NCBI GenBank assembly: GCA_029931535.1
Contig: JAQPZY010001670.1
Location: forward strand, 6,596,501 to 6,660,500
Direction: 5' to 3'
Origin: Margaritifera margaritifera
Lineage: Eukaryota; Mollusca; Bivalvia; Unionida; Margaritiferidae
Length of the DNA stretch: 64,000 nucleotides
The notes below the pieces were generated by a model. The model worked only from the letters and a program-made list of their open reading frames with translations. It was not told where the DNA came from and did no database searches. Positions 1 to 64,000 of this stretch are shown here, in pieces; the stretch's first letter is position 1, and each line of letters opens with the position of its first letter. Made by a program: the position numbers and the translations under genes.

Positions 1-735
1 TGATATTGTGAGGAGAACAGAAAAGGGAGGAAACTGGAGGAATGAAAGAAGGTACTTATTAATCATACAGATGTATCATGTAGCCATTTTCTCATTCTTT
101 GATAAAAAGCATTTAACAAGGGTGCTTCTTTCACATCTTTAGGCAAACTATTCCAAATCAATAGGCCTGAATAAGCAAAAGTTTTCTTAAAATAATTCTT
201 TTTGTGGTTTTATTCTGCAATTATTACCTGATAAAAATCATAAAAAGATTGTAAGTGGATCTGCTTGATGAAGTTTGACCATAGTTGACTTCATATCTAA
301 AGAATTTTAACCTATTTTTGCTGTATCTTTGTTTTGGATGCCTTTTTTGGAATGCCTAAACTTTCTCAGCCCTGCATAGCCTGGATTTTGCTTTTGTGAC
401 ATTAAACCCTCTACATAGATATATACCTCCAAGTTTGACCAGTATCTCACCTGGAACCTGAATAGTGTGTAGTTCCACAGTGGTACATGTGCATGTCTCT
501 TCCTTGGGAACAGCAGCCCATCTAGTGACCTTAAAGGAAAGAATACACACCATTAGTGTTTGGATGTGATAGAAAACAATCCATATATCATTGTCTTTTT
601 AATCTCTAAATTCAAATCAGACAAACATTAATGCAAAGCTCTCATTCAGCTGTACACACCTATCTGGTAATTAAATTTTTTTCAACTACCAGTAGTTCTA
701 CATGAATTTCGACCACAGACAATAATGAATCCTCC
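1..735. other. AT-rich intergenic sequence
   Basis: No coding homology, RNA gene or clear transposon end is visible on either strand. Short open frames here have no recognisable composition. Confidence 0.4.
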
Positions 736-1060
736 AGACCTAGAGATGTCACATGGAAGGGCTTTCATCCAACCTCCTATATGACCACCTGCTCCTCCCC
801 CTATTCCCATGCCCCCTTTACCAAACACTGGAGACCTAAAGGTGTCACCTGCAAGGGCTTTCATCCCACCTCCTACCTGACCAGCTGCCTCCCATCTACT
901 TCCCAAGCTCCATTTGCCAGAAACATGGAACACTGAGGTGTCACCTGCAAGGGCTTTCATCCCACCTCCTACCTGACCAGCTGCTCCCTCTCCACTTCCC
1001 AAGCTCCATTTGCCAGAAACATGGAACACTGAGGTATCACCTGCAAGGGCTTTCATCATT
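736..1060. repeat. 96-bp minisatellite, about 3.5 units
   Basis: The block containing CTGCAAGGGCTTTCAT recurs near 754, 849, 945 and 1041, a period of 96 bp. Since 96 is a multiple of 3, the minus strand stays open over the array and reads as a roughly 32-residue repeat. That is a by-product of the repeat and not evidence for a gene. Two more diverged units lie 2.2 kb further on. Confidence 0.85.
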
Positions 1061-1086
1061 ATCCCCTTCCTCTTTCCAAGACCCTT

Positions 1087-1312
1087 CCCAATAACAGGAC
1101 CTAGAGGCATACATGTGACAGAACCCAATAACAGGACCTAGAGGCATACATGTGACAGAACCCAATAACAGGACCTAGAGGCATACATGTGACAGAACCC
1201 AATAACAGGACCTAGAGGCATACATGTGACAGAACCCAATAACAGGACCTAGAGGCATACATGTTACAGAACCCAAAAACAGGACCTAGAGGCATACATG
1301 TGACAGAACCAG
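1087..1312. repeat. 37-bp minisatellite, 6 units
   Basis: CCCAATAACAGGACCTAGAG starts at 1087, 1124, 1161, 1198, 1235 and (with one change) 1272. The spacing is exactly 37 bp and units are nearly identical, so this is a young array. It directly follows the 96-bp array. Confidence 0.9.
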
Positions 1313-1747
1313 GATTTAAAACCAGTACATTTACAAATTTTGATCAGTAGATTAGCTTCTAAACTAGTAGATTTTTATCAGCATAAATTTTATGTGTTTT
1401 AGGGGGTTTGAAAACAAAACAAGTGCATTTTTTTCTATAATATGTATTCTCTTCATACTATAATAAAACATCAAGTATTGAACGTGAATCAGATTCAGAT
1501 TCTGATGGAAAATGTTACAATAATAATTAAGTCAGTATATTGTCAATTAAATGAAAAAGGAAGAGTTGTTTATTATATAGTTCACTGCAAGATTTATATA
1601 TATATAAAATCTAATAGCAATTTGAATTTCCTTCACAAGATTACTGTCTGGTGACCATTGATGACAGTCATTGTGATTATTAAGCTTCACACTTAACAGA
1701 CTCTCAATAGTTCTCTGGTCCATATTTCCCCTTGAATCACTTTATAT

Positions 1748-2562
1748 TTTGTGAAGAATGGAGAATGTCCTTTTTGTATCAGCATTTGAATGTTGTAATG
1801 GCAGGACAACCACACTCAGCCTGCAAAAAAGTTCTAACTTCAGTTTTCCTGTTGCTGGGTTTGTCTTTTGTGAAGAATGGAGAATGTCCTCTCTATATCA
1901 GCTTTAGAATGTGGCAATGACAGGGCAACAATGATCAACCTGCAAAGAAGTTCTAACTTCAGTTTTCGTGTTGCTGGGTTTGTAAGGTTGCTGACTGCTC
2001 TCCAATACTCCTCCAAACACCAAGCTATGTTCACCCCAAGGAGGAAGTTCCTGACTTGGACTTATAATGTATTTCTGAGTCTAGGGCTTCTTTCTCTTCA
2101 TGGCTCAGATCCAAAAATCTGTTGGCAAATTTCACCACTCTAAAAAAAAAAAAAAAATAAAGATTGATTTAGACACACTCTAAATAAAAATATAAATTTT
2201 TTTATTTAGACTTGAAATAAACAATGAAAAAAAATACATAATGTATTTGAGCTTTTATGAATAATTATCCCAACTTTAAAATTATTATCTTGTAATATAT
2301 TTCTAACTGATATATTTTATCTAGGACTTAATTTAAGTGCATGAAAACTTCAAACAGTTTATGAAATTCAAAAGATGCATACCTTTGAAACACATAATGC
2401 AAACTCAGGACCTTTGCTACTCACCTGCACACATTTAAACTCTGATCTCCAAGCATTGTTGAACTTGTAATATTTCTTAGCCAGTGGTTTCTTAAGATTG
2501 GCAAAAAGCACATGTTTCAGCATTTTTACATGAATTGAACAAAAAATATAAGAGCTGCCCAT
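1748..2562 (-). pseudogene. hAT-family transposase remnant with duplicated C-terminal dimerisation domain
   Basis: Read on the minus strand, 2562-2380 gives a block ending SSKGPEFALC that resembles the start of the BED-type zinc finger of hAT-like proteins. It is followed by a donor-like AAG|GTATGC. Then 2034-1840 gives a tail with ALSLPHSKADIERTF, the hallmark of the hAT C-terminal dimerisation domain. The last ~118 bp of that domain are present twice: the second copy (about 1860-1748) reads LQHSNADTKRTFSILHK and has diverged. Upstream coding around 2143-2060 is in another frame, so at least one frameshift separates the pieces. The catalytic core is not recognised. This is a dead transposase or a gene derived from one. 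Family assignment is from motifs only. Confidence 0.6.
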
Positions 2563-2984
2563 AAATATTCCTCACAAAATATCTTGAACAATACAATGAC
2601 AATTAAACAAGACAAAACAATCAAAATACTTACTCTAGTGTGTCTGCCGAAATCATTTTTTACGGTCGGTCTCCGTTTTATCTCTCTTCAACCAGAGGTT
2701 GGCCGATTTTCATCAAAGGCTCAGAAGACATCATGGACCACCATTGATCCCTTTATTACTTATAACACCTCAAAAAACATCCCATATTTGGTCTTAAACT
2801 CCCCAAATTACAACAATAAGGTAATCAATTAACAGCTTGTTGTGTACACATCTTAGCTGTTCTTTAACAATTCTAATCCTATTACTCTGCCATGCATCAT
2901 CGAACTGGTCATTGTTCAGGTGGAACATTTCCGGTTCCCAGTAGACTAGTTCTGTTTGGTTTCTCTAATGTGTTGATAGAACAA

Positions 2985-3240
2985 GTAAAAATACCATACA
3001 TGGGTTTTTTAATTCAATTTTTAAAAAATTTCTTTTAATTTTCAAATGCGGTAGATTTTTACTATAAAACGGTACTATATTTTTACTATAAAACGGTAAA
3101 AATACCATACATGGGTTTTTTAATTCAATTTTTAAAAAATTTCTTTTAATTTTCAAATGCGGTAGATTTTTACTATAAAACGGTATGTGCGGTAGATGGA
3201 CTTTAAAACGGTATTTTTGACCTACCGCCGGTAGAATCAC
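2985..3240. repeat. tandem duplication (~110 bp) with internal ACTATAAAACGGTA repeats
   Basis: AAAATACCATACATGGG occurs at about 2987 and 3097 with the following 80 bp conserved. The submotif TTTTTACTATAAAACGGTA occurs three times, and a related GGACTTTAAAACGGTA closes the block. Short GCGGTAG/CTACCGC inversions suggest an old MITE end, but no target-site duplication is seen. Confidence 0.6.
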
Positions 3241-3244
3241 ATGT

Positions 3245-3425
3245 ATGTAGAGGTATCATCTGCAAGGGCTTTCACCCTACCTTCTACATGACCACCTGCT
3301 TTCTCCCTTTCACCAGCCCCCTTTACCTGAGAAAGGGAGACCTAGAGGTGTTATCTGCAAGGGCTTTCATCCTATATCTTACATGATCACCTGCTCACTA
3401 CCTCCATTCCCCAGCCCACTTTACC
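3245..3425. repeat. two diverged units of the 96-bp minisatellite
   Basis: ATCTGCAAGGGCTTTCA occurs twice, about 93 bp apart, followed by the same CACCTGCT and CCCACTTTACCT blocks as in the array at 736-1060. It is the same repeat family at a second nearby site. Confidence 0.75.
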
Positions 3426-3479
3426 TAGAATAGGAAAATTGAAGATACAAAGTATTGTTATAAGTATGAAATTGAAAGA

Positions 3480-3690
3480 CAGGTAAATTTATATCCACAC
3501 ACTTGGTTTTGTAAGGCTGGTAAATATATATCCACACATAAGGTTTTGTAAGATAAGTAAATATACATCCACACATTAGGTTCTGTAAGACAGGTAAATA
3601 TATATCCACAAATAAGGCTTCACTACTCTGTTGTAAGACAGGCAAATATATATCCACACATTAGGTTTCACTACTCTGTTGGAAAGAAAA
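3480..3690. repeat. minisatellite of about 43-60 bp
   Basis: The block GTAAATATATATCCACACATTAGGTT and variants occur five times. Some units carry an extra CTTCACTACTCTGTTG insert, so unit length varies. Confidence 0.8.
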
Positions 3691-4070
3691 TCTGTGATAG
3701 TAAATTAAAAAGCAAAGGCTAATAAAGCACACTGAAGGGTTACAAATTCCCAGAAACTTTAGCAAAATGGCATGTTACTACACACCCATTTAATCTTACT
3801 TGGTTGATCTGATGTTTAATATGGATGTTCAATCCATATTTCTGTATCACACACCCAGACTGGATCTATTTCTGGGTTTTCACTTGCATCTGCGTATTGA
3901 TATGCTTCAAGTTACTGGATCAAACTTTTATAAATATCACTTTGTTTTGAATTCCATACCAGAAAGTATTTGGAAAGTGTCCAAAAAATACAAAACCATA
4001 TTGGTGTTTTGTTCAGAGTCGGGAAAGAATTTTTGATATGGCCTATATCTGCCTGGACATATCCCTACGC

Positions 4071-4181
4071 CAAGGGTGTCAAACATACAGCCTGCAGGCC
4101 TGATATAGCCCACCACACTCATTATTTATTATTATTTAAATCAAATCTGGCCTGCGACAGCAAATGAGTTTGACACTCCTG
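4071..4181. mobile_element. 111-bp hAT-type MITE with 8-bp target-site duplication
   Basis: The termini CAAGGGTGTCAAAC and GTTTGACACTCCTG are inverted repeats. Flanks are CCCTACGC on the left and CCCTAGGC on the right, an 8-bp duplication with one mismatch, which fits hAT insertion. The interior has the complementary blocks GCCTGCAGGCC and GGCCTGCG next to the ends. No coding capacity. Confidence 0.9.
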
Positions 4182-4819
4182 CCCTAGGCCATATCAAACT
4201 TATTATTTACACCAACTCGAAACAAAACACTTTAAAGTTCTGTGTATATATAAGACAAGATATGACAACAGTAAAACACATAAAGCTACATTATTCAACA
4301 TGAAGGACGTGGCGTGTATGTAGAGCCCATGCCAGAAGCTTTCCTGCAAACCTACTTCTATTTGAGATAATTGATTTTGCAGTTAACTTCATTAGGTAAA
4401 TGCGTTAAGAATAAGTTGTCTTTGCTTAATACATCCCCAGTAGGAACAGAATATGTAATTGGGTTAAGACAATATACGTGGATGAGTGTTTTAATCAAAA
4501 TATTAATGCATGTCTGTGCCTTGACTCCGAGGTTTAATGGGTCAGTGATTGTTTCCATGTCTGAACCTTGACTCCAAGGTTTAATGGGTCAGTGAGTGTT
4601 TCACAGACTGAATTATCTTTGCTTTATAATGTGACATACTAAGTATTAACAGAATTCATCAAGGGATTAAGGAAACATAAGTAAATAAGGTGCTTACTCA
4701 GAAACATGAATCTCGTTGCCAACATGAGCACATCTGGAGTAGCTGACAATATACAGACTGGTATATAGGAAAATACCCGAGTTGCTCAAGCCTGAAAGTT
4801 AGGCCAGAGTGACCTAGTG

Positions 4820-6254
4820 TTGATGCATCCACATATACATTTTCAAAAGTGTAGGTAAAACAGGGTTGAAGACATTGAGGTGTAATGAACAAATAACAAA
4901 ACATACAAAAGTCATTCAAGCATAAACATTATGTTACAGAGGCCTAATTTTGGTATTGTTCAGTTACTTTCCTTTAATGCCTCCAATTGCCAAGTTTCAT
5001 GACTGAAGGTGAAATAGGCTCCAAGATATTCAGGATATAACAAATGGATAGATGAAAACAAATAAGTCACTGAAGAATGAAATTAAGTGACAATGACATT
5101 GTTTTATGTGGTAGAATTACTCACCTTGATATGCATGTACAATGTAATTTTCATAAGTGTGGGTGAAAAAGGGTCTATGATATTTAGGATGTAACAAAGA
5201 CAAACACAAAGATAAAAACCCCACTCAAGTGTGAATATATGGTCACACTGACTGATCCAGTGTTGGTATCTTTGCATTACTCTCATTAAGAATGCATCCA
5301 TATATCAATTTTCATGAGTGTTGGAGAAATAGGGTTCAAGATAATCAGGGTGTAACAAATGGAATGTTGAAAATACAAAGTCACTCATACATGAAAACTG
5401 GATCACACTGAGGAAGTTTTAGTATGCTTGTATAGGGTTAAATGGAACACAGTACAATCATATTACAGTGCTGAGAAGTTTAGGTATCCCCCAAAAAGGG
5501 TAAAATCCTTAAAATACAAAGTCCAATTTTTAATATAAACCACGCTCTTGTAAGAAATCCAAGATCTTCTCAGCTGAAGCATCATCATGGGATGCATACC
5601 AGGGGAAAAAGTTGCTTTCATTACCATATATACTCTTGTAAAGTCCGATACCAATTGCAAACTGCACAGACCCAGCTGGCAGATCTGAGTCAATGCAGTT
5701 TGCAAGGACTAATCAGTAGAACAAACAACATAGACCCTAATCTGCCAGCGCATTATGTGACAGCAGATCAGGGTCTATGTTGTTTGCATTTGGATCTGGA
5801 TTATATGCGAGTATATACGGTAGTTGCCTCTTATGGCATATGACATGCAGGAGGGTGTATCAGGCCTGTGCTACATCCCTGAGCTTGCAGGGGGAAACCA
5901 AGTTTTAGTATGGTCCAATTACTTATATCGAGATGTACCAACATAACAGTGTTGATAACAGCGGGTGGAATAGGATCCAAGATATTGAGTGTGCAGCCAA
6001 TGAACATCTGAAAATATAAAACTCACTCAAAGTGTGCAACTTGTCACAGTCACCTAGTTTTGGGATGACGGTTACTCTTCCTGAGAGATATTCACACACC
6101 AATTTTAAATAAGCGCAAGAGAAATAGGGTCTCAGAGACATTAAGGGGCTAATGAAATAATGAGAGGGTAATGAACAAACAAATGAACAGGTGAATAAAT
6201 GAATGAACAGGCAAAATGCTTTATCCTCTCCCAACTTTGTTGGTGAGGGTATAA
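4820..6254. mobile_element. Helentron/pearl-like repeat: ~155-bp core units, tetranucleotide tract, terminal hairpin
   Basis: Diverged units containing ATTTTCATGAGTGT-like, AATAGGGT, GTAACAAATGG and AAAGTCACTC-like blocks begin near 4823, 4978, 5131, 5291, 5930 and 6085, a spacing of about 155 bp, with a later MITE inserted at 5624. The last unit runs into an AATG/AAAC tetranucleotide tract (about 6172-6212). This ends in an imperfect hairpin at 6221-6254 (TTATCCTCTCCCAAC, loop, GTTGGTGAGGGTATAA). Core repeats, microsatellite and a 3' stem-loop in this order are the layout of Helentron-derived non-autonomous repeats such as the bivalve pearl elements. The left end is not resolved. Confidence 0.55.
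5624..5820. mobile_element. double-hairpin MITE, copy 1 (TA target site)
   Basis: Terminal inverted repeats begin CCATATATACTC and end GAGTATATACGG, flanked by TA on both sides, as in Tc1/mariner-type insertions. Inside lie two palindromes. The first is built on CCAGCTGGCAGATCTG. The second is long, AACAACATAGACCCTAATCT and its complement around GCGCATTATG. It interrupts the surrounding 155-bp repeat array. Confidence 0.85.
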
Positions 6255-6703
6255 TGAAAAAATTTAACTAAAGAGTACATTTAATCTTCTAGTCTGCGAC
6301 CTTGACCCCAAGGTCATAGGAGTGAGCAGAAAAGAATCAGTGAAAGGTATGAGAAAATATAAACAAATGAAAACATTTCATCAAAAACCATAACCAAACT
6401 ATTGATGCTGCCATCACCACTGGAAAAGTGACTGCTATGTGTCGTTTTTTCTCCTAACATGGATAAATATAGTCTTCAAACAAAACGATTCAGTGAATCT
6501 GTCCCCTACCTATCATTATGAGGTCACCACAAGCATAGAATAATGCAATCTGACTGACCTTTGTGACAGATCTGTATAATTACTGGGCAGACATGGAAAG
6601 CAACCAAGTATAATGGCATTATAATTTACCAGTAAAAATGATAATAACAATATTTTTTACACATTTTCCAACTATACATATCTCAAAGATTGACAGATCC
6701 AAG

Positions 6704-7470
6704 TTAACGCATTGCCTTATGGTAAGGTTCCGAACAGTCTATGCAAAGACTTACTCCACAGGATGAACGTTTACTTTTGTTGGTCTCCTCCTCACTTTCC
6801 TCTTGAACACTGCTGACACCTATGCCTGCTACATCTGGTTGGCCAATGGAATTTCCATTTCTTCTCTCCTCATCTGCCTCTTGGAACACTGCTGACACCT
6901 ACCCCTGCTACCTGTAGTTGGCCCATGCAAATTTCCATGTGGGTCTGCAACCTGTTTTTTTCCTGCCCTTCTCTGAATGTACCTAAAATCTGCTGTGCTT
7001 ATTTGGCCCAAAATTCTAGCATGGTTTGCATTCCTATCTCATTCACCTACTCAACTGCTGATGGTGTAGACCCAATGCCATCAAAATGAACATATCTGTG
7101 ATTGCAAGATCAAAAGGTGAACCAAAAACAGTCAGTGTCACCACTTCCTGCTTGTGCAGTATGTTGGGAACTGTCTTCTAATTTGATCTGCCATGTCCAC
7201 TCCATTCATGTCATCATTGTAATGCTTCACGATTGAAGAACAGGGCACTGGAACAATTCTCCCATCTTGCTGTTTTCTGTGTATCAAATCATGAATATTG
7301 GTTGGGTCATTATTTTCATTTGTCCCCGATTTCTAACATGATTCCTTTGGAGTGAGATCCCCTGGGATATCCTTTTCAATGAGGATGCATAGTGCCCCTG
7401 GCATAGGTGTTTACATCCAGCAAGGTGTTACATAATTCTAGTGACATGAAATAAGTCACAGCTGACTACA
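6704..7470 (-). pseudogene. piggyBac-type transposase, C-terminal half, degraded
   Basis: On the minus strand near 7240-7195 the reading is KHYNDDMNGVDMADQ followed by a TSRKW block, typical of the late catalytic domain of piggyBac transposases. After several frameshifts and stops, 7011-6829 and 6898-6704 (different frames) hold a Cys-rich tail: CQQCSKRQMRREE, then SSCGVSLCIDCSEPYHK. This is the zinc-binding CRD that closes piggyBac proteins. No N-terminal half, terminal repeats or TTAA sites were recognised, so this is an incomplete fossil. Confidence 0.75.
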
Positions 7471-7479
7471 TGGTACTTA

Positions 7480-7800
7480 GTTTCCATGACTCTACTCATG
7501 TCTCTGACAACTTCTGCACCTAGTATACCTGCCTCTAATCTTGAGTCTGACAACTTTTGTACCTAGTATAACTGCATCTAATCCGGTCTGTGACAACTAC
7601 TGTGCCAAGTATAACTGCCTCTAATCATGTATCTGACAACTTCAGTACCTAGTATAACTGCCTCTAATCATGTCTCTGACAACTACTGTACCTAGTATAA
7701 CTGCCTCTAATCATGTCTCTGACAACTTCAGTACCTAAGAATAACTGCCTCTAATCATGTCTCTTACAACTTTTGTACCTAGTACAGAGAAATCTTTCAA
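7480..7800. repeat. 43-bp minisatellite, about 7 units
   Basis: CTGACAACTTCTGTACCTAG with variants recurs every 42-44 bp from about 7504 to 7762, each followed by TATAACTGCCTCTAATCATG. It abuts the piggyBac remnant. Confidence 0.85.
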
Positions 7801-8913
7801 AACCGAACCCTCTCTATACCAGAATCCCCTCAAGAGCTTTAGGGTCCCAAATTTTTTCTTCTCAAATATCATTTTAATCCCAGTAAACTGAAACCTCTCA
7901 ACTCGGAAAACTGAAGAAAAAAAAATTAAATCCCAAATTTCAGTTATGCACCTCCCCCCCCCCCATAAAACCAAAACTCAAAATTGGAAATGTACCTTAG
8001 TTGCTAAATACTGAAACACGCTTGACCAGATCATTTACAATTGGTAAATACTGTAGTAGTCTTATTGGTGAGAAAATGTCCCAAGGACATGTGAGGTTAA
8101 AACAATACTTGACATGTGCCAACACTGATTAGTTCCAACAAAAGGCTAATCCAGAGTCTTTGCACCATAAAAAAGAACCATCTTTTAAAGCAAATTATCA
8201 ATAAATGCTTGTATATAATCCATTTAAGAAAGATTATGTTAATCTGCTTATTATCTAATTGTGATTGATGCTATGTGTTAGTGTAAATGTTCTACAGAAC
8301 ACTTTGTTTGTTTGTCGTTGCAATTAAATAACTGGGCTTTATTAAACAGGCATGCGGCCTCACTTTTGATGCTTTGCCGACGGAGACTGACAAAGCAGTA
8401 TTCTAAAAGTCAGATTCACTCAACTGATTTTCAAAGGAGAAAAATCATTATATACATGTATTTAAGTAGCCATGACTGTCATTTGTTTTCACTCACATGT
8501 TAAGATGTCAGAATGATCAGCTAAGTGTTGTAGGTTTGAACTATCCTTACAGGATAAAATTAGTCTGATCAAAGATTATGAATCTGTGCCAAAACCTATG
8601 TTGAAGAAACTGGGAGAAGAATTGGCTTAGGAACATTATGAATTATATGGAGTATTTAAACATTATGGATTATTATTCATAATTCTAATGGACTTTGACT
8701 CCCTTTCTACTGTAACTCGTTTTCCACAGATATTCAAGATGAAAGGTTGCTGACACTAATCCTCCGATGATGCAATTTCATAATCTGATGGAATATTCAA
8801 TAAATCAAATCCCCCAAAAATCTTTTTCACTGTCTGAACTCACCTCCATTGGAATACTTGCTAGTCAGTATATATGTTTACCTCATGAACAAAAAAAAGA
8901 ACAATGCAACCTA
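7801..8913. other. non-coding stretch
   Basis: Contains a poly-C run near 7953 and AT-rich sequence. No gene or RNA recognised. CAGTAAACTGAAACCTCTC near 7881 faintly resembles a pogo-type terminus, but no partner end was found. Confidence 0.35.
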
Positions 8914-9130
8914 CCATATATACTCATGTATAAGCCAATACCAACTGCAAACTGCATAGACCCAGATCTGCCATCGCATAATGCGCTGGCAGATCTGGGT
9001 CCGTGCAGTTTGTAAGGACTAATCAGCAGAACAAACAACATAGACCTTGATCTGCTGGCACATTATGTGATGGCAGATCATGGTCTATGTTGTTTTGCAT
9101 TTGGATACGGCTTATACATGAGTATAACAG
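8914..9130. mobile_element. double-hairpin MITE, copy 2 (TA target site)
   Basis: Same family as at 5624. It starts CCATATATACTCATG and ends CATGAGTATAACAG, with TA flanks at 8912 and 9131. Both internal palindromes are present: GACCCAGATCTGCC with GGCAGATCTGGGTC, and the AACAACATAGACC arm with its complement. Confidence 0.9.
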
Positions 9131-9399
9131 TAATTCATGAGCTACTGCACATGACTGCTCTGTTGAAAAACCTATACCTACCTTTTAAAAAGTCTAATCT
9201 GATTAGCTAAATATCATTAAAGAACCTAAATGTTTGCAAATTCAAACCAAAGACAGGTCCTTTTACTGAAATAATTTGGTGCCATTTGGGGTTCACAGAT
9301 ATTATTTGTGAACAACATTCTTTGGAGCTTCTCATATTCAGCAGCATCTTCTCGATGCCACATTATAATGTCACTCAATTTTGGACCGGCATTTTACAG

Positions 9400-9854
9400 A
9401 CAAATTATTGCATCACCAAGCCTTAAGGAGTTAAAGTTAAAGAGTGGAGACGAAGGTGTGATGGAAAACATTAAATACTGAGCCATGACCCTGACCTTGA
9501 AGACAAGATGCCATATCTGGCAGGTGACACACATTCTCATAATGGTGTAAAAATATATAAAATTTCATTCCTTAATCTCATATGGCTTTACAATTATGTA
9601 GCAAAAATGTGTGATAGATAACTGAAAATACTCAGCAATGACCTTGACCTTGAAGGTAACACTCCAATGTGGTACACAACACACTTTCTAATGATCATAT
9701 GTAAGTATACAGAGTTTCAACCCTTAATCACAAATGGCTTTAAAAGTTATAGAGTGGAAATGAAAGTGTGATGGGTGGATGGAAAGATGGACAAAAGGAT
9801 GAATGGAAATGCAAATACTGTGTCCCCCATTTTCTGCAAAAAAGATGGGGGACA
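9400..9854. mobile_element. second Helentron/pearl-like repeat: two core units, GGAT-type tract, terminal hairpin
   Basis: Two core units of roughly 190 bp begin near 9400 and 9590. Each carries TGACCTTGACCTTGA or a close variant and an AGAGTGGA...GTGTGATG block. They are followed by an imperfect GGAT/GGAC tract (9768-9810). The element ends in a hairpin with a perfect 10-bp stem, TGTCCCCCAT...ATGGGGGACA (9821-9854). The layout matches the repeat at 4820-6254 but the sequence is unrelated. Confidence 0.6.
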
Positions 9855-10344
9855 ATAAAGTATGAGATTTTTTTTTCATGGCTATGTATTTGTAACTGGT
9901 CTTCATATTAACTACCTTTTATCAGGTAACCAGTCTGTGCTTAAACTTGTGATCTATGTCACGATTAATAATATTTTTGTGATATGAGATTAGCTATTCA
10001 CCCCAGCATACAAAAGACACATGCCATGCCAAGTGGCAGAAATAAACTGTCGCTTTCTATCTACTGAATTACTGAAACAATTACTAAAGGATTGATACAT
10101 CCAACTGTAATGAGCAATCAACCAATATAGACAAAAATCTGCAAAACACCATTTTGGCTGGGATTAAATTGATCAGCTACGCAGTTCTTTACTGAAACAA
10201 TAGCTTTTATACGGTTGGACTAAATCTTCAACAGGAATAGATAATCTGACTGGTTAGATAAAAGTCTTGAAAGTAAATAAAGGTGCAAACTTATCATAAT
10301 TAAAAACTTCACATGTAAAGATTGTATACAACCAGTATCAATAT

Positions 10345-10683
10345 GTGTGTCTTGAATGTAACCCATGTTGCTATGACAAGTTTCTGTGGTTTGAAATTGT
10401 GGATGACAACTCAGTAACAGTGCTGACTGAACCTAATTACCCTACATTACATAATTTCCAAAGAATTTTTTTTGAAACAAAGCCTGTTTGGAAAGCTTTT
10501 AATAGTTTCTTCAACCAGCATGGGCTATTAAGAAACCTGATAATAAGGTGCAAGAGAGTCCAGTACTATAGCTGCACGAGTAAACCAAAAATCAAAATAG
10601 TTATTGCAAGAAAATCTATGGTAAAATATATACTTCTACTGAATTGTGCCATCACTGTCATGAAAGACTTGCATAGAGGATGA
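10345..10683 (+). CDS. unrecognised 112-codon open frame
   Basis: The frame opens with a Cys-rich start (MCLECNPCCYDKF) and continues with a mixed, protein-like composition, including CKRVQYYSCTSKP near residue 70. It has no low-complexity bias, unlike most long frames nearby. I do not recognise a family. No promoter, poly-A signal or splice sites were tied to it. It could be a fragment of a mobile-element protein or chance. It lies on the strand opposite to GGCX copy A, just past its third exon. Confidence 0.25.
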   Translation: MCLECNPCCYDKFLWFEIVDDNSVTVLTEPNYPTLHNFQRIFFETKPVWKAFNSFFNQHGLLRNLIIRCKRVQYYSCTSKPKIKIVIARKSMVKYILLLNCAITVMKDLHRG

Positions 10684-10895
10684 AATGGTTCTTTCTTATG
10701 CATCGGGAAAAAAACAATTCCCAATGGAAATCGTTACACCAAAGGAAATTCAGTGGCAATGACCTTGCTCTGGGTAATCTAAACCTTTCCTTGTTATAAA
10801 CTTTCAATCATTTACCTGATCCATTGTGATTTGAGGACAACTTTAGCTTATAAGCAGACATATGAACAGACATACAAAAATGTATACATACATAC

Positions 10896-11061
10896 CAGTA
10901 TCTGTTGGCATCTGAGATGAGAAAAAGGATCCCCATCAGCCCATACAGGTATGAGTGATTGTTCCAGGCTGTCTTGTTCAACAGGAAGAGGTACCAGTAG
11001 CAGATGACAAATATCAGACAGCTCAATCGGTATATCAGACCAAGACAAATACCCAGGGCAC
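10896..11061 (-). CDS. GGCX: gamma-glutamyl carboxylase-like copy A, exon 3
   Basis: Encodes about 55 residues of GGCX, the ER membrane enzyme that uses vitamin K hydroquinone, O2 and CO2 to turn Glu into Gla in secreted proteins. The segment starts [14 protein letters not shown], passes a hydrophobic stretch ([13 protein letters not shown]), then [13 protein letters not shown] and DANRYW. The WNNH block matches the human enzyme around Trp157-His160, a functionally important site. The acceptor is CCCCAATAG and the donor CTG|GTATGT. The entry phase fits exon 2 of the same gene. A MITE remnant lies 31 bp upstream of the acceptor. The following exon, which should carry the catalytic Lys region, was not found to the left, so the gene probably leaves the window. 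Confidence 0.88.
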
Positions 11062-11092
11062 CTATTGGGGAAGGAATTACAACATCAATCAA

Positions 11093-12125
11093 TCGCGTAT
11101 AAGCCGATACCAACTGCAAACTGCACACACCCAGATCTGCCATCGCATAATGAGCCGGCAAATCTGGATCAATGCAGTTGTAAGGACTAATCAGTAGAAC
11201 AAACAACATCAAGACCACACTTTTGTGATTCAGAGTATCCTATAAAGGTCACTATCTAATGTCATCTGGTACAAAACCCAAGAATTTATCAGCATCATCT
11301 GAGCGACCAATTATAGTGCTGAAATCCTCCATCGTCATCTAGTCATCGTAAATATCATCCAGCTCCGATTTCTCCTCTTTACTGTCATATGCGGGTGTTT
11401 ATGTGGAGACTGAGCTTGGGCTCTTTAAGTGACACTTCGATCATACAGTCTGTGAAATCTATTAAAAGATGCAACTTAACAGGTGTCAGTTGTGCGGCAA
11501 GATCACAGGGAGTTCAAATAACCACCCGATACTTCGCACTGAACAAGTATCAACTACACGGCTTGATTAAAGGGTTGTAATGTGGGAAAACAAAGAGGGT
11601 GCTAAGGGATTAAGGTCAAACACATATTTGTAAGACGTGTAGGATTCTACTTGGCAATGAACAAGTATCAAATGCGCAGCTCGATCAAAAGGATTGTCAT
11701 CTTGAAAACAAAGTCAGGCAGTGCTGCCTTTACAAGCCACGGGCTTACCAGCCCACATGCACTGGCAGATAACATGGGAAATATCACTTAGGAATTAGCC
11801 CTGGCCAATGGAAAAAGAAAATATAAATCAAATCAAAATTTTTATTGCATCAAACAGTGTAAATACAGCAAAACACAAAATATAATGCAAATACAGGTTG
11901 TTTAGGCTCGCACAAAAATGGAAGCAATATACTTACTAGTAAACATGCACGGTAAACAACACTGATGGACACTTCACTTTGTGGTGGATAATATTTAATT
12001 TACCAGTAATATTTAATGGGTTGACTTATGTGCGGGTCATGCACTTTTTCATGTTTTTACCTATTCAGTGGTGGTGGTGGTGGGGCGGCTTATATGCGAA
12101 TGTGCTTATACGCGAGTATATGCGG
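11093..12125. mobile_element. probable ~1.03-kb relative of the double-hairpin MITE, or two separate ends
   Basis: The left side (11093-11219) matches the MITE family from TCGCGTATAAGCCGATACC through the first hairpin and into AACAAACAACAT, then stops. The right side ends GCTTATACGCGAGTATATGCGG followed by TA, a good family terminus. On the minus strand at about 11370-11250 an acidic stretch reads SELDDIYDD, then a stop, then MEDFSTIIGRSDDADKFLGF. It resembles the tail of a transposase. If the two ends belong together, this is a longer family member with coding remnants. They could also be independent insertions. Confidence 0.45.
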
Positions 12126-12297
12126 TAATATGCATACAGAGAAACATACTGAATTTCATTGGTCAACCTTATTATTTCTTGTTGAATTGTGCTAACTAGA
12201 TGATGTAAAAAAAAAGTCAAGGTCCAAAAAGTTCAATTTTTTAACTGAAAAAACAAATTGGAAAATTACTATGATTGCCTGAAAATCTAATTTGGTC

Positions 12298-12300
<3 letters not shown>

Positions 12301-12375
<75 letters not shown>
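12301..12375. repeat. (AT)n microsatellite, ~75 bp
   Basis: Uninterrupted TA repeats. The Tigger element starting at 12377 is inserted at its edge and AT repeats resume on the other side (14027-14042). Confidence 0.95.
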
Positions 12376-12378
<3 letters not shown>

Positions 12379-13101
12379 GTAGGACCCCGCTATAGCACGC
12401 TTCGTTATAGCACGAATTCAGATATAACACGATCGTGGCATGGCTCCCGAAATTTCATCTATTTTTTCGTACATGAAAAAAAAAATTTGTTTGTTCAAAG
12501 TATGAAAAATAATGTGTAAAAAATTAATTATCATGTTGGGGAAGAGATCGTGTATGAATTCGGATATAATACGATCGTGGCATGGCTACCGAAATTTTAC
12601 AATAATTTCGCCAATTTCTTAAACTACTGTTTGTGAATGTTCATTTCAAATGTGTCAGTAGTCAATCACTGCACTTTGATCTTAGTTTATTTTTGAAAGA
12701 TGTCAGCTCATTTTAAAGCTGATAAGTGTTAATCTTATTATTACTGATACATGAACAATAAAGTCATTAAGTCTTCTTTGTGTTTGTCTTCAGTGCATTC
12801 TGTGTACAATCGTTGCTCAAACAATAGCCGACATATGTTTGCTCATTCAACTGCATACACAGCCAAGTACCAAACAATGGGATGGTTGATAAAAGATTCA
12901 CACCTGAATGTATAAATCAATTAATTTAAGTCACTGACAATCATCAAAGTCAATCTCAAAGCTAAAGGTTGTTCAAACCATGCGGCAATGATTTATAAAA
13001 CATCAAAAAACGAAAGCCGCAAACGCGCACACGTGGCTTGGCGGTGTTGTTAGACAATCGCCACACAATCAGTTGACCAGTGAATAATATTGTACATTCC
13101 C

Positions 13102-13108
13102 TATAAAA
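13102..13108 (+). promoter_or_regulatory. TATA box of the Tigger HTH minigene
   Basis: TATAAAA lies 86-92 bp upstream of the ATG at 13194, inside the element. That leaves room for a short leader. Confidence 0.45.
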
Positions 13109-13193
13109 ATGACCCCATTGTTGATTAAAAATTATTCTTGCTGTAGTCGTTCAAACAAATAGGTGTGAGAGTTTTAATTATTAGTTATTTACA

Positions 13194-13415
13194 ATGGATA
13201 ACATTACATGGAAACGTAAAGCTTTTACTGTTAAAGAGAAGCTTGAAGCCATAGACAGGATTAAGTCCGGTGTTAAACAAACACAATTAGCTCGAGATTT
13301 AGGCATTCATGAGTCGACCATCCGAGGATGGAAGAGGGAAGAAGCTAAATTAAGAGTGGTGCTGATGGATCTGCTTGAAAGTGAGGGATTGATGAGAAAA
13401 AAAGCTGAAAATTAA
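13194..13415 (+). CDS. CENP-B/psq-type HTH minigene from a Tigger transposase (73 codons)
   Basis: The product starts MDNITWKRKAFTVKEKLEAI and has an intact Psq/CENP-B-N-type helix-turn-helix: KEKLEAIDRIKSG, QLARDLGIHESTIRGWKRE (about residues 12-50). It ends after a short basic tail, GLMRKKAEN. A full Tigger transposase would continue with a second HTH and a DDE domain; neither follows. The mini-frame has its own TATA box upstream and AATAAA 17 bp after the stop (13432-13437), so it could be expressed as a free DNA-binding domain. Known family role: binding the element's own ends. Whether it is transcribed is unknown. Confidence 0.7.
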   Translation: MDNITWKRKAFTVKEKLEAIDRIKSGVKQTQLARDLGIHESTIRGWKREEAKLRVVLMDLLESEGLMRKKAEN

Positions 13416-13431
13416 TCAGTTTTTCCAAAAC

Positions 13432-13437
13432 AATAAA
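13432..13437 (+). terminator. AATAAA poly-A signal after the HTH minigene
   Basis: A canonical hexamer 17 bp beyond the stop codon. A second AATAAA lies near 13775. Confidence 0.45.
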
Positions 13438-14026
13438 GTATTCTAATTCGTAGCAGATAAAATTATAGCAGTATGAAATTTATACTTACACCGTTTATTG
13501 ACCTTGGGACGTACACGTGCATACACACTGTAAATGTGCTTCATCATTCCTTACGTGATTTATCGATTATAATTATTTTTTTGCATTGAATTCAGACACA
13601 TAATGACCTATGACTAAATATTATACTTCTGTGTGCATATTTTCGATGGAATTATTATGGACTCACTCCTACGCATGCCATGAGATCGGTTGGTGAGTAC
13701 ACGTGTTGATCCTTTAACTATTCATGCTATACATTAGACATGTATATATAAATGTACCAATGCATGGTTCTCTGAATAAAGTTAAATATTATATGTGCAA
13801 TCTCTGTTTTCATTGCATGTGTATTTCTCATTTAATATGCATTGATTTAAGATGGTAATGGTGCCAATGAAGCACATTGTTTTCAGACCACAACTGACCC
13901 CCCCCCCCCCCTCATTTTCTTCAGCTAAATGACTTGGTTTTGTCTTGTTCGGTTATAGTATGGTTCGGGCATAGCACGATCTCGTTTTGTGGACCCTGAC
14001 CATCGTGCTATAACGGGGTCCTACTG

Positions 14027-15359
14027 TATATATATATATATATGTCTAATAAATTTAATTTCTCTACATTAAGTGGTGTTTGCTCAATCATGCAAAGAAA
14101 CTTTTGTCAAAAAAGTCCCACGGTACAAACAAAAATGTAAAAATTCAAAACGTTGTGATGGCTTGAAAATTTGAACAGGTAATATACTTATTAGAACAAT
14201 AACAAGTGTAAAATTTCATGGCTCAAAGTTTAGTAGCTTTCAGTCTATTGTTCTAAAACGGATTTGAGACACAGCAAAGCAATATGCCTCCTTTCACAAA
14301 GAACTACATATGAAGATTGAAAAAGAAACATTCTATATTCATTCCAAACCAATCAATGAAAGTCATGATCAATTACTTGATTGGTTTTGTTCAACAACCG
14401 ATCTTCAATTATTATATTTTTTTTTTATTTGTCACTAATCTTCTCAAGGTTTGCATCACCATAATCTCCCATGATAAAAACCATGCCTGACAATAAGCAC
14501 AACCCTTACATTTACACACTTCTTGGAATTTTTTTTTTTACATTTCTTTCAGGGAAAATCCACGCACAACTTTCAGACATGATACACCTGTCTTAATAGA
14601 GTTGGAGGTTGGGGTCATAAACCCACCCATAACTTTCTGAAACAACAGCATCATATGTGGCACATGATATATCCATCTTGATAGAGTTGGAGGTTGGGGT
14701 CATGTTTGAATGTGTATGTATGTTACAACCCAAACAAAGTAGGGTTCACAGCAGGGTCTTTTGTTGGATTTGCAATTATAGGATTCATGCTAATTTCTAA
14801 ATTATCATGCCAAAACTTTGAATGAATGTGCAAAAACTGCATATCATCCTTGCAAACCCTATCTCCCAATCTTGTTTATTTTGTTAAATCTACTCAACAT
14901 TTATAAAATTCCCCTTTTCTAAAGGGGTGGGGGTGAAATCTCACAGTCATGTTGTATATAGGGTAAATTTTATTAAAATATCTCCTGTAGAGCAGAATTT
15001 ACAGTCTAGACAAGGAAACAGGTCACAGAGTTACATTTTTCCATGCTGTGACACTGAACTTGATGTAGAAGCATGGCCAAGTACACCACAACAGTATATT
15101 CATGATGCATATCCAGTTAAGGTTTCATGACAATAATCTTCATTGAGGCAAAAGGCCTTGACTTTTGTGCCAGTTACCAGACTATGGCACCTAACACAAG
15201 TCTAGCCAAATATCTGGGTAAAGTTTCATTCAAATCTCAATAAAGTTTATGGGACAGACATTAGGATATGTTAATGAACTGAGGTGTGGGCAATGTCATA
15301 ACATAATAAGCTTGACTTAAGACAGGCATATCAAAATTGACAAGGCAGCTCATATCCCC
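14027..15359. other. intronic sequence of GGCX copy A, no gene seen
   Basis: AT-rich. A duplicated block containing TAGAGTTGGAGGTTGGGGTCAT occurs at about 14598 and 14683, 85 bp apart. No other structure recognised. Confidence 0.4.
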
Positions 15360-15538
15360 TTAAGTTAATCTTAACAAAATACTGCATGTATTCCAATTTT
15401 CTGCACAGTAAGAAAGGGAATGATCTTTATATTTCAGCACAAGTAAACAGACAGAGAATTCTTTTGGAGAGAGGTAATGAAGTAGGAAAGTGGATGGGTA
15501 GTAAAGGAGATACATGCTGGTAGGTGTGCACATCTTAC

Positions 15539-15694
15539 TTAACAGTATGCTCAGGTAGACCATACACATCCATTCAACAGGGAAGGGTTTCAGAAAGTCA
15601 AAGAGGGGAAACTGGCACTGGTCTGGATCTCCCCATATCTCAGAGACTTGATGCAGGCCTCGCTCATGTATCGTGTCCATCACCATAAGGACTC
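15539..15694 (-). CDS. GGCX: gamma-glutamyl carboxylase-like copy A, exon 2
   Basis: Exactly 52 codons, entering and leaving in phase 1. It reads VLMVMDTIHERGLHQ, then CQFPLFDFLKPFPVEWMCMVY. The RFPL-D-LKPLP-WM-VY pattern is diagnostic of GGCX between its first two membrane segments. The acceptor is TTCGTAG|GA and the donor TTAA|GTAAG, both good. It joins in frame to exon 1 (completing a Gly codon) and exon 3. The equivalent exon of copy B at 59568 is clearly homologous and two codons longer. Confidence 0.9.
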
Positions 15695-15769
15695 CTACGA
15701 AGGGGAAAAATTACACATTAATATACTTGCCTACCAACCTAAATGCATCAACTTACTAGTAACATTCAT

Positions 15770-15865
15770 ACATACCGGTACATACATACATACAGTACAT
15801 GCATACATACATACATACATACATACATACATACATACATACATACATACATACATACATACATT
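15770..15865. repeat. (CATA)n microsatellite in GGCX-A intron 1
   Basis: ACAT/CATA tetranucleotide repeats, nearly uninterrupted from 15800 to 15864. Long open frames over it (repeated Ile-His-Thr-Tyr) are artefacts. Confidence 0.95.
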
Positions 15866-16521
15866 AGCAACATCAGTATGTGTCTATGTTTTTATCAGCC
15901 TTTCAATCTATACCAGCTGTTAGTTGTAGACTAGCTTGCCAATTAATGGTTAAAAGATTGAATCTGAAATTTTTCTGACTGGTTCACAAAGTGTCATTGC
16001 TATATAAATTGACACAATATTGTACTTGTATTCTCAAGAAATATTGCACACCTCAATCTATTATTCCTAATTCTCTCTGTTGTCTCTATGGGATAAAATA
16101 AATTTATAATTACAAAAGTATGACAATACAAAGCAACAATTAACCTTTGTCTTCTTTTTAAATACTGCGTTATATACATTTTACAGAATTTTAACATTGT
16201 TATGTTTTATATTTTATCTTCCTGTACTTCACATTACATTTATTTGAAAGGGTTGATCTTCCAAGAGTCTTTGTGCAATACAGTTTTACATTTTTAGAAC
16301 ATTTACCTTTAGTTGTGACCATATAGCCATTATTGTGCTAAGATGCTGTAAAATGCAATTAAATATTTGTATATTGTTGTAAAGCCTTAATGACCACTGC
16401 ATGTGTCTTTTTGCATTATTTTCAGTAGAAACTTAGTTTGGTGATTTTAGGAAAATATGCTGGACAAAGTAAATATAAATAAATACTGTAAACAGGTCTT
16501 GGAGTGAATTATTATTATTAC

Positions 16522-16708
16522 CAAAAAGAACTCTCAGTAATGCAAGTGACGAAGGGTCCTCGGGTCTAAACAAAAGACGGATTACTGCCTCCCAACTAAA
16601 CAAGTCAGACAGGGAAAATCCAAATAGTTCCCTGAAACATTTGTTTTTAATTTCTTTTGCATCTGTTGACACACTTTTTTCTACAGCTAGAGTTTTCCTT
16701 TCCTGCAT
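16522..16708 (-). CDS. GGCX: gamma-glutamyl carboxylase-like copy A, exon 1
   Basis: The first ATG in frame (16708) opens MQERKTLAVEKSV, a soluble N-terminal tail. It then enters the family block LFGFSLSDLFSWEAVIRLL, FRPEDPSSLALLRVLFG, which matches the start of GGCX just before and into its first membrane segment. The exon ends in phase 1 with the donor TTTG|GTAATA. An upstream in-frame TTG at 16732 is not needed. The product would be an ER multipass enzyme. The promoter was not identified. Confidence 0.88.
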
Positions 16709-16829
16709 GATTATAAATTCTGCTGGAGGCAATCAGTCTGAAATAGATGAAAAACCTTCAGTATAAATTGGTAACTCCACTGATGAAAAATTAAATAAGT
16801 TAAAATATTCTTCAACTTCTACATCAAGT

Positions 16830-17160
16830 TCACTAGGGATTAATGTGTGTAGTGCTGACATCATCATTCAATATGGATCAATGTGTGTAGGGCTGACATC
16901 ATCATTCATCTGGAATTAATGTGTGTATTACTGAAATCATTCACTAGCAACCAATGTGTGTATCAGTGACATCATCATTCACTAAGATCAATGTATTGCC
17001 GACACCATCATTCACACAAGATCCATGTGTGTATTTCTGACATCAGCATTCACTAGGGATCAATGTGTGTATTGCTGACATCATCATTTACAAGGGATGA
17101 ATGTGTGTATTGATGACATCATTATTCACTTGGGCTTAATATATGTATTGCTGACATGAT
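16830..17160. repeat. 38-bp minisatellite, about 9 diverged units
   Basis: Units of the type AATGTGTGTATTGCTGACAT followed by CATCATTCACTAGGGATC recur about every 38 bp, just upstream of GGCX-A exon 1. Confidence 0.85.
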
Positions 17161-17322
17161 GGAGTTAAAAGAAAAAAAGAACACCCAAAAAAAACTTTGA
17201 ATAAAGCCATTTACTTTAAGCAGCAAATTCACACATCTGACAACACAAAATAAGAGGGATACAAAGTTTTGCACAAAAATGTTTGAAATATGTACATAAA
17301 AAGTGAACTATTCACATTAAGG

Positions 17323-17773
17323 CAGGCATGTGCAACTTCCTCCAGGGCACAGGCCAGATAAGCGATTTTTAAAGTCTACAATGTAAATAACCGAATAAAA
17401 CCAGGTCATAGGTTGCACATGCCTGCATAAAGCCTACAATGTAAATAAGCGAATAAAACCAGGCCATAGGTTGCACATGCCTGCATAAAGCCTACAATGT
17501 AAATAAGCAAATAAAACCAGGCCATAGGTTGCACATGCCTGCATAAAGCCTACAATGTAAATAAGCGAATAAAACCAGGCCATAGGTTGCACATGCCTGC
17601 ATAAAGCCTACAATGTAAATAAGCGAATAAAACCAGGCCATAGGTTGCACATGCCTGCATAAAGCCTACAATGTAAATAAGCGAATAAAACCAGGCCATA
17701 GGTTGCACATGCCTGCATAAAGCCTACAATGTAAATAAGCGAATAAAACCAGGCCATAGGTTGCACATGCCTG
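17323..17773. mobile_element. hAT-type MITE whose 3' part has expanded into a 58-bp minisatellite
   Basis: The left end CAGGCATGTGCAAC and right end GTTGCACATGCCTG are inverted repeats. Flanks CATTAAGG and CATTAGGT look like an imperfect 8-bp target duplication. After the first ~100 bp, a 58-bp unit (AGCCTACAATGTAAATAAGC ... TTGCACATGCCTGCATAA) repeats with starts at 17431, 17489, 17547, 17605, 17663 and 17721. Each unit contains the MITE's right terminus. A single, unexpanded relative lies at 19171. Confidence 0.75.
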
Positions 17774-18341
17774 CATTAGGTAATTCCCCTTGCAAGATAT
17801 AAATTTATCAATACAAAAAACAAAAAAAATAGAAACTGATGCATCTGATAAAGTGGGAGAAGACAATAAAGTTTATGATGACACCTTTAATGATGTAGAC
17901 AATTAAACCAATCAGAAACTATTTGGCTGAATACAACTTATTATGGCAACTACATGGTCACCTGATTATTGGTGTCACAGGAACATCCTAAGTGATACAA
18001 TATATCCCAAATTCCTTCTTTAAATTTACAATGCAAATCTACCGGTACAGCATGTCCAATCTTAAAGATAGAAAATATCAACGAAGATTTCATTTCAAAC
18101 AATTCAACGAAGATGATGATCATGGCAATCCAACTCGGCTGATGCTAATTCTCACAGGATTTTCTTCAGTTTTTTTTATCTTGACCCATGCAAATATAAG
18201 TAGAGCTACAGTACACAGTAATCAAGCATTTATGTAGAAACTGTTCTACTACACTAAAAGATATGAAGTCAGAATTCAAGTAATAAAAATGCTGTGACTG
18301 ATGAGACAATTATCTGTCAGTGATTCCTACAATCAATTCTG

Positions 18342-19130
18342 TACCATATACACTGATGAACGCCTGGATATCACTTTACCATATATACTGATGAATTCTG
18401 GACATCTGTACCATATACACTGATGAATGCATAGATATCTCTGTCCCATATACACTGATGAATGCATGGACATGTTTCTACCATATTCACAGATGAATGC
18501 CTGGACACCACTATACCATATTCACAGATGAATGCCTGGACACCACTATACCATATTCACAGATGAATGGAATGCATGAATATCTTTGTACCATATACAC
18601 TGATGAATGTTTGGTCATCTTTGTACCATATACACTGATGAATGTTTGGTCATCTTTGTACCATATACACTGATGAATGAGTGGACATCTCTATGCCATA
18701 TACACTGATGAATGAGTGGACATCTCTATGCCATATACACTGATGAATGAGTGGACATTTCTATGCCATATACACTGATAAATGTTTGGTCATCTTTGTA
18801 CCATATACACTGATGAATGAGTGGACATCTCTATGCCATATACACTGATGAATGCATGGACATCTTTGGACTATATATGCTTGAATGTGTGAAAATTTTT
18901 GTACCATATACACTAATGAATGAGTGGTCATCTCTGTACCATTATACACTAATCAATGAAGGGACACCATGGACATCTCTGTGCCATATACACTATTTAA
19001 TGAGAGGACATCTTTGTACCATATACACTGTTGAATGAGTGGATATATCTGAACCATATACACTGCTGAATGTGTGGACATCTCTGTACCATATACACTA
19101 TATAATCAATGCAGAGACATGGACATATCA
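18342..19130. repeat. 35-bp minisatellite, about 20 units
   Basis: CCATATACACTGATGAATG begins units at 18661, 18696, 18731 and 18766, an exact 35-bp period in the core with more diverged and indel-bearing units at both edges. It ends just before a MITE and the LINE at 19.2 kb. Confidence 0.9.
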
Positions 19131-19170
19131 GTGTCATATTACAATGATGAAGGCGTGGATATCTCTATAC

Positions 19171-19232
19171 CAGTCATGTGCAACCTATGTTCCGCAACCT
19201 GGTTTTATCCTCTTATTTACATCATAGGGTGT
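19171..19232. mobile_element. partial copy of the CATGTGCAAC hAT-type MITE
   Basis: CAGTCATGTGCAACCTATG followed by GGTTTTAT and TTATTTACATCATAG matches, in inverse orientation, the unit that makes up the 58-bp array at 17.4-17.8 kb. Confidence 0.55.
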
Positions 19233-20612
19233 GGCTTTAAAAATTGCTCATCGCTCTGGTTTGGTGTCTGTGAGTGACTGATCAGGCCAATTTGTGCTCT
19301 GAGTTGTCTATGGCACACTTGACAGGAGATGCTGCTTAGGTTTTCTTGATCAATAGAGCACGTGCTGCAGTTCTGAGATTTAAGTTGCTCATGCTTCTGC
19401 ACTGCCTCTGCAATTCTCCTCAGTTCAAAGTCTGTAGCTCCAGTATAGATGAGACTGCACCTAGTGGAGTGATCCTGTGCGAGACCTTCCCAAGACTCAG
19501 GGTCGATGTTGAAGTGTTTCAAGGATGACTTGAGGTAATCTTTGAAGCGTTTCTTCTGACCACACTGTGATCACTTTCACTCCTTTGGCTCACTGTCGAA
19601 GATCTTTGATAGTCGCTCTTCCGACATCCTGGTGACATAGCCTGTCCATATCATCTGTGATTTCATCAGCAGAGTGTGGATGCTTGAAATGCCTGCCAAT
19701 GTGAGAACCTCAGTGTCTGAGACCCTGTCCTGCAATCTTATCCTCATGTTTCCTCAGGCAGCCCATGTGAAAATAGTTCAGCTTCTTGGCATGGCATCTG
19801 TACACCATCCAAGCTTCACATGCATACAGCAGGGTCAGTAACACAATGGCTTTGCAGACCTTCAGTTTTGTTTGTAGACTGATGCCTCTGCACTCCCCCA
19901 CATTTGTGTGTAATCTGCCAAAGGCCACCCTTACTTTAGCAATTCTGGCATTGGTTTCATCATTGATGTGGCAGTGTGCTGCCTAGACAGGTGAACTTGT
20001 CTACTGCCAGGAGGATTTGGCCATTTACTGTGATGGTAGGCTTTACATAAAGCTTTCCTGGTGCAGGTTGGTGCATCACTCTGTCTTCTTTATACTGATT
20101 GTGAGACCAAAACTGTCACAAGCTGAAGAGAAATGGTCAATACTCAGTTGTATGTCAGACTAAGATTTGGCATTCAGGGAACAGTCATCAGCAAACAGAT
20201 CATGAACAGTCACTTCTGTTAACTTCATCTTTGCCCTGTAGTCTCCTCAGACTGAAGAGCTTGCCATCAGTCTGCTATCTGATTTTGATCCTAGTGTCAT
20301 AGTTACGGAAGGCATCAATAAGCATGGCAGAGAACATGATACTGAATAGGGCTGGGCCAACACAGCCTTGCTTGACTCTGCTGGTGACTGGGAATGGTTC
20401 AGATGCCTCGCCATCATCCACGACATGAACGAGCATGCCATCATGGAACTGACAAACCATCACAATGAATTTCTCTGGGTGACAAAATGTTGCCATGATC
20501 TTAAAGGTCCCCATGATTGACTGTGTAAGAGGCTTTTGTCAGGTTGACGAATGTCATGTACAGGTTGGAGTTCTGTTCTTGGCATTTCTCCTGAGCTGAT
20601 GAGCTGCAATGT
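19190..20612 (-). mobile_element. RTE-like LINE, 3' segment (reverse transcriptase core to C-terminus), degraded
   Basis: Read leftwards from 20612: AQEKCQEQNSNLYMTFVNLT, then KIMATFCHPEKFIVMVCQF and SRVKQGCVGPALFS (palm), the catalytic FADDCSLNA at about 20195-20170, then GISLQTKLKVCKAIVLLTLL near 19880. A Cys/His-rich tail, CQVCHRQLRAQIGLISHSQ, lies around 19310, where the last zinc ligand appears lost. Several frameshifts and stops make it inactive. It is the continuation of the inverted segment at 20613-23175. Confidence 0.85.
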
Positions 20613-23175
20613 TACCCTAACCCATACCTTATATCTTGGATCAGGCTACGCCTACTACCATAATTCACAGCACATTATAATACCTGTGACTGTTGACCCT
20701 GATTGGACAGCTACACCTGGCTCCCTCTGGAAAGTTCTTTCTGGTAGATCAGAAGGCCAAGCAGATATGCTCATCCCCTAGCTGTGAAGGCAGATGGCAC
20801 CAGCTGTGTGGAGCGCATCAGCTCAGGTGCAGTAGAGAACTGATGGCTATCCACTGCATCCAGACTCATCTCTAGATGTCTCAACATTGTCGTGTAACTG
20901 GATTCAGATAGGCCTGGATGAGATAGTGAGGGTGATGCTGTGCAACCTGCCCTCACTTAAATCCAACTTATGCAAAAGTCATGACATTATTCCCCTCCCC
21001 CAACCAGATACCTTAAAGTCCTTTGGTGATGGGCGAGTGGCAAGCAGCAGGTGTGGATACGCTGGGGGCTGTAGCTGCAGACCTGCACACAGGCAGCTCA
21101 GGGCATAGGCTCACTTTTCACTGGACGAAAGCAGCAGTGGAACTTGGCAGCCCCCTGGGTGACTGAGCAGCCCTTTTTTGGATCACACTGCTCACCTCCA
21201 CAGCATGAGGAAGGGGCTAGAAAAGGTGCCCTAAACAATGCCTGCTTCACCAGAACCCTGGTCAGCATACTGCAGCTAATGGAGATCACACCTTAGCGAT
21301 TGAAAATATAACAAGAAGACAAAGGCGACACAACTCATCATCAGTGCCTGAACGTGTGCACACTAATGGCCAGTACATCAGCACTATCACCAGAGAGAAC
21401 AGTTCTAGTTGGTAGAGAACTGGCCAGATTCAATATCCAGTTAGCAGTCCAGAGTGAAACTTGTCTAGCTAACGAATGACAACTCACCAAAGTAGGAACT
21501 GGCTACACCTTCTTCTGTAGTGGCCGAAGTAAAGAAGAGTGCCGTGAAGCTGGTGCTGGGTTTGTCATCAAACCACAGCTAGTCAGCAAGCTTACAAATC
21601 TCCCAAAGGGTGTGAATAACAGACTAATGCGAGTGAGATTCCCACTGTCTGGAAAAAAACATGCAACTATCGTCAGCACCTGTGCACCCACATGACCAAC
21701 CCAGATGAGATCAAGGACAAATTTTATGAAGACCTGGAGTCTCTTATTTCCGAAGAACTACAGTCAGACAAGCTCATCATCCTCGGTGACTTCAATGCTA
21801 GAGCTGGCACAGATCACCAGACATGGTCAGGTGTCATTGGCAAAAATGTTTTTGGCAAATGCAACAACAATGGACTCTTCCTACTGAGGAAATGCGCTGA
21901 ACACAACCTCCTAATCACCAACACAGTCTTCGGCCTGCCAAACCACAACAAGACGTTTTGGATGCATGCACACTCCAAGCACCAGCATCTCGATGACTAT
22001 GTCATCGTCAGGAGAAGAGACAGGCAGGATGTCTGAGTGACAAAGGCCATGAGAAGTGCAGAATACTGCACTGACTACAGGCTCATAGTCTCCAAACTCA
22101 ATATCCATATTCTGCCTAGCAGACAACCACAAGGCAAAAAAGTGTCCAAAAAAATTAATATCTCAAAATTTAAACAGGAGAATGTGAAACAGGCATTTGT
22201 CAAAGAACTGTGCAGCCAAGTAGAAACAACCGATATGAACTCTGAAAATGTCGAGGAAAATGGGGCATCATTCAGAGACTCTGTGTACTCAGCTGCATCC
22301 AAAACCATCGGTCCCACCACATGTAAACATCAAGATTGGTTTGATGAGAATGATCTGCCATACAGAGATATCTGAATGAGAAACATTGGCTCCAAAAGGC
22401 TTGTTTAGAAGACAGCACTTCATGATCGAAGAAGGCAGCCTTCAACAACATCAAGAGGACTGTCCAATGAAAACTCAGAGAGTTGCAAGACTCGTAGCTG
22501 AGCAATAAGGCAGAAGAGATTCAGTTCTACACAGACATGAATGACATGAAGAACTTCTATGATGCTTTGAAGACAAAATATGGGCTACAGTCATCAGGAA
22601 CATCTCCAATACTGAATGCTGACAGCACCACACTGCTCACTGACAAAGAAAAGATACTTGAAAGATGGGCAGAACACTTCAACAACATCCTCAATGAACA
22701 GTCATCTATCAGTGAGGAGGCAATTGATCAACTGCCCCAAGTGGAAATCAACACCTCACTTGCTCATCCTCCAATGATGGCTGAAACTGAGCAAGCAATT
22801 GACCGGTTGTCAAATGGCAAAGCACCTGGAGCAGATGCTATACCAGCTGAAGTCTACAAAGCTGGAGGCTCACACATGGAACAGAAACCGACTGAACCCT
22901 TCTAGTCAATGTGGACTCCAGGAACTATACCCCAGGAGTACAAGGATGCATCCATTGTCCACTTGTACAAGTGGAAAGGCAACAGACAATCCTGCGACAA
23001 CCATATGGTCATCTCCTTGCTGTCAATAGCTGGCAAAATCCTCGCCAGAATTATGCTGAATCACTTTGTGCATCACACTGATCAAGGGCTCCTGCCTGAG
23101 AGTCAGTGTGGCTTCAGGAAAGGACAAAGGACCACAGACATGGTATTTGCAGATGTCAACAGATTACTTAACTGA
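20613..23175 (+). mobile_element. RTE-like LINE, inverted 5' segment (5' leader, endonuclease, start of RT), degraded
   Basis: About 700 bp of non-coding leader is followed by an AP-type endonuclease: NVCTLMAS near 21352, a stop at about 21478, AGAGFVIKPQLVSKL, a one-base deletion at 21691, then IILGDFNARAGTDHQTW and HLDDYVIVRRRDRQD. Next comes TDYRLIVSKLN, where the catalytic His of the family's TDHRL block is Tyr. RT begins with AIDRLSNGKAPGADAIPAEV (about 22795-22855), then SQCGFRKGQRTTDMVFA, stopping at the breakpoint near 23145. Frameshifts at about 22037, 22378 and 22905 show it is dead. Confidence 0.88.
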
Positions 23176-24038
23176 CTGACAATAGCTATGTGATTCTATG
23201 TTTACAATTCATTTGAGAATTGCTGTGTGAAGCCCCTTTGGCTAATTTATACAGGTAAAGTACACAAAGGGGAACAACCCTATTGGGTTTGAAGTTAGGT
23301 AAATCAAAGATGCATGTTGAAGAAATAAAAGTTATAATACTATACTGCCTTGAATGAGAATGTTTAAACCATCTTTATTCAAGATTACTGGCTAGTGGCT
23401 GATCAGTAGCAACTTTACTTTCAAGACAGATTTTACTCTGTAAAATGCTAAATGCAATTCTTTTGGTAGTTGGAATGGTAAAGTTAGGAGCAGTGTGGAA
23501 GTAGGATTTATTTTTTAAGGCAAAACGTAGAAATGCAACTGTGATTCAGGAAATAATGAGCTATCTGCAAACCAAAGCCCAGCAAAACTTCAGAACTCCT
23601 GATTGACGGAGTTTTAGTTTGTGAAGTGGAGTAGCAGGGGGGAGCATTTATACTTTGCAAATACTGCAAATGCCATACAGACATTAGTCATTACAGAGTA
23701 TAGAACATCTGTAAACACAGTAACACCACCTTGAATCAGGACAATACACTATTGCAGAGCTCAGTCCCAAAAGTAACTTACATGTTTAAACAATCACCAA
23801 CAGACTAAAAAAGAACTCGTGTTTTTCTGCTACACAGTACCATCCAATCTCTAATGAGTGCAATGATGAACACTAATGACACCTGCATCATCTTCAAACC
23901 AGTCTATGAACTATCAAGAGCAGTAAAATCTGTAACTACAAGTTAATACTGTATTCCATGTCCAATTGATTTTAAAGACGGAAACTTTGTTGTATTTTTT
24001 ATTTAATGTCCAAGTGGTTCTGACTATGTCAGTGTGCA

Positions 24039-24075
<37 letters not shown>

Positions 24076-24353
24076 ATGCATGCGTGTGCGTATGTGTGAT
24101 ATGATATCTGACAATGCTTCTTTTCTGTTTGGAAGTGTCATAAATGCTTCAAAGAAAACATATTTTATTTTCTTTTATTCAAATTAAAATTTCCAGTCAT
24201 TATCTATAGACTTATACGAGTTGATAACTCATTCTCAATTGTACAACATTTATTTTGGGTCATGTGCACTGACTCTACAGACACACTTTTTGAAAAAAAC
24301 TCTCTTACACTGTCTGAAAGGTTGGCAGGTATGGTGTTATACTCTGTCATAAA
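23176..24353. other. non-coding stretch with (TG)n tract
   Basis: A (TG)n run of about 33 bp lies at 24042-24074. Nothing else recognised. Confidence 0.4.
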
Positions 24354-24526
24354 CAGTGGTGTACTAAGGATAAATGGTGCCCGGAGTGACGATGATGGCC
24401 CAAAGGGCCAGAATACGAGGCCCACATTTTTTTTATCAGCTGTTTTGGTGCCCAACTAATTCTGGTGCCCGGGGCAACCGCCCGTCTGCGCACCCCCCAC
24501 CCCCACCCTCCATTAGTATGCTACTG
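24354..24526. mobile_element. 173-bp hAT-type MITE with 8-bp target-site duplication
   Basis: Ends CAGTGGTGTACTAAG and ATTAGTATGCTACTG are imperfect inverted repeats. Flanking 8-mers GTCATAAA and TTCATAAA differ at one position. The interior is unusually GC-rich for the window, with GTGCCCGGGGCAACCGCCC. Confidence 0.85.
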
Positions 24527-26677
24527 TTCATAAAATATTATTCTATACAAAAGCTGAGAAAGGGTCATACACTGAGTTTCACTGACTTAACATTTTATAT
24601 ATACATCTGAGCTGCGTACCATGAAAAATTTTGTACTGCTGTATTTCTGAACATACTGCGATGCATACCACTGTATACCGCAATTATATTAGGGACCAAC
24701 AATTTAATTTTCCGGGGCAGGAGTCTGACACTTTTTGTAAAAATTTCTGTCTGTAAATAGCTGGAAAAAATATCTTGCTCTAATTTATAGCAAAAATAAC
24801 ACCATATTATATCCATTATATTATTTGAAAATTTTTACAATTAATTTGATATAAAAGAAAATTAAATATCTCCGCTCAAAAGAAAATCGAAGCCCTCTCC
24901 AATCCCTGAAAAATAAATGATCAGTACCTTATAGTAGATGAAATTGTTATGTGTATGTTAATTGTTGTGTAAGTTGTAATCTAAAACCTGTAAGTAAAGT
25001 GGGATGATTAAGCTAATACACTATAGCTGACACCCTGTGAAGGACATTATGCTGACACTGAAGAGCTTGTTGATAAAAATAAAAAGTGTTGACACAGAAG
25101 ACTACAATTTACTAGCTACACTATTGATATAATAGGTGGGGAAACTTTGAGTGGGATGCCAACACCCAGGCAAGATATTTATGAGAGAGGGCCAGTAAAC
25201 ATAAAATGCGCTTACTCAACAAACGAGAAAATACTTAGTGAACTTGAGAAATTATGTAAAATTCAAACAGAAAACAACTTATCTTCTGAAAATCTTAGGA
25301 TGATTCAGTCTTACAAAGGAATACATGTACTTAACATATTAACATATGCTAGTAAATAACTAAAAACTGACATTTTTTGAAAAAAATCCTAAATATTTAT
25401 AAAAGTTGGATTTGGCCCGAATATCTTTCACAACATCCCATTTGGCCACTATGTTAGCATACGTGACATATGTCAAACATGTTATCATAATTATAATTAT
25501 ATTTATAATATTTACAATTAATTTGTACCAAATACAACTGTTTAAAAAAAAAAAAATTGAATTATTTTGTTATGAAAAATGAAAACATGCTGTTATCAAC
25601 ATTAAATGTGTAACAAGATTACTCGCGACTTTCAGAAGATTCCTTACTGACGGAAACTACCAAAGTACTGGTGCAGTGAAAAAGTACTGTGGTAGCTACC
25701 ACCAGAAAAATATACAGAGGTATCCACCAGAAAAATATACAGCGGTTTACTGGTAATACAGTGCACCTCTAATACACATTCTATTTTATACGTACCTGTA
25801 AGAAAATGTAAAAATACATTACACGAAACAAGCAAATAATTAATTCCTAGCAACAATATTACAATCAATCCCAGAACTAGATCTATAATTTTAATTTTAA
25901 AAAATTGAAAACTTCCAAACTGTAGTAAAGGCATTCTATCTTTATTGTTTGTTAATATGTAGGTTTGAAATATTGCATATACATTTTCTTTTGGCATTTA
26001 AACAAATCAGTAGATTTAATGTGAGCAAATAATAATTGCATGCTCTATTATCAGAAAAGATATCAATGAAAATTTGTAAAAGGTGGCATTACTTCTTGAC
26101 ACTGTTAATGAAAGTGGAAAATTGTTGTTTCTTCCACTGTTTATATTTTAAATATATGTGAAGCAGGCATGTTAATCTAAGGCTGGCAAAGAAATTTATA
26201 TGGTATTTTTGGGGTTAAAACCTTTCATTGTCCACATACATGTATATAATCCCAATTCATCTGCGTAGTAACCAGCTCTGGTAAAGCCTTTGGTGTTCTG
26301 AGGCATGGTCTGAAACTAACAGATTTGGATCCTTTCTATCAAAATCATTAAAGAGCAAGAATTAAACAGACATATGGTGATGTAGACTAATCAATACAAC
26401 AAAATTGATGAAGCCATGTAAATGGCAATATAACATGAAAGATGAACTCAATCTAGAAGTTTTTTACAATGGGAGGCCATTTATGGAAGATTATTAACTG
26501 TTGGCTTTGACAACAGTATCATTAATCATGTGACTGATCAAGTTCATGCTGCATTTAATCAGAGCGGCATTAATCCATATACATGTATTGTATTTGCTTA
26601 GATATACTACATCCTTAATTATAAAAAGCATAGACTTAGATCTACACCATTAGATTAACATCTACACTGTTCATTCT
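24527..26677. other. AT-rich stretch, no gene recognised
   Basis: Two short open frames (25147-25359 plus, 25644-25997 minus) have no recognisable family. The second covers a duplicated ACCAGAAAAATATACAG motif. Confidence 0.35.
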
Positions 26678-26679
26678 TA

Positions 26680-26894
26680 CCGTATTTACTCATGTATAAG
26701 ATAATACCAACTGCAAACTGCAAAGACCCAGATCTGCCGTCGCATAATGTGCCGGCAGATCTGGGTCTATGCAGTTTGTAAGGATTAATCAGTAGAACAA
26801 ACAACACAGACCCTGATCTGCTGGTGCATTATGTGATGGCAGATCAGGGTCTATGTTGTTTGCATTTGGACCCGGAATACGCAAGTATATACGA
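26680..26894. mobile_element. double-hairpin MITE, copy 3 (TA target site)
   Basis: Begins CCGTATTTACTCATGTATAA after TA at 26678 and ends CGCAAGTATATACGA before TA. Both internal palindromes are well preserved (CAGATCTGCC...GGCAGATCTG, and the ACAGACCCTGATCTGC arm). Confidence 0.9.
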
Positions 26895-27249
26895 TATTCT
26901 GATTACAAGCTAATAGTATAAAACCTTATATATCAGTGTATTATGAAATGACCGATGTGGGTCAATACTGTCTTAAGATGGGTAGGAACTATATGTGTAA
27001 ATGCAGTCAAAGACATTTCTTTGCAATTGTGTAAGGGTGGGGAATGGAAATAGAGTGAGTTCATGGAGAGCGGATGAGGCTGACAAATGGACATGTAATA
27101 CCCTGGGGATGAAGTTTATGATGAGACAAAACACTGATGAAAAGAATGAATGATGCTGTTTATATATTAAGTTCAACTTGATGATGCTGTGTGGGTAAAC
27201 ACAGTTCAGTAGAAGATGAGAACAAATAATAGGATTCAATATCAGTACA

Positions 27250-27460
27250 TCAATGGGGGATAGGGTGTATATTCCAGTGGGGGATAGGGTATATATTCCA
27301 TCAGTAGAGATAGGGTGTATATTCCATCAGTAGAGATAGGGTATATATTCCATCAGTGGGGATAGGGTGTATATTCCATCAGTAGAGATAGGGTGTATAT
27401 TCCATCAGTGGGGATAGGGTATATATTCCATCAGTGGGGGATTGGGTATATATTCCAAGT
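27250..27460. repeat. 26-bp minisatellite, about 8 units
   Basis: CCATCAGTAGAGATAGGGTG followed by TATATT recurs at 27299, 27325, 27351, 27377, 27403 and 27429. Units alternate between GTAGAGAT and GTGGGGAT variants. Confidence 0.9.
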
Positions 27461-28012
27461 GTTCTTATTCAATCCATGCCAAAATACTGACATTGGAAAG
27501 TAACCGGAGTGATATACAATATTTTACAAGGAACAAGAATAAATATATAAGGAACATACAAAATTTCACACATCCTTGCATATTTCATGTGTATACATAT
27601 TGTAAAAGACCCAAATCAACAATGTTGAGAAACTTTTTTTTCTTTAAGAAACAACAATGTTATATATAATGAATTTCTTAGGAATTTACGAGAAATAGAA
27701 CACAGTGTACTTTGATATATTCCAGGCTTGATATAAATTGGTGCATAATGGAGTGATCTAAAATTTAAATTTGGAGACTGAGTGCAACTACAAACTCAAA
27801 ATTGTATGGTGTTCAAAAACCTATCAAGTCACTCTTCTGTGTCTTTTCTGCTATGCAATGAATACACACATTGAAAAAATATTGATGTACACACTGTCAT
27901 TCCAAATGTTTAAAATGTGACCTTTTACATTACTTTATAAAGTCCCCCTGCCCACCACCCCCACCCCCAGAGGCAAAGATAAAGATAATATTCTTCTTGT
28001 AATTGGTTCTTA

Positions 28013-29007
28013 CAATAAAGATTGTTTATTACATTCTTGGATAAAACGTTTTCCTGTTAGAACATTCAAGTTTAATTTCCCCGGCCAAATTTCTAATTAC
28101 TATATATTCCATAGGCTTTGTTATAATGTTCCTTTGTTACAATCTTTAATGTTGAATAATTGCGTACAGCTTGCAGTTAATCTCTCTCGTGTTCCAAGGA
28201 GTCTTCTTCAATTTGAAGTCAATGTACTAATGTGCTCTAATCCAACGATACCTCACGAACCTTGAAAAAAATCAACTGAGTATGAAATAAATTTATTGTC
28301 TACAATCAATATGATTATCATGCAATGCATGATGTTTTGACAGATTGTGTTGCAAACTGTTTTGTTAAGACAGGGTTGAGCAATCAAACAGATGTCACTA
28401 CCAGTGATACTGATGATGATGATGTTTCCATTGCTATGGTGCATGACATGTTACGCCTTCTTGGGTCTGGTAATGAAAATTTTGATTTCTTGGATTATGT
28501 TAATTCCGACTGCGACATTGTCACATCTGTGATACCAACAATTGAAGATATTGTTTGTAAAGTTAGTGATCTACATTAAGTGATCAATTTTTCTGCTTCT
28601 GGAAGTGATGAGGACGATGATGACTTAGTACCAGCTACTGTACATGGAGCCAGCAAGGTTCTAGATAACATAGCAGACATTAGACTGTACCTACAAAAGC
28701 TCAAAGTGACACACCTGATATTCTTTATGAGCATTTGCATGTTACTGAAAAACATAGCAGCAAAAAACACAGATGACTACTGACAATTTCTTTCTGGCTG
28801 GTACATGTACATGTATGTTGACACTTTAAACAGATGGTAAAACTTGTTTACTACATGTATGTCCAGCGTCACTGACATGTACATCAACATGGATGAAAAC
28901 CACAAACATTTTTGAAAAATAAATTATGAATATGGATATAACGTTCCTCAGTTATAACATTATAAAAATCCCAGTCCCCTGTGAAATGTTATCAACAATC
29001 TTTACTG
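28013..29007 (+). mobile_element. Tigger/pogo element, internally deleted, keeps the transposase C-terminus
   Basis: Ends CAATAAAGATTGTTTATTAC and, read inwards from the right, CAGTAAAGATTGTTGATAAC are inverted repeats. TA flanks both sides (28011 and 29008). Subterminal TATAACGTTCCTCAGTTATAAC is Tigger-like. Only the C-terminal part of the transposase remains. It is a different subfamily from the element at 12377, judged by the ends. Confidence 0.8.
28310..28783 (+). pseudogene. Tigger transposase C-terminal tail
   Basis: The frame reads VLTDCVANCFVKTGLSN, the helix that follows the DDE core in Tigger proteins. It then runs through acidic linkers (TSDTDDDDVSI; SASGSDEDDDDLV) and a helical tail ASKVLDNIADIRLYLQ. 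One in-frame TAA at 28577-28579 separates two halves that otherwise continue in frame. The catalytic core is absent. Confidence 0.75.
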
Positions 29008-30179
29008 TATGTAGCTAAGCTGAGCACATTTTCACAAAAACGTGTACAAGTAAAAGGCACGACAGACATGGAAAAATTAACCAATGTACTTATGGACAGA
29101 CTGATCACAATATCATACCACTTTTTTATATAAAAAAACATGGAAATATTAACAAATACAATGTGAACGCATTATAACTTAATCTCCTTTTTTTATTGTA
29201 ATTTTATAAAATTAGTACAATTCACTCAAATGTTGTAATGTGATAGACTGTTATCATGGAAACTATTTATCATATCCACTAATATTATAAAGATCATGAA
29301 ATACATACTTTTTTCCCTCCTGTGTATGTCCAATCAGGCAGATCCTTGTTCAATATACCCAATCTCAACAACTGTTATTGTTGATACTCCTCTGTTGAGT
29401 GAACTGCAGGAGAATCAGGCAGATTCTTGTTCAGTGTACCCTATCTAAACAACTGTTATGTTGATACTCCTCTGTCGAGTTTAACTGCTGGAGAATCAAC
29501 TGACATCAGGTATCGGCATAATCTTCAAATATCAATGGGTCTGACAACCCACATACCTTGTCTTTGTTATTGATCGCCTGACAACTTATATAAATGTTTT
29601 TCAAATAAATGTCCTCAATATTTTTGTCTTTTGTTAACTCCATACTTAAGCCTTAGATATGAGGATACCATTATACCCTTTGATAGACCATCTGTCTATA
29701 AAAAATAATTCTAACACATTAAGTATATTCTCAATGAAAATTAAAAGGGATATATACTACAAACTTCCTGATTTTACAGGAATAACATTTTGTGATGAAA
29801 TAAGGTTCCCTTTTGATTACTTAAACAGGAACTGAAGTGCCCTTGGAGGATAATTACCATGCCCTTTTTCGATCACTAATACCATCTGTATTGTATGTCT
29901 TCACATCTGGTTAAGGATATAAGATCTAGTTGTACCTACATCTGATATGTTAGGCACTGAATAGGCTACATGCTTTTGAATATTCAGAAAAATTATTTAA
30001 ATATTGATTAGATTTCTAATTGTAATATCTTTTATCTAAGTTCTTTGACACTCAACCTTACTGTATACTATTACTGTATTTACAAACTGATGTGCAAATG
30101 ATCAAACTTTCGACACTGATCACCACCACCACCTTACATTTTATTATAGCTGGTGTTTCTCAGTACACAACTCCCTCAC

Positions 30180-30840
30180 TATAAGGCCCTTCATTATAAC
30201 AGGGTTCCTGTCATGAAGCAGGTATCATCATGGATTCCATTTCATTATGTAGTCGTGAAATTATATGCATATTGTACTTCATTATAAGGCAGTCTGACTA
30301 CAAGGTGGTATATACTCTATGGCTCACATGGACAGGATTATAATGAGGGAGTACTGTATCATGTACTTCATTATAAGGTGGTCTTGCTACATGATGGTAT
30401 ACTCTGTGGCTCATGTGAACAGGATTATAATGAGGGAGTACTGTCATGTACTTCATTATAAGGCAGTATACTATATTGCTCCCATATACAGCATTATAAT
30501 GAGGGAATACTCTATTTTGTACTTCATTATAAGACAATTTCACTACAAGGTGGTAAACTCTATGGCTCATGTGGACAGCATTATAATGAGGGAGTACTGT
30601 ATTACATATAATGCACTTCATTATAAGGCAGTCTCACTACAAGACAGTATACTACATGTATATGGCTCCCATGTATAGCATTATAATAAGGGAGTACTGT
30701 ATTATGTATTTCATTATAAGGCAGTCTCACGACAAGACAGTATACTATATGGCTCCCATGGACAGCATTATAATGAGGGAGTACTGTATTACATATAATG
30801 TATTTCTTTATAAGGCAGTCTCACTATAACAAACTTACTT
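30180..30840. repeat. ~90-bp tandem array built from a Tigger-like terminus, about 7 units
   Basis: Each unit contains CTTCATTATAAGGCAGTCTCACTACAAG-type sequence, ATGGCTCCCATGGACAGCA, and TATAATGAGGGAGTACTGTA. The last block read inversely, TACAGTACTCCCTCATTATA, looks like a Tigger/pogo terminus preceded by its TA target. Units start near 30279, 30368, 30449, 30523, 30620, 30711 and 30804. Confidence 0.75.
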
Positions 30841-30939
30841 CTGGAAATCTCATATTTTGGGGATGAATAGTCACATTAATACATGTTCTTTACTTCACAT
30901 TTCTAAGTGTCCCTATGTAATGATAAAAAAACAATTACA

Positions 30940-31120
30940 GCAATAATAATAATAATAACAATAATAATAATAATAATAATAATAATCATAAGGTCGAGCT
31001 AAACATTGGCCCAGTGACCCTTGTATCAATGATATTTCAGACAGGCCAGTTAATGTCACTCAGCTATTCAATTTGGTCAATTTACTACTACTACTACTAC
31101 TAATAATAATAATAATTACA
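30940..31120. repeat. (AAT)n and (CTA)n microsatellites
   Basis: AATAATAAT tract at 30943-30985 and CTACTACTA followed by AATAATAAT at 31086-31115. Confidence 0.9.
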
Positions 31121-33470
31121 ATAAACATCAACATGCAATCATATATTTGTGTGAACTTCTTACATTACAGTGCTTAATGTTGTAGAAAAAATGAAATATT
31201 TGTTCAAACTATCACGTTATTCTTTGAAAAATGCTGTCTTAGTTCATTTTTTCATGTTTATTTTCAGTCAAACAAAGCCAGAATAACTGAAGCCTTTAGT
31301 TGACAAAATGCAGACTGATGTAAAAAAAAAAGGCTGCAGTAAGATGTATTTTTCTTTTTATAGATTTGTTGTGTTTACTGAATAATTTGAGAAACCTCAC
31401 AAGATTTAACACCAACACATCCATTTTGTGAGACTGAAACTGTTTCATCAAAGTTACAGCCATATTACTCACATGGAGAAATTCCCCTTGCCTCATTCTG
31501 ATCAGTCTCACCTGACATGTGATTTGGTGTTACCAAAAAGGTAAACGGTTATTGACAATGAAATACTTTGCATTTTTGCTATAAAACATTGTGCTGGTCC
31601 TGTCACTATGAATAATCTGAATATGCTATTATCTTTCCTAACAACCAGCAAGGCACCTGACACAATAAACCTGGAACAAAGCACTTGTCAGTCTTTCTTT
31701 AGTGTGAACGGTTAGTTATACACATCTGAACTGGTATGTTGCATTTTGCCTTGAAAATCACTGCGAGTTTTATCATGTTTCAATGCCTTTAGACCAAATG
31801 CTATACTTTGCACAGGCCCAAGCTACCACTTGTCTTAAATGTCATTCATTGGCCAACTTTGCTGTTTAAAATTTGGCAGTTTCATGTTTCAAATTTTTCA
31901 AAAACTTTCACAAACGAATTTTGAACTGCTTTGAAAAATTCCCATAATTAAGGAATATACAGCAAATTTAGTTTTGAAATGTTAAAAGTATCTAGTCAAA
32001 ACATTGCACATCGCTGAACACCAACAATAAACAATTTCTAAAAGCTGTCAAACCTCTAGTTTGCCATGAAAATAAATCAGATTTGCTGGGTCAAGTTGAA
32101 ATATGTGTGACACACACAGATTCAAATATAAGAGTTTGACTATGTCATGGAATAAGGCAAGAAAATAATTTCGTATTGCATTAAACAATGATAACGTATG
32201 TTTGACTTTGTCGACGCGTCCAGCGTTAACTAGAGTAGCTTGTTTTTCTACCTTGACATATAGTTACTAAATGAGTACATCTCGTTGTAGGTCGTTTGCA
32301 ACGTGATGCCCATGTTTCTTGACATGCATGAGTATTTTACCCTTGGGTCTTGAACGTCTTGTTTTTTTTTTTAATATTATAAATAGTAAGTTGTTACTAT
32401 AAGCGGTATATCATCGCTTGGATCTTGTCACGGAGTGTCAGTCTTGGAACCACAAAACTACAGCCATAGGGGTAAGTGATAACTGTTAAGATAACTTTGA
32501 TTCATTTGTACATTTATGCTTTTTATTGTGTTCGTGACATTCTTATTTTTATCATTATCGTAAATTGGATAAAGCTTCAATAGAGAAAATAACCATGTTT
32601 AACAGACAATTCACAGTTATAATTTATTCCTTTTCATGTGTAGGATTCGAGTAGAAAGTTATACGTAGAGTGCGGGTTTAATGTATTTTGTATAACTTGT
32701 AAGGGATATTGATATAATGGACTATAGACATTTGTTGAGGGGACCATACGTATATTTCATATGGATATATTTTAGTATTTTGTGTGACAGCGTATTTTGT
32801 ATTATACGCTACCAGTTTCATCTATTTGTAGCTGAAACTGGTGGAAGGTAAACTTGTAAGAGTGAAACTGGGAAGTCGAACCAGAGTGAAACTAGAAAGT
32901 TGAACCAGAGTGAACCTGGCGTGGGTTGAGGCAGTGCAGCCACAAAGTGTTTGGAACTGTGATATTTTGGTGTTTTTTTTAGACTGTCGTCTTGGTTGTA
33001 TGAACCATACCACATCAGTTATACGAACCGTGATCATTATCATCATTATTTTCAGTACTGTGTAGCCATTATCACTATCCTCGTCATTATCATTATATAT
33101 ATATACAGTTTCCTTTCTTCTGTGAATGTGTGTAGGGCATGTGCAGGAGTCTAATATTGTGTAGCTTGTGTTTCATTTATTTGTGCCATCGACATATCGT
33201 GCATTACATAAATATCGTCATTCACATACATTGTGTTTGTCGTATTCATTTAATCCAAGGCCCACTTGGTTTCAATTCTGTTACAGACTAAAATTTGCCA
33301 TAAAATTTGGTCAAAATAATCCTGGGTAGTGCACGTCCAAGATATTCTTAACTATTTCTGGGAATTACCTGCTGCAATGGTTACAATAATAGTACCTATC
33401 TTTTCATAAAAGGCAACTTTACTTCTGGCAAAATTGTACATTAATTTGATGTAAATCACTCTGCCGAACA
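31121..33470. other. non-coding stretch with one promoter-like site
   Basis: No protein homology. TATAAATAG at 32378-32386 is followed about 85 bp later by a strong donor-like sequence, GG|GTAAGTGAT (GT at 32472). This could be the promoter and untranslated first exon of an unidentified plus-strand gene or of an LTR-type element. No downstream exon was recognised. Confidence 0.3.
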
Positions 33471-33935
33471 CTATACGAGTCTCTTTTGGGTTGATGGAAA
33501 GGGATGAGTGATGTTCCGATCAGGCGTGCTCCTTCTTAAAGTTACACCTACCACTGACATATAAACTACATGGAATCTAGTCATCAGTTGAGAAATAACA
33601 ACCTTCTTTACATGGTACTTCCTATGTAACAGTTTAGCAAATGGGGCCAATTTAAATTCAATTTCATCTGGTGATGCATCAGGATTTACTACATTATTTC
33701 CTATGACTAATTTAACTATACCGTTGGGACTCCTTCTTTGTAAAAACACCCATGTCATACTTGAAAAACTTGTTGACTTACTACCACCTACCCCTTTCAT
33801 GTGTACAAGGGAAACTTCTACTAGGTTAAAAGACAGAAACAATCTATGATCTGCAGCAAACCTCAAATATTGGTCTAGCCACTTACAAATGGAATGATCG
33901 AGAATGTGGGTGGTGAGAGGCATTATTAGGGCCAT
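33471..33935 (-). CDS. SGNH-hydrolase-like open frame, probably from a retroelement
   Basis: Intact frame of 154 codons. ILDHSICKWLDQYLRF (from about residue 11) matches the position of the Asp-Ser block I of SGNH/GDSL hydrolases. GVGGSKSTSF supplies a block-II Gly and VKLVIGNNVVNPDASPDEI the block-III GxN. VKKVVISQLMTRF is the following strand of the fold. The usual block-III Asp is replaced and a clear DxxH block V is not visible, so activity is doubtful. Such SGNH-like domains are common in uncharacterised mobile-element proteins of molluscs and other invertebrates. No partner reverse transcriptase is visible nearby. Confidence 0.45.
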   Translation of the reverse strand: MALIMPLTTHILDHSICKWLDQYLRFAADHRLFLSFNLVEVSLVHMKGVGGSKSTSFSSMTWVFLQRRSPNGIVKLVIGNNVVNPDASPDEIEFKLAPFAKLLHRKYHVKKVVISQLMTRFHVVYMSVVGVTLRRSTPDRNITHPFPSTQKRLV

Positions 33936-35879
33936 GCACTGGGTCTTTACACAGTAAAGGGTTCAAATTTAACACTTGCTTACTCACAAAATGCAAGTAT
34001 GGAAAATGCAAATTGAAATTTCAAGCTCTTGCATCTTTTTGTGAATGCTAAATTTTCCAGTGATATACAGCAAATCATTACTAAAACTCCTTAAAGTATG
34101 TAATTTCAGCAAAATGAACATGCTCGATTCCGTAATGAAACGCGAAACTTGCTTTGACATTGATATCTTTACCGTGAACTGTGTTGCATGTAGCAAAATA
34201 ATGTGGCCATGCATGTACCTACAATACTGATAACACAGTAGACTAGAGCGTAGACATTATTGGAGAAGCAGGGTATCTCTTTCCCACCCAACCATTTTAT
34301 TCACAAATAAGGAAATATTTATCTGATATTATCTTCACTGAGAAGCAACACCTTCAACTGCCAACAGAAACAGATGGAAAGTGCTTGTTCAGTTGGCATG
34401 TCTACAAGTGGATGACACCACCGAGCGAGTGATTTAAATGTTTCTAAATTCTTTTTGATTCTGTCAAATTGCAGCATGGGTATTTAGCAGTGTCTTTTAA
34501 ATCTGTGTAACAAATTATTAATCTGTTTACAATTTACATTGTTGTAAGGGTTTCCATGACAACGTATTCAATATGGAGGTAATGCTTCCTGGTGTGTAGT
34601 CATAACTGGATGTAACAAATCTGGCTGCTTGCTTTTGGAAGGTTGATAGTAATTGTGATGCCTAAATATTTTATTGGTTGAGAGTTTCTAAAAAAACAAT
34701 TTTACTGGGAATATGACATACCAATTTTATGATATTGTTTTCTTATTATTTGCATTATATTGCAATTTTGGTGTTGGAATTGCAAATCCCATTTTCGTGC
34801 CCATTAAAAACCAGACTTCAATTCAGATGTACATGTGGTTTTTTATTTCAAATGATGATAATAAAAACTACAATTGAAACTGTTAGAAAAGTATCATAGT
34901 TCCCTCTTACTCCAAATATCCTGGCTTACCGTACAGATTAATAAAAGTAACTTGTGAAATAAATAAAATTACTAGCAGAAATAGGATTTTGCAAGTTTAT
35001 ATTTTCTCCACTTGCGAACAATCGTAAGTAGTAAAAACAGTTAAATTCAAGCACTTATATACAAGGGACCATAACATAAAGTCACAGCACATGTTTACAC
35101 ATCTTCGCTAGCCAAGGGTCATCAATCCATCTCATTCCACGTGGATGTGGAACAAAGTGGATTGACGACCATTGGCTAGTGAAGATGATGTTTATATAAA
35201 TTTATACTTTTTAAACATAAGCAATAATGTGAAAAATAGTTGAAAATACACATATAGCAGCAACAATTGATATGCAATTAAATTTATCAGAGCACCAAAA
35301 CCACAGACAGTACCTTCATTAATTTTGTGACAAGTGACACTATGTGCAGATGACCATGTCTTGCCGTGTACCCATTGTCGCCATAGTGCTAATATCTTGC
35401 AAACTGATGTGAAGTTTGACCTATTATGCATACCTTGAAAAATATCTCACAAAATGATCTTTAAAGGTATGCATAATAAATAAATATTCACATCCATTCG
35501 TGAGATATTATCCCCGTCATAGTCTATGGCAACAATTGGTACATGGCGAGTCTGGTCCTCAACCAGTAAGGGTATTGTCCCATCCCCAGTTTTTATCTAG
35601 TGTCATAAACTCCCAGTTCTCAAGAGCATGCATCTCTTAATGACATCATGACCATATCATTTATTTACACTCGTCAAAAATGTTTCATATGGACAGAAAT
35701 TTTGTCGAAAAACCAATCATTTTCAGTTGTGAATCAAAACAAAAATACATACCATGAAAAAAACTCAATCAGTAAGGACTCATAACAATCCGTAATAACT
35801 ACGCTGCAGGGGCAAACAACTTCCCGCCAAAATAGATATCCAGGCCATTTATGGTCACGAGAACAATCATATTCTACTT
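33936..35879. other. non-coding stretch
   Basis: AT-rich. CCATTGGCTAGTGAAGATGA (about 35170) is the near complement of CATCTTCGCTAGCCAAGGG (35100), with complementary CACGTGGATGTGGAACA/TTCCACGTGG between, giving an imperfect palindrome over about 35098-35190. No gene recognised. Confidence 0.35.
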
Positions 35880-35933
35880 AGGCTGCATGCAGCCATAGAA
35901 ATAATATTAAATCGACGATATTACGATTTAGAC

Positions 35934-36830
35934 ATGAAAGGAAATATTGATCTGATTCAGGACATCAGGATTATAGTGACTAAATATAATGAACTAGTAG
36001 GTGACACACTTACCTTGTGTACGTATTCTGAGATGATTCATTTTTATGTGCTTAGTGCTTGTTTAAACCAACCACTTAGGTCTTACTATCCACCAGTTTT
36101 ATGCAAAATTGTCCACCGACGCTTTAAACAGGAAAGTGGTGGGAAGGAATGTAAAAAACTGAAGGGAAAGTATAACATTCATGTGGATGCAGACATCTTA
36201 TAAGGCGTCCACCAAACGATTTCAGCCAAACCACTTTGTTTGTCTAATGAAAAATATCAACAACACAGATGTACTAGACTTGACATCGGATACCATTCTA
36301 GATGTGGTGGACATTGAATGCCTACCCAACACTAATGAAAGGCTATGGTGAAAGCCATTACATTTGCGCTTCTTGGTTCAAACCATGTTCTTTGCACTTG
36401 TCATCTCTGACAAAATGCAAAACAGAAAATGACGGATGCCGCTGTCAACAGGAACCTCAGCCTTGAAAAGATATTTGGTGAAAATGGACTTGTAAACTTT
36501 GACCCGAAATCAGACTAAATTCGTGGCTCTTTTCTAACATTTTGGCAAATTTTCTCAAATCCTATGATCAACAGTTAAAAGAACCAATAAAGCTCAAGAT
36601 ACACATACCCTTGCACGAAGGTAAAATAGACAAATCTTGGAGAAACAATAATAGTGAGTCTGTCAATCACATACTCAAACAGGACGAACAGTAGAAATCA
36701 CAGTCACTAACTGACTTTATTAATGGTGTTCAGACAATGGTTGATGGGCAATTCAAGGGACTATGACAAGCGATAGTTGGAGCCAGACAGTTTAGACTAG
36801 CAGAAACTCACCGAAATTTTTTCATCTAAA
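35934..36830 (+). pseudogene. degraded mobile-element protein with OTU/vertnin-like block and ESVNHILK motif
   Basis: An N-terminal open part (35934-36203) contains LTLCTYSEMIHFYVLSACLN and LRSYYPPVL, a pattern I associate with OTU-like or vertnin-like proteins of invertebrate mobile elements. After several stops and shifts, 36540-36820 reads in one frame KIHIPLHEGKIDKSWRNNNS, ESVNHILKQ, DFINGVQTMVDGQFKGL, with two stops. The two parts probably belong to one dead gene. The exact superfamily is not certain and no termini were found. Confidence 0.4.
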
Positions 36831-36839
36831 AAATACTCT

Positions 36840-38904
36840 GGGCCCCAAAATCCGACAAGAACAGACAGATACATTACTTTTTTTTGCGGAAATTTGTCAG
36901 AAAAGACTAAATATGTAACCTCAACCGACAGAATGAAGACGGTAGTTGCCACTAAGAGCTAAGGTAAAATGCCTGGACAGAGAAAAATAAGCGTGAATGA
37001 AAGAACCAGCACAATAAAATCTGGAAATCTAAAGCTAACACTGTAGACTAAGACTGCAGGTTATTATTGGAGTGAAATATTTCTAAAAACATGTGACAAT
37101 GTAAAGTTATTGACATTTTTACATCTGAGAACTCAACTATTTTTATTTGAGATAACCTTTTTGTAAATACCATTTTTATTACAGCACAATTGGTCAATGA
37201 TATGCACTCAATATTCTTTAGTTTTTTTAATCATAATTAAATGTTTTCCTTTCTTTAATTGTGAATGATAGCATGCATTCCACTTTCCCATACTATATTC
37301 CTTTCAACATTGATAATTCGATGTGAATTATGTTGTTTGTTTTACATTTAAAGTGAAATGTACAGTATTTTTATTTAGTAATATCGTGTGTATTTATATT
37401 TGTCCGGTGTCTTCCTAGAAAATCAATAATACTAGCTTTTATTTCCTTTGTATATTATACATGTACTTGAATTTGTATTATCGTGTACTTGAGTTAACTT
37501 AATTCGTAATAAATGTAATCAAATAATCAGGTGTTTATCGTGTTTTTTTTAGCAGAATTTTGGTGGTAAAATGCAATTAATATTTATACTGAATGCTATA
37601 CAAGGTGAATTTGGGCAGTGAAAAAAACTTGCGTGCAAAAGTGTCTCTGAATCTTTACTGACCAAAAGGGTACTCATTCTAAGACATCTCTTCTGCACTA
37701 ATAAACACAAAGGTGTAAACAAAATTGTATGCCAATTAAATGATATTCACAAGACACATAAATATAATATGACCACGCTTTTGTGAACAATTCTATTTTA
37801 GTTTTAATTTTTATACTTTTTTACTGCAGCATGTAATTTTCCCGCAGAATTCATCTTTCCTATCAAATGCACTAAATGTCAGATTTTTTAAAATCAAGTC
37901 TTTAGACTATATATACTGTAATCGATATGTAATTTACGTTAAATATCGATGTCACCATTTACTGCAAATGTTTGAGTTGTAAACAAAACCCCAAATTACA
38001 AATGCGTAAAAATTAACTCTAAAATCTTCGTTTTATATTGGTATTACACAATTATTCCGGTAAACACCTTTATTCCGGTTAATTCCTTTATTCCGGTTAA
38101 TCTAGTGATACATTTTTGTGCATTTGACGCTTCATTAACCTATTAAAAATTTATTTTAAAAAAATGGAGTAATACAGTTAGGTCAAAAAATCCATATTTT
38201 GGATAGCAATAATGAATTAAAACATAATATAATTCATTTGACCTGACAAGTCTGTACAAGCTCATAAGATTAAAAAGAGAAGTTTATATACCCAAGTTCA
38301 CAAGACCCAAATTCACACATGCGTTTTTCATGTTTGAATGTCATTTGTGACACAAAGTAACGCTTACTGTGCATATGCATGCCCTTTCCGATGTGATAGT
38401 TTCCAAAAGCAATTTGTACTATATACACGGTTTGATGCAATTTAAAAGAGTTGTCATCCAGGATGTTATTTTGTTGAGATATTATACTTGCCTTGAATAC
38501 ACGTGTCTACTGCTATGGATGCCTAGCTCTACTTCATAGCCGAAGTTTAGTATTTCAGTGATACGAGAGATGAACATGCCTCACAATAAACAACAACACA
38601 AGCCTGAAACATCTAATTCACAGATAGGTAACTATCTTTATTCATTAAACAATAATACCGGAATATTCACACAACAGTTTTAAAATAAAGAATTTGTATG
38701 CCAATTTACGAGACCATCCCCTTCTACTTAAGACAGAAAGTAGACTGGTTTCCCTCATGGTTGAATGAATAGACTGGCACATTGTCCTACTTTTGACAAA
38801 GTTATGACAGGTACTAGCCTGGTTCCCGGCGCCTATATAGTCTACAACTGGTACGACCAATATTTTACCTTGACATTGGACTATAAGATTAGAGGCTAAC
38901 ATCG
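36840..38904. other. non-coding, AT-rich stretch
   Basis: Contains three short copies of TTATTCCGGTTAAT near 38055-38100. No gene recognised. Confidence 0.35.
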
Positions 38905-38912
38905 TATCTAAT

Positions 38913-39217
38913 GTGTACACTATAGAACAACGGATCGCACAAACATTACGTAGTCTTAATCAAAATTTAGGAACAAACTATTTTTACTTTATGAAAAAGC
39001 AGAGTGAATGTATTTTGGCATGTTGCAGTGGGCATGTTTTAACTATTTTACCCACAGGATATGGCAAAACAGTAGTTACAGACGCACTGCCCAAAGCTCA
39101 GGAAAAAGGACGAGTGAGTTGCATGAGTTACTCGTCCCTGTCATCATTATATTCAATACAGTACACTATTCCACTACACTGCTTACGCCTTTATTAAAGA
39201 ACCACATGCAAGTCTGA
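38913..39217 (+). pseudogene. RecQ-like DNA helicase, N-terminal fragment
   Basis: The frame reads MYTIEQRIAQTLRSLNQNLG, then KKQSECILACCSGHVLTI, and a Walker A motif ILPTGYGKT at about residues 46-54. This order (Gln-containing motif 0 followed by LPTGxGKT) is typical of RecQ helicases. At about 39105 the frame shifts; the next frame gives ELHELLVPVIII, plausibly motif Ia, then stops. Motifs II-VI are absent. It may be a truncated host gene, an exon, or cargo of the virus-like block that follows. Confidence 0.5.
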
Positions 39218-39847
39218 TACTAAAATGTGTAAAAACCATGAAAATATTGTTCTAAATACATGGCTCCTTTGATAAACATGTAATAAGAGACAATGCTTGT
39301 AACTCGAGAAATTGCAGTTGCACAGATATCCTTTGATTTCTTAGTGGTATTCGTATTTACAGTGAAACCTTTCAGTAATCTAGGTGTCATAATTTTCTTT
39401 TTCAACGAGCTATCAGACATCGTTATGAGTTAGATATGGGAGAAGTTAAGAGACAGTGAATGTCAACATTTTATGAGTTTCGCAACTGTACGGGCACTTA
39501 TTGCAACGTCTTCAACTGTTTCATCAGAAAGCTTTAGACGAGACAGCTAAACCTACTCTGAGCTATTTCAAGAATGTCATGTAAAGTGAAGAAAAACAAA
39601 AAGTAGTTCCAAAGACGATGACAGACACGGCCACGGGGATGTAAGAAAAAGAAACAAGACAAGCTTTTCACACTTCGTCTGTTCGAACACTTTTTCCTCT
39701 CAGTATGGCAACCATACTGACACCTTCCCCTACTCTGAGGCGAGAAGAAAAAAAAGCCCAGGTCAAAACGATGATGTAGACGCCATCTTCAGCAGAAAAA
39801 AAGAAAGAAAGACGGGAAGACTGAAGTGAGAACAAAAATCAAGAAAA

Positions 39848-40404
39848 AAAGTGAAAAAAGAACCGATCGTTTTCAAAGAACCTTGAAAGAACGTATGTGG
39901 AAATATTTTAGACATCAAGAAACTCTCCGATACATGGACATGTTACCACGTCTGGTCAAGGCTTGCAATTAATCGTACTGTCGTAGCATCTGATGTGTTC
40001 CAGAAGAAGTGATACCTCAAGCAGAAGAGACCGTGTTTGATCGATTATTTAGAACGTCGGAGACCTGAAAACAGAAAGAAGAGTTAAACACCGGAGATTG
40101 GGTTTGCATTGGAAAAACAAAATGTACTATTGACAAAGGCTTTTTACCCAGCTGGACGACTGAATTGTTTCGTGTCATAGGACAAATTCGTGGACGTGTC
40201 CCACCTGTCCATAAATTGGAAGATAAGAACGGAGAAGTGTTGAAAGGAACTTTTTTGTTGCCCGAGTTACCACGAGTGAGCAAGAAAGACGACATGTACG
40301 TTATCGAATGCATTCTCGATCGAAGAACACGTAAAGTGGGAATACATGGTTTCCAAGAAGTCAAAGTCCTTTGGAAAGGATATCCACCCAATTTCAATTC
40401 TTAG
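39848..40404 (+). pseudogene. Polinton/Maverick-type integrase, C-terminal half with chromodomain
   Basis: One continuous frame holds the end of the rve catalytic core (DRFQRTLKERMWKYFRHQ, TLRYMDMLPRLVKACN). It continues into an SH3-like DNA-binding part (NTGDWVCIGK, PSWTTELFRVIGQIRG) and a chromodomain-like tail (DMYVIECILDRR, FQEVKVLWKGYPPNFNS). This is the arrangement of integrases of Polinton/Maverick-type elements. Three in-frame stops (about 39969, 39993 and 40069) and no recognisable first half show it is dead. Small virion-type genes follow directly downstream, as expected for such an element. Confidence 0.7.
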
Positions 40405-40591
40405 ATTTCAGCTTCACAAGGAATCGACTATAAAATAAAAGCAGAAGTCACAAACATGCCGTTAAATACTGTTGCATTCCCATTTTCGAGTTCATCCCTC
40501 CAAGAACTACAAAAGATCAACAGCCACAGTGGGTGCAGTGTGGAGAATATGTTCCTAAAATCAAATCGTATTTTTCTGTCAAATCTTTGTT

Positions 40592-40858
40592 GTGTATTCT
40601 GTCATTGGAGCAGCAATTAGAAATGTGAGTTTGCAACAAGGAGATAAACAAATGTGGACTATTTTACTCAGCAGTTATATTGTCTATCTTCTTCCTAATC
40701 CCTCTTTGAAATATACCGACAATAACAACAACGGTAGCCTCGCCTACGCCAGTCGCAACTCTTCCAGTTACAGCAGCAATCCTTTGGAACCCTTCGAAAT
40801 TCATCATTCTCCTTTGACATCGAGTGACTACATGGAGACAAGAACCATCGAACTATGA
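40592..40858 (+). pseudogene. unrecognised 88-codon frame of the older virus-like block
   Basis: Starts MYSVIGAAIRNVSLQQG and ends in a Ser/Asn-rich stretch. Its stop overlaps the next ATG by four bases (ATGA at 40855-40858), the tight packing expected of a viral operon. No family recognised, and its start may lie further upstream in a broken frame. Confidence 0.35.
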
Positions 40859-42935
40859 ACGATCAACTTTATTTAACATTACCTAGTGACAGTTTTATGC
40901 ATGTGTTTCCCAACAACAAATTATGTTGTTTCACGGCCACATTACATAAATCCATCCAGTTGGATCACGAAGCACATTGGGAAATGGCTTTGATAAAAGT
41001 GATTCATTTCGTCGTAGAAATGTTTAACGAACAAGTCCAAGAACACTTGGATAGAAACGATCCTGACTTTTATGAAACCTAAAAAGCCAGCACCAGCTTA
41101 TCCCCATTTAAATATCTATACCACGAATATTCCTTTATGATATTATTTTATTGCTCCACAACGCGTCGAAACTATTTAAACTATTTTCAACGATCACTTT
41201 AACAAAATACTGGATAAAATTCACCGAAGTGTCCTGATTGAGTACAATCCACCTTCTCTTCGTCTCAAATTAAATTTTTCTGCGGGCAAAGCACTGTCCA
41301 TCACTTTTTCTCCCAGTTTGTTTGCTATTCTGGGTGGAAACACAGCTTTCGCTTCTACAAAAGACATTAACAACAACAACAACCGAGTCAACAAATATTT
41401 TCGATATTCTATCAAACTGCAAGAAGGACTGAATTTGATTTTTGTGTACTCTGATGTTGTCGAGTACAACGTAGTAGGAAACACAACCGCTCTGTTGCTG
41501 AGAGTCATTCCTTTCAAAATGTATTCTGCCATGACTTCTTAAGATGAAGGAGGAAACACGTATCACCGAGAATTTGTGCATCCTCATTATCTTCCAGTCA
41601 GTAATTCTGTAACGACCCAATATTTGTTAAATGTATATAAAACTGAGTTCTCCACTGATGTCCCAAATCTGTAAAACCGGTTTATTTTTTTCCGCAATCC
41701 GACAAATCTATTTTTAGCGAGAATTCACGTGCGGTAGCCGGTGGCTAGTATAGGGCGGTGGTCAGTCTTAGGTGGGCGTTTTAGGTAGTGTGAGGAGCTA
41801 TTCGGACATGTGTAACTCAGAGCTCCTTATCAAGCCATGGAGGATAGTCAAAATTGGTCAGAGCAGGATGATTTAAAGAAATATCCAGGTTCAATATACA
41901 TAGGAGTGCGAACCACACTGATGTCCGCTTGTTTGTACGAACGTCTAAAAATGCAACATTGTGCGTATGTGCCAATGTAAAGCTCGTGCATCCAACTACT
42001 ACGCACTTTATGTAAACATTTACAAGTAACTAAACGCTTCGTTGCCTGGACATAAAAACGACGAAATTCATAGTCGACCATGCGCTTCATTGTTTTATGT
42101 GCCTGTTCAGAATGCACATGTAATTAGTTACCTTTTCATATATTTTGTCGCTAACGCTGAGTTTTCTTTCGGTGGATAATTCACATTCCCAAACACTTAA
42201 ATATTTATTCATATAAACGTTTTGGATATATCTATAGGTTTGATATGTTTATTTTGCTTCTAGCTTGAATTACTTTATTCCATGTACATGTTTTAATAGT
42301 TCTCTCGTGTGCAAATATCTGATTGGTGTAAGTGTTTCACTAACGGTCAAACGAGTAAGAATTCTTTTAAGTTGATTGTACAACAATATGTTCATTAATT
42401 AGATGTGTTTTTTACAGTCGCCCGTCTTTTCAAGACGGTAATACCTTTCTTCATTTCCATTGTGTATTCGTGAGTTATTGGAGTTGTCTTCCCATCTACA
42501 CGATGCTGTGTCGAGTGAATCACGCAAGTTTTGTGCTAACGGACTACGATGGAAAGCTGCACTAGGAATTGCGGACAATTTTCCTGATTCTTGGAGCTGG
42601 ATATTCAATACGAATATTTATTGAACATATTAAACATTTGTGTAGAATTTGTGAAGATCTTCATCTATACTATTCTTCCTTTATTCATTCTTTGTATCTT
42701 GAATTTTGTTATATAAAATCACAAAATAACGTTCCTTGTTTTTCTTTCCTGATTCCTTCAGTAAAAGACAGAAATGTCGTTGTAACTTTGCGTTTATTTA
42801 GTTCGTATCGTTACAAACTCGTATATTGACACTGTGAATATTAGTATAAAAGGAGATCTTGGACAAAATAGTCTATTCTCTAAATGGAAAAGTCACCGTG
42901 AAACTACATTTTCGTAAACGACTCTCCAGTAAATT
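40855..42935 (+). pseudogene. virion-assembly-type protein of Polinton-like elements, split by a ~1.2-kb insertion
   Basis: The start NDQLYLTLPSDSFMHVFPNN and HWEMALIKVIHF mark a protein widespread in invertebrate Polinton-like elements, of unproven role (possibly a minor capsid component). After a frameshift the middle part reads from about 41175 to 41640 with LNLIFVYSDVVEYNVVGNTT and EFVHPHYLPVSN. The end, VYSLNGKVTVKLHFRK, appears only at 42870-42915. Sequence between about 41643 and 42843 is therefore an insertion; TATAAAA occurs at both edges. Stops, shifts and the insertion make it inactive. Confidence 0.55.
41643..42843. mobile_element. unidentified ~1.2-kb insertion inside the virus-like gene
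   Basis: Deduced from the interrupted homology on either side and the matching TATAAAA (41636-41642, 42844-42850). No terminal inverted repeats or transposase were recognised. A short frame on the plus strand starts MEDSQNWSEQDDLKKY at 41836. It has no known family. Confidence 0.4.
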
Positions 42936-43200
42936 GTAACTATATCGTGTTTACCGAGGAGTCGCTAGACAACAAGGACATGGTTTGGGAGATATGTTTA
43001 TATCGGCTTTACGTACTGTGTCACCCATCTTAAAACTTATGGTCACTCCAGAAATACATGCTTTAAAAGATGCGGCCTGTACGGAAGGAAAAGAATTTCT
43101 CCAAAATGTGAACATCGACATACAAAGTCCGAAACAAGCCTTTATGAAAGCAGGACAAAATGCGTCGATTCAGACAGGAAGAGAACTCATTGGTCATTGA
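42930..43200 (+). pseudogene. small virion-type protein (GHGLGDMF block) of the older element
   Basis: In one frame: LYRVYRGVARQQGHGLGDMF, then ISALRTVSPILKLMV and a repeat-like ASIQTGRELIGH end. A Gly-rich start after YRG and an amphipathic helical body are typical of a small structural gene found beside integrase and capsid genes in invertebrate Polinton-like elements. An upstream TAA sits only a few codons before, where the preceding gene ends. Function is inferred from neighbourhood and family pattern only. Confidence 0.5.
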
Positions 43201-43726
43201 GACACGCCTATAAATTCCCTTCACACTCCTGGCGAAGGCATGAATTCAGGTGGGTGGGGGTAATTGTTTGGTGGTAAAATGCTGTCCATTCGTGGGCAGT
43301 GATTAAAATTTATAAATATGCACACGAAATTAAAGAAAAATGAATATACTTTAGGTGCGCTTTACTTTGCGCAAGACTGGAAAGCTTCTCTGGAACAAAA
43401 ACAACGAATTCACAGTACAATATTGGTAAGAGGTAGGCCTATAAAAAGGTACCATTTAGCTACGTCCTGAGGTCGTGTAATTATCAGAATATAGCATGTG
43501 GTTTGAAGATATAGCCATAGTTGCTCTCAGCCTAGTCACTAAATTGCCAAAGACATTTAATACATATAAAAATCTCCAAAATTAATAAGAATTCGTTGAC
43601 AAATGAAGCAAAGCTGTCACATAAGATGCAGCCCACTTTAAACCGTTGGTCGAATATGAGCATTTTATGTATTAAATTAATGAGGAGACGGTCTGCACTC
43701 GAACGGAAGTACCATATTGCGTCATA
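43201..43726. other. stretch between the virus-like block and the foldback element
   Basis: One 33-codon open stretch (about 43335-43435, EYTLGALYFAQDWKASLEQK) is protein-like but unassigned. Nothing else recognised. Confidence 0.3.
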
Positions 43727-43878
43727 CGTTTATCATGTGTGGTGAGTCTCTCTATAAGAGTGTAGCATGTTACATGTGTTTACAGCTCAATGTGAGCTTG
43801 TCTACCCTCTAAATGAAATGCCGTAGTTTGTTTTGCTTGATTTATATAGGGACATAAAAGTACGTCGAAGTTGTGTGT

Positions 43879-43913
<35 letters not shown>

Positions 43914-44559
43914 AAATAAATTTTGAAGAAGAAGTTAACACCATTTTTTCCAAGATCAACATTTTTAAATAAGCTACGCTCACTTAAAATGAAGAAGAAG
44001 GATTAGGGCTTGAATGAAATGTCGTAATGGAGTCCTGTGCTAAATAGGGTAAATAAACCTTTCCATTTTGTTTTCTACCAGGGTAGCATAAGGCGACGGT
44101 ATGCACTAAAATTAAAATACCATATTACGTCATACGTTTCGCATGAAGAGTTCGTCTGTTGGTCCTATTTAGGGGGAACTCAGTCTAGCCCGAATAGGTC
44201 TGTTTGTAACATATTGGTTCTATTTTGAAGGAAAATGTAATTGGTTAGAGTTTGTCGAGCGGAAAACTGTGAGTTTGGCTGCCCTCTAATGAAAGTGTTG
44301 ATTCTATCTTGGAGGGAAATGTAATTGATTCGAGTTTGTCGATCGGGAAAATGGGAGTTTGTTTGCACTCTAAATTAAATTACTTATTTTCCTTTGCTTT
44401 ATAACAAAACTTACTTCTTATCTCCCCCTACCACCCTTTAATCCTCCACATAAAGTTAAAATCTCTACCCATTCTTTAATATCCCTATATCGTCACTGCC
44501 CTTCTTTTTTAAAAACAAAACTTCCATCCGCGTAATCGTTACATGCCCAGTTATCTGGT

Positions 44560-44930
44560 ACAAGCATCCAGTTGTCTAATATCCAGTACCCAGTTATATA
44601 CTGTCCAACAACGAATTATCTAATATCAACACCCAGTTATCTACTATATACAAACCAGTTATCTACTATCCAGCCCCCACTGATCTACTGCTTACCAACT
44701 AGTTATCTACTACCAACACCCAGTCATTTACTATCCAGCACCCGATGATCTACTATACAAGACCCAGTTATCTGCTATCTACCAATCGATTATCTATTAT
44801 CAACCAACCAATTATCTACTGTCAACACCCAGTGATTTACTATCCAGCACTCAGTTTATTTAATATACAACACCCAGTTATCTACTATCAACATTCAGTA
44901 ATCTACTATCCAGGTACCCTATGATCCCCC
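44560..44930. repeat. degenerate CCAGTTATCTACTATC repeats
   Basis: More than fifteen variants of CAGTTATCTACTATCCA, spaced irregularly at about 20-25 bp, inside the foldback core. A further short cluster lies near 46295-46335. Confidence 0.8.
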
Positions 44931-44939
44931 TTATAAATA

Positions 44940-45790
44940 AAGTTGAAATCTCTACCTCCATCTATACTATTCCTACCCTCCCCTACTCTAATATTTTAAA
45001 CAAACTACCATACTACCATCCCATTTACACAAGGTAGGATGTAAAAAAAAAATTTTTAAAAATCGCATAAATAAAATACCTTTTCTAAGACCCCTTAAGA
45101 TTCCCCCCCCCCCACTTATAAGATAAAATCTCTAACCACCTCATCCCCCTTCTTTGATGTTCCTAGTAGCCTCTACCTTCCTATTTTAAACAAAACTAAC
45201 ACCCCATTCACACAAGGTAGGATGTAAAAGAACTTATATTTTTAAAAAATTAAATCACTTATCAATAAAAATACCTTTTCTATCTCCCCTTATCGCCCTA
45301 GGATCCCTTATAAGGCTAAAATCTCTACTCCCTTCTATAATATCCCCACCCAATCCACATCCTACTTTTTAAAAAAAACAAAACCATCATTCTCATAATC
45401 CGTACATATCAACAACCATTTATCTACTAACCCCACACCTTTAGATGTAAAAGAGGCGGTAAAAAATAAAACTTAAATCCCTTATCAACAAACCTAGCTT
45501 CATTATCTCCCTTACCACCCCATAATTCCTATTATAAAGTAACAATCTCTACCTCCCTCTATAACGTCCCTATCGTCAAGTACGCTCCTATTTTACACAA
45601 AACTATCACCCATTCAGACAAGGTAAGATGTAAAAGAAGAGGTATAAATACAAATAATTCACCCCACCTCCCACCCCTTCCCCTACAGGCCCTCTTATAA
45701 ATAAAGCAAAAATCTCTTTCCCATCTAGAATATTCTGGACGTCCAGATCTCTCCTATGTTAAACAAAACCACCATCCTATTTGCGTCTGT
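44940..45790. repeat. ~190-bp diverged tandem repeats in the foldback core
   Basis: Units with AAAATCTCTACC, a CCTATTTTAAACAAAACTA-like block and CACAAGGTAGGATGTAAAAG recur near 44940, 45122, 45316, 45537 and 45704. A partial unit lies at 44453. Confidence 0.75.
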
Positions 45791-46224
45791 CTGTTTTTTC
45801 TATTTAGGTGAGAAAATCTGAGTTTGTCTGTACTCTAAATTATATTACAATTCTACTAGTAACGAGTTTGGCTTACGAGTTGGCTTGTGTCAAATAGGAT
45901 TATGAAATATTCAAGCAGATTCTCTCTGTTCAGTTTCTGAAAACCATGTCAGTCAGAATTATTTCGTGTGTTCCAGATATTAAATATGTTGCAAATCTGC
46001 TAGCGTACTCTTAGGTCAAAGTTTCATTCATCTCATTTGATACAAATTTACAATTGGTGTCCTTACTAGCTATGGTAGATTGATAAATACACTGACAGGT
46101 TCTTTTTTACCCCCAAGGTCAATATACAGTTGGAAATCTATTTTTAAACCTAGGCACAGAGTGTTTTGGCAAAATGTAATATGTTGAAGTTACTTTTGGT
46201 TTCCCGTTGTTTAAAACCACCCAA

Positions 46225-46227
46225 CTA

Positions 46228-46280
<53 letters not shown>

Positions 46281-46337
46281 AGAAAAGAGAGAGTTAAAGC
46301 CCAGTTATCTAGTTATCTACTATCCAATACGTAGTTG

Positions 46338-46369
<32 letters not shown>

Positions 46370-46378
46370 GACCATATA

Positions 46379-46420
<42 letters not shown>
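46225..46420. repeat. (GT)n and two (ATT)n microsatellites
   Basis: GT repeats at about 46232-46273, then ATT repeats at 46340-46368 and 46381-46420. Confidence 0.95.
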
Positions 46421-46422
<2 letters not shown>

Positions 46423-47096
46423 AATGTAAGAAGAAATAAAAGTAGGACACCATTTATTCTTTTGGAGTATTATAGGACAAGGAGAAATTAACATTAGGTT
46501 ACCCTTGTTTATGAGTTTCTGAAGACAAAGGTAAATTCTATGTTAGAAATGTTGAATGGCAAATTTTTTCATTCATCAGTTTCAAAAAAGTAGTGTTATA
46601 TTTATTGTGAAATGAACGTAGTAGCATTGTTCGTATGCCAGATCTTAAGTCTAAAATTCTGGAAGGCTGTTCTGCCTATAATCTCAGCTGGCAAAAACTT
46701 GAGCTGGATCTTAAATTATGTTACAATTCTGATGGGAATGAGTTTCCCTCCAAAATAGAACCAACACTTTCAATTAGAGGGCAGCCAAACACACATTTTC
46801 CCGGTCGACAACCTCTAACCAATTACATTTTCCTCTTAAATAGAACCAATATGTTACAAACAGACCAATTCGGGCTCGACTGAGTTCCCCATAAATAGAA
46901 CCAGCAGACCAACTCTTCATGTGAAACGTATGACGTAATATGGTATTTCCATTTTAGTGCGGCGCATCGCCTTATGCAACCCTGTTCGATAACATGCCTT
47001 AGAAAATGGAGATCTAATTAACAAATGTTCGTTTGTCCTCTTAAATTTGTGACCCTATTTAGAACAGGACTCCCCTACTTCTTTTTAAAAAATTCT

Positions 47097-47099
<3 letters not shown>

Positions 47100-47152
<53 letters not shown>
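47100..47152. repeat. (CT)n microsatellite in the right foldback arm
   Basis: Pure CT repeat followed by CAGACACACAACTTCG. Counterpart of the (GA)n at 43882-43909. Confidence 0.95.
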
Positions 47153-47153
<1 letters not shown>

Positions 47154-47306
47154 ACACACAACTTCGAAGTACTTTTATGCCCCTATATTTATGAAGCAAA
47201 ACAACCTATAGCATTTAATTTAGAGGGTAGACAAACTCACATCAAGCTCCAAGCACATCTAACATGCTACACTGTTACAAACCGATAGACTCACCATACA
47301 TGATAA

Positions 47307-50500
<3,194 letters not shown>

Positions 50501-50516
50501 TGCTTTCAGATGTATC

Positions 50517-50720
50517 TTGTCACTGTGCCATGTAAAATTACTGTTCATGTCGGAAAACTTAAATCGCATGTCACTGCGCTATGTGAAATTACTGTTCATA
50601 TCTGAAAACTTAAATCGCATGTCACTGCGCTATGTGAAATTACTGTTCATATCTGAAAACTTAAATCGTATGTCACTGCGTCATGTGAAATTACTGTTTA
50701 TGTCTGAAAACTGAACTCGT
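50517..50720 (+). repeat. 51-bp minisatellite, 4 units, open in all units
   Basis: TGTCACTGCGCTATGTGAAA recurs at about 50518, 50569, 50620 and 50671, a 51-bp period. As 51 is a multiple of 3, the frame reads a 17-residue repeat (MSLRYVKLLFISENLNR). No splice sites or flanking coding sequence support a gene. Confidence 0.85.
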
Positions 50721-51270
50721 ATGTCACGATGCGACCAGACTTTGTTCTGTTCTTTTCTGAATGTTCGACACAACTCAGCCATGCCAAACATGATACAGAT
50801 CTCCCTGGAAAAGTTTTAAAATTCAGAAGTCAGAATAAGATGAGACAGAAAAATAGAAGACCTCTCAATATAGATCGAGTTTTATTTGTCTTCAATTTGC
50901 GTTTGATTACTTGGATATTCCCGTTCGAATATTCATGACAGAGGGTAATACACAGTAAAAATGTACTGTTTGCCGGCATTTTGTCAGAGTTTTTTTTATG
51001 GCGGGAGTTTTACCTCTATTCAAGAATCAAAATATTATCCATGATGAGTTTTGATATGCATCTTTATTATATATTTCATAAGAAGATATTGAAATATATC
51101 AGAAGGAAAAAAATGATATCGCCACAGTGGCAATACCACATTTATCGCCACAGGAGAGATATCACTTTTGGAACTACTTTCTTTTCCGATTTAGGAAATA
51201 TATCTGTCCTCTATGTATGTTATTCAAATTTGTATTTCCGTATTTAAGCCTATTTCATTTTTCTTCTTCT

Positions 51271-51337
<67 letters not shown>

Positions 51338-51339
51338 GG
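51271..51339. repeat. (CT)n(CA)n microsatellite
   Basis: CT repeats of about 48 bp pass into CA repeats of about 20 bp. Confidence 0.97.
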
Positions 51340-52232
51340 ATGAACAGATCTCAAAATGTGTAAAGATTGTAAACCCTCTAGTATACATTTATTTATTCAA
51401 CAAGGAGGCGCCATAAAAAAAAATCCCTAGAAGCTAACTCCAAGCAAGAAAAAATAGGCTTCAAGTATTAGCTTTTTTAAATTAGTTTTCCACATAATTC
51501 CTTCAAATTATTAATGACTGAACTTACATTAACTGTTGCTATTCGATATTCTTTCACGCATGCAGTATCGTATGCCTTTTACACTCTACGACAACGGACA
51601 CATTTGTAGGAAAAACGCTTTGTTAAAGATAATAATAAAATTGTTTAAGTAACGATTCTAACTTTCAACACAATAATAATCATGTTTGAAAACGATGGAG
51701 AAATCGGGCATTGATGAGTGTTGATAGCAATCCGAAATTAAGTGACAATCGAAATCTGGTCGTAGTGTCTGTTATCGAACAAGACTGCAAGCTTGCCAAG
51801 GCCAAACATTCACGTTTGAATGCAGAAATTAACAAAACAAAGAATCAAAATTCATGGAAGTAAATTCGCAATCATTAAAATCTTTTGTTTTAAGATGTGA
51901 CGCTCTAAAATCTGTAGGATGTGACCGCTTTGTGTTGTTTTTACAGAACTTTCACCTTATCAATGTTCACTGTATCAATCCGCACATGAAATGTGTTAAC
52001 GAAAATAAAAATCTCTTCATTGAAAAAAGTCATTAATTTTACAAAATACACAGTTTGAAGCATTATTTGTACAAGTTAAATTTGTAAAAGGTCCCTGCCC
52101 TAAAATTATTGTAAATGTTGGAACTTCTTTTTATTGATGCAGTAATACAGCCGTTAATCGCATTAGTACACAACTGAGAAAGAATTCATGCAAATCGACG
52201 GTTTTTGCCTAAAAATATATAATAACAAGAAA
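51340..52232. other. AT-rich stretch, no gene recognised
   Basis: No homology or repeat structure seen on either strand. Confidence 0.4.
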
Positions 52233-52345
52233 ATCTACTTTTTTTTAGTAGATGTAAGGAAATATTTCACCTGTGAAGTGGAAACATTTTGCTTCCCATT
52301 TCACTCGTGAAATATTTCCTTATATCTACTAAAAAAACGTAGATA
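52233..52345. mobile_element. 113-bp palindromic foldback (hairpin) element
   Basis: The left arm ATCTACTTTTTTTTAGTAGA, TGTAAGGAAATATTTCAC pairs with the right arm GTGAAATATTTCCTTATATC, TACTAAAAAAACGTAGAT, with few mismatches. The stem is about 45 bp and the loop short (ACATTTTGC region). It resembles a minimal foldback MITE. No clear target duplication. Confidence 0.75.
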
Positions 52346-53001
52346 TCATCTATTCACTTATATAAAGATATATATTTTCTCCAGATCTGCAATTTTCATG
52401 TCATCTGAACGGAATTCCGTGCTTAAGTTGACATTTTGGATCTAGCCCATAACACAACCGTTCTTATGTATCGAACGCGTGCTAGTGGTAATACCTGTAG
52501 GTGCACTTACAATCAATGTTGGGTATTATTTACTATAATATGTGCATTGAGTAAACACGTAAACAATACTTCTAACATGGTGGTAAGCCTTTTACAATCC
52601 TGCCATAACAAATGATGGCAAGCTTCACGTGCATAGATTCATTTGACTGTCTTTCATACTCGCACATAAATAGCCAGATAATACAAAGTTAATTCAAAAA
52701 CAGAGGAAGATAAGCCTGAGCTCGATATGGGTTTTATTTACACGTAGTGGATGAAATACTTCTTGACGATATTAGGATCAAAACTGGAATTTGCTTCCTC
52801 TCTGTATGGAGTAAACAAATTGCTGCATGGAATCACTGAACATGCCAAGAAATCTATAATAAAATTTACTTTAAAGTGCCACAAATACATCCACCAGACA
52901 GCTATGCTTGAAAACAGGGGGATAAATACGAGAAAATTGTATTGTGTGTTAAGGTCATATATTAAAATGACTGTTCAACAAAATGGCATACAAAATGATT
53001 A

Positions 53002-53218
53002 CCGTATATACTCGCATATAATTGATACCAACTGCAAACTGCACAGACCCAGATCTGCCGTCGCATAATGCGCCGACATATCTGTGCCTATGCAGTTTGT
53101 AAGGACTAATCAGTAGAACAAACAACATAGACCCTGATCTGCCGGTGCATTATGCGACGGCAGATCTGGGTCAATGCAGTTTGCAGTTGGTATCGGGTTA
53201 TACGCGAGTACAACATGG
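53002..53218. mobile_element. double-hairpin MITE, copy 4 (TA target site), rearranged right half
   Basis: Starts CCGTATATACTCGCATATAA after TA and ends GCGAGTACAACATGG before TA. The right half differs from the other copies: after GCGACGGCAGATCTGGGTC it repeats the complement of the left terminus (GCAGTTTGCAGTTGGTATC), so the outer parts of the element form one long palindrome. Confidence 0.88.
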
Positions 53219-53280
53219 TAATTCAAGGACACTCTCTAAAGACTAAAATCATTAATTGCTAAATTTCCATACACAAAATG

Positions 53281-53380
53281 CTGTAAATAATACTAAATAA
53301 TATGAAGAACTCTGTAAATAATACTAAATAATATGAAGAACTCTGTAAATAATACTAAATAATATGAAGAACTCTGTATG
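53281..53380. repeat. 31-bp minisatellite, 3 units
   Basis: CTGTAAATAATACTAAATAA followed by TATGAAGAACT three times. Confidence 0.9.
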
Positions 53381-54771
53381 GCTACTACATAGATGGAAGA
53401 CAATTTGAGCAATAAGGGAAAAACATACTCAAATGTATACGGAGGTAAATGCTAAATTTACAGGCACATAATTGAAATGACATATTATTGACATATTATA
53501 TGAAAACAACTTATTATTCCAATTACGCTGATGGAAAACATACAGTGAATATGACACACTAATACCAATAATAAAAAGTATGAAAAATATTCAGTTTTTA
53601 TGATGCAGGTAGGGAAAAAACAAATTAAAAAATTTTAAAAAAAATAAAAATTTAACTTTTTTTAAAAAAAAATCGAAAGTTGTGCGTATGTACAAAGAGG
53701 TGAAAACTAAAGTTTTAGAGCATGATAGGTGGGTAAAGTACTTAAATAGTGCTTTCATTACTTGAAGGAATCGAATGAAGGGCGGGTAAATTTGACAGAT
53801 TTTCAATTAAATACGAATTTTTCAGTGGAAACAATATACATATATATAACAGTCTGATATCAGTATTATACTAAATATCCCCACCAAACAGAGTTCTTAT
53901 TACCGTGTAGCTCGCATGTGATTGTCAGTTTATAGACTCTTTGTCGGTCAGCTTAATTGATACCTCAAACAATACATAACACTATGTATGTATATTGTTT
54001 GATTATCGTGTCTGTGCTGCATTACACCCCGTAAACAATACCACTCAGAGAACAAAGGCTAGATAAATCTAGCGTCATTGTCCGGTGATTTGCTCTCAAA
54101 GGACTGCCAGCTCGCTATGAGACCGTGATTACGTAAAAAACTGTCAGAGACCTTGCTGTATCTACCCACCCTTATCGCATAGCGAGAAACCAAATAAAGT
54201 CGTTGCATGACTCACATAAAGATGTTTATTGATACACAATTTGCAGCACGCATTTATATTTCATCATGCCAGAAATCCAGTATAAAATTGGACTTTAAAG
54301 TGACATATCTATTTTACATTAGACAGGATCGCTTCAAAGTAGTGGCATAAATACGTGAAAATCGTATTGTGTGTTAAGGTGGTTTATTAAAATAACTGTT
54401 CAACTAAAATTGCATATGAAATGAGTGATTCAAAAACACTTACTAATTCACAATAAACACGGTTTTATTCTGTTTTCTGCCACAGCCGATAAATCTACAG
54501 TTTGTAATCTTCAAGAACACGACCCCATGTACCAATTTCCTTTATGTATATATGCCAAAATTATTCCATTTAAATTCCATTAAGTCATTTTCTGGGGAAA
54601 AGAAATAATATTCCGTTTTGAAAAAACGGACTCATAAATTTTATAGGTTTAGACCAACGAAACCTGAAAAATGTATGTTGATTAACTGGGGGTTTTGATC
54701 TTTTCAGACTGTAACTACATTCAGTACAACTGTATATCGGGGAATCAGTAAACAGAGCTTGGCACATCAGC
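53381..54771. other. region upstream of GGCX copy B
   Basis: AT-rich, with no distinct gene. Part of 52790-52970 (CATGGAATCACTGAACATGC, AGTGCCACAAATACATCC, TGTGTGTTAAGGT) recurs in diverged form at 54245-54425, a dispersed duplication of about 180 bp. A core promoter could not be chosen. Confidence 0.35.
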
Positions 54772-54922
54772 ATGTCTAAAGGTACCAAAGAGAAGCCCTT
54801 GGATCGTTTCAGGGAATTGTTCCGATTTTCTCTTGAGGATGTATCAAGTCGAGAGTCAATAATTCGTCTGCTATGTAGACCTGAGGACCCCTCTTCGCTC
54901 GCAGTGCAGAGAATTTTTTTTG
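54772..54922 (+). CDS. GGCX: gamma-glutamyl carboxylase-like copy B, exon 1
   Basis: The ATG opens MSKGTKEKPLDRFRELFRF, then SLEDVSSRESIIRLLCRPED and PSSLAVQRIFFG. Aligned by eye with copy A, the REL-FxFSLxD, RPEDPSSLA and (F/L)FG blocks coincide, and both end in phase 1 at the same Gly codon with a good donor (TTTG|GTAAGG). The N-terminal tail is shorter than in copy A. The frame is clean, so this looks like a working or recent gene copy. It would encode the cytosolic start and first membrane segment of the vitamin K-dependent carboxylase. Orientation is opposite to copy A. Confidence 0.87.
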
Positions 54923-55429
54923 GTAAGGAAATGAGTATTCTGATCGATGCGTTGCCTTTACCAAAGTCAAAATTACTGTTTATTTAATTGTAAATAAGTC
55001 ATTTTTGTGGTGTTGACTTGATTCTTATGTTGCTATTTTATTTATCATTTTCAGGTTACTCGAATGCATCGTTCCACTTGTTTAATCTGACTGCTTATGA
55101 TAAAGGGGTTTTAAAGAGGTCTTTTGTTCGTTGCGAACATGTGTACTCGTATTTCATTATGGACTGGGCATTAATTATATTTGATCAAACTTCGTAAAAA
55201 TAGTATACGACCTTTTGAAGTCTTTTCAATTGTAAAAACACAAATTTGTAGAGTATCGTATATATTAAAATGTACCATCCCGATGTCAGTACATCGGGAG
55301 AAATCATGCATTAGTCAAATAATGACCGCCCAATTGTTTCATAATGCTATTAGTCACATAATGACCGCCCACTTGTTTCATTATGGTACCTGTGCTGCAA
55401 ATATATAGGACTGATTTTAGTTTTAGCAA

Positions 55430-55565
55430 CCATTGATTTCAACACACAATATAGCATTTGATTTCAACACACAGTATGGCATATAATTCCAACACACATT
55501 ATGGCATAGTATTTCAAGACACCATATGGCATATTATTTTAACGCACACTATGGCATAGGATTTT
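55430..55565. repeat. ~28-bp minisatellite, 5 units, in GGCX-B intron 1
   Basis: Units of ATTTCAACACACAATATGGCATA with substitutions, repeated five times. Confidence 0.8.
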
Positions 55566-55654
55566 AAATTATTAATGTGGACATATAATCAGGGAAATAG
55601 ACTTTAAAATGATGACTCATGTTTTTATGCAACTTAATTGTCAAGTTTATTAGT

Positions 55655-55743
55655 TCGATTAGATAGATAGATAGATAGATAATATAGACATACAGACGGA
55701 CGGACATACATACATACATACATACATACATACATACATACAT

Positions 55744-55796
<53 letters not shown>

Positions 55797-55815
55797 TAGA
55801 TAGATAGATAGTTTT
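55655..55815. repeat. compound (GATA)n(CATA)n(GACA)n(GATA)n microsatellite
   Basis: Four tetranucleotide tracts differing by one base from each other follow one another over about 160 bp. Confidence 0.97.
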
Positions 55816-57326
55816 ACAAGGAAGTTATCTCGATCTCAACTGGATTTCACTCGAAGGCACGAAACTCTAAGCTATGTCATCCAACCATGTATTTATACTT
55901 GGGGCAAAGGTAAATTTATACCGTAGGCATGAACATATATAGTACACCAAAATCTATTAACTCATGTTCATCGGCGAAAATATACTTTGGCTCAACTGGG
56001 GACATTTGTCATGTTCAAGTTTTTCATATCCGTCAGGGCTTCAATAGTTTAACAGCTTGTCACGTTTCAATCAACAATCTTTTTTTTATTTCAGCGATAT
56101 TTATTTGTGGAACCTGAAAAGTCCTTAGAATCACTACCACAAGTAGAGAAAACTTAATATTTAAATCACGGCTCTATATACAGAACACACACCAAACAGA
56201 CCATGATGTAAAATCAAACCATAAGAATTGCTTGATTGCCTTCACGCGCGCTCGTGTGTGTGTGTGTGTTTTACGTGCGCATTTTCTGTGATCAACTGAG
56301 CCCACATAGGGTATTTGTTGAAACTGCTGACGTCGCGAGAATGATTTACAGGTTGAAAAAGAAAAATCATCCGAACGCGTATACGGGAAGTCTTTTTTTT
56401 TTTGGGGGGGGGGTCGTGGGGTGGGGGGGGGGAGTTCAAAAGAGTAGAAAGAGGAAATAATTCGGTCGACCCCTACATCAAATGCAGGTCAGTTAAATAT
56501 GGAATCTAAGTTCTGCCTATGTTTCCTATCCAAAAGGAAACATAACATCCTATTTTGCAATTTCAATGTATGAGTATTATAATCGCAAATTTCATATAAA
56601 AAAGAAAGATTTTTTTTTCTCTCCCCTTTTTTTCTCACTTAATTATACCGGTTTTCAAATACTATACCACAACTATTCTATTTTTCTGAAAGGCAATACT
56701 AAGAAAATATGTATATGAATCCTCCTTAAACTTAAACCTATGGCTTGAAGTTGATAATAGGATTTGTGAAACTTCCATTTTCAATGTGCCCAGGTTGGCT
56801 TAGCAAAGTATCTCTCTCAAAATGTAATGCATTAATATTGATAGATAGAGAGATGAACATTAAGGTTATCTTCAAAAGAATGGCAGTTGAACAATACATT
56901 TTAACAGTGATGACCTATCGAGATATATTGCTAGTAGATCATTAGACATGCGAATTATCTATAGGTTATGAAAAATGAGAATGTAAAACTTAAAAGATAT
57001 ATTTGTCTATATTTTTAGAACTTGTAGCTTCAAAGGTGTGAGAAAAGCTAACTTAAGAAACATTGAACACTAGCAAAAACAAGTTTATATGCTGATCTGT
57101 ATATAACTAAAAAATGATAAAATTATTGAGGCATCAGTCACTCGCGGGACATTCGAAGGAACCTTTTGTACTATTCAGAAAGGTATCATAAGTTTAATTT
57201 TGGAAAAGAGATATTGCAGAGAAAACTAAATTCATGTCAAATTCTATTGAATGAATTTTGTTCTCTGAAGATTGACCAGAACGGCCTTTCGTATGACGAT
57301 TTTCACTCTCTTTAAATAGCTTTAAT
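55816..57326. other. intronic sequence of GGCX-B, no gene recognised
   Basis: Contains poly-T/poly-G runs near 56393-56432 and a short (GT)n at 56253. Nothing else recognised. Confidence 0.4.
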
Positions 57327-57550
57327 TTGTGTTTTGCCTCCAGAGACATATGTATTAGACAGGTGTATACTTTGTGGTTTACCTCCAAAGACATTTGTAT
57401 TAGACAGGTGTATACTTTTTGTTTTACCTCCAAAAACATATGTATTAGACAAGTGTATACTTTGTACTTTATCTTGAGAGACACATGTATTAGACAGGTG
57501 TATTCTTTGTGTTTTGCCTCCAACGATATATGTATTTGATAGATGTATAC
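57327..57550 (+). repeat. 45-bp minisatellite, 5 units, open in all units
   Basis: ACATATGTATTAGACAGGTG followed by TATACTTTGTG recurs at 57346, 57391, 57436, 57481 and 57526. The 45-bp period keeps a 15-residue repeat in frame (RQVYTLWFTSKDICI). It lies in GGCX-B intron 1 with no splice signals of its own. Confidence 0.85.
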
Positions 57551-59523
<1,973 letters not shown>

Positions 59524-59567
59524 GTTTTTAACATCTTCTATTAAGGTTATTTTTTTCTTACATACAG

Positions 59568-59729
59568 GTATATTTATGGTAATTGAGGCCTTTTTCGATG
59601 CTGAGAGAGGTTTGTTCCGTGCTGATGAAAAGTGGAGAGATCCGGAAGAATGCAGATTTCCTCTCTTTGACTTTCTGAAACCCCTTCCCCTTCATTATAT
59701 GTGCCTAATATATCTTGGTTGGATACTAG
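59568..59729 (+). CDS. GGCX: gamma-glutamyl carboxylase-like copy B, exon 2
   Basis: 54 codons in phase 1, with acceptor TTACATACAG|GT and donor CTAG|GTGAGC. It reads FMVIEAFFDAERGLFRADEK, then ECRFPLFDFLKPLPLHYMC and LIYLGWILG. The ERGL and RFPLFDFLKPLP blocks match copy A exon 2 and known GGCX proteins. The position where copy A has EWM reads HYM. No exon 3 is seen before the right edge of the window. The virus-like cluster from 60146 on therefore lies in intron 2, or the gene is cut there. Confidence 0.88.
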
Positions 59730-59769
59730 GTGAGCCTTGTAAAACTTGTAATTCACTAAGGAATCAAGC

Positions 59770-60145
59770 AAGTTAAACTAGTAAGTTCAATAGAGATGGA
59801 ACGACACACAAGAAGCAAACATACAAAGAGGGAAACACACAGGCAGGCAGAACGAGATTTACAGGCAGAGAACTAAATGCAGATCAATAGACAAATCGAT
59901 ATATAGAATAATGATATTGGTGTAATGAATGAGATAATAGAGTCACTTTGTGAGTTTTAGACCCGAGAGCTCGGAACAAGTCAGCCAACCCTTCTATACC
60001 CCATGACTTTAGTATTTTTACCTTACTCGTTACACGCGACCGCATGCGCGGTTGGGTTTATAAACATATAATCGTAGTGGGTAATCACTACGATTTATAT
60101 CACAAGGTCGCGACGGGAATTTCCGCGGTGATGTGTTATTGAGGT
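59770..60145. other. left flank of the younger virus-like cluster
   Basis: Base composition changes from AT-rich to balanced, CpG-containing sequence at about 60020-60060 (ACGCGACCGCATGCGCGG). No terminal inverted repeat can be fixed because the other end of the element is outside the window. Confidence 0.4.
60070..60095. terminator. 10-bp perfect hairpin at the end of the virus-like gene cluster
   Basis: AATCGTAGTG, a 6-base loop, CACTACGATT. It lies 51 bp beyond the last stop codon of the minus-strand gene row. It could be an RNA-processing/termination structure or part of the element's terminus. The role is inferred from position only. Confidence 0.35.
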
Positions 60146-60631
60146 TTACTTACTAATATCTGCTTGGTCGCTAGCGCTCCGGTTTCGTATCTGTGCTAGG
60201 AGTTGCCAGTGGTTTTCCATTTCCACTAGCACTGTTTCGAATTCGGCCACGCTAATGATTATATCTTCGATAGCCACCGAGTACAGCTTAGCAATCGTAT
60301 TAAGACTAATGTGTGCTGCCGCCAGAAGTTCCGAATACATACGTACTCGCGAATGCAGTCGTAACGAAATTAATTTACTGGAACCGCCTGCGACACCGTT
60401 TGATATAGCCCCAACAAAAATTCCGATTGGTGCACCTATAATAGTTCTCGTGGCTGTTATTTCAGCAACACCTAGACCAGCAGCTGCTGCAGCGGCAAGT
60501 CCGCAAATAGCATCAACGACCATAAACACGCGTTTGTATTTCACGAGCTACGCTGTTCTCTGAACAATTTCATTTTGCAGTTGCAGTTCCGCTTCGATTA
60601 TCTTTTCACGTCGGTAAGCTGAAGGGTCCAT
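60146..60631 (-). pseudogene. Gly/Ala-rich membrane-type protein of the virus-like cluster, one in-frame stop
   Basis: The ATG at 60631 overlaps the stop of the preceding gene by one base (TAATG). The frame begins MDPSAYRREKIIEAELQLQN, meets a single TAG at 60550-60548, and then continues without a break for 132 codons. It passes a hydrophobic GLAAAAAAGLGVAE block and a Gly-rich GAPIGIFVGAISNG block (likely membrane segments), then a helical basic region and an acidic end (SVAEFETVLVEME). Proteins with this two-part pattern occur in many invertebrate genomes next to other virus-like genes. Their function is unknown. The lone stop suggests recent inactivation or an assembly error. Confidence 0.6.
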
Positions 60632-61341
60632 TATAATTCTTCTATTAATATTGGCATAGTGAAGACTAATTGCTCGACAGGCTGGCCTTGTTCAGGTTCA
60701 ACACTCACACGCACTTCCAACCAATTGTTTTTCTTCACTGGTACAACCGTCATGCAATCATAGAAAATATCTTTTGGAGGAATACTTAAGACTCCGGCGA
60801 TTGTACGTTCCCGAGGTTTGACACTACGCTCATATAGAAACAAACCGATTACGCATGGGCGTTGTGCCTGCAATAGTTCTCGTTTTCGCCCGAGAACTGT
60901 TACACGGACAAGTACGTCCTTGTTAAATAACAGTCGAGATCTTTCTCTTCTCAGTTGAGTCAGTATTGGTTTAGCATACTCAAAGGGGAATTTAATTGAG
61001 GTGGATTTAGCGGTGAATATTACTTCATCGTTGTAGAAACAATACCTGGATGTTTTCGCTGGTGTTGTAATCAACGGCTGAGCATTTTCGCGTGCTACTG
61101 CTATGACTTCAAGCTGGCCTCGAGTTGGTATTGGTACCTCAGGGTGGTCCCAACTATAGATTTCTATCTTACCCTCGCGTAGATTATATCTAAGCGTATA
61201 CGAGTGTCTGGTAACATCATTTTGAAGCAGATATTCGTTGACAAGTGGAACAAAATCACTATCGATGTTGGCATTACTGGTCAGCCGATCCAACACCCGG
61301 TCGTTAAATTCCGCAACCTCATCACCGCGGTCAGAATCCAT
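60631..61341 (-). CDS. intact 236-codon protein of the virus-like cluster, possibly a minor capsid (penton-like) protein
   Basis: The first ATG (61341) gives MDSDRGDEVAEFNDRVLDRL and the frame is open to the stop at 60631, which overlaps the next gene's start. There is no signal peptide or membrane segment. The body is rich in alternating hydrophobic and charged residues (TLRYNLREGKIEIYSWD, DVLVRVTVLGRKRELLQ, WLEVRVSVEPEQGQPVEQLV), suggesting an all-beta fold of about the size of a single jelly roll. I do not recognise the family by sequence. A minor capsid role is inference from length, predicted beta content and position in the cluster. It is the only fully intact complete gene here. Confidence 0.55.
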   Translation of the reverse strand: MDSDRGDEVAEFNDRVLDRLTSNANIDSDFVPLVNEYLLQNDVTRHSYTLRYNLREGKIEIYSWDHPEVPIPTRGQLEVIAVARENAQPLITTPAKTSRYCFYNDEVIFTAKSTSIKFPFEYAKPILTQLRRERSRLLFNKDVLVRVTVLGRKRELLQAQRPCVIGLFLYERSVKPRERTIAGVLSIPPKDIFYDCMTVVPVKKNNWLEVRVSVEPEQGQPVEQLVFTMPILIEEL

Positions 61342-61435
61342 CACTTATATGTAATGATAAATCTAATCTTAAACACAAACGCCAAAGACGGTTAAGTATC
61401 TTTCCGGATAAACGTTGAATGCTTTGAACTGAATT

Positions 61436-62134
61436 TCATCCCCTGGTGACCAATGATTTTGATACTGTATATGTGAAAAGTTCTGCAACAACAGTGGCCG
61501 GTCTATCAATACGTGGTGACAAAAAACCAAGATGCCGCTGGTCATTTATCAACATTACTATTCTATCCCACAAGCTTTTAGTTCCGGTTATGATAAACAA
61601 GTTCGATCCAGACTCGTGCACCTTTAAGATGTGACGTTTAGGTCTATCAAAGCCATTGCTAAGAGAATGTACAATAAGTCGGCCATTTAATAAGCTTAAA
61701 AGATCAGCTTTTTCCTCTCCTTCTTTGATTAATACTCTTTGAATTTGGATCCATGAAGTTACCACGCGTGGTGGTGCGGGTACGTCTGCGATATGTTCAT
61801 ACACGTATTGTTTCATTGTAGCAGCAGAATCGTCAACGTAGTCTTTGATAAACGGAATCGACCTACCAGAGTCTTTGATTTCACCGGTTTCACTGATCGT
61901 GACCAGGTTTTGCGCGACAGCATATCGCAGCCTCAGCACAATATCGTTGATGTCAACGTTGAATGTTTTAAGTTTTCCAATTTGATCTTAGCAAATCACA
62001 AGCTCGCTCGGGTCGACGTCAACAACAACCCGGCTTGTAAACTCAGTCAAATCTTCTTTGGTGGCAAACCTGGTCAAATCCGCATCGGCGCCGCGTCGTC
62101 GCGCGGTCGAACTTCCGTAAATGTTAATAGGCAT
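61436..62134 (-). pseudogene. unrecognised virus-like cluster protein (232 codons) with one in-frame stop
   Basis: The ATG at 62134 gives MPINIYGSSTARRRGADADL, 11 bp after the stop of the protease fragment. The frame runs to a TAA at 61990-61988 and then continues as DQIGKLKTFNVDINDIVLRL into a 167-codon open part ending SKSLVTRG. Motifs: a basic N-terminus, KHEDLTEF-like charged helix (seen as TKEDLTEFTSRVVVDVDPSE), and a C-terminal half with beta-like segments (SNLFIITGTKSLWDRIVML). No family recognised. The conserved frame on both sides of one stop indicates that the gene was functional until recently. Confidence 0.5.
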
Positions 62135-62145
62135 TTTGTATACTA

Positions 62146-62397
62146 TCAAGTGTAGTTTAATGTAAAATCAATAAACGTTTGCGTGGTTGGTGAACGCTCG
62201 AGTGCATGCAACGCTTCAACAACAAGGTGACCGCATATTGGCCCATCCAGCCGAGTTTGCAACGTCAGCGTTGAATAAAACAGCAGTTGTCGTCCGCCTT
62301 GGGTTAAATAATCAACAACTTCAGTCGGCGGTGCAAGCCCATATGAGTCAAAATACAAAAGATGTGGAGGTGTTCCAGGTTCTGTTGTCAAATCCAT
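62146..62397 (-). pseudogene. adenain-like cysteine protease, C-terminal fragment
   Basis: The frame holds LLYFDSYGLAPPTEVVDYL and then RLDGPICGHLVVEALHAL. A FDS-G-PP-E block followed by a Cys in a CG context, about 40 residues on, is the second half of adenovirus/Polinton-type maturation proteases (Ulp1-like fold). The first half with the catalytic His is not recognised in the 145 bp before it, where all frames are interrupted. It is therefore truncated or frameshifted. Known family role: cleavage of capsid precursor proteins during virion maturation. Confidence 0.6.
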
Positions 62398-62542
62398 CTT
62401 AACAACTCTGGTTTATCTTGTGCGGGAATAATCGCTACAAGTTCATACCGCATAAAAACACTTCAGAAATGTTTGACTGACTTTTTCATCGCTAGTAAAT
62501 CAAAATTGGCCAATGGACGCACTGCAGCCGTCAACGGCAAGG

Positions 62543-63024
62543 CTACAACCGAAGGCCACTTCCGCTCGGGAGCCTTTGGTTTCCACGCCTGGATAATCGA
62601 AGACCTTTACCTTTTTTTTTTTCTTTTTTTTCTTCTTCAGTTTTACATAAATGTTCCCAACCGACCGCCTTTTTTTTAAAAGCCATTCCGGATACAGTTC
62701 CGACAGCCTCTAATGCGGCTGTTTTTGCAACTGCCGGAGCCGCAGCCGTTTGAAACGCTGGAATCGCCGCAAGGAATGGAAATATTTTCCGGTCTTTTGC
62801 ATTTGTTTTACCTCTGACTTTGATAACGCTAATGTCACCGAGGTGTTCCTTCGTTTGGCCGCATTGAGCTGATTAAGTTGCATTTAAGTCAACCACACGG
62901 GGATAATTCCAATTAACCTTTCAGGATAAAGTTTCGATATGACCCAGCAATCGTTGCGTGCTGCGCTTTTGATTTTCGCAAGCTGGTTTTCGCTAAGGCC
63001 AACCTTAACTTCGTGGTAGGACAT
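62543..63024 (-). pseudogene. small basic virion-type protein with hydrophobic core, stop and frameshift
   Basis: The ATG at 63024 opens MSYHEVKVGLSENQLAKIKS. One TAA follows after about 46 codons, then MQLNQLNAAKR and SVTLALSKSEVKQMQKTGK. A one-base shift leads to an Ala-rich hydrophobic stretch (FLAAIPAFQTAAAPAVAK) and a Lys-rich region, closing with GKGLRL and GSGLRL. An opening with a VKVxLSxxQ pattern, a hydrophobic core and terminal GxGL repeats define a family of small proteins seen in invertebrate Polinton-like elements. They are reminiscent of core or membrane-active virion peptides. The lesions make it a pseudogene unless recoding is used. Confidence 0.55.
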
Positions 63025-63165
63025 TATTATTTACAAATGTAACAGGTTCATATACCATGTTGCGACTTTAAAAAAAAATTCTACAGGCGCGTGCATAACC
63101 CTCATTCGACCACTAAAACCCTGCAACAACAGAGTCGTGTCGGAGAGAATGACAGCAATGCATCT

Positions 63166-64000
63166 TTACTCTATGTCACCGGGGTCTACACGTGCTTTGA
63201 AGTACATGTCCACCACGGACTGCTTCAAGAGGTCCAGATGCTTGAGGTTAAAGTAATAAACCGGATACAACGTACGAAAGTCGTGCTGGGAAATCTGCAA
63301 GCCTGTGTCAACATTTTGGTCTCGGTCCAGGTATTTCAACAGTCGAGGATACACACGAGTGATTTGATAGTTGTCAAAGTTGAGCAAAATGTTTTCGGTT
63401 GGTTCTTGGTGCCCGTTCAACGTTAGCGAGACTTCAGTCACTCCCTGTTTTGCAAATATCATTGGACTTTCCAGTTGGTTGTTTAAATTATCTACGTTTT
63501 GAAATGCAATAAACACGTGCCGTGGTGCGCTAATACCTTGTTGAGTACTTATATGCCATGAGAATTCTCCTCGAACGTCTCTAGTCTGTGAGTCTGTGGT
63601 CATTGCAAGAAATGCAATTGTAGATGTTCCGCCAGACATCATAAATGATGCTAAACGTTCGTCTATGGCTACTGAGGGATTTATTGATGGCATCCAAAGT
63701 GTAAATTTAGAGAATATAACTTTACCCGCATCGGGAATGGCGACACCATCGCGATGAATTGCATCGTTGGCGTTGCCTTTTCTGTTTAACGTGACTGTGT
63801 GTTTGGCCCCGAAAATAACTTTATGAAAGTCTCTACAAAACCCAAATATGTATGACAGTGGAATCACGCAGGAAAACTCCCCGCGCACATTAAACTGGGC
63901 TCGACGCTGTGCAAATCCATCGTTGAAATTTGGATTGTCTCCAGTGACCGCATTAGCGTTGCCGAGGTCAACGTTGTATCTGACAAACATCATAGACGAG
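63166..64000 (-). CDS. putative major capsid (jelly-roll type) protein, cut by the window edge
   Basis: The frame is open from the right edge to the stop at 63166, at least 277 codons. The first ATG inside the window (63993) may not be the true start, because the frame runs through it. Blocks: FNDGFAQRRAQFNVRGEFSC, IPLSYIFGFCRDFHKVIFG, KHTVTLNRKGNANDAIHRDG, GKVIFSKFTLWMPSINPSV, and a C-terminal YYFNLKHLDLLKQSVVDMYF. The IFGFC-D--KV--G-KHT-TL-RK block marks a family of uncharacterised proteins, common in invertebrate genomes, that travels with integrase and protease genes. Capsid identity is inferred from that company, size and beta-rich pattern. No lesion is seen in the visible part. Confidence 0.6.
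   Translation of the reverse strand, partial: SSMMFVRYNVDLGNANAVTGDNPNFNDGFAQRRAQFNVRGEFSCVIPLSYIFGFCRDFHKVIFGAKHTVTLNRKGNANDAIHRDGVAIPDAGKVIFSKFTLWMPSINPSVAIDERLASFMMSGGTSTIAFLAMTTDSQTRDVRGEFSWHISTQQGISAPRHVFIAFQNVDNLNNQLESPMIFAKQGVTEVSLTLNGHQEPTENILLNFDNYQITRVYPRLLKYLDRDQNVDTGLQISQHDFRTLYPVYYFNLKHLDLLKQSVVDMYFKARVDPGDIE

What the first reader, a model, noticed from the sequence alone, without database searches (positions are those of the whole stretch)
60070..64000. Virus-like gene cluster inside an intron of a carboxylase paralogue
Six minus-strand genes in a row (capsid-like, small basic virion-type, adenain-like protease fragment, two unknowns, Gly/Ala-rich membrane protein) lie right after exon 2 of GGCX-B, where intron 2 should be. 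The content fits a Polinton-like or related DNA-virus integration, but several members are unassigned. The cluster is compositionally distinct from its surroundings and continues past the window.
Basis: partly seen in the sequence, partly recalled or inferred. Interest (0 to 1): 0.88.

Follow-up and report, generated by a model that had tools for sequence, protein, structure and literature searches.

The report
Fossil Polinton virus in GGCX intron
An intron of a GGCX-like (vitamin-K carboxylase) gene in an unnamed, likely animal, genome holds a 13.9-kb Polinton, a virus-like DNA element with inverted repeats at both ends, whose genes are mostly broken by stop codons or frame breaks, so it is likely dead; gene trees put its capsid gene and its end genes with different groups of sister copies, which likely reflects mixing between old viruses.

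Summary
Following the contig past the window gave the rest: an RVE integrase, a P-loop frame, family-B polymerase motifs and the matching terminal inverted repeat. The element runs from window 59,936 to the equivalent of 73,788 (13,853 bp), and the next GGCX-like exon lies about 3.7 kb beyond it, so it sits in one intron. Target duplications of 5-6 bp were seen in three of four copies with both ends. The 63,166-64,000 product ends a capsid protein (PF21738); a modelled relative is a double jelly roll. Most of its genes are broken, as in the sampled sister copies; its repeats differ by K2P 0.14, so it is an old fossil. The genome holds many relatives (126 capsid matches scored, all over cut-off). 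The most interesting result: copies carry two capsid lineages and two end-gene lineages in at least three, perhaps four, combinations, and the window copy is recombinant (AU p 3e-49 and 2e-4, groups named after seeing the data). ORF3, ORF4 and ORF5 look like accessory genes; their functions are unknown.

The parts
59568..59729 (+). exon 2 of a GGCX-like gene (GGCX-B); donor GT at 59730
   Evidence: HTTM PF05090 E 5.9e-9, profile 26-67; next exon (L011:3472-3666) covers profile 69-126
59876..59935 (+). one unit of a host minisatellite with units of about 50 bp (three more on the far side of the element); its last 6 bases, TGAGAT, are the likely left target-site duplication (right side TGAGAC if the last T of the repeat is counted, else GAGAC)
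59936..60073 (+). left terminal inverted repeat (partner at L010:9788-9652, window-equivalent 73,788-73,652)
   Evidence: 119/136 identical, E 3e-44. The right repeat begins AGTAGTG, as do most ends of other copies; the left one here begins AATAGAG. K2P between the two repeats 0.141
60146..60547 (-). ORF5, Gly/Ala-rich accessory gene; the same frame goes on beyond an in-frame stop just upstream, so it is likely cut
   Evidence: no relative in the protein database; matched in 28 of 32 sister loci
60631..61344 (-). ORF4, 237 aa, open, accessory gene of unknown function
   Evidence: matched in 30 of 32 sister loci
61436..62143 (-). ORF3, accessory gene of unknown function, one in-frame stop
   Evidence: matched in 29 of 32 sister loci
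62146..62560 (-). adenain/Ulp1-like protease remnant (C-terminal part 62,146-62,397 in one frame, start in another)
   Evidence: recalled motifs; no Pfam hit; dN/dS 0.38-0.51 against six copies
62560..63024 (-). small basic virion-type gene (starts MSYHEVKVGLSENQ), broken by frame changes
   Evidence: named by recalled resemblance only
63166..64000 (-). [quoted passage not shown] the N-terminal part lies at L010:1 to about 430; premature stop at 63,166-63,168 and one more stop upstream
   Evidence: PF21738 E 3.5e-15; relatives P0001-P0019; fold of relative P0008

Best explanation
This is the capsid-side end of a 13.85-kb Polinton (Maverick) element that has inverted repeats at both ends, lies inside an intron of a GGCX-like gene, encodes a predicted double-jelly-roll capsid protein and has stop codons or frame breaks in most of its genes, so it is likely dead. 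Shown: the two inverted repeats, a near-exact target duplication in a host minisatellite, an integrase domain, a P-loop frame, four polymerase motifs in order, the capsid family, the breaks, dozens of sister copies, and conflicting trees for capsid and end genes. Inferred from the known Polinton scheme: a linear double-stranded DNA was copied by its own protein-primed polymerase, packed by the ATPase into capsids matured by the protease, and pasted into the minisatellite by the RVE integrase with a 5-6-bp duplication; then the copy decayed by mutation. Also inferred: before insertion, an ancestor recombined in the protease/small-basic-gene region (about 62.3-63.1 kb), so this copy has the end genes (ORF4, ORF5) of one lineage and the capsid gene of another. 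No role in the host gene is indicated.
For: Inverted repeats, 119/136, E 3e-44; the right repeat begins AGTAGT like the (AGT)2 ends of vertebrate Mavericks (PMC8097293, section 7). Duplications TGAGAT/TGAGAC (window), TACAAG on both sides (C79), TTCATC on both sides (C1202), counting the terminal T. L010: rve PF00665 E 5.9e-4; P-loop frame with hits to a dozen ATPase families, best E 7e-4, all below cut-off, among them FtsK and Pox_A32; Endonuclease_7 E 9.4e-5, just below cut-off. Polymerase motifs YADFE, NLRGYD, NSVFG, CTDTDS in order; 0 of 2,000 shuffles hold all four. A polymerase piece also lies 3.6-6.1 kb from the matched block, in the same arrangement, in six other copies. Capsid fold of a relative. 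The block recurs linked in other copies. Recombination: two identity classes per module, trees, AU tests p 3e-49 and 2e-4.
Against: No piece of the polymerase reaches Pfam's DNA_pol_B_2, and phmmer against PF03175-positive frames of the same genome gave nothing better than E 0.31 for L010 (tblastn E 0.008 at best). The ATPase stands below all cut-offs and the protease has no Pfam hit. One of four copies with both ends (C247) shows no duplication, and the window copy's is imperfect. ORF3 and ORF4 show little or no purifying selection (dN/dS 0.56-1.01 and 0.48-1.16). Penton and PW genes are assigned by position and look only. For the recombination: the AU test of the window with all seven a+B rows gave only p 0.02, and the groups were named after the identity classes were seen.
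Confidence: 0.93

Rival explanations
1. A Polinton-like virus (PLV) or another small double-jelly-roll virus without polymerase B and RVE integrase integrated here; the integrase and polymerase pieces belong to a different, neighbouring element.
For: The modelled capsid fold is as close to virophage and giant-virus capsids as to anything else, and Pfam does not name the polymerase.
Against: One inverted-repeat pair encloses integrase, polymerase and capsid blocks, and the polymerase piece lies 3.6-6.1 kb from the matched block in six other copies.
Confidence: 0.04
2. The mosaic of capsid and end genes arose after insertion, by gene conversion or ectopic recombination between copies already in the host genome, not between replicating viruses.
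For: Many similar copies sit in one genome, which gives ample substrate.
Against: L022 and L049, at separate places on one contig, share the a+A combination and are sisters in both trees, so such a combination spread as a unit at least once; the two class-B copies compared in codons (L003, L005) differ from the window capsid piece at dS above 1 with dN/dS 0.19 and 0.30, so the lineages diverged under selection.
Confidence: 0.3
3. The capsid cluster is kept by the host as a domesticated gene set.
For: ORF4 is still open over 237 codons.
Against: Capsid, small basic gene, protease and ORF3 are broken; ORF4 dN/dS against copies is 0.48-1.16.
Confidence: 0.01

Closest known systems
Vertebrate Mavericks (PMC8097293; section 7 and found passages read)
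   Same: Ends begin AGTAGT (right repeat here); 13.85 kb lies in the published 12.7-24.6 kb range and the 138-bp repeat in 46-1,447 bp; integrase, then two genes, then major capsid, then protease; accessory genes next to the repeats; most copies degraded.
   Different: Polymerase, P-loop and capsid genes here lie on one strand with only the integrase reversed, whereas most intact vertebrate elements have two modules on opposite strands pointing to the centre; the P-loop frame lies between integrase and capsid genes. Copy number cannot be compared: 126 capsid matches were scored here (a cap; 2,111 candidates), against a highest count of 287 elements in that paper.
Polintons of the 72-element set with PY (major) and PX (penton) capsid proteins (PMC4028283; part 1 of 4 read)
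   Same: Double-jelly-roll capsid, packaging ATPase, adenovirus-type protease, RVE integrase and polymerase B as a set.
   Different: I had no PY sequence to compare with; whether PF21738 covers PY was not tested.
Adintoviruses and other midsize eukaryotic linear DNA viruses (PMC11071296; outline and passages read)
   Same: Similar virion gene set; two rows of the viral fold search are an adintovirus 'penton capsid protein' and a MELD virus protein.
   Different: Only 11-12% identity over those fold matches; no sequence-level relative in IMG/VR.
Polinton-like viruses and virophages (search listings; one passage of PMC11071308)
   Same: Capsid fold: Sputnik and mavirus capsid chains are among the best matches.
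   Different: This element has an integrase domain and polymerase motifs; PLVs mostly lack pPolB and RVE-INT (PMC11071308 passage).

Membership tests
Polinton/Maverick | terminal inverted repeats with Maverick-type ends | tested here: met
   59,936-60,073 against L010:9788-9652, 119/136; right end AGTAGTG, left end AATAGAG; other copies mostly AGTAGTG
Polinton/Maverick | 6-bp target-site duplication | tested here: met
   three of four copies with both ends: 5 of 6 bases in the window copy, 6 of 6 in C79 and C1202 if the terminal T is counted, else a 5-bp duplication; C247 shows none
Polinton/Maverick | RVE integrase | tested here: met
   PF00665 E 5.9e-4 over 94 profile columns; 20.5 bits, below the curated cut-off of 32.6
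[quoted passage not shown]
   four recalled family-B motifs in order in broken pieces, 0 of 2,000 shuffles; no Pfam match; protein priming not testable
[quoted passage not shown]
Polinton/Maverick | packaging ATPase | tested here: inconclusive
   P-loop frame L010:2674-3141; 12 families hit at E 7e-4 to 0.075, all below cut-off
Polinton/Maverick | adenain/Ulp1-type protease | tested here: inconclusive
   recalled motifs only, no Pfam hit
Polinton/Maverick | minor (penton) capsid protein | tested here: inconclusive
   broken frames at about L010:1000-1940 in the expected place; no family match
Polinton-like virus (PLV) | mostly lacks RVE integrase and polymerase B | tested here: not met
   integrase domain and polymerase motifs lie between the repeats
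Adintovirus | adintovirus-type hexon | tested here: inconclusive
   fold match to an adintovirus protein at 11% identity; no sequence comparison made

The most novel reading that the evidence does not exclude
This genome is a fossil record of a freely reassorting population of capsid-bearing Polintons. Two capsid lineages (dS above 1) and two end-gene lineages occur in all four combinations, and the GGCX-intron copy is a recombinant. Such mixing needs two different elements replicating in one cell, so it would be evidence that animal Polintons co-infected and replicated as viruses.
Probability: 0.45. Interest if true: 0.6.

Novelty: new member of a known kind. Interest (0 to 1): 0.42.

Why it matters
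It shows that a virus-like block seen in a raw intron is one end of a full-length but likely dead Polinton, with many relatives in the same genome. Linked capsid, protease and accessory genes with mismatched histories give a direct way to test whether Polintons exchange capsid modules, which bears on the open question of whether they spread as virions. Of the 126 best-scoring capsid matches of the wider family in this genome, 97 have no stop inside (my count of the list), so younger copies exist with which the population could be dated and compared.

Tried and rejected
IMG/VR was scanned six times (MCP fragment, alignment A1, P0018, two polymerase pieces, integrase): no relative. GTDB contigs with A1: none. 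Phage records with the MCP piece: none. PHROGs gave nothing useful for the five window frames. PDB by sequence: none for the capsid profile, chance-like hits for two polymerase pieces.

I tried to confirm the polymerase through PF03175. The genome holds 150 matches on 75 scored of 5,572 candidates, most of them without a stop inside, but the four loci fetched hardly resemble the window element's polymerase. A frame from a sister copy (L057) aligns with the window element's pieces at 45-56% identity yet has no polymerase family hit either. The polymerase label rests on motifs recalled from memory.

The host species was not identified; 'animal' is inferred from the GGCX-like genes and genome size (2.45 Gb). 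I considered host domestication and an assembly artefact and set both aside (broken genes; duplications and linked sister copies). Insertion age in years is not given, for want of a calibrated rate; only repeat divergence is (K2P 0.141; other copies 0.070, 0.119, 0.206).

Limits of the recombination reading: copies were chosen by similarity to the window (a+A), which hides b+B. Of 32 fetched loci, 7 are a+B, 2 a+A, 15 b+A (one, L045, on only a third of ORF4), 1 a with an intermediate capsid (L043, 78%), 4 have a without MCP, 1 has b without MCP and 2 have A without ORF4; the class limits were drawn after seeing the numbers. One b+B candidate (C279) comes from comparing two listings, not from its sequence. 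Trees used the 23 rows with at least 60% of both modules, window included. In the end-gene tree L022/L049 stand beside, not inside, the clade of nine that holds the window, so the window's recombination may be a separate event. In one search overlapping pieces were counted twice for some copies (ORF4 of L003 has 302 codons).

No paper listed was seen to describe such module exchange in animal Polintons; I read only passages or sections of four papers and part 1 of a fifth, so this is no proof of absence.
Full report
What was checked. Minus-strand frames lie at 60,146-64,000 as described. The exon at 59,568-59,729 carries the HTTM domain (PF05090, E 5.9e-9), as do frames of the paralogue at 15,360-15,710 and 10,808-11,239; that this domain marks GGCX-type carboxylases is recalled. 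The contig could be followed past the window (window = G000:C78:6596501-6660500; L010-L013). The next exon is at L011:3472-3666, equivalent to window 77,472-77,666, and takes up the domain profile at 69 where exon 2 left it at 67. So the intron is about 17.7 kb and the element fills 13.85 kb of it.

The ends. The stretch 59,938-60,073 matches L010:9786-9652 inverted, 119 of 136 positions (E 3e-44). The outer end reads AGTAGTGTCACTTTGTG in the right repeat and nearly so in other copies; the window's left repeat begins AATAGAG. This puts the left end at 59,936 and the right end at L010:9788 (window-equivalent 73,788). The element sits in a minisatellite with units of about 50 bp, one on the left and three on the right. 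Uninterrupted units contain TGAGAT; the left flank has TGAGAT, and the right flank has GAGAC after the repeat's final T. Copies on C79 and C1202 show ACAAG and TCATC on both sides, with a T before them; the copy on C247 shows no duplication. I cannot tell a 5-bp duplication from a 6-bp one that shares the T. Four further inverted pairs 12.3-14.7 kb apart (C1023, C190, C223, C783) appear among 40 scored of 608 candidate ends.

The genes. Reading from the right: accessory frames (L010:8865-9191 and 8339-8704), a Rho_N-like frame (7,645-7,926, E 5.9e-5, just below cut-off), polymerase pieces (7,486 to 4,739, minus), the integrase on the plus strand (3,379-4,095, running on in another frame to 4,553; PF00665 E 5.9e-4), a P-loop frame (2,674-3,141), broken frames at about 1,000-1,940, a basic frame (435-860), then the capsid gene, which crosses into the window. 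In the window follow the small basic gene, the protease remnant, ORF3, ORF4 and ORF5. The order integrase, two genes, capsid, protease, accessory region matches the second module of vertebrate Mavericks with its accessory flank, except that the P-loop frame lies in between (PMC8097293, section 7). The polymerase label rests on YADFE, NLRGYD, NSVFG and CTDTDS, recalled family-B motifs, found in order in four pieces; none of 2,000 shuffles of that stretch holds all four, and 89,500 decoy bases hold 2, 2, 5 and 0 of them.

State of decay. The capsid frame ends about 30 residues early and has another stop in its first third; the small basic gene, protease and ORF3 are interrupted, and ORF5 likely is. 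Among 32 sister loci, a single tblastn piece without a stop covering at least 80% of the window frame was found in 0 of 27 with a capsid match, 0 of 30 for ORF4, 0 of 29 for ORF3, 5 of 28 for ORF5 and 6 of 25 for the protease end (a strict measure, since tblastn can split an intact frame). The two repeats of the window copy differ by K2P 0.141 (17 of 134 positions); those of C247, C79 and C1202 by 0.119, 0.070 and 0.206. dN/dS against up to seven sister copies is 0.19-0.61 for the capsid piece, 0.38-0.51 for the protease end, 0.32-0.92 for ORF5, 0.48-1.16 for ORF4 and 0.56-1.01 for ORF3. Capsid and protease were thus under selection in the family's past; ORF3 and ORF4 give no clear signal. CpG observed/expected is 1.18 and 1.32 in the two parts of the element against 0.48 in window 1-59,800, which is odd for an old insertion and is unexplained.

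Copies in the genome. The 3,931-bp query gave 79 matched pieces from 40 scored of 3,152 candidates; apart from the window itself and one 44-base piece (93%) they are 66-89% identical. PF21738 gave 126 matches, all over the cut-off, from 126 scored of 2,111 candidates; 0 of 14 control genomes had one. A polymerase piece gave 153 matches from 150 scored of 6,501 candidates. Candidate numbers come from a loose first look, so only the scored numbers are firm lower bounds. In six copies (C247, C795, C680, C121, C165, C1301) the polymerase piece lies 3.6-6.1 kb from the matched block in the same arrangement as here.

Mixed histories. Identity to the window, gene by gene, splits the copies in two ways: the capsid gene is 83-89% (class A, 19 of 27) or 68-71% (class B, 7 of 27) with one at 78%, and ORF4 is 84-91% (a, 14 of 30) or 75-82% (b, 16 of 30). 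Seven loci are a+B, fifteen b+A, two a+A like the window. The switch in the window copy falls at about 62.3-63.1 kb. In the tree of ORF4/ORF5 the window is sister to L050, an a+B copy (support 97/91), inside a clade of nine that holds all seven a+B rows (100/97); in the capsid tree it lies in class A (98/97 without L043), and the seven a+B rows are a separate clade (100/100) (23 rows). Capsid data reject the window plus L050 (p 3e-49) and, more weakly, the window plus all seven (p 0.02); ORF4/ORF5 data reject the rows without a class-B capsid as one clade (p 2e-4). A fourth combination, b+B, is suggested on C279. Exchange between replicating elements explains this best, since L022 and L049 share the a+A combination as sisters at separate places and the capsid classes diverged under selection; gene conversion between integrated copies is not excluded.

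Verdict. A real Polinton fossil of a known kind in an intron, with many relatives in the genome and a recombinant history that is the most interesting part.

Noticed in passing
L013:3333-5062 (C78:6690501-6700500, about 30-40 kb past the window end): A second broken copy of the same polymerase family (Rho_N-like start, YADFE, Endonuclease_7 region at E 0.0034) on the plus strand; this stretch also has high GC and CpG (0.413; 1.17).
   Followed up: partly
window 40069-40404 (+): Frame ending in a Chromo domain (E 2.4e-5, just below cut-off); resembles the C-terminal end of a retroviral-type integrase by recall.
   Followed up: partly
window 21620-22905 (+): Endonuclease of a LINE-type retrotransposon (PF14529 E 3.1e-5, below cut-off) beside a GC-rich patch at 20-22 kb.
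   Followed up: no
genome-wide: 75 scored candidates with DNA_pol_B_2 frames, many open over 750-1,470 residues, of a polymerase lineage that hardly resembles that of the window element; they look much younger.
   Followed up: partly
window 60070-64000 and L010:1-9788: The element keeps a CpG ratio of 1.2-1.3 although its inverted repeats have diverged by K2P 0.14; the surrounding window is CpG-poor.
   Followed up: no
window 59876-59935 and L010:9790-9944: Minisatellite with units of about 50 bp that served as the insertion site.
   Followed up: partly
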